Positions 1-64,000 of a stretch of 64,000 bases of DNA are shown here, in pieces. The stretch comes from Marinilabilia rubra (GTDB lineage Bacteria > Bacteroidota > Bacteroidia > Bacteroidales > Marinilabiliaceae), in NCBI RefSeq assembly GCF_003121985.1, contig NZ_QEWP01000002.1, positions 310,001 to 374,000 of the forward strand. Direction: 5' to 3'. Under the pieces are notes generated by a model that was given only the letters and a program-made list of their open reading frames with translations, made no database searches and was not told where the DNA came from. Both the position numbers and the translations under genes were made by a program. Every line of letters begins with the position of its first letter. Positions within the stretch are counted from its first letter, which is position 1.

Positions 1-2
1 AG

Positions 3-1334
3 ATGGGCGACTGGCCAGCCCCCTACGGCATCACACTGATTGCCGATCGTTTCAGTGCCCTGATGGTATTGGTGGCTTCCATTGTATTTATGGCAGCCAT
101 GGCTTATTCCGTCCATTCTCTGGATACACGCCGTAAAAGTTTCGGATTTTACATGTTTTCGTTTGGTATTCTGATGGGAGTCAATGGCAGTTTCCTTGCT
201 GGCGACATCTTCAATTTGTATGTATGGTTTGAGGTTATGCTGATGGCTTCTTTCATTCTCATGAGCCATGGAGGGGACCGAAATCAACTTGAAGGTTCCA
301 TCAAATACCTCATCCTGAATTTGATTTCGTCATTTTTATTTGTGGCCGGCATTGGATTGTTATATGGAAAACTGGGCACCCTAAACATGGCAGACATTGC
401 CCAAAAACTCATGAATTTTGGCACCATGCCATCGGAGTTGAATCCGGCCTTTATACTGATATTTGTGGGTTTTGCCATTAAAGGGGCTTTGGTACCGTTC
501 TTCTTCTGGCTGCCGGCTTCATATCACACTCCGCCTCCGGTGGTCACAGCCCTTTTTGCAGGGCTTCTAACCAAGGTTGGAATTTATTCGCTTATCCGGT
601 TTTACACCTTATTCTTTCACCAGAATGCTGAATTTTGGCAGCCCCTGGTACTTTTAGTGGCCGTTTTAAGCATGGTTATCGGAGTAATCACCGCCACTTC
701 GCAATTCGAATTCCGCAAAGTTCTCTCCTTCCACATCATCAGCCAGGTAGGTTATGTGGTTATGGGACTTGGTTTTTTCACCGTTGCAGGACTGGCAGGC
801 GCCATATTCTTTCTGGCGCACAACATGATATCAAAAACCAACGCCTTTCTGGTAGCAGGTTATGTTCACAAACAGAAAGGCACTTTGGATCTTAAAACAC
901 TTGGTGACTTTTACAAACAACACCCATTGTGGGCTGTTTTCTTTTTCATATCGGCCTTCAGTCTTGCAGGTCTTCCACCACTGAGTGGTTTCATTGGCAA
1001 GTATTTGCTGATTAAAGCCGGTATTGAAGCCGAATATACCATCATTGCCCTGATAGCACTATTTGTAGGTTTCTTTACCCTGTTCTCTATGGTTAAGATA
1101 TGGATGGAGGTATTTTGGAAAAAAACACCTGAAAATGAAGAAATAACTATTAAAAAAGAACAAAACGAAATTCCGGAAAACGTGAGATGGATGACCTGGG
1201 CATCAGGAGCCATGGCTCTGATTATAGTGCTTGCAGGGGTTTTTGCCACACCTGTTGTGGACTATTGTACCCAGGCCGCCCAATCTCTTATTAACCCTGA
1301 AGAGTATATTAACTTTGTTTTGAAAGGACAATAA
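3..1334 (+). CDS. mrpD: Na+/H+ antiporter subunit MrpD, 5'-truncated by window edge
   Basis: Membrane subunit of the Mrp (multi-subunit cation/proton antiporter) complex, related to proton-pumping subunits of complex I. The visible 443 residues are almost entirely hydrophobic segments. Near residue 70 a membrane helix carries the FNLYVWFE motif with the conserved glutamate. The loop with PASYHTPPPVVTALFAG and LLTKVGIY (about residues 170-195) is typical of MrpD. Family members are usually about 490-500 residues and the frame stays open to the window edge, so the methionine at base 3 is probably internal and the true start lies outside. mrpE follows after an unusually long 787-bp gap. Subunits A, B and C are presumably upstream and not visible. 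The family call is secure. Confidence 0.93.
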   Translation: MGDWPAPYGITLIADRFSALMVLVASIVFMAAMAYSVHSLDTRRKSFGFYMFSFGILMGVNGSFLAGDIFNLYVWFEVMLMASFILMSHGGDRNQLEGSIKYLILNLISSFLFVAGIGLLYGKLGTLNMADIAQKLMNFGTMPSELNPAFILIFVGFAIKGALVPFFFWLPASYHTPPPVVTALFAGLLTKVGIYSLIRFYTLFFHQNAEFWQPLVLLVAVLSMVIGVITATSQFEFRKVLSFHIISQVGYVVMGLGFFTVAGLAGAIFFLAHNMISKTNAFLVAGYVHKQKGTLDLKTLGDFYKQHPLWAVFFFISAFSLAGLPPLSGFIGKYLLIKAGIEAEYTIIALIALFVGFFTLFSMVKIWMEVFWKKTPENEEITIKKEQNEIPENVRWMTWASGAMALIIVLAGVFATPVVDYCTQAAQSLINPEEYINFVLKGQ

Positions 1335-1426
1335 ATTATTTGTACGACAAAGGCAGGATAATAAAAAGGGAATTGTAAGCAAAAGTGCCCGAATGGAAGG
1401 AAAAATACGTATTTTATCAGGCTAAA

Positions 1427-1585
1427 TAGTGCCAGCAAGAAAACTCATGCTTTTCATCTGTGTTTGCATGAAGGCGTCAAGTGCAAGGCTTGCGATGTCT
1501 GAAATTCAGGAGTTTACTTTCGTAAATGACTGTTTTAAAGACAAGCATAACGCAGCAATTGTCATTTTCATGCAAACACTAAATA
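1427..1585 (+). repeat. Dispersed repeat R2, copy 1
   Basis: The reverse complement of 39255-39409 aligns with this stretch. Shared blocks include CCAGCAAGAAAACT at the left, GAAGGCGTCAA in the middle and CGTAAATGACTGTTT to the right, separated by diverged sequence. It has no coding capacity. It may be an old, degraded non-autonomous element or a structured intergenic repeat. Confidence 0.65.
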
Positions 1586-1782
1586 GGAGCTGATGGAAAA
1601 GTCAAAAAAGGCAGAATTTCAAAGCCGCCCAATCGAAGGAGTATTGAGATACTTCGAGATTGTGGCGGTGAAGTAAATTTTGTTCTTTTGATTAGCCATT
1701 TTCATATAATCAAGTGCAAAGAAATTCGAGTTTATTTTGAAATAACCTTGCACTTAAGTGTTTATTGAGGTGTATTAAGGTT

Positions 1783-1918
1783 CAATAGATCGTTAGACTT
1801 TTAGATATAAGATTTAAGATAGATCATATAACACTGATAATCTGAGCTTTAAGACATAGAGTTATTCATCCGCAAGAGCTTGAACTTTAGACTTTTATAA
1901 AAGTTTAACGGAGTATTG
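1783..1918 (+). mobile_element. 136-bp miniature element (MITE-like), family 1, copy A
   Basis: It is nearly identical to 59341-59476 and exactly the same length. The ends are imperfect inverted repeats: the left begins CAATAGATCGTTAGACTTTTA and the right end read on the other strand begins CAATACTCCGTTAAACTTTTA. It encodes no protein. Partial relatives lie near 39880-39916 and 49668-49700. Terminal inverted repeats plus constant length suggest a non-autonomous transposable element; no matching transposase is visible. Confidence 0.75.
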
Positions 1919-2121
1919 AAGGTTTTAACAGCTAATAGTATATGCGCTTTTCAGCGCTCCCTAAATAATTGAGGGTAGGTATCTTACCCCTGAATCCTCC
2001 CAAACGAGGTCCAATCCGGATAATTCCGGTGATGCTAAGGGCAGGGGATTTTGCCAAAAATTAAAAAGTCAGCCACGGAACAAAGGAAACAAATGCAATC
2101 GAAAATTAACATCAACGATCA

Positions 2122-2439
2122 ATGAAGCCACTATATTTTATTTACTTTTTCATCTATTATGCTTTCAAGGTGATAGAATCCGGATATGCCATTGCATGGC
2201 AGATTCTGCGAGGCAGTAAGGGAAACGATGGGATGTTGATTGAATACCGTCCCGGCCTGAAAAAAGATTGGCACGTGGTGCTGTTGTTTAACCTCATCAG
2301 TATGACACCAGGCTCAATGAGTATTGACATCAACGAAACCAATGACTCCATACTGGTTCACCTGCTGAACCGGAGCGACCGAAACAACTTCCTGAAAGTA
2401 ACCGGAAAAATAGAAAGTTTACTTGCAAAAGCCTTGTGA
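2122..2439 (+). CDS. mrpE: Na+/H+ antiporter subunit MrpE (short form)
   Basis: Small membrane subunit of the Mrp antiporter. The protein has 105 residues: one or two hydrophobic segments at the N-terminus, then the MrpE core with a basic YRPGLKKDW-like stretch and the signature LISMTPGSMSIDI (about residues 58-70), followed by VHLLNRSD. Many MrpE proteins are near 160 residues and have extra N-terminal helices. This one lacks them, and an in-frame stop lies 15 bases upstream of the ATG. Short forms are known, so truncation is not proven. Its stop lies one base before the mrpF start, so E, F and G are clearly cotranscribed. Confidence 0.88.
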   Translation: MKPLYFIYFFIYYAFKVIESGYAIAWQILRGSKGNDGMLIEYRPGLKKDWHVVLLFNLISMTPGSMSIDINETNDSILVHLLNRSDRNNFLKVTGKIESLLAKAL

Positions 2440-2440
2440 T

Positions 2441-2728
2441 ATGGAAAATGCTGATCTCTTTTTAAAAAACGCAGCGCTTATTGCGTTATATATTTTTTCG
2501 CTGAGCCTGATATTTCCCTTTTTCAGACTTTTTAAAGGACCGACATTACCGGACAGAATTGTGGCACTTGATCAAATAGGGGTCATCATTATAGGAATGA
2601 TGATCTGTGATGTTCTCTACGCACGTGAGAAATTGCTATTGGATGTGGTACTTGTTGTAGCCTTTATCCTTGCATTTGGTTCCATGATCATCGCCCGATA
2701 TCTTTACAAACAAAAGAAAGAACAATGA
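2441..2728 (+). CDS. mrpF: Na+/H+ antiporter subunit MrpF
   Basis: A 95-residue membrane protein with three predicted helices. It has the MrpF signature FRLFKGPTLPDRIVALDQIG in the first cytoplasmic loop, then two further hydrophobic helices. I chose the ATG at 2441, just after the mrpE stop, rather than an in-frame ATG at 2423 inside mrpE, because the shorter form matches the family N-terminus and gives normal gene spacing. It overlaps mrpG by four bases (ATGA), which indicates translational coupling. Confidence 0.92.
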   Translation: MENADLFLKNAALIALYIFSLSLIFPFFRLFKGPTLPDRIVALDQIGVIIIGMMICDVLYAREKLLLDVVLVVAFILAFGSMIIARYLYKQKKEQ

Positions 2729-3060
2729 CTGAATACATTGCAGCTATTATGCTACTGGTAAGTGCCCTAACCGTTCTGGTTGCCTCAATCGGCATCTGGC
2801 GGTTTAAGAATCTGTATGCCCGCATGCACGTGGTTACCAAAGTATCGTCTCTGGGACTTCTCCTCCTTTTGGTAGCCGTAAACCTTATTTTTCTTGATTG
2901 GTTCGTGTTATTTGAATCCGCTGTAGTATTTGGCGTTCTGGTATTTCTTTCGCCTGTTGCAGCACATGTTATCGCCCGGGCAGCCCGCAGTATTGGCACT
3001 CCCGGGACCACAGGGAAAGCGGAACGTGAAGAAGAAAGTAAAGAGGAGCCTGGAACTTAG
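2725..3060 (+). CDS. mrpG: Na+/H+ antiporter subunit MrpG
   Basis: A 111-residue membrane protein ending the mrp operon. Three hydrophobic segments are visible. The family motif IGIWRFKNLYARMHVVTKVSS lies near residues 22-42, where MrpG proteins typically read RxPDxYxRxHAxTK. The C-terminal tail (about residues 85-111) is charged and rich in Glu and Lys. It overlaps mrpF by four bases. No strong terminator is evident downstream. Confidence 0.92.
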   Translation: MTEYIAAIMLLVSALTVLVASIGIWRFKNLYARMHVVTKVSSLGLLLLLVAVNLIFLDWFVLFESAVVFGVLVFLSPVAAHVIARAARSIGTPGTTGKAEREEESKEEPGT

Positions 3061-3253
3061 AGTCAGGAGCAAAAGACAAAGAAAGAAAGTTATAAAGGTT
3101 GGATAATGGAATGGCAGAAGGGTAATATGGCAGAAAAATGCAACATCTTGAACTGAAAAGGAAAGTATTTCAAAATCAAAACGCTAATAACCAACCCCCT
3201 CTGCCTTGAGCCCTGTACCTTTTATCCACTTCATAAAACCTGAAAACCAAAAA

Positions 3254-4003
3254 ATGAACGCAATGATATTTGCCGCAGGCCTGGGAACTCGTCTGCGCCC
3301 TCTTACCAGCGACAAACCAAAGGCACTTGTTGAAGTTAACGGCATTACCATGCTTGAAATGGCTTTGCGAAAAATAGAAAATGCCGGCATTTCCAGGGTG
3401 GTTGTAAATGTTCACCATTTCAGAGATAAGATGGTCGAATTTATTAATAACTATCAACCCCAAAATATGGAAGTGGTTGTTTCCGATGAATCAGAAGAAC
3501 TTCTTGATACCGGAGGGGGCTTGCTCAAAGCCAAAACTCTATTTACCCCCAATCAACCAATATTGTTATACAATGTTGATATTGTAACAACTGCCAATCT
3601 CCCCCTCTTCATACAATTTCACCAAAAATTTGAACCACTTGTAAGTATGATGGTCAAACAGCGACCAACATCCCGCTATCTTTTGTTTGATGAGAAGATG
3701 CAGCTGGCTGGCTGGCAAAACATTAAATCCGGAGAAAAAATCATCTGCCGGGAAACTGAGCAATATAAAAATTTTGGTTTCCAGGGTATTCACATTGTCA
3801 GTCCGGAAATCTTTAGCCTGATAACAGAAACCGGAAAATTCCCCATCATGGAACTATACCTTCGTCTTGCCGGATCAAATACCTTCAAAGGTTACGAAAG
3901 CAAAGACGATCTATGGTTTGATATCGGCTCGCCTGAGAAACTTGAGCATACCAGGGAGCAGTTATCTCTGCTTTCTGATAAAGAGAAAAGGGCAATTTAT
4001 TAA
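3254..4003 (+). CDS. Nucleotidyltransferase, MurU/mannose-1-phosphate guanylyltransferase-like
   Basis: A sugar-1-phosphate nucleotidyltransferase of 249 residues. The N-terminus MIFAAGLGTRLRPLTSDKPK contains the nucleotide-binding GxGTRLxPxTxxxPK signature. YNVDIV near residue 108 supplies the metal-binding Asp, and WFDIGSPEKL near the C-terminus is family typical. The size and sequence best fit MurU-like N-acetylmuramate-1-phosphate uridylyltransferases or related GDP-mannose enzymes; sequence alone does not fix the substrate. The start at 3254 is preferred to an upstream in-frame codon at 3206 because the protein fold begins directly at MNAMIFAAG. Confidence 0.82.
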   Translation: MNAMIFAAGLGTRLRPLTSDKPKALVEVNGITMLEMALRKIENAGISRVVVNVHHFRDKMVEFINNYQPQNMEVVVSDESEELLDTGGGLLKAKTLFTPNQPILLYNVDIVTTANLPLFIQFHQKFEPLVSMMVKQRPTSRYLLFDEKMQLAGWQNIKSGEKIICRETEQYKNFGFQGIHIVSPEIFSLITETGKFPIMELYLRLAGSNTFKGYESKDDLWFDIGSPEKLEHTREQLSLLSDKEKRAIY

Positions 4004-4015
4004 ATCACCCTTTTC
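3985..4015 (+). terminator. Possible terminator after the nucleotidyltransferase
   Basis: GAAAAGGG (3985-3992) pairs with CCCTTTTC (4008-4015) across a 15-nt loop that includes the stop codon. The T-run is short and lies inside the stem, so the call is weak. Confidence 0.35.
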
Positions 4016-4039
4016 CTGCTTTCGTACTTCATTGCTTCT

Positions 4040-4204
4040 AGTGTCAAGTCAAGCATAGTCTTACGGGTCAGGCCTTGCTCTTTCTACCTTGTACTTCTCA
4101 AAAAAAAGACTCACGTAGCTACGGCTATGCTTACTTTTTTGTTGATTTGCACAAGGTGAAAAATAGCGGCAGCTTATCCGAAATTCTACACTTGACTTGA
4201 CACC
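4040..4204. mobile_element. 165-bp miniature element, family 2, divergent copy
   Basis: It is bounded by a perfect 13-bp inverted repeat, GTGTCAAGTCAAG at 4041-4053 and its complement at 4191-4203. The middle holds a hairpin with the core GTAGC-TACG-GCTATGCTTA flanked by A-runs and T-runs. Length, the TAGTGT start and the GGCTATGCTTA core match the elements at 40791-40954 and 59926-60089, although the end sequences differ. It encodes no protein. Confidence 0.7.
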
Positions 4205-4229
4205 AAGCTCTCCTGCGGCCTTTATGCTG

Positions 4230-5612
4230 CTATGCAAACATCAATAAATATGTACCTGCTCCGGCCAGATAACCAATTAATGCCAGCAAACTGATGCGCT
4301 TTACATACCAAAAGAATGGGATACCTTCCATGCTCATGGCAGCCACTCCGGCAGCCGACCCGATAATCAGTACACTCCCGCCAGTTCCGGAACAATAAGC
4401 CAGAAATGACCAGAAGTTGCCATCCACAAAGAAATGTGACATAGTCGCCATATCTGCAACCTGAGGAACCTCATACATTCCCATAGAAGCAGCAACCAGC
4501 GGAACATTATCCACCACAGCCGATAAAAAGCCAATTATAATATTAATACCGTAAATATTAGATACATTATTATCCAGCCACTGAGCCACCAAATTAAGGT
4601 GCCCCGCCGTTTGCAGAGCAGCTACAGCGAGCAAGATACCAAGAAAGAAGAGAATGGAAGCCACATCAACCCGCTCCAGTATTTTTACGATACTCAATTT
4701 CCTCTTATCCAAAACATTGGTTCTTTTAAGTCGACTGTCGGTATACATCCAAAGTGCCCCCAGGCCAAACAACATCCCAAGAAAAGGAGGCAATTGGGTA
4801 AGGCCTTTAAATACGGGTACCGCAACAAGAGCCATAATCCCCAGAATGAGAATAACAAGACGATCATTAAAAGGAACAAATTCTGCTGATTCATCGGCTT
4901 CTAAAAGTGGTCTGTTAGTAGCACCCTTCATAACAACAGATAAAATGCCAAGTGGTACCAGCATGGTAATCAAACTTGGAAGGATAAGTGTTTTTACAAT
5001 GCCTGCTGCCGTTATTTGTCCGCCAATCCATAACATAATGGTTGTGACATCACCCATAGGTGACCATGCCCCACCTGCATTGGCTGCAATAACCACCATA
5101 CCCGAGAACAACCAGCGATTATCCTGTTTGGACAGCAATTTTTGAAGCAGGGCGATCATTACAATGGTAGTAGTAAGATTATCTAATACCGCTGAAATAA
5201 AAAATGTAAGAATACTGATAATCCAAAGTAACTTAATGCGATTAGTGGTATGAATGCGGTCTGTGATGATCCTGAATCCCTGGTAGCGGTCAATAACTTC
5301 AACAATAGTCATTGCCCCGAGCAGAAAGAAAATAATGGACGCGACATCTCCCAAATGCTCAATCACGGCATGCTGGGTTATAAAATCCATAACATGCTCC
5401 GGTCCCCCCATCCCAAATTCGGAGGAATATTCCATCCAATTGGAATTAAGATGCAAATGCATGATGGAGGGCGCATCTATCACCAATAAAGTCCACAAAA
5501 GAGCCCCTGTAAACAAGGCTGTGGCTGCTTTATCTATTTTGTTGACATGCTCAAAAACGATAAGTCCGTAGCCCACAACAAAGACTACGACCATTGCATA
5601 GAAGATAAACAT
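4230..5612 (-). CDS. nhaD: NhaD-type sodium:proton antiporter
   Basis: Integral membrane antiporter of the ion transporter superfamily that exchanges Na+ or Li+ for H+. The protein has 460 residues with about a dozen hydrophobic helices. A conserved block VLDNLTTTIVMIALLQKLL sits near residues 142-160, and NAGGAWSPMGDVTTIMLW near residues 180-200 matches the NhaD motif. A second, pseudo-symmetric VVDNVPLVAASMGMY follows near residue 370. The length is normal. It is transcribed divergently from nhaA, and a TAnnTTTG promoter element lies about 45 bases upstream on the minus strand. Confidence 0.93.
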   Translation of the reverse strand: MFIFYAMVVVFVVGYGLIVFEHVNKIDKAATALFTGALLWTLLVIDAPSIMHLHLNSNWMEYSSEFGMGGPEHVMDFITQHAVIEHLGDVASIIFFLLGAMTIVEVIDRYQGFRIITDRIHTTNRIKLLWIISILTFFISAVLDNLTTTIVMIALLQKLLSKQDNRWLFSGMVVIAANAGGAWSPMGDVTTIMLWIGGQITAAGIVKTLILPSLITMLVPLGILSVVMKGATNRPLLEADESAEFVPFNDRLVILILGIMALVAVPVFKGLTQLPPFLGMLFGLGALWMYTDSRLKRTNVLDKRKLSIVKILERVDVASILFFLGILLAVAALQTAGHLNLVAQWLDNNVSNIYGINIIIGFLSAVVDNVPLVAASMGMYEVPQVADMATMSHFFVDGNFWSFLAYCSGTGGSVLIIGSAAGVAAMSMEGIPFFWYVKRISLLALIGYLAGAGTYLLMFA

Positions 5613-5654
5613 AAACTAAAGATTTAAAAAAGAGAAGTAACTTTTTGACAGGCG

Positions 5655-5662
5655 CAAAGGTA
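5655..5662 (-). promoter_or_regulatory. Bacteroides-type -7 element for nhaD
   Basis: The minus strand reads TACCTTTG, matching TAnnTTTG, 43 bases before the nhaD ATG. No TTTG is found at the expected -33 distance. Confidence 0.5.
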
Positions 5663-5797
5663 AAAGGGTTCGTACCTCATTATCCTGTCAGATCTTTCTT
5701 TTAGGATAGTTTAACGCAACAGCGGGATCGAGCATTAAAATATCAACAAATGGGTAGCTTTTTGTTAACAAACCTTCATAATTCAATTATATCCGTC

Positions 5798-5805
5798 TAT
5801 ATTTG
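5798..5805 (+). promoter_or_regulatory. Bacteroides-type -7 element upstream of nhaA
   Basis: TATATTTG matches TAnnTTTG exactly and is followed by CATCC. The -33 element is not clear. If used, it gives nhaA an unusually long leader. Confidence 0.45.
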
Positions 5806-5956
5806 CATCCTAAAATATACATATGGACATTTATGCATAATTTAATAATCAATTCACCAAAAGACCTGGATGACATGAAGACATAGAAACACTTTATTGA
5901 ACAGACCTAAACGAAAATTTTATTAGCGAGCTTTTAAAGTCAAATCTACCTTAAAT

Positions 5957-6003
5957 GAACCGAGTTCCGATTGCTCGGGACGAGTTCCCTGTTTGCCGAC
6001 AGG
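5957..6003 (+). promoter_or_regulatory. Double hairpin in the nhaA leader
   Basis: Two adjacent hairpins lie just upstream of the nhaA start: CCGAG/CTCGG around 5959-5978, and CCCTGT/ACAGGG around 5987-6004. Each is followed by a purine-rich linker, and GAGTTCC precedes both. The ATG follows about 34 nt later. They could be a regulatory leader or simply an intergenic repeat. Confidence 0.4.
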
Positions 6004-6037
6004 GAGGCATACGGCCATAAAAAGAATTTTTTTACGC

Positions 6038-7390
6038 ATGAAAAACAAAAGAATCCGTCTCAACTCTAACCTGGTTGATCCTTTCCAATGGTTTATTCGC
6101 AACGTCACCAGTGGTGGCGTACTATTGATGTTTGTTACATTTCTGGCTTTATTATGGGCCAATTCCCCAATGAAAGAATATTACCAGTCAATGTGGGAAT
6201 ACGACTTCATACTGGGACTTGAACCTTTTGAACTAAAAAAATCCGTACTTCACTGGATCAATGATGGCATGATGGCCATCTTCTTTTTTGTAGTCGGTCT
6301 CGAAATAAAAAGAGAATTTGTGGCAGGAGAATTAAGCTCCTTCAGGCAAGCCATATTCCCGGTATTTGGAGCCATTGGAGGGATGGTAGTACCGATAGCC
6401 ATTTTTCTGAGCTTTGGGTTTACAGGCGAAATGAGCCAGGGCTGGGGAATCCCCATGGCCACAGACATTGCATTTTCCCTGGCAATACTGGGCATCCTGG
6501 GCAAGAAAGTGCCGCTAAGTCTTAAAGTATTCCTGACAGCACTGGCTATTGTTGACGATTTAGGAGCGGTACTGGTCATTGCGCTGTTTTACAGTCATAC
6601 AATTTTGTGGTATTACCTCTATTTTGCGCTGGGACTGCTGGTCATTCTTTTTATTGCCAACTATTTCAATATCCAGAACCTATACTTCTATACCTACCTG
6701 GGCTTTATCATTTGGCTGTTATTCTTAAAATCCGGAATTCACCCCACTATCGCCGGCGTTTTAGTAGCTTTTGCAATTCCCATGCGCCCCAAGATTGCCA
6801 TCAATGAATTTATGCCAAAAATAAAAGAAGGGCTCAAACACTTTTCATCACTTCCGAAGGATGACCGAAAGTTTGTGATGAGTAACAAACAACTGGCAGC
6901 TATCGACCATGTAGAAACCCTGGTAAAAAAGACACAAAGTCCTTTGCAAATGATTGAGCACAATCTTAGCGGGGTTGTCAATTACCTAATCCTGCCCCTA
7001 TTTGCGCTTGCCAATGCCGGGGTTACCATTTTTGCCCCGGGCTCCCCCCTCTCAAGCGGAGCCATATTAAATGAGTTTTCAATTGCAATTGCTGTCAGCC
7101 TGATAATGGGTAAAGCCGTTGGCATATCTCTCTTTTCATGGTTAGCAGTAAAACTTAAACTGTCTGTAAAACCTCGAAAGATTCCTTGGAAAGCTTTTAT
7201 TGGATTAAGTTTCCTGGGTGGCATAGGATTCACCATGTCCCTGTTTATTTCCAGTCTGGCATTTGAGACCCGCGGACTGATGGATCAGGCCAAAATTGGT
7301 ATCTTCTTCGGTTCAATCGCTGCAGGTTTCATTGGATTCTATATTCTAAAATCAGCTCTAAAGAATAACAAGCCAGAAACAACGCATTAA
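6038..7390 (+). CDS. nhaA: NhaA-type Na+/H+ antiporter
   Basis: Electrogenic sodium:proton antiporter of 450 residues. The adjacent aspartates that bind Na+/H+ in NhaA are present in ALAIVDDLGAV (D173, D174). Family blocks VVGLEIKREFVAGELSS (about 86-101) and GIPMATDIAFSLAILG (about 137-152) are intact, and GGIGFTMSLFISSLAF lies near the C-terminus. I prefer the ATG at 6038 over an in-frame ATG at 5993, because the first 15 codons of the longer form lie in the leader hairpin and do not resemble the family. A strong terminator follows. Confidence 0.94.
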   Translation: MKNKRIRLNSNLVDPFQWFIRNVTSGGVLLMFVTFLALLWANSPMKEYYQSMWEYDFILGLEPFELKKSVLHWINDGMMAIFFFVVGLEIKREFVAGELSSFRQAIFPVFGAIGGMVVPIAIFLSFGFTGEMSQGWGIPMATDIAFSLAILGILGKKVPLSLKVFLTALAIVDDLGAVLVIALFYSHTILWYYLYFALGLLVILFIANYFNIQNLYFYTYLGFIIWLLFLKSGIHPTIAGVLVAFAIPMRPKIAINEFMPKIKEGLKHFSSLPKDDRKFVMSNKQLAAIDHVETLVKKTQSPLQMIEHNLSGVVNYLILPLFALANAGVTIFAPGSPLSSGAILNEFSIAIAVSLIMGKAVGISLFSWLAVKLKLSVKPRKIPWKAFIGLSFLGGIGFTMSLFISSLAFETRGLMDQAKIGIFFGSIAAGFIGFYILKSALKNNKPETTH

Positions 7391-7402
7391 ATTAAAAACA
7401 AG

Positions 7403-7449
7403 AGAAGCCACAATTCAAAACCTAAAGAACTGTGGCTTCTTTCTATTTC
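7403..7449 (+). terminator. Rho-independent terminator of nhaA
   Basis: A perfect 10-bp stem, AGAAGCCACA (7403-7412) with TGTGGCTTCT (7431-7440), is followed by a pyrimidine-rich TTCTATTTCC tail, 13 bases after the nhaA stop. Confidence 0.8.
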
Positions 7450-7639
7450 CGGGATATCAATTGGTCGTCAGCATCCAAGCTTCGGGATAGATAAAACATC
7501 TACGACAGGACGCGCTAAAAAAACAAAAACCACGTTGATTACTAACCTATTACATTGATACAAATTCATTCAGATGCAATGCTTTTTGAAGCAACATGCA
7601 AATAACCTTGCGCTTGAAACAGCAATATTCTACAGTCAG

Positions 7640-7692
7640 AAGGACAAAATTTACTTCACCTCCAAAATCGCAAGGTAATCCAATAATCTTCG
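7640..7692 (-). repeat. Dispersed repeat, inverted relative of 1632-1690
   Basis: On the minus strand the sequence contains AATCGAAG, then TTGGA and GGTGAAGTAAATTTTGT, in the same order and spacing as at 1632-1690 on the plus strand. It is non-coding. Confidence 0.5.
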
Positions 7693-7873
7693 ATTTACCG
7701 GCATGTAAATTAAGCCCATCCAATTTTTTCAGCAGGCTCTGCGATAAACCATATTTTACTGAAAAATAAGCTTTACCCCAATTACAGCTTTAACTTCAAA
7801 CAATTGATTTTTGGCCCTTTACTAAAACGCAAAGAGATAATGTGAAATAAAACATCTATTATAATATCATGCG

Positions 7874-8590
7874 CTATCGAAACAAATTGTAGCGTATAAT
7901 GCAGTAAATAGCCTTTAATCCATCTTTCCAGTTTATCTTCTTTCCTTCATCATACGTCCGACCGTAATAAGAAATTCCAACTTCATATATCCTTATTCCG
8001 GGGATGCGCGCAATTTTAGCGGTTACTTCAGGTTCAAACCCAAACCGATTTTCTTTTAAATCAATAGATTTTATCAGATCTGCTCTGAACATTTTGTAGC
8101 AAGTCTCCATATCTGTAAGATTCAAATTGGTAAACGCATTTGACAAGGACGTTAAAAACTTATTTCCAATTGAGTGCCAGAAAAACAAAATACGATGGGG
8201 ATTATTTCCTTGAAAACGGGATCCGTAAACGACATCAGCAACTTCCTCCATAAAGGGCCGTAATAAGTCGTTATACTCTCTTGGATCGTATTCCAAGTCC
8301 GCATCCTGAACTATGATAAAGTCTCCTGAAGCTTTTGCAATCCCCTCTCTAATTGCGGCCCCTTTCCCTTTATTAACGGATTGCTTCAGATAAACCAACT
8401 GGCAATCTCCATAAGACTTTTGAAAAGTTTTTATCTTTTCTTCTGTAGCATCAGTAGACGCATCATCAATAACAAGAATTTCCGTTGAAACATCGAAGGC
8501 GAATTCAACATTTGCCACTTTTTCCAAAAGCCTGTAAATAGTTGATTGTTCATTGTATGCCGGAACAACTATTGAAAGAGTTTTACTCAT
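7874..8590 (-). CDS. Family 2 glycosyltransferase, dolichyl/polyprenyl-phosphate type
   Basis: A GT-A fold transferase of 238 residues that likely moves a sugar from a nucleotide donor to a polyprenyl phosphate at the inner membrane. It starts with SIVVPAYNEQ. The nucleotide-binding aspartates are in VIDDASTD (residues 40-47), and the metal-binding DAD is at residues 96-98 in IIVQDADLEYDP. VVYGSRFQG near residue 125 is typical of DPM1-like enzymes. It lacks C-terminal membrane helices. Its start overlaps the upstream polytopic gene by eight bases, so the two are cotranslated and probably cooperate. Confidence 0.87.
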   Translation of the reverse strand: MSKTLSIVVPAYNEQSTIYRLLEKVANVEFAFDVSTEILVIDDASTDATEEKIKTFQKSYGDCQLVYLKQSVNKGKGAAIREGIAKASGDFIIVQDADLEYDPREYNDLLRPFMEEVADVVYGSRFQGNNPHRILFFWHSIGNKFLTSLSNAFTNLNLTDMETCYKMFRADLIKSIDLKENRFGFEPEVTAKIARIPGIRIYEVGISYYGRTYDEGKKINWKDGLKAIYCIIRYNLFR

Positions 8591-9623
8591 ACTTTTTACG
8601 TTCTTGCGTTACAAACTGTAAATCTCCATTAAAATAATCAGATACAATTCTTCCCCACAGGAGAGCTAAAACAGGTGTTAAAAGGAACAACATCCTTGCC
8701 AGATCGGTTGAAATAACGGCCTGAAGCAATATGGAAAATACATACCACCATTCAAAGCCATGCAGAGAAAGTAAATGGGACTTCAAAGTCTTGCTCAAAA
8801 GAGCAGGAATTAATAACAGCACCCAAAAACCAGTCACAGAAAAGAGTTCATATACACCATGAAATGAAAATAAACGCTCCAGTGAAACAGCAATGTTATT
8901 AAAGTGGTCAAAATCTTCTTCAAGAGCAGCAAATGTTGAAGCTCCGGAATTGTAATCTATTAATAGGCGGCTGGCAAAAACCAGTATTCCTGAAATAAAA
9001 AAATACAAAATTTGTTTTTCCTTCTTTATAGGGGCATAAAAGAAAATTATAGGGGCTATAAAAATAAAGGACTCTTTAGCCCATGGACCTAGAAATATGG
9101 CCCATAGAATAAGTCTGGAATTCCGGTTTCTAAGGCCTAACAATACCATAACCAAAACCAGGAAGTAAAGACTATCAACGAGTGGTAATCCGGCAAGATA
9201 TCCTGTCCATCGACAAGTCAAAACACTTATTAACCCAACAAACGAGGCAAACATCTGACCTGTGGAATTGTACAAATATCTAAAAACAAAAACACCTGCA
9301 AGAGCAAAAAGAAGATTATTAACAATCAGAAAACTCATCCCCATCGAAAAATCACCGTTAAACGTCCAGGGTGCCAAATAATCAAATATACCTCCAAACA
9401 GAAAGTCTAAACCGGAGGCAATAAAAGGAACAAGAATCCGGTATTTCCGAACCACGTATTGGTCAAAATCAAACTCTGCTAATCCTAAATATGTTACGCA
9501 ATCAACATTATCTGTAGCTGTGGTAACATCCATTACATGAAAAGACACACCATGCAGGGCCGCCAAAGAAACGATAAAAACCCAAAAATCAAGACTTCGC
9601 AAAAAAGAAAAATTAATTTTCAT
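8583..9623 (-). CDS. Polytopic membrane protein paired with GT2
   Basis: A 346-residue protein with about eight to ten hydrophobic segments. An early acidic/aromatic loop (DFDQYVVRKYRILVP, around residues 52-66) sits where GT-C enzymes place their catalytic loop. I do not recognise a named family. Size, topology and the eight-base overlap with the downstream polyprenyl-phosphate glycosyltransferase suggest a GT-C-like transferase or lipid-sugar handling partner. That is inference from context; no catalytic residue can be assigned. Confidence 0.7.
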   Translation of the reverse strand: MKINFSFLRSLDFWVFIVSLAALHGVSFHVMDVTTATDNVDCVTYLGLAEFDFDQYVVRKYRILVPFIASGLDFLFGGIFDYLAPWTFNGDFSMGMSFLIVNNLLFALAGVFVFRYLYNSTGQMFASFVGLISVLTCRWTGYLAGLPLVDSLYFLVLVMVLLGLRNRNSRLILWAIFLGPWAKESFIFIAPIIFFYAPIKKEKQILYFFISGILVFASRLLIDYNSGASTFAALEEDFDHFNNIAVSLERLFSFHGVYELFSVTGFWVLLLIPALLSKTLKSHLLSLHGFEWWYVFSILLQAVISTDLARMLFLLTPVLALLWGRIVSDYFNGDLQFVTQERKKYE

Positions 9624-9801
9624 TGTCGGTAAAGAATTGGAAATAATCTGTTCAAACAGAAATATTAATTAATTCGAGTAAAAACTTATGCTAATATAAT
9701 CAGTATTTTTTCTATAAATCTAATTAGCATAATTAATCAAACGTTTCTGTTTCAATATTATTTTCCAAAGGATTTTACTTTTAAAAATCTCTATGGGGCA
9801 C

Positions 9802-9838
9802 AAAAAAAAGCGTCACCCAATCGGGCAACGCCATTTTT
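9802..9838 (-). terminator. Terminator for the small HTH gene
   Basis: On the minus strand GCGTTGCCC pairs with GGGTGACGC over a 4-nt loop, allowing two G-T pairs, and is followed by eight T residues. It lies 52 bases after the stop of the gene at 9890-10162. Confidence 0.75.
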
Positions 9839-9889
9839 CATAAAATGCGATATTAAAAAACCCCACCGACAAAAGGCAAGGTCATTCAA

Positions 9890-10162
9890 TCAATTACTTA
9901 AGTGCACTTCTCGCTTTCCTTCTATTATTTCATTGGCCATATCCAGAATGGTAGTATCGTCCAACTCAACTATACCCCCATCAGGGCCTTGTTCCAAATG
10001 AATTCCTATACTTCTACCCCGATCGTAGTTGGCCCCTCCAAAGTAATTACGAACTGTTTCTACGTCGAGGTTTAACGTGCCGGCAATACTACGCATGCTT
10101 CCTTCAGGTAGACTGTCTTTGATCTTCCTGAGTTGATTGAATGTTATTGTTGTTGTACTCAT
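9890..10162 (-). CDS. Small HTH-like DNA-binding protein
   Basis: A 90-residue protein without a signal peptide. The segment SMRSIAGTLNLDVETVRNYFGG (about residues 22-43) reads as a helix-turn-helix: a short helix, a turn at LNL, and a recognition-like helix. The C-terminal half is acidic. Proteins of this shape recur in Bacteroidota as uncharacterised DNA-binding proteins; the target is unknown. It has its own strong terminator and no operon partner. Confidence 0.7.
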   Translation of the reverse strand: MSTTTITFNQLRKIKDSLPEGSMRSIAGTLNLDVETVRNYFGGANYDRGRSIGIHLEQGPDGGIVELDDTTILDMANEIIEGKREVHLSN

Positions 10163-10343
10163 AACAGAAATGTTTAAGAGGTTATTGATATTGATGTGAT
10201 ATAAAATTAAGGAAAAAAAGACAGATTTAAAACTGATTTAACATCAAAAAATTAGGTTTTAACAAATATTAAATTACTCCCCATATCCACAAATCAAAAC
10301 TTCCTCAAAATCAACAACAAACAATTACCAAACTCCCAAAACA

Positions 10344-11036
10344 TCAAACTAAATCAACTAAAAGCTTAGCTGACAAAAATATAACAACAATTATCAAAAT
10401 TCCTGTAAATATTATTTGTGAGACAGAAGAAAAAGAGAATTCCCTTTCTCTCGAAAGGGGCAAAATATCTTCCTGAATCGGCATAAACCTTGATGATACA
10501 CGCTTATATAGCCAATAAACAAACCACCCTATGAGGGAACCTAAAATTAATCCGCCTAAAATATCCCCTGGGTAATGAACCCCCATATAGATGCGTGAAT
10601 AACTATTCAATAAAGCCCAGATCAAAATAAAAGCTGAATACCAACGATAGCGAAATAACAAAAGAGAGAAAACAGCCAATCCAAAAGAATTGGTGGCATG
10701 TGATGAAACAAAACCATACTTCCCGCCCCTTTTCCCGTTTATTAAATCAACCACACCCTCAAGAGCCGGATTTCGGGAAGGTCGCAATCGTTCAAACCCC
10801 TCCTTAAAAATATTAGTCGAGATCTGATCGCACAGAGCCACCATTACGGCAAGAGCAATAATGGTAAAAAAACCCTTCAATCCCTGATTTTTAAAGATAA
10901 CATACAAAATTACGGCATACAGGGGAACCCATATGCTTTTACTGGTAACTACCCAGAAAAAATTATCAAAAAGGGGGCTTGTAAGCGAATTAAGACTTAA
11001 CAATAAATCCTGGTCAAACTGAAGTAATGTTTCCAC
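10344..11036 (-). CDS. PAP2-family membrane phosphatase
   Basis: A lipid phosphatase of 230 residues with about six hydrophobic helices. All three PAP2 signatures are present: K78-x6-RP in KEGFERLRP, SSH at residues 111-113 in VSSHATNSFG, and R148-x5-H154-x3-D158 in SRIYMGVHYPGD. The catalytic histidines would act at the outer face of the inner membrane. Possible substrates are undecaprenyl pyrophosphate, phosphatidate or phosphatidylglycerol phosphate. It is monocistronic and divergent from the lipid kinase at 11242, which also fits a role in phospholipid turnover. Confidence 0.9.
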   Translation of the reverse strand: METLLQFDQDLLLSLNSLTSPLFDNFFWVVTSKSIWVPLYAVILYVIFKNQGLKGFFTIIALAVMVALCDQISTNIFKEGFERLRPSRNPALEGVVDLINGKRGGKYGFVSSHATNSFGLAVFSLLLFRYRWYSAFILIWALLNSYSRIYMGVHYPGDILGGLILGSLIGWFVYWLYKRVSSRFMPIQEDILPLSREREFSFSSVSQIIFTGILIIVVIFLSAKLLVDLV

Positions 11037-11241
11037 TTTTTTTATTCAAAGAAAATAAAAATATTAGATTTAAATTAATATATCCACACAAAAAAATATA
11101 TGTATATCTTTACCCCCGAAAGAAATTGATTTAAATTAAAGCAAAAGCGTGTAACCCTGACCCCATGTTTGAAGTAAAGTAGTTTTCCATTTTGCAGGGC
11201 TTAAGAAAATCTCTAACGATAATAAAAACATATTTGACAGC

Positions 11242-12180
11242 ATGAAGAGAACGGCTTTATATATCATTAATCCCGCTTCGGGAATTGGACGTCAGAAAGA
11301 CCTCGAAAAACTCATCAGAAAAGAAACTGATGACACGCGCCTGGATATTGAAGTGGTTTTCTCCGAAAGACCAGGGCATGCTTTTACTTTAAGTCAGGAA
11401 GCTGCCGGAAAGTACGACGTTGTGGTTGCTGTGGGTGGTGATGGAACAGTCAACGAAGTTGGCCGCGGACTTATCCACTCTTCAACCGCACTTGGCATTA
11501 TACCAACCGGATCCGGCAATGGATTGGCACGTTTTCTTGAAATGCCCTTCAAAGTTAACAAAGCCCTGGAAGTCATAAATAAAGGCACGATTAAGTCCAT
11601 TGATGTAATCAAACTTAACGATTACTACTCACTTAACGTTGCCGGTGTTGGTTTTGATGCCTACATAAGTCACCGCTTTGCCGGTAAAAAGAAAAGGGGC
11701 CCCCTGGCATATATGCAGCTTATTTCCAAGGAGTTTCCAAAGTACAAGTCAGACCGTTACACACTTGAAATAGATGAAGAGAAATTGGAATTGGATGCCT
11801 TCCTTATCAGCTTTGCCAATTCAAGCCAATATGGTAACAATTTTCACATTGCTCCCCAGGCACGAATTGATGACGGATTGATTGACGTTTGTCTAATTAA
11901 AGATTTCCCCAAATATACCGCACCGGCTCTTTTAATCAGCCTGGTGGATCAATCTATTGATAAGAGTAAATATGACAAAATAGTAAAAGCTCGAAAAGTA
12001 ACTCTCAAACACCCAACTCCTCTTTTGGGACATGTTGACGGTGAACCCGTTGAATTTGGGAAAGATGTTGATATTGAAATATTACCTCTTGCCCTCAAGG
12101 TGGTCATTCCGCCGGTCCATCTCCGACAAAGTTCTAATATACTGCAACCCTTAATGGAAATGATCCCCATTGGAATTTAA
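11242..12180 (+). CDS. Diacylglycerol kinase-like lipid kinase (YegS/BmrU family)
   Basis: A soluble or peripheral lipid kinase of 312 residues. The phosphate-binding GGDGT motif is at residues 65-69 in VVAVGGDGTVNE, followed by PTGSGNGLAR (89-97) and the C-terminal DGEPVEF motif of the YegS/DgkB-like beta-sandwich domain. It phosphorylates diacylglycerol or a related lipid with ATP. The length is normal. The upstream region has a TATCTTTA stretch about 130 bases before the start that only approximates a promoter element. Confidence 0.9.
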   Translation: MKRTALYIINPASGIGRQKDLEKLIRKETDDTRLDIEVVFSERPGHAFTLSQEAAGKYDVVVAVGGDGTVNEVGRGLIHSSTALGIIPTGSGNGLARFLEMPFKVNKALEVINKGTIKSIDVIKLNDYYSLNVAGVGFDAYISHRFAGKKKRGPLAYMQLISKEFPKYKSDRYTLEIDEEKLELDAFLISFANSSQYGNNFHIAPQARIDDGLIDVCLIKDFPKYTAPALLISLVDQSIDKSKYDKIVKARKVTLKHPTPLLGHVDGEPVEFGKDVDIEILPLALKVVIPPVHLRQSSNILQPLMEMIPIGI

Positions 12181-12660
12181 GATTCAATTACCTCAAGCAA
12201 AGAAATTTACTGCTCACCAAAAATAGTTGCAACACCTCCCCTGCAAAATCAGGGTTTTGATGATTTGAATGAGCCACTCAACTATTTTTCCTCTATTAAC
12301 TCTACTACAAAATACATAAACACTCATTATCAAATAAATATGGTTTTTTAAAACTTTTTTGGAATCCCGTCGTTATAACATCTAAATAGTTAAACATCAA
12401 AATATAATGATCTATGAAAAAGTTTAGCAATATTTTCAAAATAAGTTAACTTTATATCTTATACTTTACGGCAGTAAGTTTTTTTTGAAAAAGAAATTTC
12501 AAATTGAAAAGACATTTCCCTGCCAGAATATCCAGTACTTCCATAAAAACTAATTTAAATCACAGCATAAAAAGTTTTAAAAAAGATTTCAAAGTATTTT
12601 TAATTTATCTTTTTTTACTACTTTTGCTATAGGATAAATAGTTAAATATTTTATTTGAAC
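12181..12660. other. AT-rich intergenic region
   Basis: No gene is seen. Near the lipid kinase end a small CCCTG/CAGGG hairpin (12238-12254) followed by TTTTG could be a weak terminator. The remainder is very AT-rich and ends in the promoter element for the YceI gene. Confidence 0.6.
12619..12626 (+). promoter_or_regulatory. Bacteroides-type -7 element for the YceI gene
   Basis: TACTTTTG matches TAnnTTTG, 35 bases before the ATG at 12661, which supports that start. Confidence 0.5.
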
Positions 12661-13239
12661 ATGGTTAAAAAAACAATCAAAACAGGTCTGATCATCTTTC
12701 TGATGATGTTCCCCTTTTTACTGCAAGGACAGACCATAAAACTATCGGGAACCGACAATAGTGTAGGTGTTTCCGGAACATCGTCGTTACATGACTGGGA
12801 CATGGAGCTGAAAGAATTTGAAGCCACCGCACAACTGACAACCAATGAAGAAGGAAAATCCTTCATTGAAAAGGCAGCTTTCTCGGGAGATGCAAATAAT
12901 CTTTCCAGCGATAACTCCATCATGGATAATAAAGCCCACGATGCACTGGATGCAGAAGATCATCCGGAGATTCTGTTTAAGCAAAAAGGATCTGCACCAA
13001 TGGAGGTCGCCAATGGAGAACAAGTCACGCTTAAAGGCACGCTCAGTATTGCCGGCGAAATCAAAACAGTGGAGGTAACGGTAAATTACTCACTCACACA
13101 TGAGAAACAACTAACCATCAACGGTGAATCCGAACTAAATATGACTGATTTCGGAATGAAGCCACCCAAAGCAATGTTTGGCACTATAAAAACCGATGAT
13201 TTGGTAAACGTTAAATTTAAAATGAATCTGAAACCATAA
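12661..13239 (+). CDS. YceI family periplasmic lipid-binding protein
   Basis: A secreted lipocalin-like protein of 192 residues; YceI proteins bind isoprenoid-type lipids. An N-terminal signal peptide ends near LLQGQ (about residue 22). The YceI core follows: VSGTSSLHDWDMELKEF near 37-53, then DHPEILFKQKG and LSIAGEIKTVEVTVNY, ending in TDFGMKPPKAMFGTIKTDDLV. The ATG at 12661 is chosen over a TTG two codons earlier. It is the first gene of a tight run with a barrel protein, a second YceI protein and an Rrf2 regulator. Confidence 0.88.
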   Translation: MVKKTIKTGLIIFLMMFPFLLQGQTIKLSGTDNSVGVSGTSSLHDWDMELKEFEATAQLTTNEEGKSFIEKAAFSGDANNLSSDNSIMDNKAHDALDAEDHPEILFKQKGSAPMEVANGEQVTLKGTLSIAGEIKTVEVTVNYSLTHEKQLTINGESELNMTDFGMKPPKAMFGTIKTDDLVNVKFKMNLKP

Positions 13240-13306
13240 TTACACTGAGTTTTTTGATAAAGAGCAATTGTCTCTGAATATGTCTCACACAAAAGATCTA
13301 TTAAAT

Positions 13307-14572
13307 ATGAAAAATGTATTTCAATACTTTGTTGTCCTGATGCTGGCTGCATTGGGATTAAACGCACAAGCCCAGGGTGACAGGGATTTGAATTATTACC
13401 GCTTTCCTGACAAGCGTGGAATCAATGTTTTTGAAGCCCCCAAAGATACTGTCACTGAATTTGACGGTGTTAAAGTCAGAATTGGTGGCTCATCAACTCT
13501 TCAGTTTCAAGCACTTGATCATGAAAACTCAGGAAGCGTGGAATTGATCGAGATTGGCGATAATTTCAATCTCGCCACCGCTAATCTGGATTTGGATGTA
13601 GCGCTTTACGACGGAGTAAGAATGCACCTGAGAACATATCTCTCCTCTCGTCACCACACTGAAACCTACGTGAAAGGCGGATATTTCCAAATCGACAAAC
13701 TGGACTTCATTCGTGAAGGCTTCATGGAAGATTTAATGAGAAATGTAACCCTCCGCATTGGCCACATGGAGAACAACTATGGTGATGCTCATTTCAGAAG
13801 AACTGATAATGCCCAAGCCATGTACAATCCTTTTGTTGGAAATCTCATCATGGATGGTTTCACAACAGAAGTGGGCGGAGAAGTTTATTTCCGTAAAAAT
13901 GGCTTTATCAGCATGGTTGGTTTAACAAACGGCAAACTTAACCAGTCTGTAACAAATCCAGGATCGACAAAAGCTTCTTTTGTTGCCAAGTTAGGGTTCG
14001 ATGATCAGCTGAGTGAGGATTTCCGTCTTCGCTTAACAGGTTCAATCTATTCAACCGGCAAAGCCAACAGAATTTATTTGTACTCAGGGGACAGAGCTGG
14101 TTCGCGTTACTATTACGTAATGGAAAACACAGAAGCCCGTGCTTCCTCAGATTTCCGCTCAGGACGATTTAACCCTGGTTTCAGCGGTGAACTTACTTCT
14201 CTGATGATTAACCCCTTCTTTAAATACAAAGGCCTTGAGTTCTTTGGTGTTTACGAGAACGCTTCAGGTAAATCAGGCGAAGGCACTGAGTCAAGAAGCT
14301 TTAATCAAATTGCAGGTGAACTATTGTACCGCTTTGGAAAAAACGAAAACTTCTACATCGGTACCCGCTACAACACAGTTTCAGGAGAACTAGCCTCAGG
14401 AGAGGATGTTGACATCAGCCGTTTACAACTTGGTGGTGGATGGTTTATGACCAAAAACATTCTTGCAAAGCTGGAATATGTAAATCAGACTTATGATGGA
14501 TTTCCTTCAGACGATATTTTGAATGAAGGAAAATTCAGCGGATTGATGTTGGAGGCTGCTATCAGTTTCTAA
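13307..14572 (+). CDS. Outer membrane beta-barrel protein in the YceI cluster
   Basis: A 421-residue protein with a signal peptide (MKNVFQYFVVLMLAALG, cleaved near AQAQ) followed by alternating beta-strand patterns rich in Tyr, Phe and Gly and ending in a hydrophobic LEAAISF, as in outer membrane barrels. No specific porin family is recognised with confidence. It lies 67 bases after one YceI gene and 140 bases before another, suggesting joint transport or trafficking of a lipid or small molecule. An ATG at 13280 is possible, but only the 13307 start puts the signal peptide at the N-terminus. Confidence 0.78.
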   Translation: MKNVFQYFVVLMLAALGLNAQAQGDRDLNYYRFPDKRGINVFEAPKDTVTEFDGVKVRIGGSSTLQFQALDHENSGSVELIEIGDNFNLATANLDLDVALYDGVRMHLRTYLSSRHHTETYVKGGYFQIDKLDFIREGFMEDLMRNVTLRIGHMENNYGDAHFRRTDNAQAMYNPFVGNLIMDGFTTEVGGEVYFRKNGFISMVGLTNGKLNQSVTNPGSTKASFVAKLGFDDQLSEDFRLRLTGSIYSTGKANRIYLYSGDRAGSRYYYVMENTEARASSDFRSGRFNPGFSGELTSLMINPFFKYKGLEFFGVYENASGKSGEGTESRSFNQIAGELLYRFGKNENFYIGTRYNTVSGELASGEDVDISRLQLGGGWFMTKNILAKLEYVNQTYDGFPSDDILNEGKFSGLMLEAAISF

Positions 14573-14640
14573 ACACTGAAAATTTCTGAAAAGAAAATAA
14601 CAGGCGTTTGTTAGAATAACCAACAAAAAGCCAAACAATG

Positions 14641-14758
14641 GAACCACTGTCGCAAAAAGCCCCTTTAGAAAATGTTTTCATTTCTTGCTTTTTTTTCAGA
14701 TTCAAAGCAAAAATGAGCGACACAGGGTCTTTCTATATCCTTTTTGCGACAGTGGTTC
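14641..14758. repeat. Perfect 19-bp inverted repeat flanking 80 bp
   Basis: GAACCACTGTCGCAAAAAG at 14641-14659 is repeated exactly in reverse complement at 14740-14758, with an 80-bp spacer. The right arm lies in signal-peptide codons of the second YceI gene, and the spacer contains its probable ATG (14713). The arrangement fits either a large hairpin in the mRNA or an invertible segment. Confidence 0.85.
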
Positions 14759-15330
14759 TTTTATTCTTCTTTCCTTTTAAAGTCCCGGCACAGCCAATGC
14801 CTGAGAAAAGCTCACCGCACCACTACATTATTGACGCCAAACAATGTGATGATTACATAAAAATCAACGGATCAACCAATATTAATCATTTCCACTTTGA
14901 ACAACGGCTGAACGATCAAAAAATCCTTGCTAACAAAGAACCATCCTCGGGACAAAAATTAGCACTTAAAATACCTGCACACGATTTCAAGCCTTCTAAC
15001 CCCATGATGTATAAGGATTTCCTCGAATTCATTAAAGCAGAGGAATATCCTTACATTAACATTACGATATTTTTTGAACAGCTACGCCTTCCAGCGGGAA
15101 GTCCGCAAACAGTAATACCTAAGATAGAGGTAGGTCTGGCAGGGGAAACCAAAACCTATAAAATCCCCGGCGAGATATACGAGTGTAGAAAAAGCGGGAT
15201 ACACCTTCAAGGAAAAGTCAATATTGATTTAAAAGATTTCGGACTGGAACCACCCACCAAATTTATGGGCATGGTAAAAGTAAACAAAGAAGTTTTTATT
15301 AATTTTGGCCTGACAATAGACAACGACTAA
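14713..15330 (+). CDS. Second YceI-like periplasmic protein
   Basis: A 205-residue secreted protein. From the ATG at 14713 there is a clear signal peptide (hydrophobic FYILFATVVLLFFFPFK, cleaved near VPAQP). The mature part follows a diverged YceI pattern: INGSTNINHFHFEQ near the start, EEYPYINITIFFEQL in the middle, and IDLKDFGLEPPTKFMGMVKV near the end, parallel to the first YceI protein. An in-frame ATG at 14638 would give a longer form with 25 extra residues encoded by the left arm of the inverted repeat; that form lacks a proper signal peptide start. It is 13 bases from the Rrf2 gene. Confidence 0.75.
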   Translation: MSDTGSFYILFATVVLLFFFPFKVPAQPMPEKSSPHHYIIDAKQCDDYIKINGSTNINHFHFEQRLNDQKILANKEPSSGQKLALKIPAHDFKPSNPMMYKDFLEFIKAEEYPYINITIFFEQLRLPAGSPQTVIPKIEVGLAGETKTYKIPGEIYECRKSGIHLQGKVNIDLKDFGLEPPTKFMGMVKVNKEVFINFGLTIDND

Positions 15331-15343
15331 AATTCAACCAACC

Positions 15344-15787
15344 TTGAAGTTCAACACAAAGACACGATACGGCCTGAGAGCAATGATTGAGATTGCACGA
15401 GAAACTGCCGAAAAAGGTATATTTCAAAAGGAAATTTCAGAACGACAGGACCTCTCCAATAAATACCTTGATCACATCATCTATGCGCTTAAAGTAGCTG
15501 GCCTTATTACCAATGTAAAAGGCAAGAAAAGCGGTTATATTTTAACCCGTCCAGCCAATGAAATCACTATTCTTGATATTAACAATGCCTTTGAGCGTGG
15601 CATATGTGTTATTGATTGCATTGATTTGAATTACCAGTGCGAGAGGGAGAATTTCTGTTCATCCAAACAGTTCTGGCAAGGACTAAATGATTTGATTTTA
15701 AACTATTTCAAATCAACAACCCTTTCAGATCTTCTTACCAGGCAAATTGAACTGGAAGATATTGCAGGAATTGAACCAACAAAATAA
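15344..15787 (+). CDS. Rrf2-family transcriptional regulator, TTG start
   Basis: A winged-helix regulator of 147 residues. The N-terminus KFNTKTRYGLRAMIEIA is the standard Rrf2 opening, so the TTG at 15344 must be the start codon; the next ATG lies inside the first helix. The recognition region LSNKYLDHIIYALKVAGLI is near residues 37-55. Four cysteines, C88, C92, C99 and C105, sit where IscR- and NsrR-like proteins carry an iron-sulfur cluster, so redox, iron or nitric oxide sensing is likely but inferred. It closes the YceI-barrel-YceI run, 13 bases after the second YceI gene, and probably regulates it. Confidence 0.88.
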   Translation: MKFNTKTRYGLRAMIEIARETAEKGIFQKEISERQDLSNKYLDHIIYALKVAGLITNVKGKKSGYILTRPANEITILDINNAFERGICVIDCIDLNYQCERENFCSSKQFWQGLNDLILNYFKSTTLSDLLTRQIELEDIAGIEPTK

Positions 15788-15850
15788 AAGGTATTTCTCT
15801 ACAATTAAATCACATCATAAAATCCCGGCACCATACTCACTGAATTTTTT

Positions 15851-16606
15851 TTATTCAGAAAGGTGGATAACTTTTCCGAGTTCAACTTCGTAAAGTGGCT
15901 CCCCCATTGTGATGTTGGTCTCAGGATTTCCGGAATAGTAAAGATCACCGGAAGAGAACATTCTTACCGATAAATTATTAATAGCTCTTACGCAACTGGT
16001 ATTAACAGATTTCTGAACATACGTTACGTCACCGGCGTCAAGGTCAAAGGCATCAACAGAGGTAAGCCCCTCGGATACTACGTTAAATTTTTGTGCCTTC
16101 CCCTTAAAAACATGATTTCCCACATTACTTCCGTAAGCCGATAATGACAAGGTACCTGCATCCACATTCAAATTACATTCAGTAAAAGTACCCCTGCCAT
16201 TTATTACAATTCTTAGGTTTTCAAAATCCAATGTATCTTCAGATGTAATTTTAGCTGGAAAATTTGAAGTAATTCTTTTTATATTTCTTACCCCAAGTTT
16301 TAAAATTGGCATCTGTTTCTCGCGAAACCCAATCATTCCCTCAGAGTCAATAATCAACACATTGTTCTCCTGATTCAAATCCAGGCGAGGTACAATAAAA
16401 TCAAGCCCCTCAATGACTGCAATATTAGTGGTATCATTGGTCAGCACTAACCTGACAGAGGTTTCTATATCAACGGACTCAAAATTATTAAGCAATACTT
16501 CCTTCTGAACAGGCTTTCCGTCTTTCAGCAACGCGTCAGTATAATCGCAACCAAACAACAGGAATGCAGAGAATATGATCGTCAAACAATTTAAATACTT
16601 TCTCAT
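15851..16606 (-). CDS. GIN-domain (DUF2807) lipoprotein
   Basis: A 251-residue lipoprotein with lipobox LLFGC (C20). The rest resembles the GIN/DUF2807 domain of Bacteroidota, a right-handed beta-helix-like fold: NNFESVDIETSVRLVLT near residue 40, then repeated short strands with Gly and Asn turns. The function is unknown; such proteins sit on the cell surface or in the periplasm. The gene begins inside the stop of the upstream lipid A deacylase gene (ATGA overlap), so the two are cotranslated. Confidence 0.8.
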   Translation of the reverse strand: MRKYLNCLTIIFSAFLLFGCDYTDALLKDGKPVQKEVLLNNFESVDIETSVRLVLTNDTTNIAVIEGLDFIVPRLDLNQENNVLIIDSEGMIGFREKQMPILKLGVRNIKRITSNFPAKITSEDTLDFENLRIVINGRGTFTECNLNVDAGTLSLSAYGSNVGNHVFKGKAQKFNVVSEGLTSVDAFDLDAGDVTYVQKSVNTSCVRAINNLSVRMFSSGDLYYSGNPETNITMGEPLYEVELGKVIHLSE

Positions 16607-17736
16607 AACGAATTTTCTTTATACGGAATACGATAACCTATTCCAAACTCCATAAATTCCGAACGGAAAAAACTTGCTTTGACACTAAAGTTGGCCACCA
16701 GACGATCGGTAATATTATGACGAATCCCCAGTCGCGGATACACCGGTTGCGGGGGATCAATCTTTGAATACACATAAACCCCCATTTGCACAAACAATGA
16801 AGTTTCACCCATTATCCAGTGCCGGCCCCCAAAAACACCGTAAAACATACGGTCAATGTGTTGTACATACTCTTTATTCTCGGGATAAGCATATGGGGCA
16901 GCTCCAAAATATATAGCATCAACCCCGGCACTCCATGCTGATTTCACCGATTTATACCATAAATGATTAATACTCAAACTACCTGAATTGTAAATATTAA
17001 AGTTATAATCGTTGGCCTGGCTCCGGCCAAAACTGGCAAATATCTGGATATCCCTGTTATTCACCTTCGGGGCATCATGTTTCCTGAGCTGAGGCAATTC
17101 ATCGTCCAGAAAATGATAGCGTGTGCCTAAGCTGAATGTAAGCGTATTAATTCCATTATTGGGTTTTCTTATGGCTCCGTTTGACATGTGATTCAGGGAA
17201 GCCGACCCGTATATTGACCAGTTATCCAGGATGCGGAATCCGGAATAAAGGCCAAAGCCAACATAGGCATTCAGCCTTGCGCCAAATATCTGATTCCATG
17301 GATTATTATCAGGTTCAAAAGGGTTATTGGTATATCCCAGCCCCAATGCAACTTTATTCTTCAATGTAAACCGAGGGGTGCGAACAATCGGAAAATGCAG
17401 ATACGGATAGAGGGCCATTCCCTGCCCGTAAATATCCGGATTTCCATAAGAGTTGTAGAAAAACCCAATTCCGACTTCGGGATAATTGTAAAATTGCTGC
17501 CAACCTTCGCGGTCAAATCGCCACAATCCATAATTCACCTCAAATCCACGCGAAAAGTCATCAATAAAATAAATCATATTGGCATGATGCGGAATAACAA
17601 TTCCGTGGTGATACAATACCGTAAGATGCTTTTGATTGGGTGGCAAACCAACTTCCGAAACAGGTGTAAACTGGGCACGGGTTGAAAGGAAACATCCCAT
17701 CAAAAGAAAAACAATAACTACTAATCTTTCCTTCAC
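16603..17736 (-). CDS. PagL-like lipid A deacylase, outer membrane barrel
   Basis: An acyloxyacyl hydrolase-type outer membrane protein of 377 residues with a signal peptide cleaved near STRAQ. The C-terminal portion matches PagL enzymes: H183 and S185 in SLNHMSNGAIRKPNNGIN form the known His-x-Ser active site followed by the conserved N-x-G-I-N segment. PagL removes the 3-O-acyl chain of lipid A. The protein is longer than PagL of enterobacteria (about 170-180 residues), with about 120 extra C-terminal residues that look like more barrel strands. It is coupled to the GIN lipoprotein and divergent from the queuosine genes. Confidence 0.82.
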   Translation of the reverse strand: MKERLVVIVFLLMGCFLSTRAQFTPVSEVGLPPNQKHLTVLYHHGIVIPHHANMIYFIDDFSRGFEVNYGLWRFDREGWQQFYNYPEVGIGFFYNSYGNPDIYGQGMALYPYLHFPIVRTPRFTLKNKVALGLGYTNNPFEPDNNPWNQIFGARLNAYVGFGLYSGFRILDNWSIYGSASLNHMSNGAIRKPNNGINTLTFSLGTRYHFLDDELPQLRKHDAPKVNNRDIQIFASFGRSQANDYNFNIYNSGSLSINHLWYKSVKSAWSAGVDAIYFGAAPYAYPENKEYVQHIDRMFYGVFGGRHWIMGETSLFVQMGVYVYSKIDPPQPVYPRLGIRHNITDRLVANFSVKASFFRSEFMEFGIGYRIPYKENSL

Positions 17737-17818
17737 TTTAAATCACTTTTCTGATAAAAATCAGATGCAAAAATGCACATTTTGTGTGGAACCATAAACT
17801 TCCCATGTCATTATTTCG

Positions 17819-17826
17819 TATCTTTG
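17819..17826 (+). promoter_or_regulatory. Bacteroides-type -7 element for the que operon
   Basis: TATCTTTG matches TAnnTTTG. Transcription would begin a few bases before the aptamer at 17840, so the aptamer would be at the very 5' end of the message. Confidence 0.55.
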
Positions 17827-17839
17827 TATCCAAATTCAG

Positions 17840-17880
17840 AGACAGTTCGAAACCATCCTGTCTGTAAAAAAAACTATGGG
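17840..17880 (+). promoter_or_regulatory. preQ1-I riboswitch-like aptamer upstream of queC
   Basis: AGACAG (17840-17845) pairs with CTGTCT (17858-17863) around a 12-nt loop starting TTC and containing ACC. The stem is followed by an A-rich tail ending AAAAAAAACTA, as in the class I preQ1 aptamer. CCAT in the loop (17853-17856) can pair with ATGG after the tail (17876-17879), which would make the required pseudoknot. The pseudoknot pairing is shifted compared with the Bacillus subtilis example, so this is a candidate. Its position ahead of preQ1 synthesis genes is the main support. Confidence 0.5.
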
Positions 17881-18046
17881 CCATGGAAAACGTGCGCAGA
17901 AATGCCGGACAATCGATCGGAAAACCGCTAAACTCTCCTTTTACGGTTGCCTGTCCTCTCGGATTTTCTTCAATGCATTACCATCTCCCCGTAGTTTTTT
18001 TAAAGACAGAAATTATAGCTGTTTCATAAATCACTTAGTAATAGTT

Positions 18047-18715
18047 ATGAAAAAAGCTGTTGTTTTACTTTCGGGGGGACTCGACAGTGCAGTAACCCTT
18101 TATATGGTAAAATCTCAGGGCTATGAGGTTCATGCCCTTTCTTTTGATTACGGACAACGCCACAGCCGGGAACTAAAAGCCGCAAAAAGCTTGGCCCAGG
18201 AGGCAGGTGTTGTTTCGCACCAGGTTGTTTCGCTCAGACTTGACCAGTGGGGTGGCTCCTCACTAACCGATTCAACCATGCAGGTTGAAGACGGGAATGT
18301 AAATCGAGAGGATATACCTGTTACATATGTCCCGGCCAGGAATATGGTATTTTTGTCTGTTGCAGCTTCTTTTGCCGAGGCCGTTAAAGCACAGGACATT
18401 TTCATTGGAGTCAGCCAGGTAGATTATTCAGGCTATGTAGACTGCCGCGAAGAATTCATTGAAGCCATGGAAAATGCAGTAAACAAAGGGACCGTAATGG
18501 GTGCCGAACAAAACATTCCCATCCGCATACATGCTCCTTTTATTCACAAAACAAAATCAGAAGAGATTCAAATGGGAAAAGAGCTGGGTGTTCCCTTCGA
18601 ATTGACCTGGAGTTGCTATCGAGGAGGAACAAAACCCTGTGGAACCTGCGATAGCTGTTTGCTTCGGGCCAAAGCATTTGAAGATGCCGGCGTTGTGGAC
18701 AAAGCGTTAGTATAA
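18047..18715 (+). CDS. queC: 7-cyano-7-deazaguanine synthase QueC
   Basis: Converts 7-carboxy-7-deazaguanine to preQ0 with ATP and ammonia in queuosine synthesis. It has 222 residues from the ATG at 18047. The ATP-pyrophosphatase loop is SGGLDS at residues 9-14. Zinc-binding cysteines lie near the C-terminus at C190, C198, C201 and C204 in SCYRGG...CGTCDSC. An in-frame start 57 codons earlier falls within the leader aptamer and adds non-homologous sequence, so it is rejected. It is the first gene of queC-queE-queF. Confidence 0.95.
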   Translation: MKKAVVLLSGGLDSAVTLYMVKSQGYEVHALSFDYGQRHSRELKAAKSLAQEAGVVSHQVVSLRLDQWGGSSLTDSTMQVEDGNVNREDIPVTYVPARNMVFLSVAASFAEAVKAQDIFIGVSQVDYSGYVDCREEFIEAMENAVNKGTVMGAEQNIPIRIHAPFIHKTKSEEIQMGKELGVPFELTWSCYRGGTKPCGTCDSCLLRAKAFEDAGVVDKALV

Positions 18716-18765
18716 TCCATTCAATTAACATCTGAGAAAACAAACATAAATTGCACTACACTGGA

Positions 18766-19623
18766 ATGAGCAAGCTAGTTCTGGCCAACGAAGGCGTATT
18801 CCCCATCACAAAAGATCAAAACGGACAAGCTCTAAAGGATTGTCCAGCGACAGGATTGTCTATCTCGGGCACCATACAGGGTGAGGGGAAATTGGCAGGG
18901 GTCCCCTCCTTATTCATCCGCCTGGCCAGCTGCAATCTGAGGTGCATGTGGGAATTGCCCGATGGCTCCTTGTGCCGCTGCGACACCCCTTACGCATCTT
19001 TTGAAGCTGAGCAGGATCTGCAACTTGATACTGAGGCTGTTTTCAATTTGGTAAAAAACAATATTGGCGACCTTAAACACGTTGTATTGACCGGTGGTGA
19101 ACCAATGCTTCAGCATAAGGCTCTTTCAACTTTAGCCGGAAGATTAAAAGAAGAACTCCGGCTTCATTTATCAATTGAAACAAACGGAACCATTTTCGCT
19201 GAAGATGTTGCCAAATACATTGATTTATTCAGCATTTCACCCAAGTTATCAAACTCCGATCCCAATCCGGGAAAACTTGACCATTACGAACTTAAACAAT
19301 CAGGCCCCCTGAATTACCATCCTCAAAAAAGAAAAAACATTGCAGTGTTGCAGAAATTTATTGCTTACTGTAAGGATAACGGCAAAGAAATGCAATTAAA
19401 ATTTGTGGTTGGTAAGCACGATGACCATCAGGAAATCAAAGAGGAATTTATTGCCCCTTTAAATGACTTACCCCCCACTGATGTTATGCTGATGCCACTG
19501 GGAGCTACAAAAGAAGAACTGGCTTTGACCTCTAAAATGGTACTGGAAATGGCCATAAAAAATGGATGGAGGTATGCCCCACGTCTTCACATTGATTTAT
19601 TTGGCCCAAAGGCCGGCGTCTAA
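18766..19623 (+). CDS. queE: 7-carboxy-7-deazaguanine synthase QueE (radical SAM)
   Basis: Radical SAM enzyme that rearranges 6-carboxytetrahydropterin to 7-carboxy-7-deazaguanine. It has 285 residues from the ATG at 18766; a TTG five codons earlier is less likely. The substrate-binding start SISGTIQGEGKLAGVPSLFIRL is typical. The cluster cysteines are C56 and C60, but the third, C72 before DTPY, comes after an 11-residue insertion that also contains C70, instead of the usual two residues. TGGEP is at residues 109-113. The protein is longer than most QueE. It lies 50 bases after queC. Confidence 0.9.
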   Translation: MSKLVLANEGVFPITKDQNGQALKDCPATGLSISGTIQGEGKLAGVPSLFIRLASCNLRCMWELPDGSLCRCDTPYASFEAEQDLQLDTEAVFNLVKNNIGDLKHVVLTGGEPMLQHKALSTLAGRLKEELRLHLSIETNGTIFAEDVAKYIDLFSISPKLSNSDPNPGKLDHYELKQSGPLNYHPQKRKNIAVLQKFIAYCKDNGKEMQLKFVVGKHDDHQEIKEEFIAPLNDLPPTDVMLMPLGATKEELALTSKMVLEMAIKNGWRYAPRLHIDLFGPKAGV

Positions 19624-19686
19624 AAAATTTAATTTCGCCCATATCACAACTACTGCCCCAGCACAAAAGGCCGAAAAACAAAAATC

Positions 19687-20559
19687 ATGAATGAAGATAA
19701 ATACCTGGGTAAAGTTACGAGTTACCCGCAAAAATACAGTCCGGAGATATTAATTCCCGTACCCCGCCACCTTAACCGAAAAGATTACAATATAAAAGAA
19801 AACAATCTCCCTTTTACTGGTTACGATACCTGGCACGCTTACGAACTAAGTTTTTTGACTGAGAAAGGTTTGCCGGTGGTAGGCCTGCTAAAACTGGTAT
19901 ACCCTTCCGACAGCACTTTCCTTGTTGAGAGTAAGTCGTTTAAGCTCTACCTCAATTCGTTTAACATGGAACGATATGGAAAAACACCGGCCGAAGGACT
20001 GGAAATAGTCTTAAGTACTATTCGCTATGATTTGAATCAGACATTAAAGACCAATGTTACCACCCATTTTTTTCAAGGAGATGAATCTCAAAGTCATTTT
20101 GATTTTGACGACTTTGAAATACTTGAAAATTCAGAGGTCGCGGTATCCTCAGACTTTAAGAATTATACTGAAACACCCGAGCTTTTAGCTCAATCGGAAG
20201 ATTTGAAAAAGACAATAAAAGTAGCCACACATCTTTTGAGAAGCAACTGCAAGGTGACCCATCAGCCCGACTGGGGAAGTGCCTACATACATTTAAAGGG
20301 AAATCAGATTCCTGACAAGATTAGTCTTCTTAAGTACATCGTTTCAGTTCGAAATGAGAATCATTTTCATGAAGAAATATGTGAAATGATTTACAAGCGA
20401 CTAATGGATATCTTTTCTCCCCAGGAGCTAATGGTTACCTGTATTTATACCCGACGGGGAGGTATAGACATTTGTCCTGCAAGGGCCAGTCGTACAGACC
20501 TGTTACCAAAATTCCTTATTTCGCCCGGGGTTTTAACCAAAAAACTACTAAGGCAATAA
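19687..20559 (+). CDS. queF: NADPH-dependent 7-cyano-7-deazaguanine reductase QueF (long form)
   Basis: Reduces preQ0 to preQ1 with NADPH. The 290-residue length and two-lobed architecture match the long E. coli-type QueF. Lobe one carries the NADPH-related ESKSFKLYLNSFN (residues 81-93). The catalytic pair is C188 and D195 in RSNCKVTHQPDWGS. HFHEEICEMIYKRL near residue 227 matches the substrate-binding region. It is third in the que operon, 63 bases after queE. QueD and the transglycosylase Tgt are not in this window. A hairpin terminator follows. Confidence 0.95.
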   Translation: MNEDKYLGKVTSYPQKYSPEILIPVPRHLNRKDYNIKENNLPFTGYDTWHAYELSFLTEKGLPVVGLLKLVYPSDSTFLVESKSFKLYLNSFNMERYGKTPAEGLEIVLSTIRYDLNQTLKTNVTTHFFQGDESQSHFDFDDFEILENSEVAVSSDFKNYTETPELLAQSEDLKKTIKVATHLLRSNCKVTHQPDWGSAYIHLKGNQIPDKISLLKYIVSVRNENHFHEEICEMIYKRLMDIFSPQELMVTCIYTRRGGIDICPARASRTDLLPKFLISPGVLTKKLLRQ

Positions 20560-20562
20560 AAA

Positions 20563-20600
20563 AGGGACATACGCTTTACAAACCGTATGTCCCTATGCTT
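20563..20600. terminator. Bidirectional terminator between queF and sixA
   Basis: AGGGACATACG (20563-20573) pairs perfectly with CGTATGTCCCT (20584-20594). On the minus strand it is followed by a run of seven T, so it best serves sixA; on the plus strand the tail is only pyrimidine-rich. Confidence 0.8.
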
Positions 20601-20653
20601 CTTCATCATATCATTTACCACTATATTTGGTAGCTGCTTGATAAAACAGAGTA

Positions 20654-21163
20654 TTAATCCTTCTTGCTTTTCAACTCCTTAGGATAAACAAATAGTTCTG
20701 TCCTACCGGAATGTGGTTTTATTTCGTCCCATTCACTCACTGAAAAAGCAATGACAGCAGTAGCAGCAGTAGGGAAATGAAAGAAATCATCACCCGATAA
20801 CTTCATGGCCATAGTCGCAATATCGGGATTATGTCCAACGACCATTACCGATTGACTTGCTATGCCTGCCTGATTTACATGCGTCACCAACTCCTCATGC
20901 GTAAGGCCATCATATATTCCAGGAACCTGAACAATTTTTGATTCAGGAATACTAAAAGCACCAGCCAAAATTTTGGCCGTTTGCATAGCTCGTACAGCAG
21001 GACTGGAAATAATAATCTCAGGTATCTTATTATTTCCAATCAGATGGTCTGATATTAAGCGAATATCCTTACGTCCCCTCTTTTTAAGTTTGCGGTCAAA
21101 ATCACTTTCCGCCTCTGTCAATGGTTGCGTTTTTGCGTGCCTGACTAATATTAATCTCTTCAT
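20654..21163 (-). CDS. sixA: Phosphohistidine phosphatase SixA-like
   Basis: Histidine phosphatase superfamily member of 169 residues. The N-terminal catalytic RHA motif is at residues 8-10 in LILVRHAKT, and the second histidine is in MVVGHNPDIA (about residue 107). Short SixA proteins remove phosphate from phosphohistidine on signalling proteins; the target here is unknown. It lies 11 bases after pepT and is probably cotranscribed with it. Confidence 0.85.
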   Translation of the reverse strand: MKRLILVRHAKTQPLTEAESDFDRKLKKRGRKDIRLISDHLIGNNKIPEIIISSPAVRAMQTAKILAGAFSIPESKIVQVPGIYDGLTHEELVTHVNQAGIASQSVMVVGHNPDIATMAMKLSGDDFFHFPTAATAVIAFSVSEWDEIKPHSGRTELFVYPKELKSKKD

Positions 21164-21174
21164 AATACCTAAAG

Positions 21175-22410
21175 TTACGACTTTTTAACCGAAGGTACCA
21201 ACTGTGAGATCTGCAAAACAACTTCCATGGCTTTTTGCATTGATGGAACAGGGAGAAACTCAAAGCGGCCATGAAAATTATGGCCTCCTGCAAAAATATT
21301 TGGTGTAGGCAACCCCATATAAGCCAGTCTGGCACCATCGGTGCCTCCGCGAATGGGTTTTATATTAGGTTCAACGCCAACATCTTTCATAGCCTGCTCC
21401 GCCAAATCCACAATATGCATAACAGGTTCTATCTTCTGGCGCATATTGTAATATTGATCTTTTATTTCAAGCTCCATGGTACCACTTCCAAACTCTTTAT
21501 TCACCTTGTTTACCAAATGTTCCATTTCTTTTTTCCGGTCTTCGAAACGATCTTTTTTAAAGTCACGAATGATAAACTGCATTTCGGTCTTTTCAACATC
21601 TCCATTAAAGGACATAAGGTGGTAAAATCCTTCATATCCGTCGGAATGCTCGGGTGTCTCATGCCGGGGTAACATCGCGACCAATTGGTTAGCTATCCTA
21701 ATAGAGTTACGCATCTTATTTCTGGCATACCCTGGATGAACATTGCGACCATGTGCTACCACTTTGGCCAGGGCAGCATTGAAATTTTCAAACTCCAGTT
21801 CCCCTATTTCGCCGCCATCAATGGTATAAGCAAAATCAGCCCCAAATTTTTTAACATCAAAAAGGTCAGCCCCTTCTCCGATTTCCTCATCCGGTGTAAA
21901 TCCAACACGGATTTTGCCGTGCTTTATTTCCGGATGCTTAATCAAATATTCCATTGCAGAGACAATAGCAGTCACTCCGGCTTTGTCATCAGCGCCCAAA
22001 AGAGTTTTACCATCGGTTGTAATAATGGTTTGGCCTACATAGTTTTTTAACTCAGGAAATTCAGATGGTTTGAGAACTATATTATTTTCAGCATCAAGCT
22101 CTATCTCGCCTCCATCATAATTCTCCACAATATTTGGAGAAACATTCTTTCCTGAAAAGTCCGGACTGGTATCCACATGGGCTATAAAACCTACCACAGG
22201 GGTGTCTTCATCAATATTCGATGGCAACGTAGCCATCACATAGCCATTGTCATCCAGATCAACATCCTGAAGCCCAATCTCTTTTAATTCTTCAATCAAT
22301 GCCTGAGAGAAGATCATCTGCCCGGGCGTACTTGGAGTTAAACCAGTATTAGGATCAGACTGGGTATCAAACTTGATATACTTGATAAATCGGTCAGTTA
22401 TAGAAGTCAT
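21175..22410 (-). CDS. pepT: Peptidase T (tripeptidase)
   Basis: A zinc-dependent aminotripeptidase of the M20 family, 411 residues. Visible motifs are [12 protein letters not shown] (metal-binding His and the DTS motif, near residues 73-84), [14 protein letters not shown] (bridging Asp, near 137-150), [10 protein letters not shown] (catalytic Glu pair, near 172-181) and [20 protein letters not shown]. The length is normal. It trims N-terminal residues from tripeptides in the cytoplasm. It is upstream of sixA in a two-gene unit. Confidence 0.95.
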
Positions 22411-22490
22411 ATGATTTTATGTTTTATTATGATTTTGCAAGATAGAAAAAATAAGAGAAAAGAAAGGGTGAGGATGATCATATGAAATGA

Positions 22491-22520
22491 AAAAAGCCTG
22501 AACAAAAAATGCTCAGGCTT
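22491..22520 (-). terminator. Terminator of proS
   Basis: On the minus strand AAGCCTGAGCA and TGTTCAGGCTT form a stem around a T-rich loop, followed by TTTTC, 26 bases after the proS stop. Confidence 0.75.
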
Positions 22521-22545
22521 AATCTAAAAACTTATGGTGAAACCA

Positions 22546-24021
22546 TTAATAAGCTCTTGCAAAAACCACTCTTCTTTCAGATGGCTTGCCGGTTACCATG
22601 CATTTTCCGGGTTCAATGGGCCCGTCAATAGGCAGACAACGAATAGTCGCTTTGGTTTCCTGTTTTATTTTTTCTTCTGTTTCTTCGGTGCCGTCCCAAT
22701 GGGCCATTATAAATCCACCCTTTTCGTCCAGTACTTTCTTAAACTCGTCATAGGATTCAACGGTTCTGGTATTCTCCTCACGATAAGAGATGGCTCTGTT
22801 GTAAATGCTCTCCTGAATATCATCCAGCAATTTGCTGATGTGTTTTTCAATGCCTTCTGCAGAAATCACCTCTTTGGTAAGTGTATCGCGGCGAGCCAAC
22901 TCAACAGTTCCGTTTTTCAGGTCACGTGGACCTATTGCCAAACGCAAAGGAACACCCTGGAGCTCATATTGAGCAAACTTCCATCCCGGTTTATGCTTAT
23001 CATCGTCGTCTACTTTTACCGAAACACCAAGTTTCTTGAGTTCAGCGGCGATCTCATCGGCCTTCTCAACAATTTGCTTCAGTTCTTCTTCCTTCCTGTA
23101 GATAGGCACAATTACAACCTGTATCGGGGCCAATTTTGGTGGCAACACCAATCCATTGTCATCAGAGTGACACATAATTAAGGCCCCCATCAACCTCGTA
23201 GAAACACCCCAGGAAGTAGCCCAAACATATTCTTCATGCCCTTCTTTGCTGGCATATTTCACGTCGAATACTTTCGCAAAATTCTGCCCTAAAAAGTGAG
23301 ATGTACCTGACTGCAATGCTTTTCCATCCTGCATCAAAGCCTCAATAGTCAGTGTTTCAACAGCACCGGCAAAACGCTCACTGGCAGTTTTGTATCCCTG
23401 AATTACCGGCATCGCCATAAAGTTTTCCGCAAACTTAGCATATACTTTCAGCATAGTCTCGGTTTCCTCAATCGCTTCTTCTCGGGTTGCATGGGCTGTA
23501 TGTCCTTCCTGCCATAAAAATTCAGCTGTACGCAAAAAAAGACGTGTGCGCATCTCCCAACGCACCACATTAGCCCACTGATTTACTTTAATAGGCAAAT
23601 CACGGTAAGATTGTATCCAGTCCTTGTAGGTATTCCATATGATGGTTTCGGAAGTTGGTCGCACAATATACTCCTCTTCCAGTTTGGCTTCAGGATCAAC
23701 GACGACCCCATTCCCATCGGGATTATTTTTCAAACGATAGTGGGTTACCACAGCACATTCTTTGGCAAACCCTTCAACATGATCCGCCTCTTTACTAAAA
23801 AATGATTTGGGAATAAAAAGAGGGAAATAAGCATTTTGGTGACCTGTCTCTTTGAACATGTCATCCAATACACGCTGCATCTTTTCCCAAATTGCATAAC
23901 CGTACGGTTTAATAACCATACACCCGCGGACCGCAGAATTTTCGGCAAGTCCGGCCTTTATCACCAAATCATTATACCACTGCGCATAACTTTCGCTTCT
24001 CGGGGTCAAAACTTTTGCCAT
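22546..24021 (-). CDS. proS: Prolyl-tRNA synthetase (short, archaeal/eukaryotic-like type)
   Basis: A class II aminoacyl-tRNA synthetase of 491 residues charging tRNA-Pro. Blocks include [17 protein letters not shown] (motif 1 region), [25 protein letters not shown] (motif 2, about residues 150-175) and the [21 protein letters not shown] segment (motif 3 region), followed by an anticodon-binding domain with VIVPIYRK. The about 490-residue form without the editing insertion is the archaeal-like type common in Bacteroidota. A long non-coding gap precedes it. Confidence 0.95.
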
Positions 24022-24495
24022 GATGTACTTTTATCCTTTAGAAGTTAGATTATCAGCCAACGTCAAACTATTAAGACCGGCCGGGTATTATCTCTTTTAA
24101 CATTGAGAGAAAGTCAATCTTAAAAAAACTGTTAAACATCAAAATTATTTCCGGATTATATTCACCTCAGACCTCTGGTAATGAAACCAATAACATCCTG
24201 ACACCCGGAAAGCGCCACGAAATTAATAAAAATGGGTAAACTTTTTGTGATTTTGATGTTCTAATTTAGAAGAACCTTACATTATCTGAATAATCGAGTA
24301 TAAGAAGGTAATTTTTTAAAACCCTAAACAACAAGAAGCAAAAACACTACTAATGGCGCGGTTATTGTTATTAATAAAGAAAAACATGTATAAAAATAAC
24401 ATCCTAAAAACATTTTTTAACATCTCAGCAAAAAACTTACCTTTTGGTACAAATTTTGCTTCATTATCTATAAGAAATTAACAGGAGGATGCCTT
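24022..24495. other. Divergent AT-rich region between proS and the lipoprotein gene
   Basis: No gene is seen. The only clear signal is a consensus Shine-Dalgarno AGGAGG at 24483-24488 for the gene on the right. A stretch with TTTTGG and ATTTTG near 24440-24462 could hold its promoter, but it does not match the usual spacing. Confidence 0.6.
24483..24488 (+). promoter_or_regulatory. Consensus Shine-Dalgarno sequence
   Basis: AGGAGG lies 7 nt before the ATG at 24496. It stands out because other starts in this window lack such a site, as usual for Bacteroidota. Confidence 0.7.
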
Positions 24496-25992
24496 ATGAA
24501 AAAGTTAATATTAATCACAACAACAGCTGTTTTGCTGATAGTGGCAGGTGGATGTTCTACCTCCAGCCGGATGGCATCAACCGGAGTATATTACGACGAT
24601 ATTTACTATGCACCGGATTTGACCCAGAATAACAAGGAACAAGCTTTTGCCCCGGTACCTGAGATTGCAAATGAAGAAAAAAAGCAATTGAGAAAGGAAG
24701 AAAACCGTCAAATTCGCCAATATGAGAATAGCGATGAGGACAGGGCACAAAGAGACATGCGTGACTTTTCTGAAATTCAGAAAAAATATGCCTCAGTTCT
24801 AGCCAACGAAGAACAACAAGAAGTAGATACACTAATTTATTACAACGACGAAACCGGATATTGGGTAGATGGGTTTGATGGCAGTGAAATGGACCGCGAT
24901 TATGCTGAAAGACTGATTCGCTTCCATGGACCATTCACACGAATCCCTTATTGGTCTCCACTTTACGATCAGTTTGTTTACTTTAACGATCCTGACTGGA
25001 ACGTTTATGTGGATGGCAATTATGCGTATGCTGTTCCAACATGGACCAATCCAATGTATGACCGGTTTAGATTTAACAGATATGGGTCGCCATGGAGAAG
25101 CAATTTCTATTTTGGATACAGCTCATATTGGAACAATCCATGGTACGGATATGGTTATTATGATCCATTCTACTCTCATTTCAGCTGGGGATACGGATGG
25201 CCCAATTACTATCACCGGCCTTATTATTACCACCATGGGCACTACCCATATTACAACCATGGATATTACAGCCAAAACAAAGACCAACAAAACATACATA
25301 AAGGGCTGAGACCTTCCATGAGCAGTAATACAAGATATTCAAACACCTCGTCCGGAAGCAACACCCTGAAGAGATCTGGTAGAGAAGATGGACGTACCGT
25401 TCGCACAACTTCAAGTGGCACACGGATAATTCGAAATTCTGATGGTTCAACCACTGTGACTAACTCTGACAGAAACACGCAAAGAGTGATTCGCGGATCA
25501 GCAACCCTAAAATCTGAGAACCAGGACAGAAACGCTCGCAGTGTAAGCCGTTACCAGGGAAGTGGTGCATCTACAGGAACAGTTCAAACCCGGAGTAGAA
25601 GGAGTTCTACCCCGACTTACAGTCAACCTGAGAATGCATCGAAACCTTCCTATAACAGAACCAGCAGTTATACTCGTCCTTCAAATAGCAATACCCGTTC
25701 ATACAATAATAGTCGGGATTTGAAATCGGGAAGTTCTTCAAGCGAGCGGAGTGTAAGGACTCAGAACAGAACATACAACAGTGGAAGCAGTACACAACAA
25801 AGATCGAATGTAAGAACACGGAGCTATACACCTTCCCGGAGCAGCAGTTCTTCATCCAGAAGCTACAATAGTTCAAGCTCAAGTAGCAGGAGTTCCAGCT
25901 CATATTCTGGTAGCAGCAGCCGTTCGTCCTCTTCTTCCAGAAGCAGCAGTGGATCAAGTAGTGGAAGTACTGTTCGCGGTGGAAGACGTTAA
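24496..25992 (+). CDS. Lipoprotein with Tyr/His-rich middle and Ser/Arg-rich tail
   Basis: A 498-residue lipoprotein with lipobox VAGGC (C20). Three zones follow: an acidic/charged coiled segment (about 45-115) rich in Lys, Glu and Arg; an aromatic zone (about 125-265) full of Tyr, Trp, Pro, Gly and His, with YYHRPYYYHHGHYPYYNHGY near 237-256; and a low-complexity tail (about 290-498) of Ser, Arg, Thr and Asn, ending in poly-Ser blocks and GGRR. I do not recognise a family. The tail is strongly basic, so it could bind surface polyanions or extracellular DNA, but that is speculation. A consensus Shine-Dalgarno suggests high expression. Confidence 0.85.
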   Translation: MKKLILITTTAVLLIVAGGCSTSSRMASTGVYYDDIYYAPDLTQNNKEQAFAPVPEIANEEKKQLRKEENRQIRQYENSDEDRAQRDMRDFSEIQKKYASVLANEEQQEVDTLIYYNDETGYWVDGFDGSEMDRDYAERLIRFHGPFTRIPYWSPLYDQFVYFNDPDWNVYVDGNYAYAVPTWTNPMYDRFRFNRYGSPWRSNFYFGYSSYWNNPWYGYGYYDPFYSHFSWGYGWPNYYHRPYYYHHGHYPYYNHGYYSQNKDQQNIHKGLRPSMSSNTRYSNTSSGSNTLKRSGREDGRTVRTTSSGTRIIRNSDGSTTVTNSDRNTQRVIRGSATLKSENQDRNARSVSRYQGSGASTGTVQTRSRRSSTPTYSQPENASKPSYNRTSSYTRPSNSNTRSYNNSRDLKSGSSSSERSVRTQNRTYNSGSSTQQRSNVRTRSYTPSRSSSSSSRSYNSSSSSSRSSSSYSGSSSRSSSSSRSSSGSSSGSTVRGGRR

Positions 25993-26016
25993 AATATGCA
26001 TCCTCAATTAACAACT

Positions 26017-26054
26017 AATTCCCATGTTTATATGATCTAAGCATGGGAATTTTT
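26017..26054 (+). terminator. Terminator after the Ser/Arg-rich lipoprotein
   Basis: AATTCCCATG (26017-26026) pairs with CATGGGAATT (26042-26051), followed by TTTAA. It lies 24 bases after the stop and just before the FadL-like gene. Confidence 0.7.
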
Positions 26055-26067
26055 AAACCCTGTCAAA

Positions 26068-27672
26068 ATGAAACTAAATAAACACAGAATACTAACAGCA
26101 ACCTTTTTAGCCTTTATATTCACAAGCTTTGTAACGGCTCAAACCATCGACGAAGCTATTAAATATTCATTAACCCAACCTACCGGAACAGCCAGAAGCA
26201 TTGCACTGGGTGGAGCGATGGGTGCCCTTGGAGGGGATTATTCAGCCATAACGATTAACCCCGCAGGGATTGCAGTCTATCGAAGTAGCGAGTTTTCTTT
26301 TACGCCATCCCTCATTTTTAATCAGACGGATAGCTGGTACGACAGAGCCGCTGATAACATTAGTTATAGCTCCAATACAGCTAGTAGCGATAAATTCAGC
26401 TTCCCTGTCAACCAGATTTCCTATGTTGGAACCTTAAAATCGATGAGGGAAATCGACCGGGGAGTTGTCAGCTCCCATTTTGCAATTGGATATAATCGAA
26501 CGCAGAATTATAACAGAGAAACCTTCATACAAGGAAACAACATTCAATCCTCCTTTTTGGATGAGTTTGTGGATATAGCGAACAACTCGGGACTAACTCC
26601 TTTTTATACACAATTGGCATATAATGCTTTCCTTTTAGACCCTGTTTCGGAAGATGAAAACAATGGATATTTCAATGCCTTCGAGTATTTGGATAACGGT
26701 ACTCCATTGTGGGGGCCTGATAATGGTCTTAATCAGAGAAGAGTAATTGATGAAAGCGGGTATTCAGGTGATTTTAACATCACCTACGGTATCAACATCA
26801 GTAACAAACTTCTTCTTGGGGGGACCTTATCATTAGCAACTTTGAATTATGAGAAGAAGTATGAACACTATGAAGAAGTTGCTCCCTCTGAAAACCAGTG
26901 GACTTATCTAAACAACTACTCATTTTCGGAAAATTTATCTACTAACGGAACGGGAATTAACCTAAAACTGGGAGCCATTTTTAAACCAATTAATTCCGTT
27001 AGAATTGGAGCCAGCTTTAAAACCCCAACATTTTACTCCATCAATGAAGAATACTGGACCGAAATAAATATCCCAAAAAGTTTTGCTGATCAAAATACAG
27101 AGGGAAAAACCCAATTTGAGTCAGATTATGGAGATTACTCTTATAATTTTCGTACCCCATATCAGGCAACCGGTAGTTTTGCCTATATTTTTGGAACCAA
27201 GGGATTGATAAGCATAGATTACGAATATACCGATTTTGCGAATATGAACTTTAAAAGCAAACAGGCGGTCACTAATGATATCACAGCTTTAGAAGATTTA
27301 AACAACCAAATATCGGATGTTTACAAACCAACGCACAATATTAGAATTGGAGCTGAGTATAAGCTCTTACCAACTATAGCATTAAGAGCAGGTGCAGCCA
27401 GCTTTCAGTCCCCATATAAAAACCAATTAATCATCAACAAAGAAGATGGAACATCTGAAAAGTTTGATTTTGAAAATGAAAAATATGATATAACAGGCGG
27501 TATTGGTTTCATGCATCAAAATATGAGCATTGATATTTCTTATCTTTATAGAAACATTTCATACATCAACTCATTATATTATGCCCCGCACGTTTCAGAT
27601 GAAAGTCAATATCCAGCAAAAATCACCTCAACTGATCACCAATTAGCGGTAACTCTTGGATGGAGATTTTAA
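26068..27672 (+). CDS. FadL/OmpP1-like outer membrane transport protein
   Basis: A 534-residue outer membrane barrel with a signal peptide cleaved near FVTAQ. The mature N-terminus TARSIALGGAMGALGGDYSAITINPAGIA is the hallmark of FadL/TodX-type hydrophobic-compound porins, where a conserved NPAG forms the hatch. The body shows many alternating strands and ends in a barrel-like LAVTLGWRF. It probably imports hydrophobic compounds; the substrate is unknown. It has its own terminator and follows the lipoprotein gene across another, so it is likely a separate transcript. Confidence 0.85.
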   Translation: MKLNKHRILTATFLAFIFTSFVTAQTIDEAIKYSLTQPTGTARSIALGGAMGALGGDYSAITINPAGIAVYRSSEFSFTPSLIFNQTDSWYDRAADNISYSSNTASSDKFSFPVNQISYVGTLKSMREIDRGVVSSHFAIGYNRTQNYNRETFIQGNNIQSSFLDEFVDIANNSGLTPFYTQLAYNAFLLDPVSEDENNGYFNAFEYLDNGTPLWGPDNGLNQRRVIDESGYSGDFNITYGINISNKLLLGGTLSLATLNYEKKYEHYEEVAPSENQWTYLNNYSFSENLSTNGTGINLKLGAIFKPINSVRIGASFKTPTFYSINEEYWTEINIPKSFADQNTEGKTQFESDYGDYSYNFRTPYQATGSFAYIFGTKGLISIDYEYTDFANMNFKSKQAVTNDITALEDLNNQISDVYKPTHNIRIGAEYKLLPTIALRAGAASFQSPYKNQLIINKEDGTSEKFDFENEKYDITGGIGFMHQNMSIDISYLYRNISYINSLYYAPHVSDESQYPAKITSTDHQLAVTLGWRF

Positions 27673-27696
27673 TTGAAAACAATTGATTTTTCATAA

Positions 27697-27738
27697 AAGG
27701 CTTGAATCGAAATGATATTTGAGATTCAAGCCTTTTTT
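27697..27738 (+). terminator. Terminator of the FadL-like gene
   Basis: AAGGCTTGAATC pairs perfectly with GATTCAAGCCTT and is followed by TTTTAT. It lies about 25 bases after the stop. Confidence 0.85.
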
Positions 27739-28244
27739 ATATCTTGATAACAACCGTCCCTTAAGTAGCCCCCTCTACTCCTATAAAAAATCATTATTGT
27801 CTGTTAAAACCATAACACTGTTCTTTTTACGCTCAAGCCGCATTCCCGATTACTGGTTACCAGCTACATAGACTTAATACTGTTGAAGTAAAAAGGCCCG
27901 TTAGGGCTGCAATGCCGGTAGAAATTAAACCTTCAATCAGGGCTTAAGTCCTATAGGATGTAAATACTGTTTCGTACCCTCGGCACTCATTCTTCATGGG
28001 GAGAAGATTCTAACAATATTTCGTTCCTCCGGGACTTGGGAGTAAATTAGTATTTCTGATAACTAAGCAATCAAATCGAAACCAGAACTTCGGTTTAGAA
28101 ATCAAAAGCCTTAAAAAACTGAAATCGGGATCAGCAAAAAAAGACTTTTCAACCCTATTTTCACTTCCCTTGATTGGTTCACAGGCCAAGGCCCATCCTT
28201 TGCTGCAGGCATGTTATTAATTTAGGTTAAAAACGGATGATCAA
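27739..28244. repeat. Gap with degenerate hairpin repeats
   Basis: No gene is present. On the minus strand, units resembling GTCCCGGAGGAACGAAATATT recur about every 50 bp: near 28011-28038, 27961-27986 (GTGCCGAGGGTACGAAACAGT), 27946-27960 (a shorter CATCCTATAGGACTT) and 27895-27926 (GCAGCCCTAACGGGC). Each holds a small imperfect palindrome. This looks like a decayed intergenic repeat array. Confidence 0.5.
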
Positions 28245-28280
28245 TAAAAAAGCTGCCCAAAACTAATTGAACAGCTTTTC
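28245..28280 (-). terminator. Terminator of cysN
   Basis: On the minus strand AAAGCTG and CAGCTTT form a stem around an A/T-rich loop, followed by TTTTATT. It begins about 20 bases after the cysN stop. Confidence 0.65.
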
Positions 28281-28299
28281 CCTGTTATGATAAAATCTA

Positions 28300-29586
28300 T
28301 TACACTATCATTCCGGCAGCAACTGTCTCATTAGTTGATTCATCAATAAGCACAAGGCTTCCGGTATTTCGGTTAACATTGTAAGAATCGAAAAACAAAG
28401 GCTTTGTTGTGCGTAGCTTCACACGAACGATGTCATTCATTCCAACGTCTAGGTCATCCGAATCTTTCTCAAGGGTATTGATATTCATTTTGTAATCGAC
28501 ACTCTTGACCATGCAACGCATCTCAGAAGTTGTCTGACGCAAAGTATATTTACCTCTTGGCACCATCTTCCGGTCATTAAACCAGCACAACATTACATCA
28601 ATATCCTGGCCTATCACGGGTTCGTGACCATTGGTCTCTTTTACCAACATATCTCCACGGCTGATGTCAATATCATCTTCCAGTTGAACAGACACGGACT
28701 GCGGAGCGAACGCGGTCTTTAGACTATCCTTAAAAAGGTCAATGGTTTTAACTTTTGAAGTAAAACCTGATGGTAATACTTTTACTGTATCCCCCACATT
28801 GAGACTTCCACTTACAACACGGCCACCATATCCCCTATAGTCGGGATACTCTTTAGATTGTGGTCGAATCACATACTGAACAGGCATTCTGAAATCAGAT
28901 CGGTTAAGATCACTTCCGATATGCAGGTTCTCCAACAAATACATCAAAGTAGGCCCATCGTACCATTCCATCTTTTCGGAACGGGTAACCACATTATCTC
29001 CTACCAAGGCACTGATGGGAACATAACGAACATCTTTAACGCTCAGTTTTGAGGAAATATCTTCAACATCAGCCTTAATTTGCTCAAACACTTCTTCCTT
29101 GTAATCAACCAAATCCATCTTATTCACACAAATAATGATATGAGGAATTTGCAACAAAGAAGCAATATAAGTGTGGCGACGAGTCTGTTCCAAAACACCA
29201 TGACGGGCATCAACCAAAATAATGGCTGCATTAGCAGTGCTTGCACCAGTCACCATATTACGGGTATACTGAATATGTCCGGGAGTATCTGCAATAATAA
29301 ACTTACGTTTAGGGGTAGCAAAATAACGATAAGCTACATCTATGGTAATCCCCTGTTCTCTTTCAGCTTTAAGACCATCTGTAAGCAAGGCCAGATTAAC
29401 ATCTTCACCACCTGAGCGAATACTTGCTCTTTCGATGGCCTCCATTTGATCTTCAAAAATGGCTTTTGAGTCGAATAATAAACGACCGATCAGGGTACTT
29501 TTGCCGTCATCAACGCTACCCGCGGTGGTAAACCGCAAAAGCTCCATATCTAAATATCCGGATTCTTTTCCACTCATTTTTTTCAA
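28300..29586 (-). CDS. cysN: Sulfate adenylyltransferase subunit 1, GTPase CysN
   Basis: The regulatory GTPase subunit that drives adenylyl sulfate formation together with CysD. It has 428 residues. The P-loop GSVDDGKST is at residues 23-31; DTPGHIQYTRNM (G3) and NKMDLVD (G4) follow. Domain 2 and 3 beta-barrels of the EF-Tu type occupy the rest. There is no fused CysC kinase domain, consistent with the short length. It lies 109 bases after cysD; the gap includes a CCCCC/GGGGG-rich hairpin near 29670-29695. Confidence 0.95.
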   Translation of the reverse strand: MKKMSGKESGYLDMELLRFTTAGSVDDGKSTLIGRLLFDSKAIFEDQMEAIERASIRSGGEDVNLALLTDGLKAEREQGITIDVAYRYFATPKRKFIIADTPGHIQYTRNMVTGASTANAAIILVDARHGVLEQTRRHTYIASLLQIPHIIICVNKMDLVDYKEEVFEQIKADVEDISSKLSVKDVRYVPISALVGDNVVTRSEKMEWYDGPTLMYLLENLHIGSDLNRSDFRMPVQYVIRPQSKEYPDYRGYGGRVVSGSLNVGDTVKVLPSGFTSKVKTIDLFKDSLKTAFAPQSVSVQLEDDIDISRGDMLVKETNGHEPVIGQDIDVMLCWFNDRKMVPRGKYTLRQTTSEMRCMVKSVDYKMNINTLEKDSDDLDVGMNDIVRVKLRTTKPLFFDSYNVNRNTGSLVLIDESTNETVAAGMIV

Positions 29587-29695
29587 TTATCTATTTACAA
29601 TGACCAATAAACAATGATCAATTATCAGTTTCTATTTTTTTTTGGAACTCAAAACCCCACATCTTTTTGTCCCCCTTGGGGGGATTTAGGGGGCC

Positions 29696-30601
29696 CTAGA
29701 AGTATCCTTCACGCTTACGGTCTTCCATTGCAGACTCAGAACGTTTGTCATCAGCACGGCCACCACGTTCAGTCACACGTGTTGCAGCGACCTCCTGAAT
29801 AATATCCTGAATATTATTGGCCGTTGAAAGGGTTACACCGGTACAGGTAACATCTCCAATAGTGCGACAGCGTACATCACGCATTTCCAATTTCTCTCCT
29901 TCTTTTAATTGCATAAAAGGAGCTTTGGCCATCCAAACGCCATCACGTTGGAAGACCTCACGCTTATGCGTAAAATAGAGAGAAGGCAATTCAATTTCTT
30001 CCATATAAATATATTGCCAAACATCCATCTCAGTCCAGTTACTAATAGGAAATACCCTGAAATGTTCACCCATATTTTTCTTAGCATTGAAAAGATTCCA
30101 AAGCTCCGGACGCTGGTTTTTAGGATCCCATTGTCCAAACTCATCCCTGTGGGAGAAAAAACGTTCTTTGGCGCGTGCTTTTTCTTCATCGCGTCGCCCC
30201 CCTCCCATGGCTGCATCAAACTTTTCCTGTTCAATAGCATCCAAAAGAGTAATGGTTTGCATTTTATTCCGGCTGGCATTGATTCCGGTTTCCTCCACTG
30301 CCTTACCCTGGTCAATGGTGTCCTGAACATACTTAACAATACAGCGTGCACCGGTTTTCTCCATCAGGTTATCGCGGTATTCGATAGTTTCAGGGAAGTT
30401 GTGCCCCGTATCGATGTGCATCAATGGGAAAGGCACCTTTGCAGGCCAAAAAGCCTTGCGGGCAAGGTGAAACATAACAATCGAATCTTTACCCCCCGAA
30501 AAAAGCATAACAGGATTCTCAAACTGGGCGGCCACCTCCCGAATCACGAAAATCGATTCAGCTTCAAGTTCTCTAAGGTGGTTAATCTGGTATTTATCCA
30601 T
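29696..30601 (-). CDS. cysD: Sulfate adenylyltransferase subunit 2 CysD
   Basis: The catalytic subunit making adenosine 5'-phosphosulfate from ATP and sulfate. It has 301 residues. The PP-loop SGGKDS is at residues 35-40 in VMLFSGGKDSIV. Further conserved blocks are HIDTGHNFPETIEYRD, GGRRDEEKARAKERFFS near residue 155, and WTEMDVWQYI. The C-terminal DRKREGYF is typical. It is the first gene of cysD-cysN. The other assimilation genes (cysC, cysH, sulfite reductase) are not in the window. Confidence 0.96.
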   Translation of the reverse strand: MDKYQINHLRELEAESIFVIREVAAQFENPVMLFSGGKDSIVMFHLARKAFWPAKVPFPLMHIDTGHNFPETIEYRDNLMEKTGARCIVKYVQDTIDQGKAVEETGINASRNKMQTITLLDAIEQEKFDAAMGGGRRDEEKARAKERFFSHRDEFGQWDPKNQRPELWNLFNAKKNMGEHFRVFPISNWTEMDVWQYIYMEEIELPSLYFTHKREVFQRDGVWMAKAPFMQLKEGEKLEMRDVRCRTIGDVTCTGVTLSTANNIQDIIQEVAATRVTERGGRADDKRSESAMEDRKREGYF

Positions 30602-30711
30602 TTATCTGATTTTTTTCTTTTTTAGTAAAAGAACTCTTCTATTTTTTTTACTTCAGGCTCAACAAATTAAAAGGGCTCCTTTGGAATAACTTTTTGGTCT
30701 GAAAATCGCGC

Positions 30712-30743
30712 CAAATATACTCAATAAAAAAGCCATTCCCAAA
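30712..30743 (-). promoter_or_regulatory. Full Bacteroides-type promoter for cysDN
   Basis: On the minus strand TTTG (30740-30743) and TATATTTG (30712-30719) are 20 nt apart, matching the TTTG/TAnnTTTG promoter. The leader to cysD is about 105 nt. The -33 box lies in the loop of the fabI terminator. Confidence 0.7.
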
Positions 30744-30758
30744 AAATGGAATGGCCTT
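30725..30758 (-). terminator. Terminator of fabI
   Basis: On the minus strand GCCATTCC pairs with GGAATGGC around a T-rich loop, followed by six T. It overlaps the cysDN promoter. Confidence 0.8.
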
Positions 30759-30812
30759 GTTAATTAAGTTCTGATGAAATGAGATCATTTCATTTTATCT
30801 GACTTCATTTCC

Positions 30813-31658
30813 TCAATAAAGGTCTTCTATTTCTCCCGAATCAAAGCTCTTATTATATTGCTTCATCGCCCTCATACTCATACCCATACTGGAAAAACCA
30901 CCATCATGATAAAGGTTCTGCATGGTCACTTTTCGAGCATAATCGGAGAACATCATCAGACAGAAATTAGCACAATCTTCAGCATCTGCGTTGCCGAGTG
31001 GTGACATACGATCGGAGAAGTCGATCAAACCATCAATACCTTTTACCCCGCTACCGGCAGTTGTAACTGTTGGCGACTGACTAATGGTGTTGACACGTAC
31101 TTTTTTCTGGCGTCCGAAAATATAACCAAAACTACGGGCAATGGACTCAAGCAATGCCTTGGCATCGGCCATATCGTTATACCCATAAAGTGTACGTTGA
31201 GCAGCAACATAGGACAAAGCCAAAACAGAAGCCCATTCATTCATGGCATCCTGCTTAAATGCTACCTGCAACATTTTATGGAATGAAATAGCTGAAATGT
31301 CTAATGTTTTCTGAAGATAGTTGTAATCCAAATCGTGATAAACCCGTTTCTTACGAACGTTTAGCGACATCCCGATTGAGTGGAGCACAAAGTCAATCTT
31401 TCCGCCTAAAACCTCCGTAGATTTCTTGAAAACATTTTCAAGATCTTCCACATTGGTGGCATCTGCAGGAATCAATTCTGCTCCTGTTTTTTCGGCCAAT
31501 TTGGTGACGTCTCCCATCCGGCAAGCCACATGGGTGTTGGACAAAGTAAAAGTAGCGCCTTCTTCATGGGCCAACTCTGCTACCTTCCAAGCAATTGACA
31601 TATCATTGAGGGCTCCAAAAATAATCCCTCTTTTCCCTTTTAACAAGTTATTTCCCAT
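30813..31658 (-). CDS. fabI: Enoyl-[acyl-carrier-protein] reductase FabI
   Basis: NADH-dependent last-step enzyme of fatty acid elongation. It has 281 residues from the ATG at 31658. The nucleotide-binding start LLKGKRGIIFGALNDMSIAW is typical of FabI. The catalytic pair Y160-x6-K167 is present in LYGYNDMADAK. LHSIGMSLN and the C-terminal YHDGGFSSMGM region agree. A 13-residue upstream extension is rejected because a promoter element at 31684-31691 would start transcription near 31680, inside it. A terminator follows. Confidence 0.94.
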   Translation of the reverse strand: MGNNLLKGKRGIIFGALNDMSIAWKVAELAHEEGATFTLSNTHVACRMGDVTKLAEKTGAELIPADATNVEDLENVFKKSTEVLGGKIDFVLHSIGMSLNVRKKRVYHDLDYNYLQKTLDISAISFHKMLQVAFKQDAMNEWASVLALSYVAAQRTLYGYNDMADAKALLESIARSFGYIFGRQKKVRVNTISQSPTVTTAGSGVKGIDGLIDFSDRMSPLGNADAEDCANFCLMMFSDYARKVTMQNLYHDGGFSSMGMSMRAMKQYNKSFDSGEIEDLY

Positions 31659-31683
31659 ATCGATAAAATTGTTTTTCAGGCTG

Positions 31684-31691
31684 CAAATATA
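31684..31691 (-). promoter_or_regulatory. Bacteroides-type -7 element for fabI
   Basis: The minus strand reads TATATTTG, 25 bases before the chosen fabI ATG. Confidence 0.55.
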
Positions 31692-31851
31692 TTGCAAAAT
31701 CGTAATCAGCGAAACAATTACGAACTCTTGTGTTTATAGAATCTATTTAAAAACAAGTCAAACGACTTACTAACAACTATTTATCAAATAAAAAACGATG
31801 CATATTTAACAAAAATACACACCATTAAAGGATTTATAGTTAAGTCAGACC

Positions 31852-33507
31852 TTAATTCTCCATTAAAAACCGAGCATTTTCAAGTGCAGCATCCGTAACC
31901 CGGGCACCACTCAACATTCCGGCTATCTCTGCCAATCTTTCATCGGTACCTAACAACTTAACCGAAGAAATAGTTTGATGATCCGTTTCAGTCTTAAAAA
32001 CTTTGAAGTGTCGCTGACCTTTACCGGCAATTTGCGGAAGATGTGTAATGCTCACCACCTGGATGTTTTGCCCCATTCCCTGCATAATTCGCCCCATACG
32101 ATCGGCTATTTCTCCTGAAACTCCGGTATCAATCTCATCGAAAATAATGGTAGGTAAACCTTTGGCAGAGGACAAAAGCGATTTAATACAAAGCATCACA
32201 CGCGATATTTCACCTCCGGAGGCTACTTTAGGGATATCTGTGAGGCCGGCACTTTTATTGGCAGAAAATAAAAATGCTATTTCGTCCCCTCCGTTCTGTC
32301 CGTATTCTTTCACAGGGGTGTTATTCACAGAAAATCTTGCATGAGGCATTCCAAGCTCCCTTAATTGGCCCTGCACCGTGTTTTCTATATTACTGAACAC
32401 TTTTTCTCTGCTCTTTGTCAGCGCAACAGCATGTTTATCGAGAGCCGTTTCAGCTTCTTCAATTTTTTTCTGAATAGCAGACAGATCCTCATCAAAAGAG
32501 GCCAGTTGCCGGAGCTTAGCCGAGAGGTCCTCTTTTAGACCCAACAAAGCTTCCACCGAATCAACATGATGCTTTTGCTGGAGCGAATAGATCATATCCA
32601 AACGGTCCTGAACTACCTGCTGACGTGCAGGATCATATTCAACATCGGTTCCCCGTTCTGAAATTTCTTCAGCAATGTCTTTCAGTTCAATATAAGCTGA
32701 TTCAAGACGGGACGCCAACTCTTCTCCATCAGAAAGATATGCAGCAATTTTCCGAAGTTCATCCTTGAGGTGAAACAATTCCTGGATCATAGGCTGTTCC
32801 CTCTCATAAAGTATATGCGAAGCCTGTGAAAGGACCGATTTTATGTCTTCTACATGGGTTAATTGCTCAAGTTCCTGCTCCAGCTCGTCCTGTTCGCCAG
32901 ACTGCAAATTGGCTTCTTCAAGTTGCTTAAACTGAAAATCCCAATAGTCCTGATCATCCCTTTGGCGGGCATTCATATCCTCAAGCCGCTTTTTCTCAGA
33001 AAGTAATGACCTGTATTGTCGATATGTTTCCTGATAAGTCTCAAGTTTTTCAGAGTTTCCGGCAACCGTATCTACTACATTAAGTTGAAAACGATTATCT
33101 CCCAGAAGTAAATTCTGATGCTGAGAATGGACATCTATCAACTTGCCAGATAGAAGTTTCAGGAAGTTTAAATTAACTGGAGTATCATTTACAAAAGCCC
33201 TGGATTTTCCTGATGGTAAAATCTCACGGCGCAAAACAGTTTCATCCTCATAATCCACATCTTCTTCTTCGAAATGTACTTTTAGGCCATACCTTGAAAC
33301 ATCAAAAACGCCTTCAATTACACACTTCTTCTCTTTGTCCCCAATAACAGAAGCATCGCTTCGTTGGCCAAGCACCAAACCCAGGGCACCAAGCATAATG
33401 GATTTACCGGCACCGGTTTCTCCTGTAATTACAGTAAAGCCTGAACCAAATTCAATTTCAGTTTTATCTATAAGGGCGTAATTTTTTATGGATAATGATT
33501 TCAACAT
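31852..33507 (-). CDS. recN: DNA repair protein RecN
   Basis: SMC-like ATPase in double-strand break repair, 551 residues. The N-terminal ATP-binding loop is GETGAGKS at residues 29-36 in FTVITGETGAGKSIM. A long central coiled coil rich in Glu, Leu and Gln covers about residues 150-370. The C-terminal half has the signature KVASGGEISRVMLCIK and Walker B IIFDEIDTGVSG. The length is normal. It is last in the run bamD, rpoZ, coaBC, DUF4835, recN, a gene order widely kept in Bacteroidota, and starts seven bases after DUF4835. Confidence 0.96.
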   Translation of the reverse strand: MLKSLSIKNYALIDKTEIEFGSGFTVITGETGAGKSIMLGALGLVLGQRSDASVIGDKEKKCVIEGVFDVSRYGLKVHFEEEDVDYEDETVLRREILPSGKSRAFVNDTPVNLNFLKLLSGKLIDVHSQHQNLLLGDNRFQLNVVDTVAGNSEKLETYQETYRQYRSLLSEKKRLEDMNARQRDDQDYWDFQFKQLEEANLQSGEQDELEQELEQLTHVEDIKSVLSQASHILYEREQPMIQELFHLKDELRKIAAYLSDGEELASRLESAYIELKDIAEEISERGTDVEYDPARQQVVQDRLDMIYSLQQKHHVDSVEALLGLKEDLSAKLRQLASFDEDLSAIQKKIEEAETALDKHAVALTKSREKVFSNIENTVQGQLRELGMPHARFSVNNTPVKEYGQNGGDEIAFLFSANKSAGLTDIPKVASGGEISRVMLCIKSLLSSAKGLPTIIFDEIDTGVSGEIADRMGRIMQGMGQNIQVVSITHLPQIAGKGQRHFKVFKTETDHQTISSVKLLGTDERLAEIAGMLSGARVTDAALENARFLMEN

Positions 33508-33514
33508 ATCGATA

Positions 33515-34417
33515 CTAGTTATCTTTCAGCAATTTCTCATAAGCATCGGAATTGGTCGGATTAATCTCTGTTAATATATTGACCACTTCTGCTTTTTCCA
33601 TGGAGAAAGATTCTGAAAAAATATTAACCAACTCTTTTTGTTTAGCGTCGAAAAACACCTGTAACGCGTAAGAACTTGGATCTGTTCGGTAAACGTCCCG
33701 CAGCAACTCTAGAGATTCTGCAATATTGGCCCTTCCCTCTTCCGGATCGTCAGACATCCGGTCCAGCCCGTTACGGTGGTATTCATAATAGCATTCGCGT
33801 AAGGGATGATGGTCCTCCTCAAGCAAGTTATCAATTAGCCAATACCTGTTTTGACGGCTTTCAAACTGTTTCCAACCTGCTTCTCTGGCGTTCTGCATCA
33901 TATTCACAATTTTTTCAGCCTCTTCAAAATATGGGTTACCAGCTTCCGGACTAAAAGTATCATAATCATATCCCAGAACTACGTAGGCGTAATAAGAAAG
34001 AATCGCTACCAGATTGGATTCGATATTATTCTCTTTAAATACAAGTGTTTCAAACTCCCCGTATTGAAAATCAATTTTATCGTCTTTCAGATTTAAAGTT
34101 GTTGTAGTGTAAGCAGAGTTAAAAACCGGCCTGCGAGCCTGAATTTGCAAAGATCCTTTAAATTGATCTACACCAATAAGTTCGTCAATGGTAAAATGGA
34201 AAGTACATTCAATACGCTCCGAAGTCTCATATACATGATTGGTCCACTGCTGGTTGTTCATAAACTCAAAAATGGACTCTCTGAGATTTTTAAAAACATT
34301 GCGATTGGTTCCCTGAACTGATGGTGCCACAACCTGAACTGCACACCTGAGCTCTTGTGCTTTCGCAGCAGACAAAGACACAAAAAGAATAACAAGGCAC
34401 AAAAAAAGTTTCTTCAT
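33515..34417 (-). CDS. DUF4835 family secreted protein
   Basis: A 300-residue exported protein with a signal peptide (LFLCLVILFVSLSAAKA) followed by QELRCAVQVVAP, the usual start of mature DUF4835 proteins. It contains FEFMNNQQWTNH, ECTFHFTI and an all-helical C-terminal half with TPR-like character. It is conserved in Bacteroidota between coaBC and recN; its function is unknown, probably envelope-related. The ATG at 34417 puts MKKLFL at the N-terminus. It is seven bases from recN. Confidence 0.88.
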   Translation of the reverse strand: MKKLFLCLVILFVSLSAAKAQELRCAVQVVAPSVQGTNRNVFKNLRESIFEFMNNQQWTNHVYETSERIECTFHFTIDELIGVDQFKGSLQIQARRPVFNSAYTTTTLNLKDDKIDFQYGEFETLVFKENNIESNLVAILSYYAYVVLGYDYDTFSPEAGNPYFEEAEKIVNMMQNAREAGWKQFESRQNRYWLIDNLLEEDHHPLRECYYEYHRNGLDRMSDDPEEGRANIAESLELLRDVYRTDPSSYALQVFFDAKQKELVNIFSESFSMEKAEVVNILTEINPTNSDAYEKLLKDN

Positions 34418-34504
34418 GAGCAAATTATCTTTTTAGGCCTGTAAAGAAAATGAGAACAAAGTCTTCAAAACTCAAGAACCAAGTGATTACACTTAAAAAA
34501 TCCT

Positions 34505-35713
34505 TTATGACAAGAGTTTTTGCTCCAAGACATTTACTATATCACAAGCCACTTCCTGTTTACTCTTTAACGGAAAATTTTCCTTTTTATGATCGCGGTG
34601 AATGATTGAAATGCGATTTGTATCCGTCATAAATCCTTCCCCTTCATTATTCGGGGAATTCAAAACAATAAAATCAAAGTTTTTAGTTTGCACTTTTTTT
34701 GCTGCATTGACCTCCTCATTATTGGTTTCAAGTGCAAAGCCAACAGTTATCTGTCCTTTCTTCTTAATAATTCCGGCACGTGCAGCTACATCAGGATTAG
34801 GCCTGAGCTGAAGAGAAATATTATCAGAGGAGCGTTTTATTTTATCTTCCGATTTGTTTTCCGGTGCATAATCAGAAACTGCGGCAGCAAATACAGCAGC
34901 ATCACAATCTGGAAAAATTTCCTGACATACCTGATCCATTTCATTTGCTGAAACAACATCTGTCCGGTTAATCAGGGAATTTCGAGCATTCAGCGAAACC
35001 GGCCCGGCTATCAAGGAAACCTCAGCTCCCCGAGTGGCAAGTTCTTCGGCAATAGCAAATCCCATTTTGCCTGATGAGTAATTGCCGATAAACCTGACCG
35101 GGTCAATGTTTTCGTAAGTGGGACCGGCAGTTACAAGCACTTTTTTACCGCTCAGAGACTTTTTTTTTTCAGAGCCAAGAATTTCCTTCAACCGTTCAAC
35201 AATCCCATCTGGTTCTTCCATGCGTCCTTTTCCTTCAAGTCCACTTGCCAATTCTCCCGTCCCAGGTTCAACAATGTGAGCCCCAAACTGACGCAAAACA
35301 TCAACATTTCTTTGATTGGCCGGATGTGCAAACATATCCAGATCCATCGCCGGAGCGACAACAACCGGGCACTTGGCAGAAAGATAAGTGGTAATCAGCA
35401 AATTGTCGCAAATGGCATTTACCATTTTACCCATAGTATTCGCCGACGCAGGAGCCACTACCATAATATCAGCCCAAATTCCCAAATCGACATGACTGTG
35501 CCAGGAACCGTCTGTATTTTCAAAAAATTCAGAAAGAACAGGCTTTCCTGACAAGGCTGACAGTGTAACAGTTGTGATAAATTCCTTTCCGGCAGGTGTA
35601 ATAATAACCTGAACCTCTGCCCCTTCTTTAACAAGGAGGCGAAGTAAGTATGCGGCTTTGTAAGCAGCTATACTACCGGTAATTCCTAAAATAACTTTCT
35701 TTCCTTTAAGCAT
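34505..35713 (-). CDS. coaBC: Bifunctional phosphopantothenoylcysteine decarboxylase/synthetase CoaBC
   Basis: Makes 4'-phosphopantetheine from 4'-phosphopantothenate and cysteine in coenzyme A synthesis. It has 402 residues. The flavin-dependent CoaC half comes first (GSIAAYKAAYLLR, active His in WHSHVDLG near residue 74, VVAPASANTMGKM). The motif usually written PxMNxxMW reads PAMDLDMF at residues 121-128, with Asp in place of Asn. The CoaB half follows, with VLVTAGPTYENIDPVRFIGNYSSGKMG and DKIKR. The length is normal. It lies about 200 bases after rpoZ in the bamD-recN run. Confidence 0.94.
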   Translation of the reverse strand: MLKGKKVILGITGSIAAYKAAYLLRLLVKEGAEVQVIITPAGKEFITTVTLSALSGKPVLSEFFENTDGSWHSHVDLGIWADIMVVAPASANTMGKMVNAICDNLLITTYLSAKCPVVVAPAMDLDMFAHPANQRNVDVLRQFGAHIVEPGTGELASGLEGKGRMEEPDGIVERLKEILGSEKKKSLSGKKVLVTAGPTYENIDPVRFIGNYSSGKMGFAIAEELATRGAEVSLIAGPVSLNARNSLINRTDVVSANEMDQVCQEIFPDCDAAVFAAAVSDYAPENKSEDKIKRSSDNISLQLRPNPDVAARAGIIKKKGQITVGFALETNNEEVNAAKKVQTKNFDFIVLNSPNNEGEGFMTDTNRISIIHRDHKKENFPLKSKQEVACDIVNVLEQKLLS

Positions 35714-35916
35714 TCAGCAAGCGAATTTTCCTGCAGGATATTTTAAAAAAGCAACAATCAACTAGATGTTTTTCAATGACACGTCATGGGTATTTAGGTC
35801 AAAAAACTAAAATCAATGCCTGTCAAAAATAAAATCATCCCCCTTTAAATGACTATACCTGCCTTACGGCAGGCAATAGCACCTATATCATTAAAAAATT
35901 AATAAAGCATGAGGAA

Positions 35917-36255
35917 CTATTCTTCGTCTTCCTGCTTATCTTTTGTGGGATTGCGATAATATACTTTACCTTCGGTAAATTCCTGTGCCGATAATAAAGA
36001 AGGCTTGGGAAGACGTTCATAAAATTTAGAAATTTCAATCTGCTCACGGTTTTCGAAAACCTCCTCCAGATTATCAGTGTAAGAGGCAAATTCCTGCAAT
36101 TTTTTATTAAGCTCTTCCTTCATTTCAACCCCAATCTGATTAGCTCTCTTGCCAATAATCATGACGGTTTCATAAATATTACCAGTTTGGGAAGACATAT
36201 CCTGTGTATCCCAGGTAACCGTACTCAGTGGGGCATTCGACTTCTTATAATCCAT
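35917..36255 (-). CDS. rpoZ: RNA polymerase omega subunit (Bacteroidota type)
   Basis: A small 112-residue protein. The segment GNIYETVMIIGKRANQIGVEMKEEL near residues 25-50 fits the omega fold, including the ARQI-like RANQI motif that contacts beta-prime. The tail is acidic. It assists assembly of RNA polymerase. It is 13 bases after bamD and before coaBC, the same position as in other Bacteroidota. Confidence 0.87.
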   Translation of the reverse strand: MDYKKSNAPLSTVTWDTQDMSSQTGNIYETVMIIGKRANQIGVEMKEELNKKLQEFASYTDNLEEVFENREQIEISKFYERLPKPSLLSAQEFTEGKVYYRNPTKDKQEDEE

Positions 36256-36268
36256 TGCAATGCTAGTT

Positions 36269-37072
36269 TTAATTGTATTTATTTAACATCGATGTTACAT
36301 CTTCAAAAATCTCATTGGCATTCTTCATGTATGAGCTTTCCGGAAACTCATTAATGAATGCATAATACTCGTCCAGAGTCATTCTTAGTCGATCCTCTTC
36401 TTTTTCTTCAACACTGTTTACAGCCTGAATATACAATGAATCAAGGATCAAAAAAGACAATTCTTCTCTGTATTTAGTATCAGGAAACTCATCCAAACTA
36501 TTTCGGGCTGTAATTACAGCGGACTTGTAATTATTTCCCATATAGGTACCAAGATGGTAATATAACTTGGCACTCAAATATGACTTATAAACCAACTTCT
36601 CACGAAGCTCATCCATCATGTCCAGGGCTTCATCAACTTTAGGACTGTTGGGATACAAACTTGTAAACAACTGAAAAGCTTCTATCCCGTTATTTGTATC
36701 GGTTTGATCAAGCCTGGCTTTCGGTGAAAGCTCGAAATATGAAGCCCCAATCATAAACTGGGCATCTTCAGCATAATCACTATTGGGATACTTATCAACA
36801 AATTCCCGAAAAAAATGCACCGAACTAATGTAATCACGCATATTGAAAAGAGAGTTGGCATACTTAATGTGTGCTTCCTCGGCGCGATCGGTCCCCATAA
36901 AAACAGAAATTAACTCCTGAAGTAATGTTGAAGCTCGCATATAATCGCCTTCTTCATAATACTCAAGAGCCTTTTCGTATTTCAGATCGTAATCGGTACT
37001 TTTTAAAATTTTTTGATATTCGCTACAGGAGGCCAGTAAAACTACTGCCAACAAAACAAGCAATTTCCTCAT
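36269..37072 (-). CDS. bamD: Outer membrane assembly lipoprotein BamD
   Basis: Lipoprotein partner of BamA in inserting outer membrane proteins. It has 267 residues from the ATG at 37072, with lipobox LLASC (C16). Five TPR-like helical repeats follow, beginning DYDLKYEKALEYYEEGDYMRASTLLQ and including FREFVDKYPNSDYAEDAQFMIG. The length is typical. It is first in the bamD-rpoZ-coaBC-DUF4835-recN run. A promoter element lies about 75 bases upstream. Confidence 0.93.
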   Translation of the reverse strand: MRKLLVLLAVVLLASCSEYQKILKSTDYDLKYEKALEYYEEGDYMRASTLLQELISVFMGTDRAEEAHIKYANSLFNMRDYISSVHFFREFVDKYPNSDYAEDAQFMIGASYFELSPKARLDQTDTNNGIEAFQLFTSLYPNSPKVDEALDMMDELREKLVYKSYLSAKLYYHLGTYMGNNYKSAVITARNSLDEFPDTKYREELSFLILDSLYIQAVNSVEEKEEDRLRMTLDEYYAFINEFPESSYMKNANEIFEDVTSMLNKYN

Positions 37073-37144
37073 GATCAATATGCGCTTTTGTGCGTTCGCA
37101 AGATTTGCCCACTGTTACAAAACTAACCAAGGCAAAATTCCGTG

Positions 37145-37152
37145 CAAAGATA
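37145..37152 (-). promoter_or_regulatory. Bacteroides-type -7 element for the bamD-recN run
   Basis: The minus strand reads TATCTTTG, 73 bases before the bamD start. No clear -33 box is found. Confidence 0.5.
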
Positions 37153-37333
37153 CGTTTTTACTTTTGAATTATTCATTTTACAGGAGCGTATTTTTATATT
37201 GTGTGAAAAATCACCCCAATTTTTTCATCACCGAGAATAATCAAAAACCAGGCCACATCGCCAATAAAACAAGGATATTCTCAACAAGAATTTGAATTAC
37301 TCTGTATGAACAGTTAAAATAAACAAAAAACAT

Positions 37334-37341
37334 TACCTTTG
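37334..37341 (+). promoter_or_regulatory. Bacteroides-type -7 element for the alpha-oxoamine synthase
   Basis: TACCTTTG matches TAnnTTTG. It overlaps a TTG that could otherwise be read as an upstream start, and so supports the GTG at 37369 as the start codon. Confidence 0.5.
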
Positions 37342-37368
37342 CCCCTAAAATTTAAAAGCTATAGTAAA

Positions 37369-38622
37369 GTGGATATTTTTGATAGAATAAGCGAGAACAT
37401 GGGGCCACTGGGCCAATACGGCAAGGATGCCCACGGTTATTTTTCCTTTCCAAAACTAGAAGGTGAAATTGCTCCCCGCATGAAATTTCGCGGCAAAGAA
37501 GTTCTTAACTGGAGCTTGAACAACTACCTGGGACTTGCCAATCACCCTGAAGTGCGAAAAACGGATGCAGAAGCTGCCAAAGAATGGGGCCTTGGTTATC
37601 CAATGGGTGCCCGCATGATGTCCGGACATACCAGTAAACACGAAGAGCTTGAATCAGCTTTGGCCGATTTTGTGGGTAAAGAAGATTCCTACCTGCTTAA
37701 CTTCGGTTACCAGGGAATGGTTTCTATCATTGACACTCTGGCTCACCGAAATGATGTCATTGTTTACGATTCCGAATGCCATGCCTGCATTATGGATGGT
37801 ATTTTCCTTCACAAAGCCAAAGGCGGTAAGAGTTTTGTATTTCCACATAACGATATCGAGAAATGCGAAAAGATGCTTTCCATGGCTACAAAACGCACCA
37901 ACGAATCGGGAGGTGGTATTCTGGTAATTACCGAGGGTGTTTTTGGTATGGCAGGTGACTTGGGGCATCTGGATAAAATTTCCGCTCTTAAAGATAAATT
38001 TGATTTTCGATTACTGGTCGATGATGCTCATGGTTTTGGAACCATGGGAACCACCGGAGCAGGTGCTGCCGAGCATTACGGTGTAACGGACAAAGTGGAT
38101 GTAATATTTGGCACATTTGCTAAGTCCATGGCAGGAATCGGCGCTTTTGTGGCAAGTCGCGAACACGTGATTCATCATTTGCGTTACAATCTGCGTTCAC
38201 AGATTTTTGCCAAATCATTGCCCATGCCAATGGTTATTGGTGCTTTAAAAAGACTAGAACTGCTCAAGTCTCATCCCGAGTTAAAAGATAAACTCTGGAC
38301 GGTTGTTAAGGCCTTGCAAAAAGGATTGCGCGCCCAGGGATTCAACCTCGGTGTTACCGAATCGCCTGTAACTCCGGTATTTTTGAACGGTACGATTCCC
38401 GAAGCAACCAACCTTATTATGGATTTGCGTGAAAACTACAACCTGTTTTGCTCAATCGTGGTTTACCCGGTTATTCCAAAAGGACAAATAATGTTGCGTC
38501 TCATACCTACAGCAGTGCATTCTCTCGAAGACGTTGAGTTTACGGTGAAAGCTTTCTCTGAAATTAAAGAGAAACTTGCAGCCGGTAAATATCAGGGAGA
38601 TAAAATTGCCAGTCTGTCGTAA
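37369..38622 (+). CDS. PLP-dependent alpha-oxoamine synthase (sphingolipid/sulfonolipid or KBL-like)
   Basis: A fold-type I PLP enzyme of the family that joins an amino acid to an acyl thioester. It has 417 residues from the GTG at 37369, beginning VDIFDRISENMGPLGQYG. The substrate-binding NWSLNNYLGLANHP is near 47-60, LLVDDAHGFG at 215-224 contacts PLP, and K252 in FGTFAKSMAG is the PLP lysine. The family includes glycine C-acetyltransferase, 8-amino-7-oxononanoate synthase, serine palmitoyltransferase and cysteate acyltransferase. In Bacteroidota a lipid role is likely, but substrates cannot be read from sequence. It is a single-gene transcript with a terminator. Confidence 0.87.
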   Translation: MDIFDRISENMGPLGQYGKDAHGYFSFPKLEGEIAPRMKFRGKEVLNWSLNNYLGLANHPEVRKTDAEAAKEWGLGYPMGARMMSGHTSKHEELESALADFVGKEDSYLLNFGYQGMVSIIDTLAHRNDVIVYDSECHACIMDGIFLHKAKGGKSFVFPHNDIEKCEKMLSMATKRTNESGGGILVITEGVFGMAGDLGHLDKISALKDKFDFRLLVDDAHGFGTMGTTGAGAAEHYGVTDKVDVIFGTFAKSMAGIGAFVASREHVIHHLRYNLRSQIFAKSLPMPMVIGALKRLELLKSHPELKDKLWTVVKALQKGLRAQGFNLGVTESPVTPVFLNGTIPEATNLIMDLRENYNLFCSIVVYPVIPKGQIMLRLIPTAVHSLEDVEFTVKAFSEIKEKLAAGKYQGDKIASLS

Positions 38623-38643
38623 AGCATACCACAAAATACTTGA

Positions 38644-38669
38644 AAAGGGCACGCAAGTGCCTTTTTTTT
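38644..38669 (+). terminator. Terminator of the alpha-oxoamine synthase gene
   Basis: AAGGGCAC pairs with GTGCCTTT around GCAA and runs into eight T. It lies about 22 bases after the stop. Confidence 0.85.
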
Positions 38670-38914
38670 GTGCAAAACTTTAGACCGTCACTCCCTACTT
38701 AGTTTTTGTCTATAAAGTCCAACTTCTGCGTTGTTGTTCAAAATCTAAATTCTCATCCCGATTGTGCTTTTTGTTGGTTTTTTGTTCAAAAAACCTTACA
38801 AAAGCTACTTCGGGACTGCGGTTTAGATTTTTCACACGCCTTGAATTTGAACTTTCTATCTCAAACACGTGAAAAATATATGTGTGTATTCAGAAAGTTT
38901 TATTTACAAAGCCT

Positions 38915-38975
38915 GCCCCGATTTTTCTTCGGGGGTGTGCGAAGCCCGAAAATACGCAGTCCCGATCCTTCGGGA
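38915..38975 (+). repeat. Dispersed repeat R3, copy 1
   Basis: It contains GCCTGCC, CGATTTTTCTTCGGGGG, GCGAAGCC and AGTCCCGATCCTTCGGGATG. The reverse complement of these blocks appears in the same order at 54586-54665. It is non-coding and able to fold into several hairpins. Confidence 0.65.
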
Positions 38976-39254
38976 TGAGTAATTTTTGGGAAGGCGCAAC
39001 CCAGTAAATGGGATTTTATGGACACGCACTACTTAACCTCCTTTTCATCCAAGACTAATGAAATAAACCTTAATTCGTCGAACTATAATTTTTGATGATA
39101 TTTTTGTTTTTTCAATTCAAGCTTTACAGCCTTAGTGGACTTCGGCAAAAAAACTTAACGCAGAAAAAGTAAAACAGGACAAAAATCAGGTTGGGAAATC
39201 ACTGGTCTTTGCACAAGGCTTTAGAACATTTTAGAGATTGAGAATTTACATAGT

Positions 39255-39409
39255 CTTTGCAAGCAAACACCAACTACTTCGTTATTGTCGTTTTTGAAAC
39301 AGTCATTTACGAAAATTAAACTCCTTGATTTCAGGAACTTCGAAAGCCTCACATTTGACGCCTTCTTATCAAAGACCGGAAAAACCTTAGTTTTCTTGCT
39401 GGTACTATA
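39255..39409 (-). repeat. Dispersed repeat R2, copy 2 (inverted)
   Basis: Its minus strand aligns with 1427-1585, sharing CCAGCAAGAAAACT, AAGGCGTCAA and CGTAAATGACTGTTT. Confidence 0.65.
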
Positions 39410-39511
39410 TACAACAGTCCGTTAAAGTTGGCTCTAGTTTATATTTGCGATGATAAAAACAATTAGGTTTTTCTTTTAAATACCTACATGATGCATAAAA
39501 GGCTAATCTAT

Positions 39512-39727
39512 AAAGTCCCTGAAAAGGGGCAAACTTAGATAACCCCGGGCAGATAAGCCCGGGGGAGATGTCGGAGCTGCAGGGTCCCTGACGGGGGGGC
39601 AACTATTCCGTGTATTTTAATGATTTATGGAATGTTGGCCTCTTTCAGAGACCGATTATATCCTTATTTTGAACCCCGGGCAGGTGTACCCGGGGTTATT
39701 CAAATTTGCCCCCCGTTCGGGGACTTT
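39512..39727. mobile_element. 216-bp GC-rich element with about 48-bp inverted ends
   Basis: The left end reads AAAGTCCC-GAA-GGGGCAAA, then ATAACCCCGGG...CCCGGGG. The right end is the reverse complement of the same pattern with a few changes. Each end contains its own CCCCGGG/CCCGGGG hairpin. A third, internal GTCCCTGACGGGGGGGCAA unit lies near 39584. The GC content is far above its surroundings. It encodes no protein. Confidence 0.65.
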
Positions 39728-40003
39728 GGAAAAATTGTTATTTTTAACTACAGCCTTAAAGTTTTATAATCGTCTGATTGTTAGCTACTTGCAAGCAATG
39801 CAATAATTACTCTAACAGTCATATTATCAGTGCCATGGGGTTTATCCTAAATCTTTTATCTAACCTGCCTGCCGGCAGGCAGGAAATCTAACGATCTATT
39901 GATATAAATACCCTGCAAGAGCCTTTCATTCTGCCATGGTCATCAGATAAACAAATAGCTCCAAAACAGGTTATAAAACTAAAAGAAACAAAACTAAGGT
40001 ATC

Positions 40004-40750
40004 ATGAGAGCAAATCATTTACTACCGTTTAAGTTAGTGACCGCGGTGCTTTTTTTAATAACCGGAATCACACATGCCCAGGAAGTTAAGAAAGATCAGT
40101 TTGAAACCTCTTCGGGAGCACTGAACATTTATCATGTGGGCCATGCATCCCTGTATTTTGAAATTGACAGTAAAGTAATCCACGTTGATCCCTTTGGAAA
40201 AATGGGGGATTATTCTTCCATGCCCAAAGCCGATTTAATTCTTATCACTCATGCCCATGGAGACCATCTTGATCCTGAAGCCATCAAGTTGATATCTAAA
40301 GAAAACACCAAAATATTTCTAAACCAGGCTTCTTACAACTCTTTGGAAAAGGGAAAAGTATTGGCAAATGGAGATAATACAGAATTTGCAGGCTTTCCGA
40401 TAAAAGCAGTTCCGGCCTACAACATTGAACACACACGCGACAGTGGAGAACCGTTCCATCCCAAAGGTCGTGACAATGGTTATGTGATTGATTTTGGTGA
40501 CACAAGCGTTTATGTGGCAGGTGACACAGAAAACATCCCGGAAATGAAAAACCTATACGATATAGACATTGCTTTTCTTCCTATGAACTTACCCTACACC
40601 ATGGATGCAGAGATGTGCAAAAAAGCAGCCCTAATAGTACAACCAAAGGTTCTGTTTCCATATCACTACAAAATGGGTGAATCTGATCCTGAAAAACTGG
40701 CTCAACTTATGGAAAATGTTTCGGAAATTGAGTTGAGATTCAGGCAATAA
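40004..40750 (+). CDS. Secreted metallo-beta-lactamase-fold hydrolase
   Basis: A 248-residue MBL-fold protein with an N-terminal signal peptide (LVTAVLFLITGITHA). The metal-binding HAHGDH is at residues 83-88, followed by a conserved His near the PAYNIEHTRDSG segment, Asp in YVAGDTENIPEM and a final His in VLFPYHYKMG. Its closest style is the UPF0173/UlaG-like branch; the substrate is unknown and it would act in the periplasm. It is monocistronic. A miniature element follows 40 bases after its stop. Confidence 0.85.
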   Translation: MRANHLLPFKLVTAVLFLITGITHAQEVKKDQFETSSGALNIYHVGHASLYFEIDSKVIHVDPFGKMGDYSSMPKADLILITHAHGDHLDPEAIKLISKENTKIFLNQASYNSLEKGKVLANGDNTEFAGFPIKAVPAYNIEHTRDSGEPFHPKGRDNGYVIDFGDTSVYVAGDTENIPEMKNLYDIDIAFLPMNLPYTMDAEMCKKAALIVQPKVLFPYHYKMGESDPEKLAQLMENVSEIELRFRQ

Positions 40751-40790
40751 CCCTGTGATATAAAGCAGAAATTGGCAGAGAGTTTCTCCT

Positions 40791-40954
40791 AGTGTGACAA
40801 TTACAAAATTCACTCACTAATTTCAAGCGCTTATTCCCTTTCTGCTTCGTTGGGGTTTTTAACCATAGCTAAGGCTATGCTTAGCAAACCCCGCCTTGCA
40901 TAAAGAAAAAAATCACATAAAATTCAAGTAAACCAATTTAATAAATGTCACACT
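40791..40954. mobile_element. 164-bp miniature element, family 2, copy A
   Basis: It is nearly identical to 59926-60089 and exactly the same length. The ends are AGTGTGACAATTAC... and the complement of AGTGTGACATTTATT. In the middle, CATAGC-TAAG-GCTATG and an extended GGGGTTTTTAACC...AGCAAACCCC form a hairpin. It encodes no protein. It sits between the MBL gene and the cobalamin adenosyltransferase gene. Confidence 0.8.
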
Positions 40955-40988
40955 GGCACCATCTTCCATGCTCTCTGCTTCTTTTCTC

Positions 40989-41018
40989 TTGCCCTGGCCC
41001 CCAAAAAACTTATCTTTG
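40989..41018 (+). promoter_or_regulatory. Bacteroides-type promoter abutting the cobA start
   Basis: TTG (40989-40991) and TATCTTTG (41011-41018) are separated by 19 nt. The ATG follows only 5 bases after the -7 element, so the message would be leaderless or nearly so. Confidence 0.55.
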
Positions 41019-41023
41019 CCAAC

Positions 41024-41530
41024 ATGATTCACATATATACAGGTAACGGTAAAGGCAAGACCACAGCAGCCATAGGATTGGCGGTCAGAGCTGCCGGTTC
41101 AGGCATGAATGTCTTTTTTGGGCAATTTGTAAAAGGAATGGCCTACAACGAAGTTAGCGTTTTTACCGAGCAAATGCCGCTAATAGACCATGAGCTTTTT
41201 GGTCGTAAATGCTTTATCAATCGAGACCCTGAACATGAAGATTATGAGGCCGCAAAGGCAGGTCTCAAAAAAGCAAATAACATTATCCACTCGGGAAAAT
41301 ACTCCCTGATTGTTTTGGATGAACTCAATATTGCTTTGTACTACAAACTGATAGCACTTCAAGATGTACTCAAACTAATAGATGAGCTCCCGGGACACAT
41401 AGAGCTGGTAATTACCGGTCGCTATGCACCACAGGAACTCATTGACAAAGCTGATCTCGTCACTGAAATGAAAGAGGTCAAGCATTATTACAAGCAGGAC
41501 ATCAAGGCCCGGAAAGGCATTGAATTTTAA
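41024..41530 (+). CDS. cobA: Corrinoid adenosyltransferase (CobA/BtuR type)
   Basis: Transfers the adenosyl group from ATP to cob(I)alamin. It has 168 residues. The P-loop GNGKGKTT is at residues 7-14, close to the N-terminus as in BtuR/CobO. LIVLDELNIALYYKLI near residue 92 supplies the Walker B region, and LVTEMKEVKHYYKQDIKARKGIEF is the family C-terminus. Length is a little shorter than E. coli BtuR (196) because the N-terminal extension is missing. The promoter just upstream implies a leaderless transcript. Confidence 0.92.
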   Translation: MIHIYTGNGKGKTTAAIGLAVRAAGSGMNVFFGQFVKGMAYNEVSVFTEQMPLIDHELFGRKCFINRDPEHEDYEAAKAGLKKANNIIHSGKYSLIVLDELNIALYYKLIALQDVLKLIDELPGHIELVITGRYAPQELIDKADLVTEMKEVKHYYKQDIKARKGIEF

Positions 41531-41556
41531 GACTCCGTCAAAACATTATCCTCTCC

Positions 41557-42594
41557 TTATTTATCCAGTACAATATAACTGGCAAAGTGATCGCTGTACC
41601 CACCGTGATACCAGCTCCCTACAAAGGTTCTGAACGGATAGCCGCTATAATCACCTTCCTGCTGTCTCAGGTACTGTTTGTCGTATATTTCCGTCTTAAC
41701 AATGTGATATTTACCGGGTGATTTTTTTATCAGGTTAGGAGTCACAACTATCTGATCAAATAAATTCCAGAAGTCTCGGTAACAAAGGGTTCCACGCCCC
41801 TCAAAAAACAAAGGAGCAGTTGCATTAAACAGACTGTCACCACCCCCTGCCTGAGGCGTTACACCAGCCATCAAATACTTCTTTACGCTTTCATCGACAG
41901 GATCATCATTCAAGTCACCCATCACCACGATTTTTGCATCATCATTTTCTGCCCTGATAGAGTCAACCAGTGAACGCGTTAACTTTCCGGCGGCATTACG
42001 CAAGGGAATACTTCGCTCCTTCCCTCCATATCTTGAAGGCCAGTGGTTAACAATAAAATGGAGTCTTTCGCCATTCAATTCACCCGAAACAATCAATTGA
42101 TCTCTGGTGTAAATCCGATTGCCTTCTTCATCACTGATAAGGAGCGGCACTGCCCGGTAATCGTCCGGTGTAAAAGATTCAGGGTGATAAATCAATGCCA
42201 CATCAATGCCTCGTTTGTCGGGCGAATCTTCATGTATAATCTTATAATTGTAAGATTTCAGACGATCTGTAGCCACCAAATCTTCCAAAACTTTAATATT
42301 TTCCATCTCACATAATCCCATTACTGCCGGAGCGCCGACGTCCTCCACAGAGCCAATTCCTGCAATAACAGAGGCCATATTCTGCAATTTTCGTTGATAG
42401 CGGTTGGCATCCCATTGCTTTTCACTCCGAGGTGTAAACTCTTCATCTCTGACATCAGGTGCATCGATGGTATCAAACAAATTTTCAAGGTTATAAAAAC
42501 CAACAACTTTTTTTTCTACAGGCGATTGACAAGATGGTGTGGCCAAAAGCGCCAAAACCAAGATAGTTATCAACCAAAAAGATAATTTGTTCAT
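41557..42594 (-). CDS. Endonuclease/exonuclease/phosphatase-family lipoprotein
   Basis: A 345-residue lipoprotein with lipobox ATPSC (C22). The mature start VVGFYNLENLFDTIDAP carries the metal-binding Asn and nearby acidic residues of this superfamily. Further motifs are GLCEMEN (catalytic Glu, near residue 93), NHWPSRYGG (His, near 193), VVMGDLNDDP (near 223) and YSDHFA at the end. Possible activities are nuclease, lipid or sugar phosphatase; not determinable. It would sit in the periplasm or on the surface. A promoter element lies 25 bases upstream. Confidence 0.87.
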   Translation of the reverse strand: MNKLSFWLITILVLALLATPSCQSPVEKKVVGFYNLENLFDTIDAPDVRDEEFTPRSEKQWDANRYQRKLQNMASVIAGIGSVEDVGAPAVMGLCEMENIKVLEDLVATDRLKSYNYKIIHEDSPDKRGIDVALIYHPESFTPDDYRAVPLLISDEEGNRIYTRDQLIVSGELNGERLHFIVNHWPSRYGGKERSIPLRNAAGKLTRSLVDSIRAENDDAKIVVMGDLNDDPVDESVKKYLMAGVTPQAGGGDSLFNATAPLFFEGRGTLCYRDFWNLFDQIVVTPNLIKKSPGKYHIVKTEIYDKQYLRQQEGDYSGYPFRTFVGSWYHGGYSDHFASYIVLDK

Positions 42595-42618
42595 TATTTT
42601 TACGGTTTAAATTCTCTT

Positions 42619-42626
42619 CAAAAATA
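42619..42626 (-). promoter_or_regulatory. Bacteroides-type -7 element for the EEP lipoprotein
   Basis: The minus strand reads TATTTTTG (TAnnTTTG), 24 bases before the start codon. Confidence 0.4.
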
Positions 42627-42732
42627 TAAAATTGCTATATTAAATCTCGAATGCAGCCAACAGATTAAAAAAATTCATTTCTTTGCTGCATTAATAAAAA
42701 TGGTATTTTCGAACCAAAACGCAAACAAAAAA

Positions 42733-43926
42733 ATGGGTAAAGTTTTAATTATTGGCGCCGGGGGTGTCGGCACTGTAGTGGCCCACAAGATGGCCTCAAT
42801 ACCTGAAGTTTTTTCGGAAATTATGCTGGCTAGTCGCACAAAAAGTAAATGCGATGCCATTGCAGAAAAAATTGGTGGCAATCGCATAAAAACTGCACAG
42901 GTGGATGCCGACAATGTTCCTGAACTGGTTGATCTGATCAATGATTTTAAACCGGATTTGGTAGTAAACGTTGCTCTGCCTTATCAGGATCTAACTATTA
43001 TGGATGCTTGTTTGGAAACAAGCGTTTCGTATCTTGACACGGCCAATTACGAACCCAAAGACGAAGCTAAATTCGAATACAAATGGCAATGGGCCTATAA
43101 AGAAAAATTCGAAGAAGCTGGAATCACAGCTATCCTTGGATGCGGATTTGACCCTGGTGTAACATCCATCTTCACAGCTTATGCTGCCAAGCATCATTTC
43201 GACGAGTTACAGTATCTTGATATTGTGGATTGTAACGCCGGAGATCATGGTAAACCCTTTGCCACCAACTTCAACCCCGAAATCAACATCCGGGAAGTTT
43301 CTCAAAAAGGTAAATACTGGGAAAACGGTGAATGGGTAACTACAGAGCCTCATGAAATTCATAAGCCTCTCAATTATCCTGAAATTGGTCCCAAAGAATC
43401 TTATGTCATCTATCACGAAGAACTGGAATCGCTGGTAAAAAATTACCCTACCATAAAAAGGGCCAGATTCTGGATGACATTCGGACAGGAATACCTGACA
43501 CACCTTCGAGTTATTCAAAACATTGGAATGGCAGGCATCGAACCAGTTAAATTCAATGGGATGGACATTGTTCCGATTGAGTTTCTAAAAGCTGTATTGC
43601 CAAATCCCGGTGATTTGGGAGAAAACTACAAAGGACAAACCTCCATTGGTTGCCGTATCCGTGGATTGAAAGATGGAAAAGAGAAGACTTATTACATCTA
43701 CAACAACTGCGACCATGAAAATGCTTACAAAGAAACCGGCACTCAGGCTGTAAGTTACACCACAGGTGTTCCGGCAACAATCGGAGCTATGATGTACCTC
43801 AAAGACCTCTGGAAAAAACCAGGTGTCTTTAACGTGGAAGAATTTGACCCCGATCCATTTTTGGAGGAACTCAATAAACGTGGACTTCCCTGGAACGAAA
43901 AGCACGATGTGGATCTTGAGTTATAG
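42733..43926 (+). CDS. Carboxynorspermidine dehydrogenase (saccharopine dehydrogenase-like)
   Basis: Condenses aspartate semialdehyde with a diamine and reduces it to carboxy(nor)spermidine. It has 397 residues. The Rossmann loop GAGGVG is at residues 8-13 in VLIIGAGGVGTVV. Family blocks are ASRTKSKCDAI, LDTANYEPKDEAK and GCGFDPGVTSIFTAYAAKH, followed by the C-terminal CDHENAYKETGTQAVSYTTGVPA, which is characteristic of the carboxynorspermidine branch. The start at MGKV (42733) removes 11 residues that do not fit. The pathway partner nspC lies 1.4 kb downstream, separated by an unrelated gene on the other strand. A strong terminator follows. Confidence 0.9.
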   Translation: MGKVLIIGAGGVGTVVAHKMASIPEVFSEIMLASRTKSKCDAIAEKIGGNRIKTAQVDADNVPELVDLINDFKPDLVVNVALPYQDLTIMDACLETSVSYLDTANYEPKDEAKFEYKWQWAYKEKFEEAGITAILGCGFDPGVTSIFTAYAAKHHFDELQYLDIVDCNAGDHGKPFATNFNPEINIREVSQKGKYWENGEWVTTEPHEIHKPLNYPEIGPKESYVIYHEELESLVKNYPTIKRARFWMTFGQEYLTHLRVIQNIGMAGIEPVKFNGMDIVPIEFLKAVLPNPGDLGENYKGQTSIGCRIRGLKDGKEKTYYIYNNCDHENAYKETGTQAVSYTTGVPATIGAMMYLKDLWKKPGVFNVEEFDPDPFLEELNKRGLPWNEKHDVDLEL

Positions 43927-43945
43927 AAATTTCTCTAATAATACA

Positions 43946-43986
43946 GCGAGGGGCTGTCCATTGAATTGGACAGCCCCTCGCTTTTT
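43946..43986. terminator. Strong bidirectional terminator
   Basis: GCGAGGGGCTGTCCA pairs perfectly with TGGACAGCCCCTCGC (15 bp, 5-nt loop), followed by TTTTT on the plus strand. It separates convergent genes. Confidence 0.95.
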
Positions 43987-44012
43987 AATATCCGGTCCGT
44001 AAAATTAGATTT

Positions 44013-45050
44013 TTATTTTATGCATATCCGGTTAATGGTATAATTCAACTTCTCAGCGCCTTTACCAGCCAGATGAATCTTTGAATCGGTGAAATAAAGA
44101 TAGCCATCATAAATACTAAAAGTATCTGCCCATCCGACCTGGTCTCCCTGAGCCATGGTTTGGGTTTTACCGTTAGGCTTTAACACAATCACGGCGGTAT
44201 TTTCAAGATCTGCCATGTAAAGGTTTCCCCGTTGGTCGAAAATCATACCATCGGGGGCAGGTGTTTTTGCCTCTCTTATGACAGATTGCTCTATCTCAGT
44301 TTTTGTACCATCACGCAATGCCTCTGCCGAAACAGAATACAACGTATAGCCGGTTAGGGCGTGATAATACAGACGATCATTATTGAGATGAAAAGCAATG
44401 CCATCAGAATGCACCTTATTACCACCCCATTTCCTGCCATTTATGGTTAATGAATTGAACTCTCCTCGTGTTGAGTAGTGATTATCCAGAGCCCGGCGGC
44501 TGGTTTTCTTTTCAAGGTCATAGACGATCAATCCCGGTTCATTGGAGTCGGTAATGTAGATAAATCCATTCTTCGTATCTATCCGCAAATCATTGGTATA
44601 GGTATTGGGTTTAAATGAATCATCCGACAGAATCAGAACATCTGACAACTCATCGGTTTTAAGATCAAAAACAAAAATGCGGGGATTATTGATCACCCCT
44701 TTCCAAAGGGGATTACAGGTATCCAATACATACAATTTGTCATTTACAGCCACTACCGATTGAACAGCTACAAACATGGAGTCAGGCACTGGCTTTCCTG
44801 TCTTCCAATTATTCCACTCCTTATTTGGGTAAGGTTGAGAGCTTCCATCTTCCCTCACCTCTAAAACTGAGTTTTCAACTGACTTGCGCCATCGGGGAAA
44901 GTTTACAAAGATTCTTCCTTCTTGTGTAACCGTTACACCGGTAACTTGTTGACCTTTAAAGGAGGCTATTTGCTCCAATTTTTCCGGTCCTGCAAACATG
45001 GCAAGGTTTCCAAAGGTAAACGCGAGAATAAGAAATACAACCTGTTTCAT
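44013..45050 (-). CDS. Major royal jelly protein-family secreted protein
   Basis: A 345-residue exported beta-propeller-type protein. The signal peptide is MKQVVFLILAFTFGNLAMFA. The body matches the MRJP/yellow family: GVTVTQEGRIFVNFPRW near residue 40, DSNEPGLIVYD (near 167), NKVHSDGIAFHLNNDRLYYHALTG (near 213) and APDGMIFDQRGNLYMADLEN. Such bacterial proteins may act on catechol-like or other small metabolites, but no activity is certain. It sits between the two carboxynorspermidine genes on the opposite strand with no obvious link to them. Confidence 0.85.
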   Translation of the reverse strand: MKQVVFLILAFTFGNLAMFAGPEKLEQIASFKGQQVTGVTVTQEGRIFVNFPRWRKSVENSVLEVREDGSSQPYPNKEWNNWKTGKPVPDSMFVAVQSVVAVNDKLYVLDTCNPLWKGVINNPRIFVFDLKTDELSDVLILSDDSFKPNTYTNDLRIDTKNGFIYITDSNEPGLIVYDLEKKTSRRALDNHYSTRGEFNSLTINGRKWGGNKVHSDGIAFHLNNDRLYYHALTGYTLYSVSAEALRDGTKTEIEQSVIREAKTPAPDGMIFDQRGNLYMADLENTAVIVLKPNGKTQTMAQGDQVGWADTFSIYDGYLYFTDSKIHLAGKGAEKLNYTINRICIK

Positions 45051-45289
45051 AACTTCTGTATCTTAGGTTTTATCTTTTTACATAATACTTTGTTAAACTT
45101 TTGCAAGGTGAAAATTCATCCGTTCGCAATCAAACACACATCTGAAATAAAGCTCAGGTCATCAGCATTTCATGAATCCTCATTTATCTAACATCTAAGA
45201 GTCTAACTATGTATTGCTAACACGAAGGTCTTTTAATTGTTCGACCTTAAAATGCGAAAAGGAAGTCAATTTTAAGAAGGTCGTCCCCA

Positions 45290-45320
45290 TTTGCCAACAA
45301 ACATTTCTAAGTTATATTTG
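45290..45320 (+). promoter_or_regulatory. Full Bacteroides-type promoter for nspC
   Basis: TTTG (45290-45293), a 19-nt spacer and TATATTTG (45313-45320) match the consensus. The predicted start of transcription is about 17 nt before the nspC ATG at 45343 and excludes an upstream in-frame ATG at 45214. Confidence 0.75.
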
Positions 45321-45342
45321 TCCATTACAAAAAAAGACAAAT

Positions 45343-46485
45343 ATGAGCATTGATATAAATAAGGTTCCAACGCCAACCTATGTGATGGACGAATCTCTTT
45401 TGAGAAGAAATCTGGAAATTATAAAAAGTATCCGTGACAGAGCCGGTATAGAAATCATACTGGCTTTCAAGGCCTTTTCCTTGTGGCCTGCCTTTCCCAT
45501 CGTGCGGGATTACATACCGGGTGCTACAGCCAGCTCCATTCACGAAGCCCGTCTGGCTTTTGAAGAGATGGGGAGTCCGGCACATACTTACAGTCCGGCT
45601 TATACCGAGAAGGATTTCCCGGGCATTATGAAATACAGCAGTCACATTACTTTTAATTCCATCTCACAGTATGAAAGATTCAGGCCAATGCTTGAAGCAC
45701 AAGAAAAGCATATTTCTCCCGGCCTCCGCATCAACCCTGAATACTCTGAGGTTTCCACAGACCTTTACAACCCCTGTTCTCCCGGATCGCGTTTGGGAAT
45801 TATTGCTGATCAAATGCCGGGGACTTTGCCTGAAGGTATTGAAGGACTCCATTTTCATGCCCTTTGTGAATCCTCAAGCACCGAACTAGAGAAGATATTA
45901 CAAAATGTAGAAGAGAAATTTGGCAACCAGCTCAGACAGATAAAATGGCTCAATATGGGTGGCGGTCACTTAATAACCCGAAAAGATTATGATGTTGAAC
46001 ACCTTATAACTTTACTGAAAAACTTTAAAGAAAAGTGGGGACTTCACCTCATTCTGGAACCCGGAAGTGCCTTTGCCTGGGAAACAGGCCCCCTGGTTTC
46101 TGAAGTGGTTGATATTGTGGAAAATCATGGCATTAAAACCGCCATCCTTAATGTCAGTTTCACAGCTCATATGCCCGATTGTCTGGAGATGCCTTACAAA
46201 CCACGAATCAGAGGTGCTCATCAAGAGCCGGTAAACGGTTTACCTACCTATCGCATGGGTGGCAACAGCTGTCTGGCCGGAGATTACATGGGCTACTGGT
46301 CGTTCGATAAGCCACTAAAGCCCGGTGACAGAATTGTTTTTGAAGATATGATTCATTATACCATTGTTAAAACCACCATGTTTAATGGTGTTCCGCATCC
46401 CTCTATTGCATTTTGGAGTGATAAAGAGGGATTGAAAAAGATTCGGCAATTTGAATATGAGGATTACAAATCGAGAATGGGGTAA
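45343..46485 (+). CDS. nspC: Carboxynorspermidine decarboxylase NspC
   Basis: A PLP-dependent fold-type III decarboxylase giving (nor)spermidine. It has 380 residues. The PLP lysine is K43 in ILAFKAFSLW. Other conserved blocks are HFHALCESS (near 167-175), WLNMGGGHLITRKDYD, LEPGSAFAWETG and GGNSCLAGDYMG, the last with the cysteine of the substrate site. It completes the carboxynorspermidine pathway with the dehydrogenase at 42733. Its promoter is a textbook match, which fixes the start. Confidence 0.95.
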   Translation: MSIDINKVPTPTYVMDESLLRRNLEIIKSIRDRAGIEIILAFKAFSLWPAFPIVRDYIPGATASSIHEARLAFEEMGSPAHTYSPAYTEKDFPGIMKYSSHITFNSISQYERFRPMLEAQEKHISPGLRINPEYSEVSTDLYNPCSPGSRLGIIADQMPGTLPEGIEGLHFHALCESSSTELEKILQNVEEKFGNQLRQIKWLNMGGGHLITRKDYDVEHLITLLKNFKEKWGLHLILEPGSAFAWETGPLVSEVVDIVENHGIKTAILNVSFTAHMPDCLEMPYKPRIRGAHQEPVNGLPTYRMGGNSCLAGDYMGYWSFDKPLKPGDRIVFEDMIHYTIVKTTMFNGVPHPSIAFWSDKEGLKKIRQFEYEDYKSRMG

Positions 46486-46509
46486 GTCGAGGTTAGGTGT
46501 TAGAGGATA

Positions 46510-46560
46510 GAAGTTAGAAGAAATTTGAAACTTCTAACTTCCAGCTTCTAACATCTATGT
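46510..46560. terminator. Hairpin between convergent nspC and the acyl-CoA synthetase gene
   Basis: GAAGTTAGAAG pairs with CTTCTAACTTC around AAATTTGAAA, and an outer TGTTAGA repeats as a complement further out. There is no strong T-run, so it could be an intergenic repeat rather than a terminator. Confidence 0.4.
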
Positions 46561-46570
46561 CCTCTGAAGC

Positions 46571-48214
46571 CTATTTCGCTTTGGCCATTTCAGCCCCAAT
46601 CTCGCGGAGTTTATATTTCTGAATCTTTCCACTGGCAGTTTTGGGAAAGTCATCCACAAAAAATACATGCTTGGGAATTTTGTAACGTGATATCTTACCA
46701 CGGCAGAAATCCTGAACAGCCTCTTCAGTGAGCGAACAGCCTTCTTTCAACTTAACAAAGGCGCCCACAATTTCACCATATTTTTCATCGGCCAGACCAA
46801 CCACTTCCACCATCTCCACTTCCGGCATGCGGTAGATGTAATTCTCAATTTCGCGTGGATAAATATTCTCGCCTCCGCGAATGATCATATCTTTGATTCG
46901 CCCGGTAATCTTGTAAAATCCATCAGACGTTTTCACAGCCAGGTCGCCGGAGTGCAGCCAGCCATCACTATCAATGGCTTTGTCAGTGGCCCCAGGGTTA
47001 TTGTAATAACCTTTCATGATGTTGTATCCTCGACAGCAGATCTCTCCCTGTTGATCAGGTCCCAGCTCCACTCCTGTTTCAGGATCGACAATTTTCACTT
47101 CAACACCAGGCAGCTCTTTTCCAACAGTAGTGGCCCTTATTTCTGCCTCATCAAAGGTACGGGTTGAAGTCATACCCGGAGACGATTCTGTCAGCCCGTA
47201 AACAATGATGATGTCATCACAGTGCATTTTAGTCATAACCTGCTTCATGGTATCAATGGGACAGAGTGAACCTGCCATGATACCTGTTCTCAGAGAACTC
47301 AGATCGAACATATCAAACATGGGATGGTTCAACTCTGCGATAAACATGGTTGGAACCCCGTAAATTGACGTGCATTTTTCTTTTTGTACCGCGGCCAGCA
47401 CTTTTAATGGGTCAAAGTCCTCGGTAACAACCATACTCACCCCATGTGTAATGACGGCACAAACACCCAAAACACAACCAAAGCAGTGGAATAATGGCAC
47501 ACAAAGCAACAAACGATCATCAGAGGTATATTTCATATTGCCCCCAATGGTGAGGCCATTATTGACAATATTGTAATGCGTCAGCATCACTCCCTTTGGA
47601 AAGCCAGTTGTACCTGAGGTATATTGCATATTAACCACATCGTAACAGCTCACCTGGCTTTTGCGCTCATTCAGCACCTCATCATCTACCTGGGCACCCA
47701 GCAACAGGAGTTCGGGAGTATTAAACATACCACGGTGCTTTTGAGGCCCGAGAAACATTACATTTCTAAGTTCAGGAAACTTTTCACTCTGGAGATGCCC
47801 CCTCTGTGAAGTTTTAAGTTCGGGCACAAGCTGAAAAACCATATCTACATAGTCGCTGTCGCGATAGCCGTCAATCAGACAAAGCGTATTTAGATCAGCA
47901 TTTTTGATGAGATACTCCAGTTCAGCCAGTTTGTAGTTTGTATTAATGGTTACCAGAACAGCACCTATCTTGGCAGTGGCAAACATCATGGTCGTCCAGT
48001 CGGGCACATTATTGGCCCAGATGCCCACCTTATCGCCGGGTTTGATTCCAATGGCAATAAGCCCTTTGGCCATCTTGTCTACCCTTTGGTTGAATTCGTT
48101 GTAAGAAAACCGGAGGCCACGATCGGGATAGACCATGAAGTCATGGTCGGGCAATTCACCCGCCCACTTCTCAAGCAGGCTTCCCAGAGTTTCTTCTGTT
48201 AATTGAAAAGACAT
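46571..48214 (-). CDS. AMP-forming acyl-CoA synthetase
   Basis: An adenylate-forming ligase of 547 residues that activates a fatty acid with ATP and joins it to CoA. The phosphate-binding [11 protein letters not shown] is at residues 198-208. [20 protein letters not shown] and WLHSGDLAV follow. The hinge/catalytic region [20 protein letters not shown] and the C-terminal lysine in [16 protein letters not shown] are present. Chain-length preference cannot be told, though medium to long is likely. The regulator gene upstream on the same strand (XRE-cupin) probably controls it. Confidence 0.93.
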
Positions 48215-48448
48215 ATTCGTATTTTTCAGGTAAGACTAAAATAGATTGTGAGATTTATAGATTACAGATTTAAGAATTTCCTATTAATCTCCACCTCTGC
48301 TTTAAGGCTATATGTCTGTAAGACGTCAAATGTTTTCAAACATTCCCGGATATTCGTCAATGTAAATCACAATGAACAATTATTCCCGAAGAAATATAAA
48401 CTAAGCGTCATTCCATCTCTGCGTTAAAGCATTTACAACAAAACTGCA

Positions 48449-49012
48449 TTAAACCGGCAAGTAAACAACAGCCAGCACAAGTGCTTTTTGGCCTTTGGTC
48501 ACTTTAATATTGTGGTCAACAATAGAATCATAATAGATACTGTCACCGGCATTCAATTGATGGGTTTCTTTCCCGTAGGTCACTTCAACAGTGCCTTCCA
48601 ATATATAGATGAATTCCTCTCCTTCATGGGCTGAGTATTTGGAAGCCGTTTCCTTTCCAGCTACTACTTCAATCAAAAAGGGATCCATATGGCGGTCGCT
48701 TTTCTGACGTGCCAAAGAAGCAAATACCAGATTTTCCTTCACTTGCGAACCTGCCACATTGATATTTTCGCTGTGCAGGTTATCTTCCTTACGACAAACA
48801 ACCGCCCCTTTTTCTTTCTGGTCGTCGAGAAAAGTCCCAAGCCGTACTCCAAAGACCCGGGCCAGTTTAATGAGCGTGCCCAATGAAGGAGCTGCCTCAT
48901 CTGATTCAATTTTTTGTAATAGCTCTTCACTGATCAGTGTTCTTTGGGCCACCTCGCCCAAACTCAGCTTTTTTTCTTCTCTTTGAAGTTTGATTTTTTC
49001 TCCGGGTTTCAT
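48449..49012 (-). CDS. XRE-family regulator with C-terminal cupin domain
   Basis: A 187-residue regulator. The helix-turn-helix (about residues 8-62) has LSLGEVAQRTLISEELLQKIE and a following SLGTLIKLARVFGV helix. The cupin domain (about 110-185) contains HEGEEFIYILEGTVEVTYG and LNAGDSIYYDSIVDHNIKV. The cupin would bind a small effector. Its location directly upstream of an acyl-CoA synthetase on the same strand suggests it regulates that gene in response to a fatty acid or CoA thioester (inference). Confidence 0.9.
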   Translation of the reverse strand: MKPGEKIKLQREEKKLSLGEVAQRTLISEELLQKIESDEAAPSLGTLIKLARVFGVRLGTFLDDQKEKGAVVCRKEDNLHSENINVAGSQVKENLVFASLARQKSDRHMDPFLIEVVAGKETASKYSAHEGEEFIYILEGTVEVTYGKETHQLNAGDSIYYDSIVDHNIKVTKGQKALVLAVVYLPV

Positions 49013-49766
49013 AATTTATTAGATCATTAGATATTTAGATAATAAATAAAAGATGCTTTGGGATGGTTTGATAAATCACTTTGATACATTTGCCACATCA
49101 ATAAAAAAACATACCAGAAACAAATTGACATCAAAAGAAGGATATTTTGAAAAAAAATACAAGATTTTTATGTTTTTTGTATTTAAAACAAACAAATACC
49201 AAAGCCCCATATAACAATATGTAACATGGAGGAATTTTTGGGTGTCTTGTATTTGAACCACGTGGCCACAGAAGGTAACATAAGGTTTTAGAACCATATC
49301 CGAAATATCAGACCATTTCAGGTTGTCAGAAAAATTGCAGTGTAAAAAGGTGCGGCAGATTCTTTTGCAGACAACCTTATAAGAAGGTTTCAAAGGGTGG
49401 GTTTAACCTCCCTTTGGTATGGTAGATTCCGGTCTGCAATTTTATAACGGCGGATCGGAATCCGCCGCACCTAATTGACCAAAATACTGAAGGTCAGCTA
49501 AGCAGAACTCAAGACCAGTGTCCTACTGCCCAAGGTATGGTGGATTTAATCCACCATTATATAGGACGGATGAAATTCGTCGTTCCCGGGAGCCACTATT
49601 GCTCACCACCGATTAAGAAAACCATCTCTCCCCAATAGCCCATGGTCCCTGTCCCAATCTTGGATTAGATCTATAGATCGTTAGATTTTTAGATAAAAGT
49701 AACCCAGCCGCCGAAGCGGCATATCCAAAAATCTAACGGGGGAACGGGTCTCGTCCTTTGGAAATT
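49013..49766. repeat. Repeat-rich gap left of the IS110 element
   Basis: No gene is seen. Two tandem units start GGTATGGT(A/G)GATT near 49418 and 49535. Each ends in a hairpin whose arms vary together: GGCGGAT-cg-GAATCCGCC near 49448-49466 and GACGGATgaaATTCGTC near 49565-49582. Further right, a partial relative of the 136-bp element end (near 49668-49700) leads into a 23-bp sequence (49689-49711) repeated at 51256-51278 just past the transposase. Confidence 0.55.
49689..49711 (+). repeat. Left copy of a 23-bp direct repeat flanking the IS110 gene
   Basis: TTAGATAAAAGTAACCCAGC... differs from the right copy at 51256-51278 at a single base (A against G). The two copies are 1,544 bp apart. Confidence 0.7.
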
Positions 49767-49922
49767 TATCTTTGTAAAAAAAGGTAATGTTCAGACCTTA
49801 CTAGTCAATGGTGCTTTTGAGCCCAAATAAAAGTATAGGCCTATATGCTTTTAAATATCCAATTGGTGACTTCCGATCCCTCATAAAAGAATATTTAATT
49901 TTTATGCATATTGAACATTACC
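49767..49922 (+). ncRNA. Candidate IS110 bridge-RNA-like leader
   Basis: A TAnnTTTG element, TATCTTTG (49767-49774), is followed after 8 bases by GGTAATGTTCA (49783-49793). This pairs perfectly with TGAACATTACC at 49912-49922, enclosing about 120 nt. Inside are a GGTGCT/AGCCC hairpin (49810-49824) and an AAAAG-TATAGG/CCTATA-CTTTT hairpin (49829-49852). IS110 elements express a guide RNA from their left non-coding end. Position, promoter and size fit that role, but guide loops and element ends cannot be proven here. Confidence 0.5.
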
Positions 49923-49941
49923 ATAAAAAATATTTTTATGG
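49921..49941 (+). promoter_or_regulatory. Hairpin enclosing the transposase start codon
   Basis: CCATAAAAA (49921-49929) pairs perfectly with TTTTTATGG (49933-49941) around a 3-nt loop, burying the ATG at 49938. Its first two bases are also the last two of the long leader stem. Confidence 0.6.
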
Positions 49942-51254
49942 CAAAGATAATTAATCCAAATGCAGCAGGCATAGATATTGCCTCAAATGTTCATTATGTA
50001 GCAGTGTCAGAAGATAAGTGTGAAAATCCTGTTCGAAGCTTTAAGGGCTTTACAAGAGATTTACACATTCTTTCAAAATGGTTGGTAGATCTTGGAATCA
50101 AAACTGTTGCTATGGAATCAACAGGAGCATATTGGTTTCAACTATACACCATCTTACTAGATTATGGGATGGAGGTATTTCTGGTAAATGCTGCTCATGT
50201 GAAAAATGTGCCAGGTAGAAAATCGGATGTCATTGATGCACAATGGCTACAGGAGCTGCATGAGAATGGTTATCTGACAGCATGTTTTCAACCTGATAAT
50301 TTGACCAGAGAACTTAGAACTTATGTGCGTCTAAGAAAGCAGATTATAAAAGAGATGGCAACAGAGACACAGCGTATGCAAAAAGCCATGGTAAATATGA
50401 ATATCAAATTACACGATGTAATCAGTGATATTAATGGACGTACCGGAAGAGCTATTGTTGATGCGATTATTGATGGAGAACGAGATCCTAAGCGTTTAGC
50501 ATCATTTCGTAATAGGAGAATTAAATGTTCAGAAGAAAATTTGCTCAAATCACTAGAGGGAAATTGGAGGGATGAGCAAGTTTTTTGTTTGAAAATGGCA
50601 CGTGACAAGTATGTCGAACTAGAACGTCATTTGCAAAAAACAGATCAGGAAAGTGAAAGAATTATCAAGCTTTTTACCAATACTGATATAGAAGAAAAGA
50701 AAGTGAAATCAAGGCCCCGGCAAAATAAACAGCCTAATTTTAATGTAGGCCAATATTTATACAATGTACACGGAGTCGATGTATTGGAAATTTTTGGTTT
50801 TAAGCAAACAGGTGCGCTTACGGTTTTATCGGAGACAGGCCCTAATTTAAAAGAAAACTTTCCATCGTTAAAACAATTTCATTCTTGGTTAAACTTGGTG
50901 CCTAATAATGAAATATCTGGCGGAAAAATATTGAAATCGAAAGTAAGAAAGAGGAAAAACCATGCCGGACAGGCTTTTAGAGAAGCGGCCAATGGCTTGT
51001 GGAATTCCCATAATCCTTTTGGGGACTATCTCAGGACAAAAAAGGCTAAATCAGGAGCAGGTCCTGCAGTCATTGCCACAGCAAAAAAAATCGCAACAAT
51101 TTATTACAAGATGGTAACAGAGAAAGTTGAATTTGACCCGTACATTATTGATGGAAACAGGCAAGTTTATTTACAGAAAAGAGCCAAATCATTATCAAAA
51201 ACACTCGAAAGCATAAACAAACAACTATCTGAAATTGAAAAACTTGCATCATGA
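49938..51254 (+). CDS. IS110-family transposase (DEDD recombinase)
   Basis: Site-specific recombinase of the IS110 group, 438 residues from the ATG at 49938. The RuvC-like N-terminal domain carries a DEDD set that lines up with the family: D13 in AGIDIAS, E60 in VAMEST, D97 and D100 in RKSDVIDAQ. A helical linker follows (about 120-245). The C-terminal transposase_20-type domain carries the candidate serine S327 in NNEISGGKIL. It is longer than the well-studied IS621 protein, mostly by a middle insertion and a coiled C-terminus. The frame is intact, so the element may be active. Its start codon lies in a hairpin. Confidence 0.93.
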   Translation: MAKIINPNAAGIDIASNVHYVAVSEDKCENPVRSFKGFTRDLHILSKWLVDLGIKTVAMESTGAYWFQLYTILLDYGMEVFLVNAAHVKNVPGRKSDVIDAQWLQELHENGYLTACFQPDNLTRELRTYVRLRKQIIKEMATETQRMQKAMVNMNIKLHDVISDINGRTGRAIVDAIIDGERDPKRLASFRNRRIKCSEENLLKSLEGNWRDEQVFCLKMARDKYVELERHLQKTDQESERIIKLFTNTDIEEKKVKSRPRQNKQPNFNVGQYLYNVHGVDVLEIFGFKQTGALTVLSETGPNLKENFPSLKQFHSWLNLVPNNEISGGKILKSKVRKRKNHAGQAFREAANGLWNSHNPFGDYLRTKKAKSGAGPAVIATAKKIATIYYKMVTEKVEFDPYIIDGNRQVYLQKRAKSLSKTLESINKQLSEIEKLAS

Positions 51255-51255
51255 G

Positions 51256-51278
51256 TTAGATAAAAGTAGCCCAGCCGC
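51256..51278 (+). repeat. Right copy of a 23-bp direct repeat flanking the IS110 gene
   Basis: It begins one base after the transposase stop codon and matches 49689-49711 at 22 of 23 positions. The DNA just beyond is a GGAAG/GTTAGAAG-rich low-complexity stretch. Confidence 0.7.
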
Positions 51279-51577
51279 GCGGAAGCCGGAAGCTGGAGGC
51301 TGGAAGTTAGAAGTTAGAAGCTGGAAACTTTCGAAGTTAAGAAATTTTGATTCTTTTTGCGGCATATTTAAAAAACTAAGAAAATTATAAAAAACACGTT
51401 TTAAATGGTTTATGACTTTACTTAGATAAAAGGATAATACTTGATTTTTTTACTTCCCTCCAGGCTCTGACCCTACTATTTCTCCATTCCACCTTTCTCC
51501 CCTCTACCATCTCACCCTCTCCTCCTCCTTTAACATCTCTTAAACCAGCAACACCCCTCTCGCCGAAAAGGATTAAC
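51279..51577. other. Intergenic low-complexity region
   Basis: It contains repeats of GGAAGCTGGA and AAGTTAGAAG to about 51330, then AT-rich and CT-rich DNA. No gene is seen. Confidence 0.6.
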
Positions 51578-51585
51578 TATCTTTG
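51578..51585 (+). promoter_or_regulatory. Bacteroides-type -7 element for the HAD phosphatase
   Basis: TATCTTTG, 21 bases before the ATG at 51607. It overlaps a TTG that could otherwise be taken as a start at 51583. Confidence 0.55.
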
Positions 51586-51606
51586 CTGAGTATAAAGAAA
51601 AGGATT

Positions 51607-52215
51607 ATGCAAAAAATTGAAATACAACCCGGCGTAAAAGGACTTATTTTTGATTTAGATGGAACCATTGCGGACACCATGCCTGCTCATTATATTGCAT
51701 GGCGTAACACATTAAAAAATCATGGAATTGATTTTACCATTGATTTATTCCTGCAATTGGCGGGGATTCCACTTGAAGGGACCATTAAGCAGTTAAATGA
51801 AATTTTTGGTACCAGCATGGATCCTCTAAACACAGGGCTAGAAAAAGAGAATGCTTTTCTGGCTACCATTCACAAAACCAAGGTGGTGGAGCCGGTCGCT
51901 GAGATCATTCGTGAGTATCATGGCAAAATGCCTATGTCGGTGGGTACAGGCGGGCAAAGAAGCGTAGCCACGGAAACCCTCAAGGCCACGGGAATGGATA
52001 AGTATTTTGACATTGTTGTTACTTCTGATGATATCACCCACCCCAAGCCACATCCGGAAACCTTCCTGAAATGCGCAGAGCAAATGGGCATTGCACCTGA
52101 AGACTGCCAGGTATTTGAAGATGGCGTTTTGGGCAAAAATGCCGCAAAAGAAGCTGGTATGAAACTCGTTGATGTTACAGATTACTATGAAGTCACTATT
52201 GGGCACGAAGAGTAG
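51607..52215 (+). CDS. HAD-family hydrolase, beta-phosphoglucomutase-like
   Basis: A 202-residue haloacid-dehalogenase phosphatase or phosphosugar mutase. The nucleophile motif DLDGT is at residues 16-20 in LIFDLDGTIADT. A cap domain follows directly, with GIPLEGTIKQLNE. The threonine motif is in MSVGTGGQRSV, the lysine in THPKPHPETF, and the acidic motif is FEDGVLGKNAAKEAGM. This resembles the YqaB/beta-phosphoglucomutase subgroup. The substrate is unknown. The start at 51607 follows from the promoter. Confidence 0.88.
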   Translation: MQKIEIQPGVKGLIFDLDGTIADTMPAHYIAWRNTLKNHGIDFTIDLFLQLAGIPLEGTIKQLNEIFGTSMDPLNTGLEKENAFLATIHKTKVVEPVAEIIREYHGKMPMSVGTGGQRSVATETLKATGMDKYFDIVVTSDDITHPKPHPETFLKCAEQMGIAPEDCQVFEDGVLGKNAAKEAGMKLVDVTDYYEVTIGHEE

Positions 52216-52718
52216 TGGACATTAAAGAGCAACCCAATTTTATTACCCGGACGCAGCTCCGCAGCTTGGTTTTTCCCTTGTTCATCTATTTTCTCTACTA
52301 CCACTCGAGCGCCGCTCTGCGGGTTTTGTGCTATAAATTCAAAATAGACAGCCGCAGAGCAACGGAAGAGAGTTAACAAAAGCCAACTTAGCATACCCCT
52401 CCACCCTCTGCAAAACCTATTAAACAGCGTCATTGGCAGCAAAGTGAAGCAATCATTTCTCAAAGGATAAATTTTCCGGGACACCCGTTGTTTTAAATTA
52501 ATCAGTAATTCCAATAAGCGTAAGACCTTCTTCTGTCATCTATGATCTTATATTCCTTAAATAGTTCAAACATCCCGAAAACCGTGATAAAAATCAACCT
52601 GTAACGCCCGCTTTCCGTGACCTTACTCATCTTTTTTCCACTAATGGTTTGCTATGTTTATTCTTGAAAAATGAACTAATCAGCAACATCCAATTGCATT
52701 GGAAAAAATCTCAAAATC
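52216..52718. other. Intergenic region between HAD phosphatase and glnA
   Basis: No gene is seen. A CCGCTCTGCGGG and GCCGCAGAGC pair near 52310-52360 can form a stem but lacks a T-run. No convincing promoter element was found before glnA. Confidence 0.55.
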
Positions 52719-54215
52719 ATGGAAAAACATTACGATTACAGTCCCAATCCGCTTGTCAAGTATATAAAAAAGGAGCCTTCACAATTCACACGGGAGGACA
52801 TCATTTCTTTTATGACCGGCAATCAGATCCGGTTGCTTAATTTTCGCTACCCGGGAGAAGATGGCCGGTTGAAAACGCTTAACTTTGCCATTCACAGTCA
52901 GGATCACCTCAAAAGCATTCTTACGCACGGGGAGCGGGTTGATGGGTCCAGTCTGTTTTCGTTTATGGAAACCGGGAGCAGCGATCTATATGTGGTTCCC
53001 AGGTATCAGACAGCTTTTCTGAATCCTTTTTCTGAAATCCCGTCAATGGAAATTCTTTGTTCGTTCTTTAATCACAATGGGGAGTTACTGGATTTAGCCC
53101 CCGAGAATATCTTACGGAAAGCCGCCAACCAGTTCCGCCAATGTACAGGAATGGATATGCTGATGCTCGGAGAGCTGGAATATTATGTAAACAGTCCCAC
53201 ACAAAGCTTATTCCCGGCAACAGATCAAAGAGGCTACCATGAATCCCAACCATTTGCCAAATTTGAATGGATGCGGAAAGAGGCCCTCAGGCTAATGGCC
53301 GAATGTGGTGGACAAATCAAATACGGCCACTCCGAAGTAGGAAATTTCACAAAGGGAGAAGAAGCTTTTGAACAGCATGAGATTGAGTTTTTGCCCACCA
53401 CACCCGAGACTGCTGCTGATCAAATCCTGATTGCCAAATGGATATTGCGCATGCTGGCCGAGGAGTCAAATGTAGAAATCAGTTTTGCCCCAAAAATAAG
53501 CACGGGCAAAGCAGGCAACGGTCTTCATTTCCACATGTTGCTCACAAAAGATGGTCAAAACATCGTGATGGAAAACAGAAAACTGTCTGATTCTTCCAAA
53601 AAAATCATAGCAGGCATACTTGACATGGCCGACGCCCTTACCGCTTTTGGCAATACACTGCCCACCTCCTATCTGCGACTGGTCCCAAATCAGGAAGCAC
53701 CCACCTATATTTGCTGGGGAGAAAGAAACCGATCTGCGTTGGTAAGAATACCGCTGGGATGGACCTCTCAATCCAGCATGGCCGCTGCCGTTAATCCAGC
53801 TGATGGCAGTCTGAATAAAGACACCTCCAACGACCGTCAGACCTTTGAGTTCAGAGTACCGGACGGCAGTGCCGACATCCACTTAATAATGGCAGGTATC
53901 ATAAATGCTGCAATCCATGGATTAAACATGAAAGATGCGCTTAAAAAAGCCGGCGATCTGTATGTCAATGGCAACATCTTTAATAACAACGATTACCAGA
54001 AGCTCAATCAATTACCGGCGTCCTGCTACGAGTCGGCTGAGAGACTGGAAAAAAAGAAACACCATTTTATTGATTCAGGAATATTTCCGGATGGAATCAT
54101 AAACCACACTATTAATAAGTTAAGATCCTTCAATGACAAAAATTTAAGAGAAGAGATGGTGGAAGACAACGAAAAATCCAGAGATTTAGTTATCAAATAC
54201 ATACATTGCCAATAA
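52719..54215 (+). CDS. glnA: Glutamine synthetase, type I-like
   Basis: Makes glutamine from glutamate, ammonia and ATP. It has 498 residues. The beta-grasp N-terminal domain is followed by the catalytic domain: metal-binding GELEYYVN (near residue 148), HEIEFLP (near 224), GNGLHFHM (near 268-275), ATP/glutamate-binding NRSALVRIP (near 342) and FEFRVPDGSADIH (near 379). It lacks an obvious adenylylation tyrosine loop of the enterobacterial enzyme. Its N-terminus is diverged, so a gamma-glutamyl-amine ligase relative is possible but less likely. Confidence 0.85.
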   Translation: MEKHYDYSPNPLVKYIKKEPSQFTREDIISFMTGNQIRLLNFRYPGEDGRLKTLNFAIHSQDHLKSILTHGERVDGSSLFSFMETGSSDLYVVPRYQTAFLNPFSEIPSMEILCSFFNHNGELLDLAPENILRKAANQFRQCTGMDMLMLGELEYYVNSPTQSLFPATDQRGYHESQPFAKFEWMRKEALRLMAECGGQIKYGHSEVGNFTKGEEAFEQHEIEFLPTTPETAADQILIAKWILRMLAEESNVEISFAPKISTGKAGNGLHFHMLLTKDGQNIVMENRKLSDSSKKIIAGILDMADALTAFGNTLPTSYLRLVPNQEAPTYICWGERNRSALVRIPLGWTSQSSMAAAVNPADGSLNKDTSNDRQTFEFRVPDGSADIHLIMAGIINAAIHGLNMKDALKKAGDLYVNGNIFNNNDYQKLNQLPASCYESAERLEKKKHHFIDSGIFPDGIINHTINKLRSFNDKNLREEMVEDNEKSRDLVIKYIHCQ

Positions 54216-54831
54216 TAAATCAGAAAGCAAGAAAGCGAACATTTCATTCGCAAATTTATTTATAAGTTCATATATTAACAAAAGATCGTTGCATTATGAG
54301 ATCTAAGTAATCAACAGGCATATGGTTGAGGGACAAAAGGCAGAAGAAAAAGAATTAAATATCTTATTTCTACCAATGCATCTTCGTTAGCATTGAAAGA
54401 ATTAAGAATAATGCTTTTATGAGCACAACGAAATATTGTATATTGTACTTTCAGGTTTTTCCAGTATTGTTTGGCTAAATAATGTAACAAAAACCAGGAG
54501 GCATTCTTCCCGGACCTGTCTGAAAGTTTTATTCTAAAGAGTGTCTGTCCATATAGTACCATTTGCGTCGTTACACATGCCGCCAAAATACTCATCCCGA
54601 AGGATCGGGACTCTTTTTTTGGCGGCTTCGCAAGCCCCCGAAGAAAAACCGTGGCAGGCTTTGCAACTGGAACTTACTGACCAGGCACGTGACAACAAAT
54701 ACACTATCCCGACTTTATAGACGGGCACTAAAGAGAGTTGGTTATTGCAGGTATTCCCTGCTGAACGCATGGATTCACATTAAATCAAGATTTAGAAACA
54801 ATCGCTTATTCAAAACTCGAAAAACTAATAT
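54216..54831. other. Gap between glnA and the BCCT gene with repeat copy R3
   Basis: No credible gene. It holds a copy of the repeat shared with 38915-38975, flanked by AT-rich DNA. An ORF covering 54563-54886 overlaps the repeat and the BCCT start and is discounted. Confidence 0.65.
54586..54665 (-). repeat. Dispersed repeat R3, copy 2 (inverted)
   Basis: It contains CTCATCCCGAAGGATCGGGA, GGCTTCGCA, CCCCCGAAGAAAAA and GGCAGGC, the reverse complement of blocks at 38915-38975 in the matching order. AAGGATCGGG hairpins are possible. Confidence 0.65.
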
Positions 54832-56514
54832 ATGGACGATCAAAAGCAATCCCACTCCGTTCACGAGGGAGAAGAACACCTTGTGAGCAAAAAAAAGTAT
54901 TTCGATGTCGATGGGCCCGTATTCTGGCCGTCGGCCGTTCTTATAATTGCCTTTATAGTAGTTACCCTTGCCATAGGGGCGCCCATGAACAAAATCTTCT
55001 CCTCCATTCAGACAAGCATTTCTGACAATGGAGGATGGTTTTTTATCCTGTCTGTAAACATGTTCCTGTTTTTCATCCTGTTTATTGCTTTTAGTAAATA
55101 TGGTAATATCAGATTGGGAGGCACCCATGCCAAACCTGAATTCTCGAAAGGGGGCTGGTTTGCCATGCTATTCAGTGCAGGAATGGGTATTGGTATCCTA
55201 TTCTGGAGTGTGGGGGAACCCATCAGTCACTTTGTAAATCCTCCGAATGGAGATCCTCGCACGGTAGAGGCTGCCAAGCATGCCATGCAAACCAGCTTTT
55301 TGCACTGGGGCCTTCATGCATGGGGAATTTATGCCCTGGTGGGTATGTCACTCGCCTTTTTTACTTTTAATAAGAAATTACCGCTTACCATCAGCTCCAT
55401 TTTTTATCCGCTCCTGGGTGAGAGGGTTAACGGACCTGCAGGAAAAGCCATTAATGTAATGGCTGTAGTGGCCACACTTTTTGGGTTGGCTACTTCTCTC
55501 GGCTTGGGGGTCCAGCAGGTAAGTGCCGGGCTGGCTCACCTTATCAATTTACCCGATAACGTAACCATTCAGGTTATTCTGATTACTGTTATCACATTAG
55601 GAGCTACAGCCTCTGTTATTGCGGGCTTAGATGCCGGAGTGAAAAGATTAAGTGAAATCAACATCGTTCTGGCCGCCATTTTTCTATTATTTATTATTGC
55701 TGTCGGTCCTACTTTGTTCATTCTCGATTCGTTTACACAGAACCTGGGGTATTACATTCAAAGCTTTTTTGAAATCAGCCTTTGGACCGAAACCTACCAG
55801 CAATCTGACTGGCAAAACAGCTGGACTGTTTTCTATTGGGCCTGGTGGATCAGCTGGTCCCCATTTGTTGGGATGTTTATTGCCCGTATTTCGCGGGGCC
55901 GCACCCTCAGGGAGTTTGTATTGGGTGTTTTAATTGTACCCACGCTATTGACTTTCCTATGGTTATCCGCTTTTGGTGGCAGTGCCATCTTCCTGGAATT
56001 AAATTCCCTGGCAGATATTGCCACAGCCGTAAAAGAGAATGTCGCCACTTCCCTTTATATCTTATTGGAAGAATATCCGATCTCTTCCATCACCAGCTTG
56101 GTTGGGGTGTTGCTGGTTACCAGCTTCTTTATCACCTCATCCGATTCCGGATCGCTGGTGGTTGACAGTCTGACTGCCGGAGGTAAGCTTGATGCTCCGG
56201 TTCCACAGCGCATCTTCTGGGCACTCACAGAAGGTGCTGTTGCGGCAGTATTGCTACTTGGAGGAGGTCTCGGTGCATTACAAACGGCCGCTATCATTAC
56301 AGGGCTGCCTTTTGCAGCAATTTTAATAATCCTCATGTTTAGTCTTCTCAAAGGTCTGAAAGAAGAGCACGGAGCTCTGCAATCGGTGAAGAAGCAGAAA
56401 GAACGTGAAAACTATCAGAAGGTTATTGCAGACCTGGTACGTAAAAGAGAAGCTGCAAGACATGCAAAGACAAGCGCCCCTTCATCTGATAATAACAGGA
56501 AAAAAGACCAATAA
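54832..56514 (+). CDS. BCCT-family betaine/choline/carnitine transporter
   Basis: Secondary transporter of 560 residues with about twelve membrane helices, importing quaternary ammonium osmoprotectants with Na+ or H+. Signatures are the glycine-rich GMGIGILFWSVGEP (near 122-135), the BCCT tryptophan box WAWWISWSPFVGMFIARISRGRT (near 337-360) with conserved aromatic residues, and SSDSGSLVVDSLTAGG (near 432). Both ends are charged cytoplasmic tails. It is the first gene of an osmotic-stress run with a universal stress protein 27 bases downstream and a betaine-binding lipoprotein. Confidence 0.94.
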   Translation: MDDQKQSHSVHEGEEHLVSKKKYFDVDGPVFWPSAVLIIAFIVVTLAIGAPMNKIFSSIQTSISDNGGWFFILSVNMFLFFILFIAFSKYGNIRLGGTHAKPEFSKGGWFAMLFSAGMGIGILFWSVGEPISHFVNPPNGDPRTVEAAKHAMQTSFLHWGLHAWGIYALVGMSLAFFTFNKKLPLTISSIFYPLLGERVNGPAGKAINVMAVVATLFGLATSLGLGVQQVSAGLAHLINLPDNVTIQVILITVITLGATASVIAGLDAGVKRLSEINIVLAAIFLLFIIAVGPTLFILDSFTQNLGYYIQSFFEISLWTETYQQSDWQNSWTVFYWAWWISWSPFVGMFIARISRGRTLREFVLGVLIVPTLLTFLWLSAFGGSAIFLELNSLADIATAVKENVATSLYILLEEYPISSITSLVGVLLVTSFFITSSDSGSLVVDSLTAGGKLDAPVPQRIFWALTEGAVAAVLLLGGGLGALQTAAIITGLPFAAILIILMFSLLKGLKEEHGALQSVKKQKERENYQKVIADLVRKREAARHAKTSAPSSDNNRKKDQ

Positions 56515-56541
56515 TCCTTTTACCACTTTAAACTTTCAAAC

Positions 56542-57459
56542 ATGAAAAGCCGATTCAATAATATACTTGTCTGTTTGGATTTATCCGAAATGGATGATTT
56601 CCTAATCCGCTACGCTAATTTCATTGTGGATACCTTTTCTCCCTCCGAAGTCACTTTTATGCATGTCATGCATCCAATGGACATTCCGGATGAAGTCAGG
56701 GCATCCTTCCCGGGTTTCAATGAACCTGTTGATCAAATCATAAGAGAAGAACTGGAGGAAAAAGTCAATAACTCTTTTTCTGCTAAAGTCAACTTTTCCA
56801 TTGTTGTAAAACAAGGCCTAACCACCGAGACCATTGTCCATTATTCCAAAAACCAAAAAATAGACCTTACCCTCATGGGGAAAAAGATCGGTTATACAGG
56901 TGAAGGCGGGATTACCCGCAAGGTGACCAGCCTAACACCATCTTCGGTGTTACTTATAACGGAAACAGCCCCCTATTCCATTGGCCATATCTGGGTAAGA
57001 ATGGATTTCTCCAAAATTTCGGTTGAAGCTCTTAAAATGGCCCGGGTCATCCAATCACATACCGGGGCCAAAGTTACTTGTCACAATGTTTTCAAGCTAC
57101 CATTGAGTTACTTCCCTCAACAAACCGAAAAGCAGGAAAAGAAATTGATTGAACAAATGACCCGGCACGGGAAGAAGGAATATCAAAAGGTACTCAAAAA
57201 GCTGAATGTTTCTGAGGAACAATTCCCCTGCAAGTACAGTCTGGCCAAAGAAAACAACGAGGCCCAGGTACTTTACCATGCAGCTATTGAGAATCAGGCC
57301 GATTTAATTCTGGTAGGTTCCAAAATGAAATCCGGCCTCACCCACGTCATTTTGGACAACACCTCCGAAAAGCTTGCCGGAGGAGGCAAAACACTGCCGG
57401 TATTAATCGTAAAAGACAAGAAACTTTCAACGGGTATTCTTGAAAATATTTTTGATTAA
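56542..57459 (+). CDS. Universal stress protein with two UspA domains
   Basis: A 305-residue cytoplasmic protein with two tandem UspA-like domains. Domain one (about 1-145) starts FNNILVCLDLSEMDD and contains a nucleotide-loop remnant LTLMGKKIGYTGEGG. Domain two (about 150-305) has VRMDFSKISVEAL and LILVGSKMKSGLTHVILDNTSEKL, a better match to the ATP-binding G-2x-G-9x-G(S/T) pattern. It lies 27 bases after the BCCT gene and is likely cotranscribed. USPs are sometimes linked to transporters and may regulate them; that is inference. Confidence 0.88.
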   Translation: MKSRFNNILVCLDLSEMDDFLIRYANFIVDTFSPSEVTFMHVMHPMDIPDEVRASFPGFNEPVDQIIREELEEKVNNSFSAKVNFSIVVKQGLTTETIVHYSKNQKIDLTLMGKKIGYTGEGGITRKVTSLTPSSVLLITETAPYSIGHIWVRMDFSKISVEALKMARVIQSHTGAKVTCHNVFKLPLSYFPQQTEKQEKKLIEQMTRHGKKEYQKVLKKLNVSEEQFPCKYSLAKENNEAQVLYHAAIENQADLILVGSKMKSGLTHVILDNTSEKLAGGGKTLPVLIVKDKKLSTGILENIFD

Positions 57460-57525
57460 AGCATATTGCGAAAAACACGGTTTCGATCATATTAATCCCT
57501 ATGTGGAACACAAAATATTAAAACC

Positions 57526-58413
57526 ATGAAATCAAATAACCCCATAGTACTATTAATGATACCAGCCATTTTGATGGCATTTATTAATGCCTGCAATTTC
57601 TCTCAATCGACGGATGAGGAAGAAAAGAGAGTGGTTAAGTTAAATTACACCGACTGGACAGAGAGTGTTGCCATCACCATGCTGGCAAGTGCGGTGCTTC
57701 AAGAAAAGATGGGTTACAAAGTGGAATTAAAACTCACCGATGTAGAATCCGTTTACAATGAATTAGCAAACCGTCAGGCCGATTTTTTTGCCGATGCCTG
57801 GCTTCCGTACACACACGAGAAGTATTTTAAAAAACATCAAGGCTCGATTGACAGCATCAGCACTATTTTCCGTAATCCTCAAACGGGAATGGTGGTGCCA
57901 GAGTACAGCTCCCTTAAAAGCATTTCCGATCTTAAAGGCACCAATCTTAACATTATTGGCATTGATAAGGGAGCAGGAATAATGACCAGTACAAGGGAAG
58001 CCATTGCCCATTACGGACTTTCAAACAAACTAATTTCAGGATCAGACGATCAGATGACTTTTCAGATGGTAGACAGCATCCGCAGAAGAAAAGAAGTTGT
58101 TGTAACAGGCTGGGAACCACACTGGATTTTCAGCAGGCACGAAGTTCGTTTCCTTGAGGATCCGGATCAGATTTTCCCAAAAGGTGAACACATTTATGCC
58201 GTTGGCAATAAAGCCAGTATAAAAGAACACCCGCATGCAACTGAGCTATTTCGCCGTATGCAACTGACCGATCAGCAGTTTAATTCCCTTATTGATCAGG
58301 TAAAAATGGCCACTGATCCTCTTAATGGCATTCATCAGTGGATGGAGAAGAATCAATACATCGTAAACAAATGGGTTAAGGACTTACAACCGGAAAGGCT
58401 TAAGGTGATGTAG
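57526..58413 (+). CDS. Glycine betaine-binding lipoprotein (OpuAC-like)
   Basis: A substrate-binding protein of 295 residues with lipobox FINAC (C23). The mature domain has the OpuAC pattern: LNYTDWTESVAITMLASAVLQEKMGYKV near the start, FADAWLPYTHEKYF (near 87-100), VVTGWEPHWIF (near 190-200) with the aromatic cage tryptophans, and a C-terminal helical lobe ending NGIHQWMEKNQYIVNKWVKDL. ABC permease and ATPase genes normally sit beside it, but none is present. It follows the BCCT and Usp genes on the same strand with a 66-bp gap. Confidence 0.88.
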   Translation: MKSNNPIVLLMIPAILMAFINACNFSQSTDEEEKRVVKLNYTDWTESVAITMLASAVLQEKMGYKVELKLTDVESVYNELANRQADFFADAWLPYTHEKYFKKHQGSIDSISTIFRNPQTGMVVPEYSSLKSISDLKGTNLNIIGIDKGAGIMTSTREAIAHYGLSNKLISGSDDQMTFQMVDSIRRRKEVVVTGWEPHWIFSRHEVRFLEDPDQIFPKGEHIYAVGNKASIKEHPHATELFRRMQLTDQQFNSLIDQVKMATDPLNGIHQWMEKNQYIVNKWVKDLQPERLKVM

Positions 58414-58468
58414 TTCTAACCATGCATCCGGAAACAAATCAAACTATTATTTTTTACCTAGAAATAAC

Positions 58469-59293
58469 ATGAAGATTAACAACTTAAAAGGAACAGTAGA
58501 ACTTTCAAATGGCGTTCAGATGCCATATTTGGGACTGGGTGTATTCCAAACGCCAAATGACCAGATAGAAGAGGCCGTTCATGCCGCTCTTGACTATGGA
58601 TACAGGCACATTGACACCGCCGCTTTTTACAGGAACGAAGACGGTTTGGGTAAAGCCATTCACTCCCATTCTCTTCCGAGAAAGAAAATTTTCATCACCA
58701 CCAAAGTCTGGAATTCTGATCAGGGTTACGACTCCACCATCGATGCTTTTAATGCATCTTTGGAGAAACTGCGGACAGATTACCTTGATCTTTATCTGGT
58801 ACATTGGCCGGTAAAAGGGAAGTATCAAGAAACATGGAAGGCCCTGGAAGACCTGTATGAAGAAGGAAGAATCAGGGCCATTGGCGTCAGTAATTTTATG
58901 CAGCACCATCTTGAAGATCTTATGGAGTCGGCCAAAGTGCCCCCCATGATAAATCAGGTGGAATTCCACCCCCATTTGAGGCAGCAGGACCTGGTTGATT
59001 TTTGCAAAAAGAACAAGATCCAGTATGAAGCATGGAGTCCTTTGATGCAGGGTAAAGTATTTGAAATAGATCTATTTCGTGAACTATCTGAAAAATACAA
59101 AAAATCCATTGCCCAAATTGTCATCCGATGGGATCTTCAAAAAGGGGTAGTCACTATTCCAAAGAGTGTTCACAAAGAGAGAATTGAGGCCAATGCCAAT
59201 ATATTTGACTTTGAAATTTCTGATGAAGACATGGCGCGCATTGACCAATTGGACTGTGATGGGCGTATCGGACCTCACCCCAATGATTTTTAA
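58469..59293 (+). CDS. Aldo/keto reductase
   Basis: NADPH-dependent carbonyl reductase of 274 residues with a TIM barrel. The catalytic tetrad is D49, Y54, K79 and H112 in HIDTAAFY, TKVWN and LVHWP. GVSNF near residue 141 and the cofactor-binding IPKSVHKERIEANANIFDFEIS near the end are typical. Its usual substrate is an aldehyde or 2,5-diketogluconate-type ketone. It is 56 bases after the betaine-binding lipoprotein gene, possibly in the same unit. Confidence 0.94.
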   Translation: MKINNLKGTVELSNGVQMPYLGLGVFQTPNDQIEEAVHAALDYGYRHIDTAAFYRNEDGLGKAIHSHSLPRKKIFITTKVWNSDQGYDSTIDAFNASLEKLRTDYLDLYLVHWPVKGKYQETWKALEDLYEEGRIRAIGVSNFMQHHLEDLMESAKVPPMINQVEFHPHLRQQDLVDFCKKNKIQYEAWSPLMQGKVFEIDLFRELSEKYKKSIAQIVIRWDLQKGVVTIPKSVHKERIEANANIFDFEISDEDMARIDQLDCDGRIGPHPNDF

Positions 59294-59340
59294 AACCATT
59301 TGGCTCGAATTAAATATTTATTTTTGCCCGGTATTTTTTA

Positions 59341-59476
59341 CAATAGATCGTTAGACTTTTAGATATAAGATTTAAGATAAATCATATAACGCTGATAATA
59401 TGGGCTTTAAGACGAAAACCCATTCCCTCGCAGGAGCTTGATCTTTAGATTTTTATAAAAGTTTAACGGAGTATTG
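59341..59476 (+). mobile_element. 136-bp miniature element, family 1, copy B
   Basis: It shares nearly all positions with 1783-1918 and has the same CAATA...TATTG ends with imperfect inverted repeats. The next element begins three bases after its right end. Confidence 0.75.
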
Positions 59477-59478
59477 TC

Positions 59479-59645
59479 TTAGAAACTGTTTAAATTTTGT
59501 TTTTGGAAGATGTTTTTGAAGAATTGAATTCTTAGACAAATCAAAATTGACATGAATAGCAACGCTATTTAAGGAAATTTTGACGAAGTATAAGAGCTCA
59601 AGGCCAGAAAACATCCACAAGGATAAAACTTAAACAGTTTCTTAA
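59479..59645. mobile_element. About 167-bp element with terminal inverted repeats, family 3
   Basis: The left end is TTAGAAACTGTTTAAATTTTG and the right end, on the other strand, is TTAAGAAACTGTTTAAGTTTT, with the pairing continuing to about 38 bases. The interior has no gene. It is adjacent to a family 1 element, which suggests nested or targeted insertion. Confidence 0.65.
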
Positions 59646-59693
59646 TATTACCGGGTATTTTTTTAACCTGATTTTTCACAAACTATCTAACGA

Positions 59694-59927
59694 ATGTCTG
59701 ATAATCCCTTTTTCAATTCCGCCATACTTACTGAGTTGGTTACAACCCGAATGCCATATGGCCGATATAAAGGATTAAAAATCTGCGACATCCCCGAGCC
59801 CTACCTGGTATGGATGTCACAAAAGGGATTCCCCAAAGGCAAATTAGGAATGCTCCTGGGAACCATGTATGAAATAAAACTGAATGGGCTGGAGTATTTG
59901 CTTAAACCTTTGAAAAGAAATTACTAG
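59694..59927 (+). CDS. DUF3820 family small protein
   Basis: A 77-residue cytoplasmic protein with the family core MPYGRYKGLKICDIPEPYLVWM (residues 20-41) followed by KGFPKGKLGMLLGTMYEIKLNGLEYLLKPL. DUF3820 proteins are small and uncharacterised. The stop codon TAG (59925-59927) is provided by the first bases of the 164-bp element at 59926-60089, so the original 3' end may have been altered by insertion. The start at 59694 is the first ATG and fits the family length. Confidence 0.88.
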   Translation: MSDNPFFNSAILTELVTTRMPYGRYKGLKICDIPEPYLVWMSQKGFPKGKLGMLLGTMYEIKLNGLEYLLKPLKRNY

Positions 59928-60089
59928 TGTGACAATTACTAAATTCATTCACTAATTTCAGGCGCTTTTTTCCTTTCTGCTTCGTTGGGGCTTTTAACCA
60001 TAGCTAAGGCTATGCTTAGCAAACCCCGCCTTGCATAAAAAAAAAAATCACATAAAATTCAAGTAACCCAATTTAATAAATATCACACT
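59926..60089. mobile_element. 164-bp miniature element, family 2, copy B
   Basis: Nearly identical to 40791-40954, with AGTGTGACAATTAC at the left and a matching inverted right end. The central hairpin includes CATAGC-TAAG-GCTATG. It begins one base inside the stop codon of the DUF3820 gene. Confidence 0.8.
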
Positions 60090-60235
60090 AGAAAAATATT
60101 TCAACTTCAATAAGGGTATTTTTCTCATTTGGTGTCTTTATTATGAAAGGATGAAAAAAACGAAATTCATTCGCTGTCAACATCGATTTGAATAGCATCC
60201 TTCTTAAGTTTTTTTGAACAACAAAAAAAGATGCC

Positions 60236-61543
60236 ATGAAAACCAATAAATTAAACCTCCGGACAATGGTTCTTAGCATGGTTGCCATTTTTGCCATGCT
60301 AACGACCGCCTCACCTGCTTTTGCCATTTCGCCAGAAGAAGAAGAGCAGCAGATTGACACTTTAAATTATGTATTACTGCGTGGTTCTGTTGAAGACCAG
60401 GACAATGGAGACCCTCTCGCATTTGCCACCGTTGCCATCGAAGGCAGCAACATAGCCACCGTGAGCAATTCAAAAGGAAACTTTTCTTTAAAAGTTCCAA
60501 AGGACATGACCAATGAGAAAATTCGAATTTCCTTTATTGGATATGAGAAACAATACGTTCCGGTATCAGCTTTCAGGAATGGACGTCATACTGTGGAATT
60601 AAAGATGATTACAGTACCATTGGTTGAAGTATCGGTATTTCCTTCAGATCCTAACTTGCTTATCAGGGCAGTTCTCAACAGAAGGGATGAGAATTATCTG
60701 ACTGAACCTACCAAAATGACAGCTTTTTATCGTGAAACAATCAAAAAAGGCTGGTCTTATGTATCACTTTCTGAAGCAGTTGTTGAAGTTTACAAACACT
60801 CCTACGAAAACCCAAGGGAAGACCGTGTTAAGCTTGAGATTGGCCGGAAAAGTACGGATTATGACAAACTGGATACTTTGGCCTTCAAACTGCAAGGTGG
60901 ACCTTATACCGCTACTATGCTGGACATAATGAAGGATCCTTATTTACTTTTCGATCATGAAATGATTGATTATTACAATTTTAAAATCAGCAACATCACC
61001 CGCATTGAAGACCGCACGATCTACATACTAAGTTTTGAACAGAAGCCAAATGTGAGAATTCCTTTATTCTATGGAAAATTGTACATTGACACCCAAAACC
61101 TGGCGGTTACAAGGGCTATATTCAACATGAATACCGAAGACAGAGACGAGGTAGCCAGAATGTTTATTCGCAAAAAACCATTTGGAGCCAGGGTTTTCCC
61201 CACCGAAGCTTCTTATATTGTCAATTACCGACAAAATGAAGACGGTAAATGGTACTTTGGTTACAGCCGTGGCCAAGCCTCTTTCAGGGTAAAATGGAGA
61301 AGAAAACTCTTTAACACCAATTACCACACAACTCTTGAAATGGCAGTAACAGATTGGGACGTAACTGAAGACAAGCCTTTCAGAGGCTCTGACAGACTAA
61401 AAATAAACGCCATCATGGAAGATGAAGTTTCAGGTTTTTCAGATCCCGACTTCTGGGGTGATTACAACGTAATTGAACCCGAGCAGCCCATTGAATCCAT
61501 TATAAAAAAGATTAACAGAACGCTTTCTAAGGTTGAAGATTAA
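60236..61543 (+). CDS. Carboxypeptidase-like regulatory-domain surface protein
   Basis: A 435-residue exported protein with a signal peptide cleaved near SPAFA. The CarboxypepD_reg-like beta-sandwich (about residues 45-125) contains LRGSVEDQDNGDPLAFATVAIEGS and GNFSLKVP. The larger remaining part (about 130-435) has no family I can name; it has LIRAVLNRRDENYLTEPTKM and FYRETIKKG, a pattern seen in other Bacteroidota outer membrane-associated proteins. It likely acts at the cell envelope. It has its own terminator. Confidence 0.78.
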   Translation: MKTNKLNLRTMVLSMVAIFAMLTTASPAFAISPEEEEQQIDTLNYVLLRGSVEDQDNGDPLAFATVAIEGSNIATVSNSKGNFSLKVPKDMTNEKIRISFIGYEKQYVPVSAFRNGRHTVELKMITVPLVEVSVFPSDPNLLIRAVLNRRDENYLTEPTKMTAFYRETIKKGWSYVSLSEAVVEVYKHSYENPREDRVKLEIGRKSTDYDKLDTLAFKLQGGPYTATMLDIMKDPYLLFDHEMIDYYNFKISNITRIEDRTIYILSFEQKPNVRIPLFYGKLYIDTQNLAVTRAIFNMNTEDRDEVARMFIRKKPFGARVFPTEASYIVNYRQNEDGKWYFGYSRGQASFRVKWRRKLFNTNYHTTLEMAVTDWDVTEDKPFRGSDRLKINAIMEDEVSGFSDPDFWGDYNVIEPEQPIESIIKKINRTLSKVED

Positions 61544-61565
61544 ACAAAACGTCAATGTTAACTAA

Positions 61566-61607
61566 TAAAAAAAAAGCCGGTCAGAGAATTCTCCGACTGG
61601 CTTTTTT
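61566..61607. terminator. Terminator after the regulatory-domain protein
   Basis: AAGCCGGTCAGAG pairs with CTCCGACTGGCTT (one mismatch, one G-T pair), flanked by nine A on the left and six T on the right, so it can stop transcription from both sides. Confidence 0.85.
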
Positions 61608-61656
61608 ATGCTTAAATAACATTCAAATTAGCCTGATTAATAAATCATTAATCAGT

Positions 61657-61863
61657 TTAAATATCATCATCCTCTAAATATCTATCTAAACTTATTTCCT
61701 GATCTCTCCCGACAGGTTCATTTAAAACCTTTTCCAGATCTGCACCTTCCAAATCATTTTGATCCCACTCAAAGTCGTTTTCTTCAATGAAATCCTCTTT
61801 TTGCAAATCAATGTCTTCAAAGCCTAAAGCTACCGGATCAACTTTTAATATATTCTTTCCCAT
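61657..61863 (-). CDS. Small acidic protein of unknown function
   Basis: A predicted 68-residue protein from the ATG at 61863, strongly acidic, with many Asp and Glu in EDIDLQKEDFIEENDFEWDQNDLEG. An in-frame ATG at 61956 would add 31 hydrophobic and basic residues that read unlike the rest, so the shorter form is preferred. No family is recognised. It lies 96 bases after another acidic protein on the same strand. Confidence 0.45.
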   Translation of the reverse strand: MGKNILKVDPVALGFEDIDLQKEDFIEENDFEWDQNDLEGADLEKVLNEPVGRDQEISLDRYLEDDDI

Positions 61864-61959
61864 AACTGCTAAAAAAAAATCCAACAACGTGTCAAAAATA
61901 AATAAAGGCATTCTAACACGATAATTTTTAGTCAAAAAAATTTGAAGGTTTAGCAACAG

Positions 61960-62433
61960 TTATTCTTCAGGCCAGATGAATTCTTCTTCATCCTCGTCCC
62001 AATAAGGTCCCCATTGAATTTCGGAAAGCACACCATTGTCAAACCACAGATTGAGACTAACATCCAGAAGGGTTGCTATTTGCTGGCTGTTTTCTTCATC
62101 ATCAGATACTTCTTCAATAGAGACATCTCCCAGCCCCATTATTTCCAACTGATCCATCACCTCTTGCTGACTCAGTCCAATCAAATCAATTCCCTCAAAG
62201 GAGTATTCATTTGAACTTACAGCAAGCGAGGTCAGTCTCCAATCTTCCAACTTATCGAATGAAGCTGACAATTCAACTTCATCGTAATGCCAGGCTTCAG
62301 ATAAATCCTCTGGCATTTCTTCATTTTCCATTGTTTCCACTTCATCCGGGTCACCCATTATTTTTTTAAATTCATCACGGGTCATACCAAAAATTAAGCT
62401 ATCGAGACCTTTACCAAGTTCTATTTTTTTCAT
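61960..62433 (-). CDS. Small acidic protein with SmpA-like N-terminus
   Basis: A 157-residue soluble protein. The N-terminus ELGKGLDSLIFGMTRDEFKKIMGDPDEVE (residues 4-32) is the pattern of a BamE/SmpA-like two-helix unit. A second copy may be EGIDLIGLSQQEVMDQLEIMGLGD near residue 80. It is very acidic throughout and ends in DEDEEEFIWPEE. No signal peptide. The ATG at 62433 is favoured over 62502, because a TAnnTTTG element at 62469-62476 would start transcription between them. The function is unknown. Confidence 0.65.
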   Translation of the reverse strand: MKKIELGKGLDSLIFGMTRDEFKKIMGDPDEVETMENEEMPEDLSEAWHYDEVELSASFDKLEDWRLTSLAVSSNEYSFEGIDLIGLSQQEVMDQLEIMGLGDVSIEEVSDDEENSQQIATLLDVSLNLWFDNGVLSEIQWGPYWDEDEEEFIWPEE

Positions 62434-62468
62434 GTTCATTCTTTTTAAAATAGGATTGTTCACATAAT

Positions 62469-62476
62469 CAAATGTA
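62469..62476 (-). promoter_or_regulatory. Bacteroides-type -7 element for the acidic SmpA-like gene
   Basis: The minus strand reads TACATTTG (TAnnTTTG), 36 bases before the ATG at 62433. Confidence 0.45.
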
Positions 62477-63007
62477 AGGAATAAAAGCAATTGACCATTC
62501 AATTAATGATTTTTTTTCCTTTCATTGTTTGATTGTAATATAATAATAAAATTTTGCCGGGCGTTTTATGAGTTACCATTCGTGCATCTCTTTTTCTTTT
62601 GCTTCACAATTGGTTAGCTATTTTATACTTCTTTCCAGGTAAGCAAACCACACGCAAAGCCTCCCTATTTGGTATTATCCACAAATCCAATTTAGGGATT
62701 CACTCACAATAATTAACTGGACAATTGAATTCTGCTAATTGGTTGTGCAGACTCATGGCTTATCCGGATATTGCCTCTACCTCCGTATACCTCCTTTAAC
62801 AGATCAATCAGCCCCACCCCTTTGTCAACGAAAGCGATCTATACCAAAATCACATTCTATCTAAAGCCCCCCCTACAACATACCCTTTATTCAAAAATAA
62901 AACAAAAAAACAGAATCTAACCTCCAAAAAAGAGGGGTCAATTCATAAAAAATGCAAAAATTTTAATTTTACCCCCATTAGAATTAGGGTGTAACTTCAA
63001 AAGTACA

Positions 63008-63015
63008 TATATTTG
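63008..63015 (+). promoter_or_regulatory. Bacteroides-type -7 element for the TorF-like gene
   Basis: TATATTTG, followed by CATCG. It gives a leader of about 125 nt. The -33 box is not clear. Confidence 0.5.
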
Positions 63016-63144
63016 CATCGAAGACATACGAAAAAATGGGGGTCAAAACCAAAACAAACCAAATATCAAACCAACTACCCCCTTTTTGAAGGGTCTAATT
63101 TTAAACTATTTTTTTATTAACCATTTTTTTAAAAGCTAACCGCT

Positions 63145-63804
63145 ATGAGAAACTTTGGAAAACTATTTTTGGTAATGACCCTGATGGGTCTGTTTACAAG
63201 CAGCTTTAAATCGTCTGCACAGGTAGATGTAAGTGTAGGTGCAGATTTCATGAGCCGCTATGTATGGAGGGGTACTGACTTTGGAGGTTCCCCAAGTATT
63301 CAACCTTACCTTGAAATGAGTGCCGGAGATTTTGTTCTTGGTGCATGGGGTGCTTACACTACCAATATGCCGGGAGCTCAGGAAGCCGACCTTTACGCCG
63401 GATATTCCTTTGGTGAAGTTTTCGGATTAACCCTTACTGACTACTATTTCCCCATGGATGACATGTCAGATGATTACTTCGATTTTGACGCTAACCATTC
63501 AATGGAGATCAGTGGTACATTGACTTTAGACAAATTCAGCCTGTTGGCAGGAAAATTCTTCGCCGGAGCTGATGACAAGTCACTTTACGTTGAAGCAGGT
63601 TATGACTTTGGTCTTGTAAATGCCTTTATTGGCGCAGGAGACGAAGTTTATACTACTGATGGTGACTTTGGAGTAGTGAATGTTGGTGTAAGTGCATCCA
63701 AAGAAATTAAAATCACGGACTACTTCTCACTTCCTCTTTCAGGTTCTGTTATCCTCAACCCGGAAAGCGAAAGCCTCTTCATGGTTGTAGGAGTATCATT
63801 CTAA
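63145..63804 (+). CDS. TorF-like outer membrane porin
   Basis: A 219-residue exported barrel with a signal peptide ending near SSAQV. The mature N-terminus VGADFMSRYVWRGTDFGGSPSIQPYLE matches TorF-family putative porins. Alternating strands continue to a C-terminal LFMVVGVSF. Since a P-II gene follows 88 bases downstream on the same strand, a role in nitrogen-compound or ammonium uptake is plausible, but that is inference from location. Confidence 0.8.
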   Translation: MRNFGKLFLVMTLMGLFTSSFKSSAQVDVSVGADFMSRYVWRGTDFGGSPSIQPYLEMSAGDFVLGAWGAYTTNMPGAQEADLYAGYSFGEVFGLTLTDYYFPMDDMSDDYFDFDANHSMEISGTLTLDKFSLLAGKFFAGADDKSLYVEAGYDFGLVNAFIGAGDEVYTTDGDFGVVNVGVSASKEIKITDYFSLPLSGSVILNPESESLFMVVGVSF

Positions 63805-63892
63805 ACCTTTAAGACATATTATTAATACCGGAGTTCAGGTACACAACCTGGCTCCTGTATTTCCAAAAGTCAACAACCTAAAAATAAGACAG

Positions 63893-64000
63893 ATGAAAAA
63901 AGTTGAAGCCATTATACGTAAAACAAAATTCGATGAAGTAAAAGAGGCTTTAAAAGAAGCTGGAATCGAATTTATTACCTTCTGGAATGTACGCGGCGTG
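63893..64000 (+). CDS. Nitrogen regulatory protein P-II, 3'-truncated by window edge
   Basis: The first 36 codons are visible: MKKVEAIIRKTKFDEVKEAL, then KEAGIEF and NVRGV, which is the first strand-helix-strand unit of P-II (GlnB/GlnK) signalling proteins up to the base of the T-loop. P-II proteins sense 2-oxoglutarate and ATP/ADP and commonly control ammonium transporters encoded next door. The remainder, and whether amt follows, lie outside the window. Confidence 0.85.
   Translation, partial: MKKVEAIIRKTKFDEVKEALKEAGIEFITFWNVRGV

What the first reader, a model, noticed from the sequence alone, without database searches (positions are those of the whole stretch)
49767..49937. Structured promoter-driven leader of an IS110 element: candidate bridge RNA
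The DNA just before the transposase shows a TAnnTTTG element, then an 11-bp perfect stem (49783-49793 with 49912-49922) enclosing about 120 nt and two smaller hairpins. IS110-family elements are known to make a guide (bridge) RNA from this end, with the promoter completed only when the ends join in the circular form. Here a -7 element is present but no -33 box at the right distance, which fits a promoter split across the joined ends. The transposase is also much longer than the studied IS621 protein, so both RNA and protein may be a different subgroup.
Basis: partly seen in the sequence, partly recalled or inferred. Interest (0 to 1): 0.72.

Follow-up and report, generated by a model that had tools for sequence, protein, structure and literature searches.

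The report
Bridge RNA with swapped guide order
A jumping gene in this bacterium carries an RNA that appears to guide where it inserts; such RNAs are known, but here the guide segments sit in the opposite order from the studied RNAs encoded on the same side of the gene, and the RNA seems to read the element's own end in an unusual, possibly folded form.

Summary
The stem, hairpins and -7 box are real. The RNA at 49783-49922 is best read as the bridge RNA of an IS110-family element at about 49700-51266 with core AG. [quoted passage not shown] RTG and RDG are the weaker signals. Both stems and the subterminal inverted repeats pair within elements. Differences from IS621 and ISEc21: left guides lie 3' and right guides 5', the order published for IS1111, although the RNA is upstream of the gene; and RDG is identical to, not complementary to, the left end's top strand about 21 nt inside. 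The latter would fit a folded bottom-strand donor, which is inference. The split promoter is not supported: the left end lies 67 nt upstream of the -7 box. A 438-aa protein is within the published range. The window's own RTG does not match its present right neighbour, a MITE with the same ends.

The parts
49691..49699 (+). Left target flank AGATAAAAG; last two bases AG are the core
   Evidence: Matches LTG 49825-49833 in ATAAAAG; 24 of 24 distinct left contexts of this left end or the related MITE end in AG, 13 of 24 in ATAAAAG
49700..51266 (+). IS110-family element, left end to right end (boundaries inferred)
   Evidence: Guide matches; ends fixed independently in relatives by tandem copies in G647 and four copies in G496
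49707..49720 (+). Small inverted repeat in the left end (GCCGC / GCGGC)
   Evidence: over 21 elements the best-hairpin score sums to 97.5 against 76.1 (sd 4.0, highest 86) in 300 shuffles
49721..49728 (+). Left-end segment ATATCCAA, identical to RDG of the RNA
   Evidence: group tests
49731..49737 (+). Left subterminal inverted repeat ATCTAAC
   Evidence: Pairs with GTTAGAT 51255-51261
49767..49774 (+). -7 box TATCTTTG of a Bacteroidota-type promoter
   Evidence: TAnnTTTG lies 37-44 nt before hairpin 1 in 12 of 26 Bacteroidota leaders against 2.9% of mononucleotide shuffles
49783..49922 (+). Predicted bridge RNA; outer stem 49783-49793 / 49912-49922
   Evidence: 5' and 3' ends of a transcript not tested
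49800..49806 (+). RTG (right target guide) region ACTAGTC
   Evidence: Position by analogy with relatives; no match to the present right flank in the window
49809..49824 (+). Hairpin 1 capping the target loop
49825..49833 (+). LTG (left target guide) AAATAAAAG
49843..49911 (+). Inner stem (49843-49852 / 49903-49911) enclosing the donor loop
   Evidence: two-sided changes kept in pairs 88-156 to 93-151 of alignment A1
49855..49862 (+). RDG (right donor guide) ATATCCAA
49864..49880 (+). Hairpin 2 capping the donor loop
49882..49889 (+). LDG (left donor guide) CATAAAAG
   Evidence: Matches right end ATAAAAG 51260-51266
49938..51254 (+). IS110 recombinase, 438 aa plus stop
   Evidence: solved relatives ISCro4 and IS621
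51255..51266 (+). Right end GTTAGATAAAAG: subterminal repeat GTTAGAT and left donor ATAAAAG with core AG
51267..51432 (+). MITE with the same kind of ends, abutting the right end

Best explanation
The leader is the bridge RNA of an IS110-family element with a long (438 aa) recombinase. The RNA begins after the -7 box and folds into an outer stem and two internal loops, each capped by a hairpin. In the target loop the 5' side (RTG) pairs with the top strand right of the core AG and the 3' side (LTG) with the bottom strand left of it. [quoted passage not shown] Shown by sequence statistics: guide matches, their sense and order, stems, inverted repeats, core AG. Inferred by analogy with IS621 and ISEc21: transcription, binding to the protein, and that the pairing drives excision and insertion.
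For: LDG matches the right end: 27 of 33 with 7 nt or more, own-pair mean 7.18 against 5.06 for other pairs, 0 of 20,000 permutations as good; hold-out 21 elements p <= 5e-5, antisense p = 0.30. LTG matches the left flank: 18 of 32 with 7 nt or more, p <= 5e-5; hold-out p <= 5e-5, antisense p = 0.93. RTG is complementary to the right flank: 29 elements, p = 2e-5, same-sense p = 0.69; hold-out n = 14, p = 0.0047, same-sense 0.85. RDG is identical in sense to left-end bases 1-30: 21 elements, p <= 5e-5, antisense p = 0.20, 17 elements after removing near relatives p = 2e-5; hold-out n = 17, p = 0.0095, antisense 0.77. Outer and inner stems pair within elements (32 elements, p <= 5e-5 each) and so do the subterminal repeats (20 elements, p <= 5e-5). 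Nine of 32 predicted pairs show two-sided changes among four sequences. Ends checked independently by tandem copies and by four copies plus 50 exact intact target sites in G496.
Against: The discovery elements were annotated by eye with flanks in view, so their p-values are optimistic, and the permutations treat related elements as independent. LDG fails (4-6 nt) in L048, L112, L017, L100, L101, L102, and the hits of L014 and L016 are away from the expected place; LTG has 6 nt or less in 14 of 32. Hold-out RDG is not significant against the whole upstream region (p = 0.26) nor against left-end 1-60 (p = 0.065). The window's own RTG does not fit its right neighbour or the flanks behind the MITEs, and in the window left target and left donor are the same letters. 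No transcript, binding or movement was shown.
Confidence: 0.85

Rival explanations
1. Ordinary IS621-type bridge RNA with left guides 5' and right guides 3'; the order reported here is an artefact of annotation.
For: The RNA is upstream and the end behind the gene is short, as in the IS110 group (PMC11208160). Discovery annotation was not blind.
Against: Hold-out annotation saw only 225 nt of leader, and LTG and LDG repeat with p <= 5e-5 in the sense given here while antisense controls fail. RTG 5' of hairpin 1 is antisense to the right flank and not same-sense in both sets. RDG antisense to left-end bases 1-15, as IS621 would have it, shows nothing (p = 0.82).
Confidence: 0.06
2. [quoted passage not shown] the inverted repeats serve the protein.
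For: It needs no unusual DNA structure; published bridge RNA work uses double-stranded donors (PMC11208160).
Against: It does not explain why RDG has the opposite strand sense from RTG, nor why its site sits behind a small inverted repeat and before the subterminal repeat.
Confidence: 0.5
3. A regulatory mRNA leader (attenuator or translation control) of the recombinase.
For: The structure ends 15 nt before the ATG and the -7 box lies inside the element, so leader and gene could be co-transcribed.
Against: Loop segments track element ends and insertion sites element by element, which a regulatory leader would not do.
Confidence: 0.04
4. Chance matches and fold in an A+T-rich leader.
For: Single 7-nt matches also occur in 8-10% of unrelated pairs.
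Against: Permutation, antisense and hold-out results.
Confidence: 0.01

Closest known systems
IS621 bridge RNA, IS110 group (PMC11208160: abstract, sections 5, 6, 12 and found passages read)
   Same: Upstream (left-end) RNA, two internal loops reading target and donor, guides for both strands, short right end, recombinase with PF01548 and PF02371
   [quoted passage not shown] Here: order reversed, RDG identical to the top strand about 21 nt inside, longer subterminal repeats (7 bp in the window), -7 box 67 nt inside the element
ISEc21 seekRNA, IS110 family (PMC11187229: abstract, sections 6, 9, 12, 13 and found passages read)
   Different: ISEc21 has the bottom-strand match 5' and the top-strand match 3'; here top-strand match 5', bottom-strand match 3'; 358 aa against 438 aa
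IS1111 elements ISEc11, ISPa11, ISKpn4 (same paper)
   Same: Top-strand match 5' of bottom-strand match; subterminal inverted repeats
   Different: IS1111: RNA downstream, repeats usually 11-13 bp with 7-bp and 3-bp extensions, 330-350 aa. [quoted passage not shown]
Integron attC sites (recalled, not searched)
   Same: In the folded model the joined ends would form a hairpin with an outer repeat, an internal loop and an inner stem, read from the bottom strand
   Different: RNA-guided DEDD recombinase rather than a tyrosine integrase; analogy only

Membership tests
IS110 family | DEDD domain (PF01548) and C-terminal domain (PF02371) in the recombinase | tested here: met
   77.6 bits (cut-off 29) and 28.7 bits (cut-off 21.3); NF033542 205 bits (cut-off 140)
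IS110 family | SG within a G--P----SG motif near the C-terminus | tested here: inconclusive
   LVPNNEISGG at residue 320: P----SG present, the G three residues before P is N here; catalytic role not tested
IS110 family | Insertion at a short core without target duplication | tested here: met
   In relatives: G496 copies and intact sites. For the window itself no empty site was found (only the right flank was searched, in 4 congeners)
IS110 group | Longer non-coding end, with the RNA, upstream of the gene | tested here: met
   Left end 238 nt (49700-49937), right end 12 nt
IS110 group as in IS621 and ISEc21 | Bottom-strand (left) guide 5', top-strand (right) guide 3' | tested here: not met
   the reverse order in the group of relatives; for the window element itself LTG and LDG only
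[quoted passage not shown]
   Antisense to left-end 1-15 p = 0.82, 1-30 p = 0.20
IS110 group as in IS621 | Promoter reconstituted across the joined ends | tested here: not met
   -7 box 31-67 nt inside the left end in 8 of 8 elements with both mapped; a further promoter across the junction was not scanned for
IS1111 group | RNA downstream of the gene | tested here: not met
IS1111 group | Subterminal repeats usually 11-13 bp with 7-bp and 3-bp extensions | tested here: not met
   GTTAGAT / ATCTAAC, about 31 nt and 5 nt outside
IS1111 group | Top-strand match 5' of bottom-strand match | tested here: met
   Group tests; not demonstrable for the window's own right flank
Bridge RNA | Two loops with guides for target and donor | tested here: met
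   (statistical)
Bridge RNA | Transcribed, bound by the recombinase and reprogrammable | not testable with these tools
   Needs experiments
395-455 aa subgroup that includes IS110 itself | Place in a recombinase tree | not tested
   Only the length was compared; no tree with ISfinder references was built

The most novel reading that the evidence does not exclude
In this long-recombinase group the bridge RNA reads its own element as a folded DNA hairpin. When the ends join, the subterminal inverted repeats and the small left-end repeat let the bottom strand (or a cruciform) fold like an attC site; LDG pairs with one side of its internal loop and RDG with the other, so the folded donor meets the RNA with the same strand polarity as the double-stranded target does. 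The guide order is that of IS1111 although the RNA is encoded upstream.
Probability: 0.35. Interest if true: 0.85.

Novelty: new variant of a known kind. Interest (0 to 1): 0.62.

Why it matters
Bridge RNAs are used as programmable recombination tools. A group found here in Bacteroidota, Pseudomonadota, Cyanobacteriota and a Wolbachia phage record, with the RNA upstream but the guides in the reverse order, gives rules for predicting its targets and breaks the published pairing of upstream RNA with bottom-then-top order. If the donor is read as a folded hairpin, the question why a RuvC-like (junction-resolvase-like) enzyme does this work becomes directly testable.

Tried and rejected
Split promoter: rejected once the left end was placed at 49700. 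An early idea that the element begins at ATCTAAC or ends at 51255 beside the repeat: rejected, since relatives show CTAAC/GTTAG-like pairs as internal repeats with the core outside them. The repeat behind the gene as a plain host repeat: replaced by a MITE with the same kind of ends. IS621-type RDG next to the core: no signal. RTG prediction for the window (GACTAGT to the right): matched neither by the MITE nor by the right flanks of MITEs. Empty site in congeners: only the right flank was searched, in 4 genomes; gene matches at 70-75%, no empty site recognised. Viral contigs: 5 stretches matched a pattern, none encoded a relative. Distant IS110 relatives (L020, L023-L026, L028, L030, L031, L036) were printed but not analysed.

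Rows dropped. Discovery: 33 elements, annotated by eye with flanks visible. Not used: repeat fetches of one place (L009, L010, L032, L033, L037, L038, L092-L097), L099 (tandem copy of L107), L034 (left side replaced), L019 and L022 (contig ends), fragments L041-L044, distant L020, L021, L023-L031, L036. L105 has no hairpin 1 annotation. For the right-flank test (29 elements) L016, L048 and L017 had no usable right end, L105 no RTG; junctions of L014 and L112 were set by hand; L107's 'right flank' is its tandem copy's left end, and for L089 the first of two ATAAAAG was taken. For the left-end tests 21 had an LTG match of 6 nt or more (L012 and L110 excluded by hand; guide length set by hand for L046, L108 and L114). 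Hairpin 2 of L112 was first annotated wrongly and corrected (discovery RDG sense sum unchanged at 123). Hold-out: of 27 loci L115-L141, 21 used; L115, L126 and L136 (no recognisable leader printed) and L139-L141 (further copies of L137) dropped; the CDS end of L125 was set by hand; 17 used for RDG (L120, L134, L135, L137 out), 14 for RTG (L121, L127, L133 without a usable right end). Hold-out hairpins were annotated from 225 nt of leader, which hid right ends and left flanks but showed part of the left end in a few. In the hold-out a 22-nt RDG window was also tried after the 16-nt one (p = 0.00055).

Full report
WHAT IS THERE. The stem and hairpins are at the stated coordinates and the leader folds better than each of 200 shuffles (z = -4.36). 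The gene behind it is an uninterrupted IS110-family recombinase of 438 aa; by sequence its only convincing solved relatives are ISCro4 (E = 1.9e-5) and IS621 (E = 4.2e-5). No Rfam family reaches its gathering score. The genome search found this one complete copy, a decayed copy on contig C7 (75-81% identical pieces) and a 42%-identical relative at C12:290161-291453.

RELATIVES. Protein searches of 198, 393, 395 and 395 genomes (overlapping sets; 23, 4, 9 and 15 genomes passed the different E-value limits), of genome contigs and of plasmid and phage records (373 and 4 records) gave relatives; those analysed are 35-73% identical and come from Bacteroidota, Pseudomonadota, Cyanobacteriota and Wolbachia phage WO. 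Their leaders share one plan: an outer stem, a target loop capped by a TGGTG...CCC-like hairpin, then an inner stem around a second such hairpin. Among four close relatives 9 of 32 predicted pairs show changes on both sides with pairing kept. Over 32 elements the outer and inner stems pair better within than between elements (p <= 5e-5 each).

GUIDES. Each loop segment was tested by asking whether an element's segment matches its own DNA better than other elements' DNA (permutations of the pairing). LDG, about 9 nt after hairpin 2, matches the right end near the stop codon: 27 of 33 with 7 nt or more, mean 7.18 against 5.06, 0 of 20,000 permutations as good; for instance ATAAAAG (window), ATGAAAG (L047), TATGATAG (L039), GTATAGAAG (L040), TAAGGTAG (L046). 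It fails in L048, L112 and L017 (4-5 nt) and L100-L102 (6 nt), and the L014 and L016 hits are off the expected place. LTG, after hairpin 1, matches the left flank: 18 of 32 with 7 nt or more, p <= 5e-5; TCAGCAG (L047), AACTCAG (L039), CATCAAG (L107) and AGGCAAG (L113) are unlike those elements' own left donors. RTG, before hairpin 1, is complementary to the right flank (29 elements, p = 2e-5; same-sense control p = 0.69; with fixed positions strongest at an offset of 2, also seen at 3 and 4). RDG, before hairpin 2, is identical in sense to the first 30 nt of the left end (21 elements, p <= 5e-5; antisense p = 0.20). In 21 hold-out elements LDG and LTG repeat (p <= 5e-5 each; antisense 0.30 and 0.93); RTG repeats more weakly (n = 14, p = 0.0047; same-sense 0.85) and so does RDG (n = 17, bases 1-30 p = 0.0095, 16-60 p = 0.031, 1-60 p = 0.065; antisense 0.77, 0.70, 0.86). 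Searched against the whole upstream region the hold-out RDG gives nothing (p = 0.26), so that step depends on the left end placed by LTG.

ENDS. The matches place AG at both ends of most elements; a sub-set has AA or AT-like cores. Checks that do not rest on guide matches: two tandem copies in G647 meet at CTTAAGAG|TATACAGC; four copies in G496 share the left junction TCATCCTGAG|AATTAAAA and the right junction ATTGGTAG, followed in three of four by TCGAAGGATC after a few bases, and the genome has 50 exact sites TCATCCTGAGCGNAGTCGAAGGATC (101 on each strand with up to two mismatches, control 0); L047 lies in a stretch whose paralogue in the same genome lacks it, with no length change at the joint by eye. 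For the window this gives 49700-51266. Of 24 distinct left contexts of this left end or its MITE, 24 end in AG and 13 in ATAAAAG.

COMPARISON WITH PRINT. PMC11187229 (sections 6, 9, 12, 13 and passages read) reports the top-strand match 5' of the bottom-strand match for the IS1111 elements tested, with a downstream RNA, and the reverse for ISEc21 with an upstream RNA. PMC11208160 (sections 5, 6, 12 and passages read) reports left guides on the 5' side and right guides on the 3' side for IS621. Here the RNA is upstream but the order is top then bottom. Extended Data Fig. 10c of the latter paper draws six further predicted RNAs; the figure is not held, so this order may be drawn there. Literature searches (listings only apart from these two papers; no preprints held) showed no title or abstract opening that states it.

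THE DONOR. In IS621 the right donor guide pairs with the top strand next to the core. Here that test shows nothing (antisense to bases 1-15, p = 0.82). Instead RDG equals the top strand, in most of the matched elements 18-25 nt inside, behind a small inverted repeat (97.5 against 76.1, sd 4.0, highest of 300 shuffles 86) and before the subterminal repeat that pairs with the right end (20 elements, p <= 5e-5). Five of 21 elements show only 4-nt matches (L047, L011, L114, L015 and others by position), so the signal is not uniform. If the bottom strand of the joined ends folds on these repeats, its internal loop offers the left-donor complement on one side and the RDG complement on the other, with the polarity that RTG and LTG meet on the target. 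This explains the odd sense and the spacing but is inference; pairing with the bottom strand of a duplex is at least as likely.

PROMOTER. TAnnTTTG stands 37-44 nt before hairpin 1 in 12 of 26 Bacteroidota leaders (2.9% of mononucleotide shuffles), so the -7 box is probably real. In the 8 elements with a mapped left end it lies 31-67 nt inside, so the junction cannot supply a -33 box at the usual spacing. Whether another promoter spans the junction was not tested.

LIMITS. Discovery annotation was not blind; elements are related; the window's RTG cannot be matched to its present right flank; its left target and left donor are the same letters. Nothing here shows transcription, binding or movement.

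Noticed in passing
window 51267-51432; G000 contigs: A 166-bp MITE-like repeat with the same kind of ends (TAGCCCAGCCGC... and ...TTAGATAAAAG). Besides the window copy, 24 matches of 150 nt or more elsewhere in the genome (where 40 of 95 candidates were scored); left sites read AGATnnnAG or close to it. It looks like a non-autonomous derivative of an IS110-type element; which element moves it is open.
   Followed up: partly
L012, L013, L014, L018, L101, L106: A related set is inserted after GTTAG-like sequences and its joined ends (CGTTAG...CTAACG) resemble integron attC sites (resemblance recalled, not tested).
   Followed up: no
G053:C1, L047 against L098: The closest relative (73%) is inserted in a stretch that resembles a group II intron with its reverse transcriptase gene (resemblance by eye and recall); a paralogue without the insertion is in the same genome.
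   Followed up: partly
G496:C1 (L137, L139-L141): Four copies inserted in an abundant palindrome-like repeat, TCATCCTGAG|CGNAGTCGAAGGATC.
   Followed up: partly
L114, L116, L121, L122, L127-L129: Left targets ending in TAAAAAA, guide TTAAAAAA: one recurrent target in Pseudomonadota and some Bacteroidota-phylum genomes; possibly a transposase frameshift site (recalled, untested).
   Followed up: no
window 49700 and relatives: The first base of the left end (T or C) equals the RNA base right after LTG in nearly all elements where LTG matched; L137 is an exception (AG|A against C). Unexplained, and partly favoured by how the match was found.
   Followed up: no
L025, L026, L028: More distant IS110 genes carry, downstream of the gene, a motif like the target loop here (GGTCGG...TGTGGTGGC...CCCCG...GACC or TGGCC), which suggests the same RNA type on the other side of the gene.
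   Followed up: no
G000:C12:290161-291453 (L046): A second, 42%-identical IS110 element about 19 kb upstream of the window with the same RNA plan and its own guide (LDG and right end share TAAGGTAG).
   Followed up: partly
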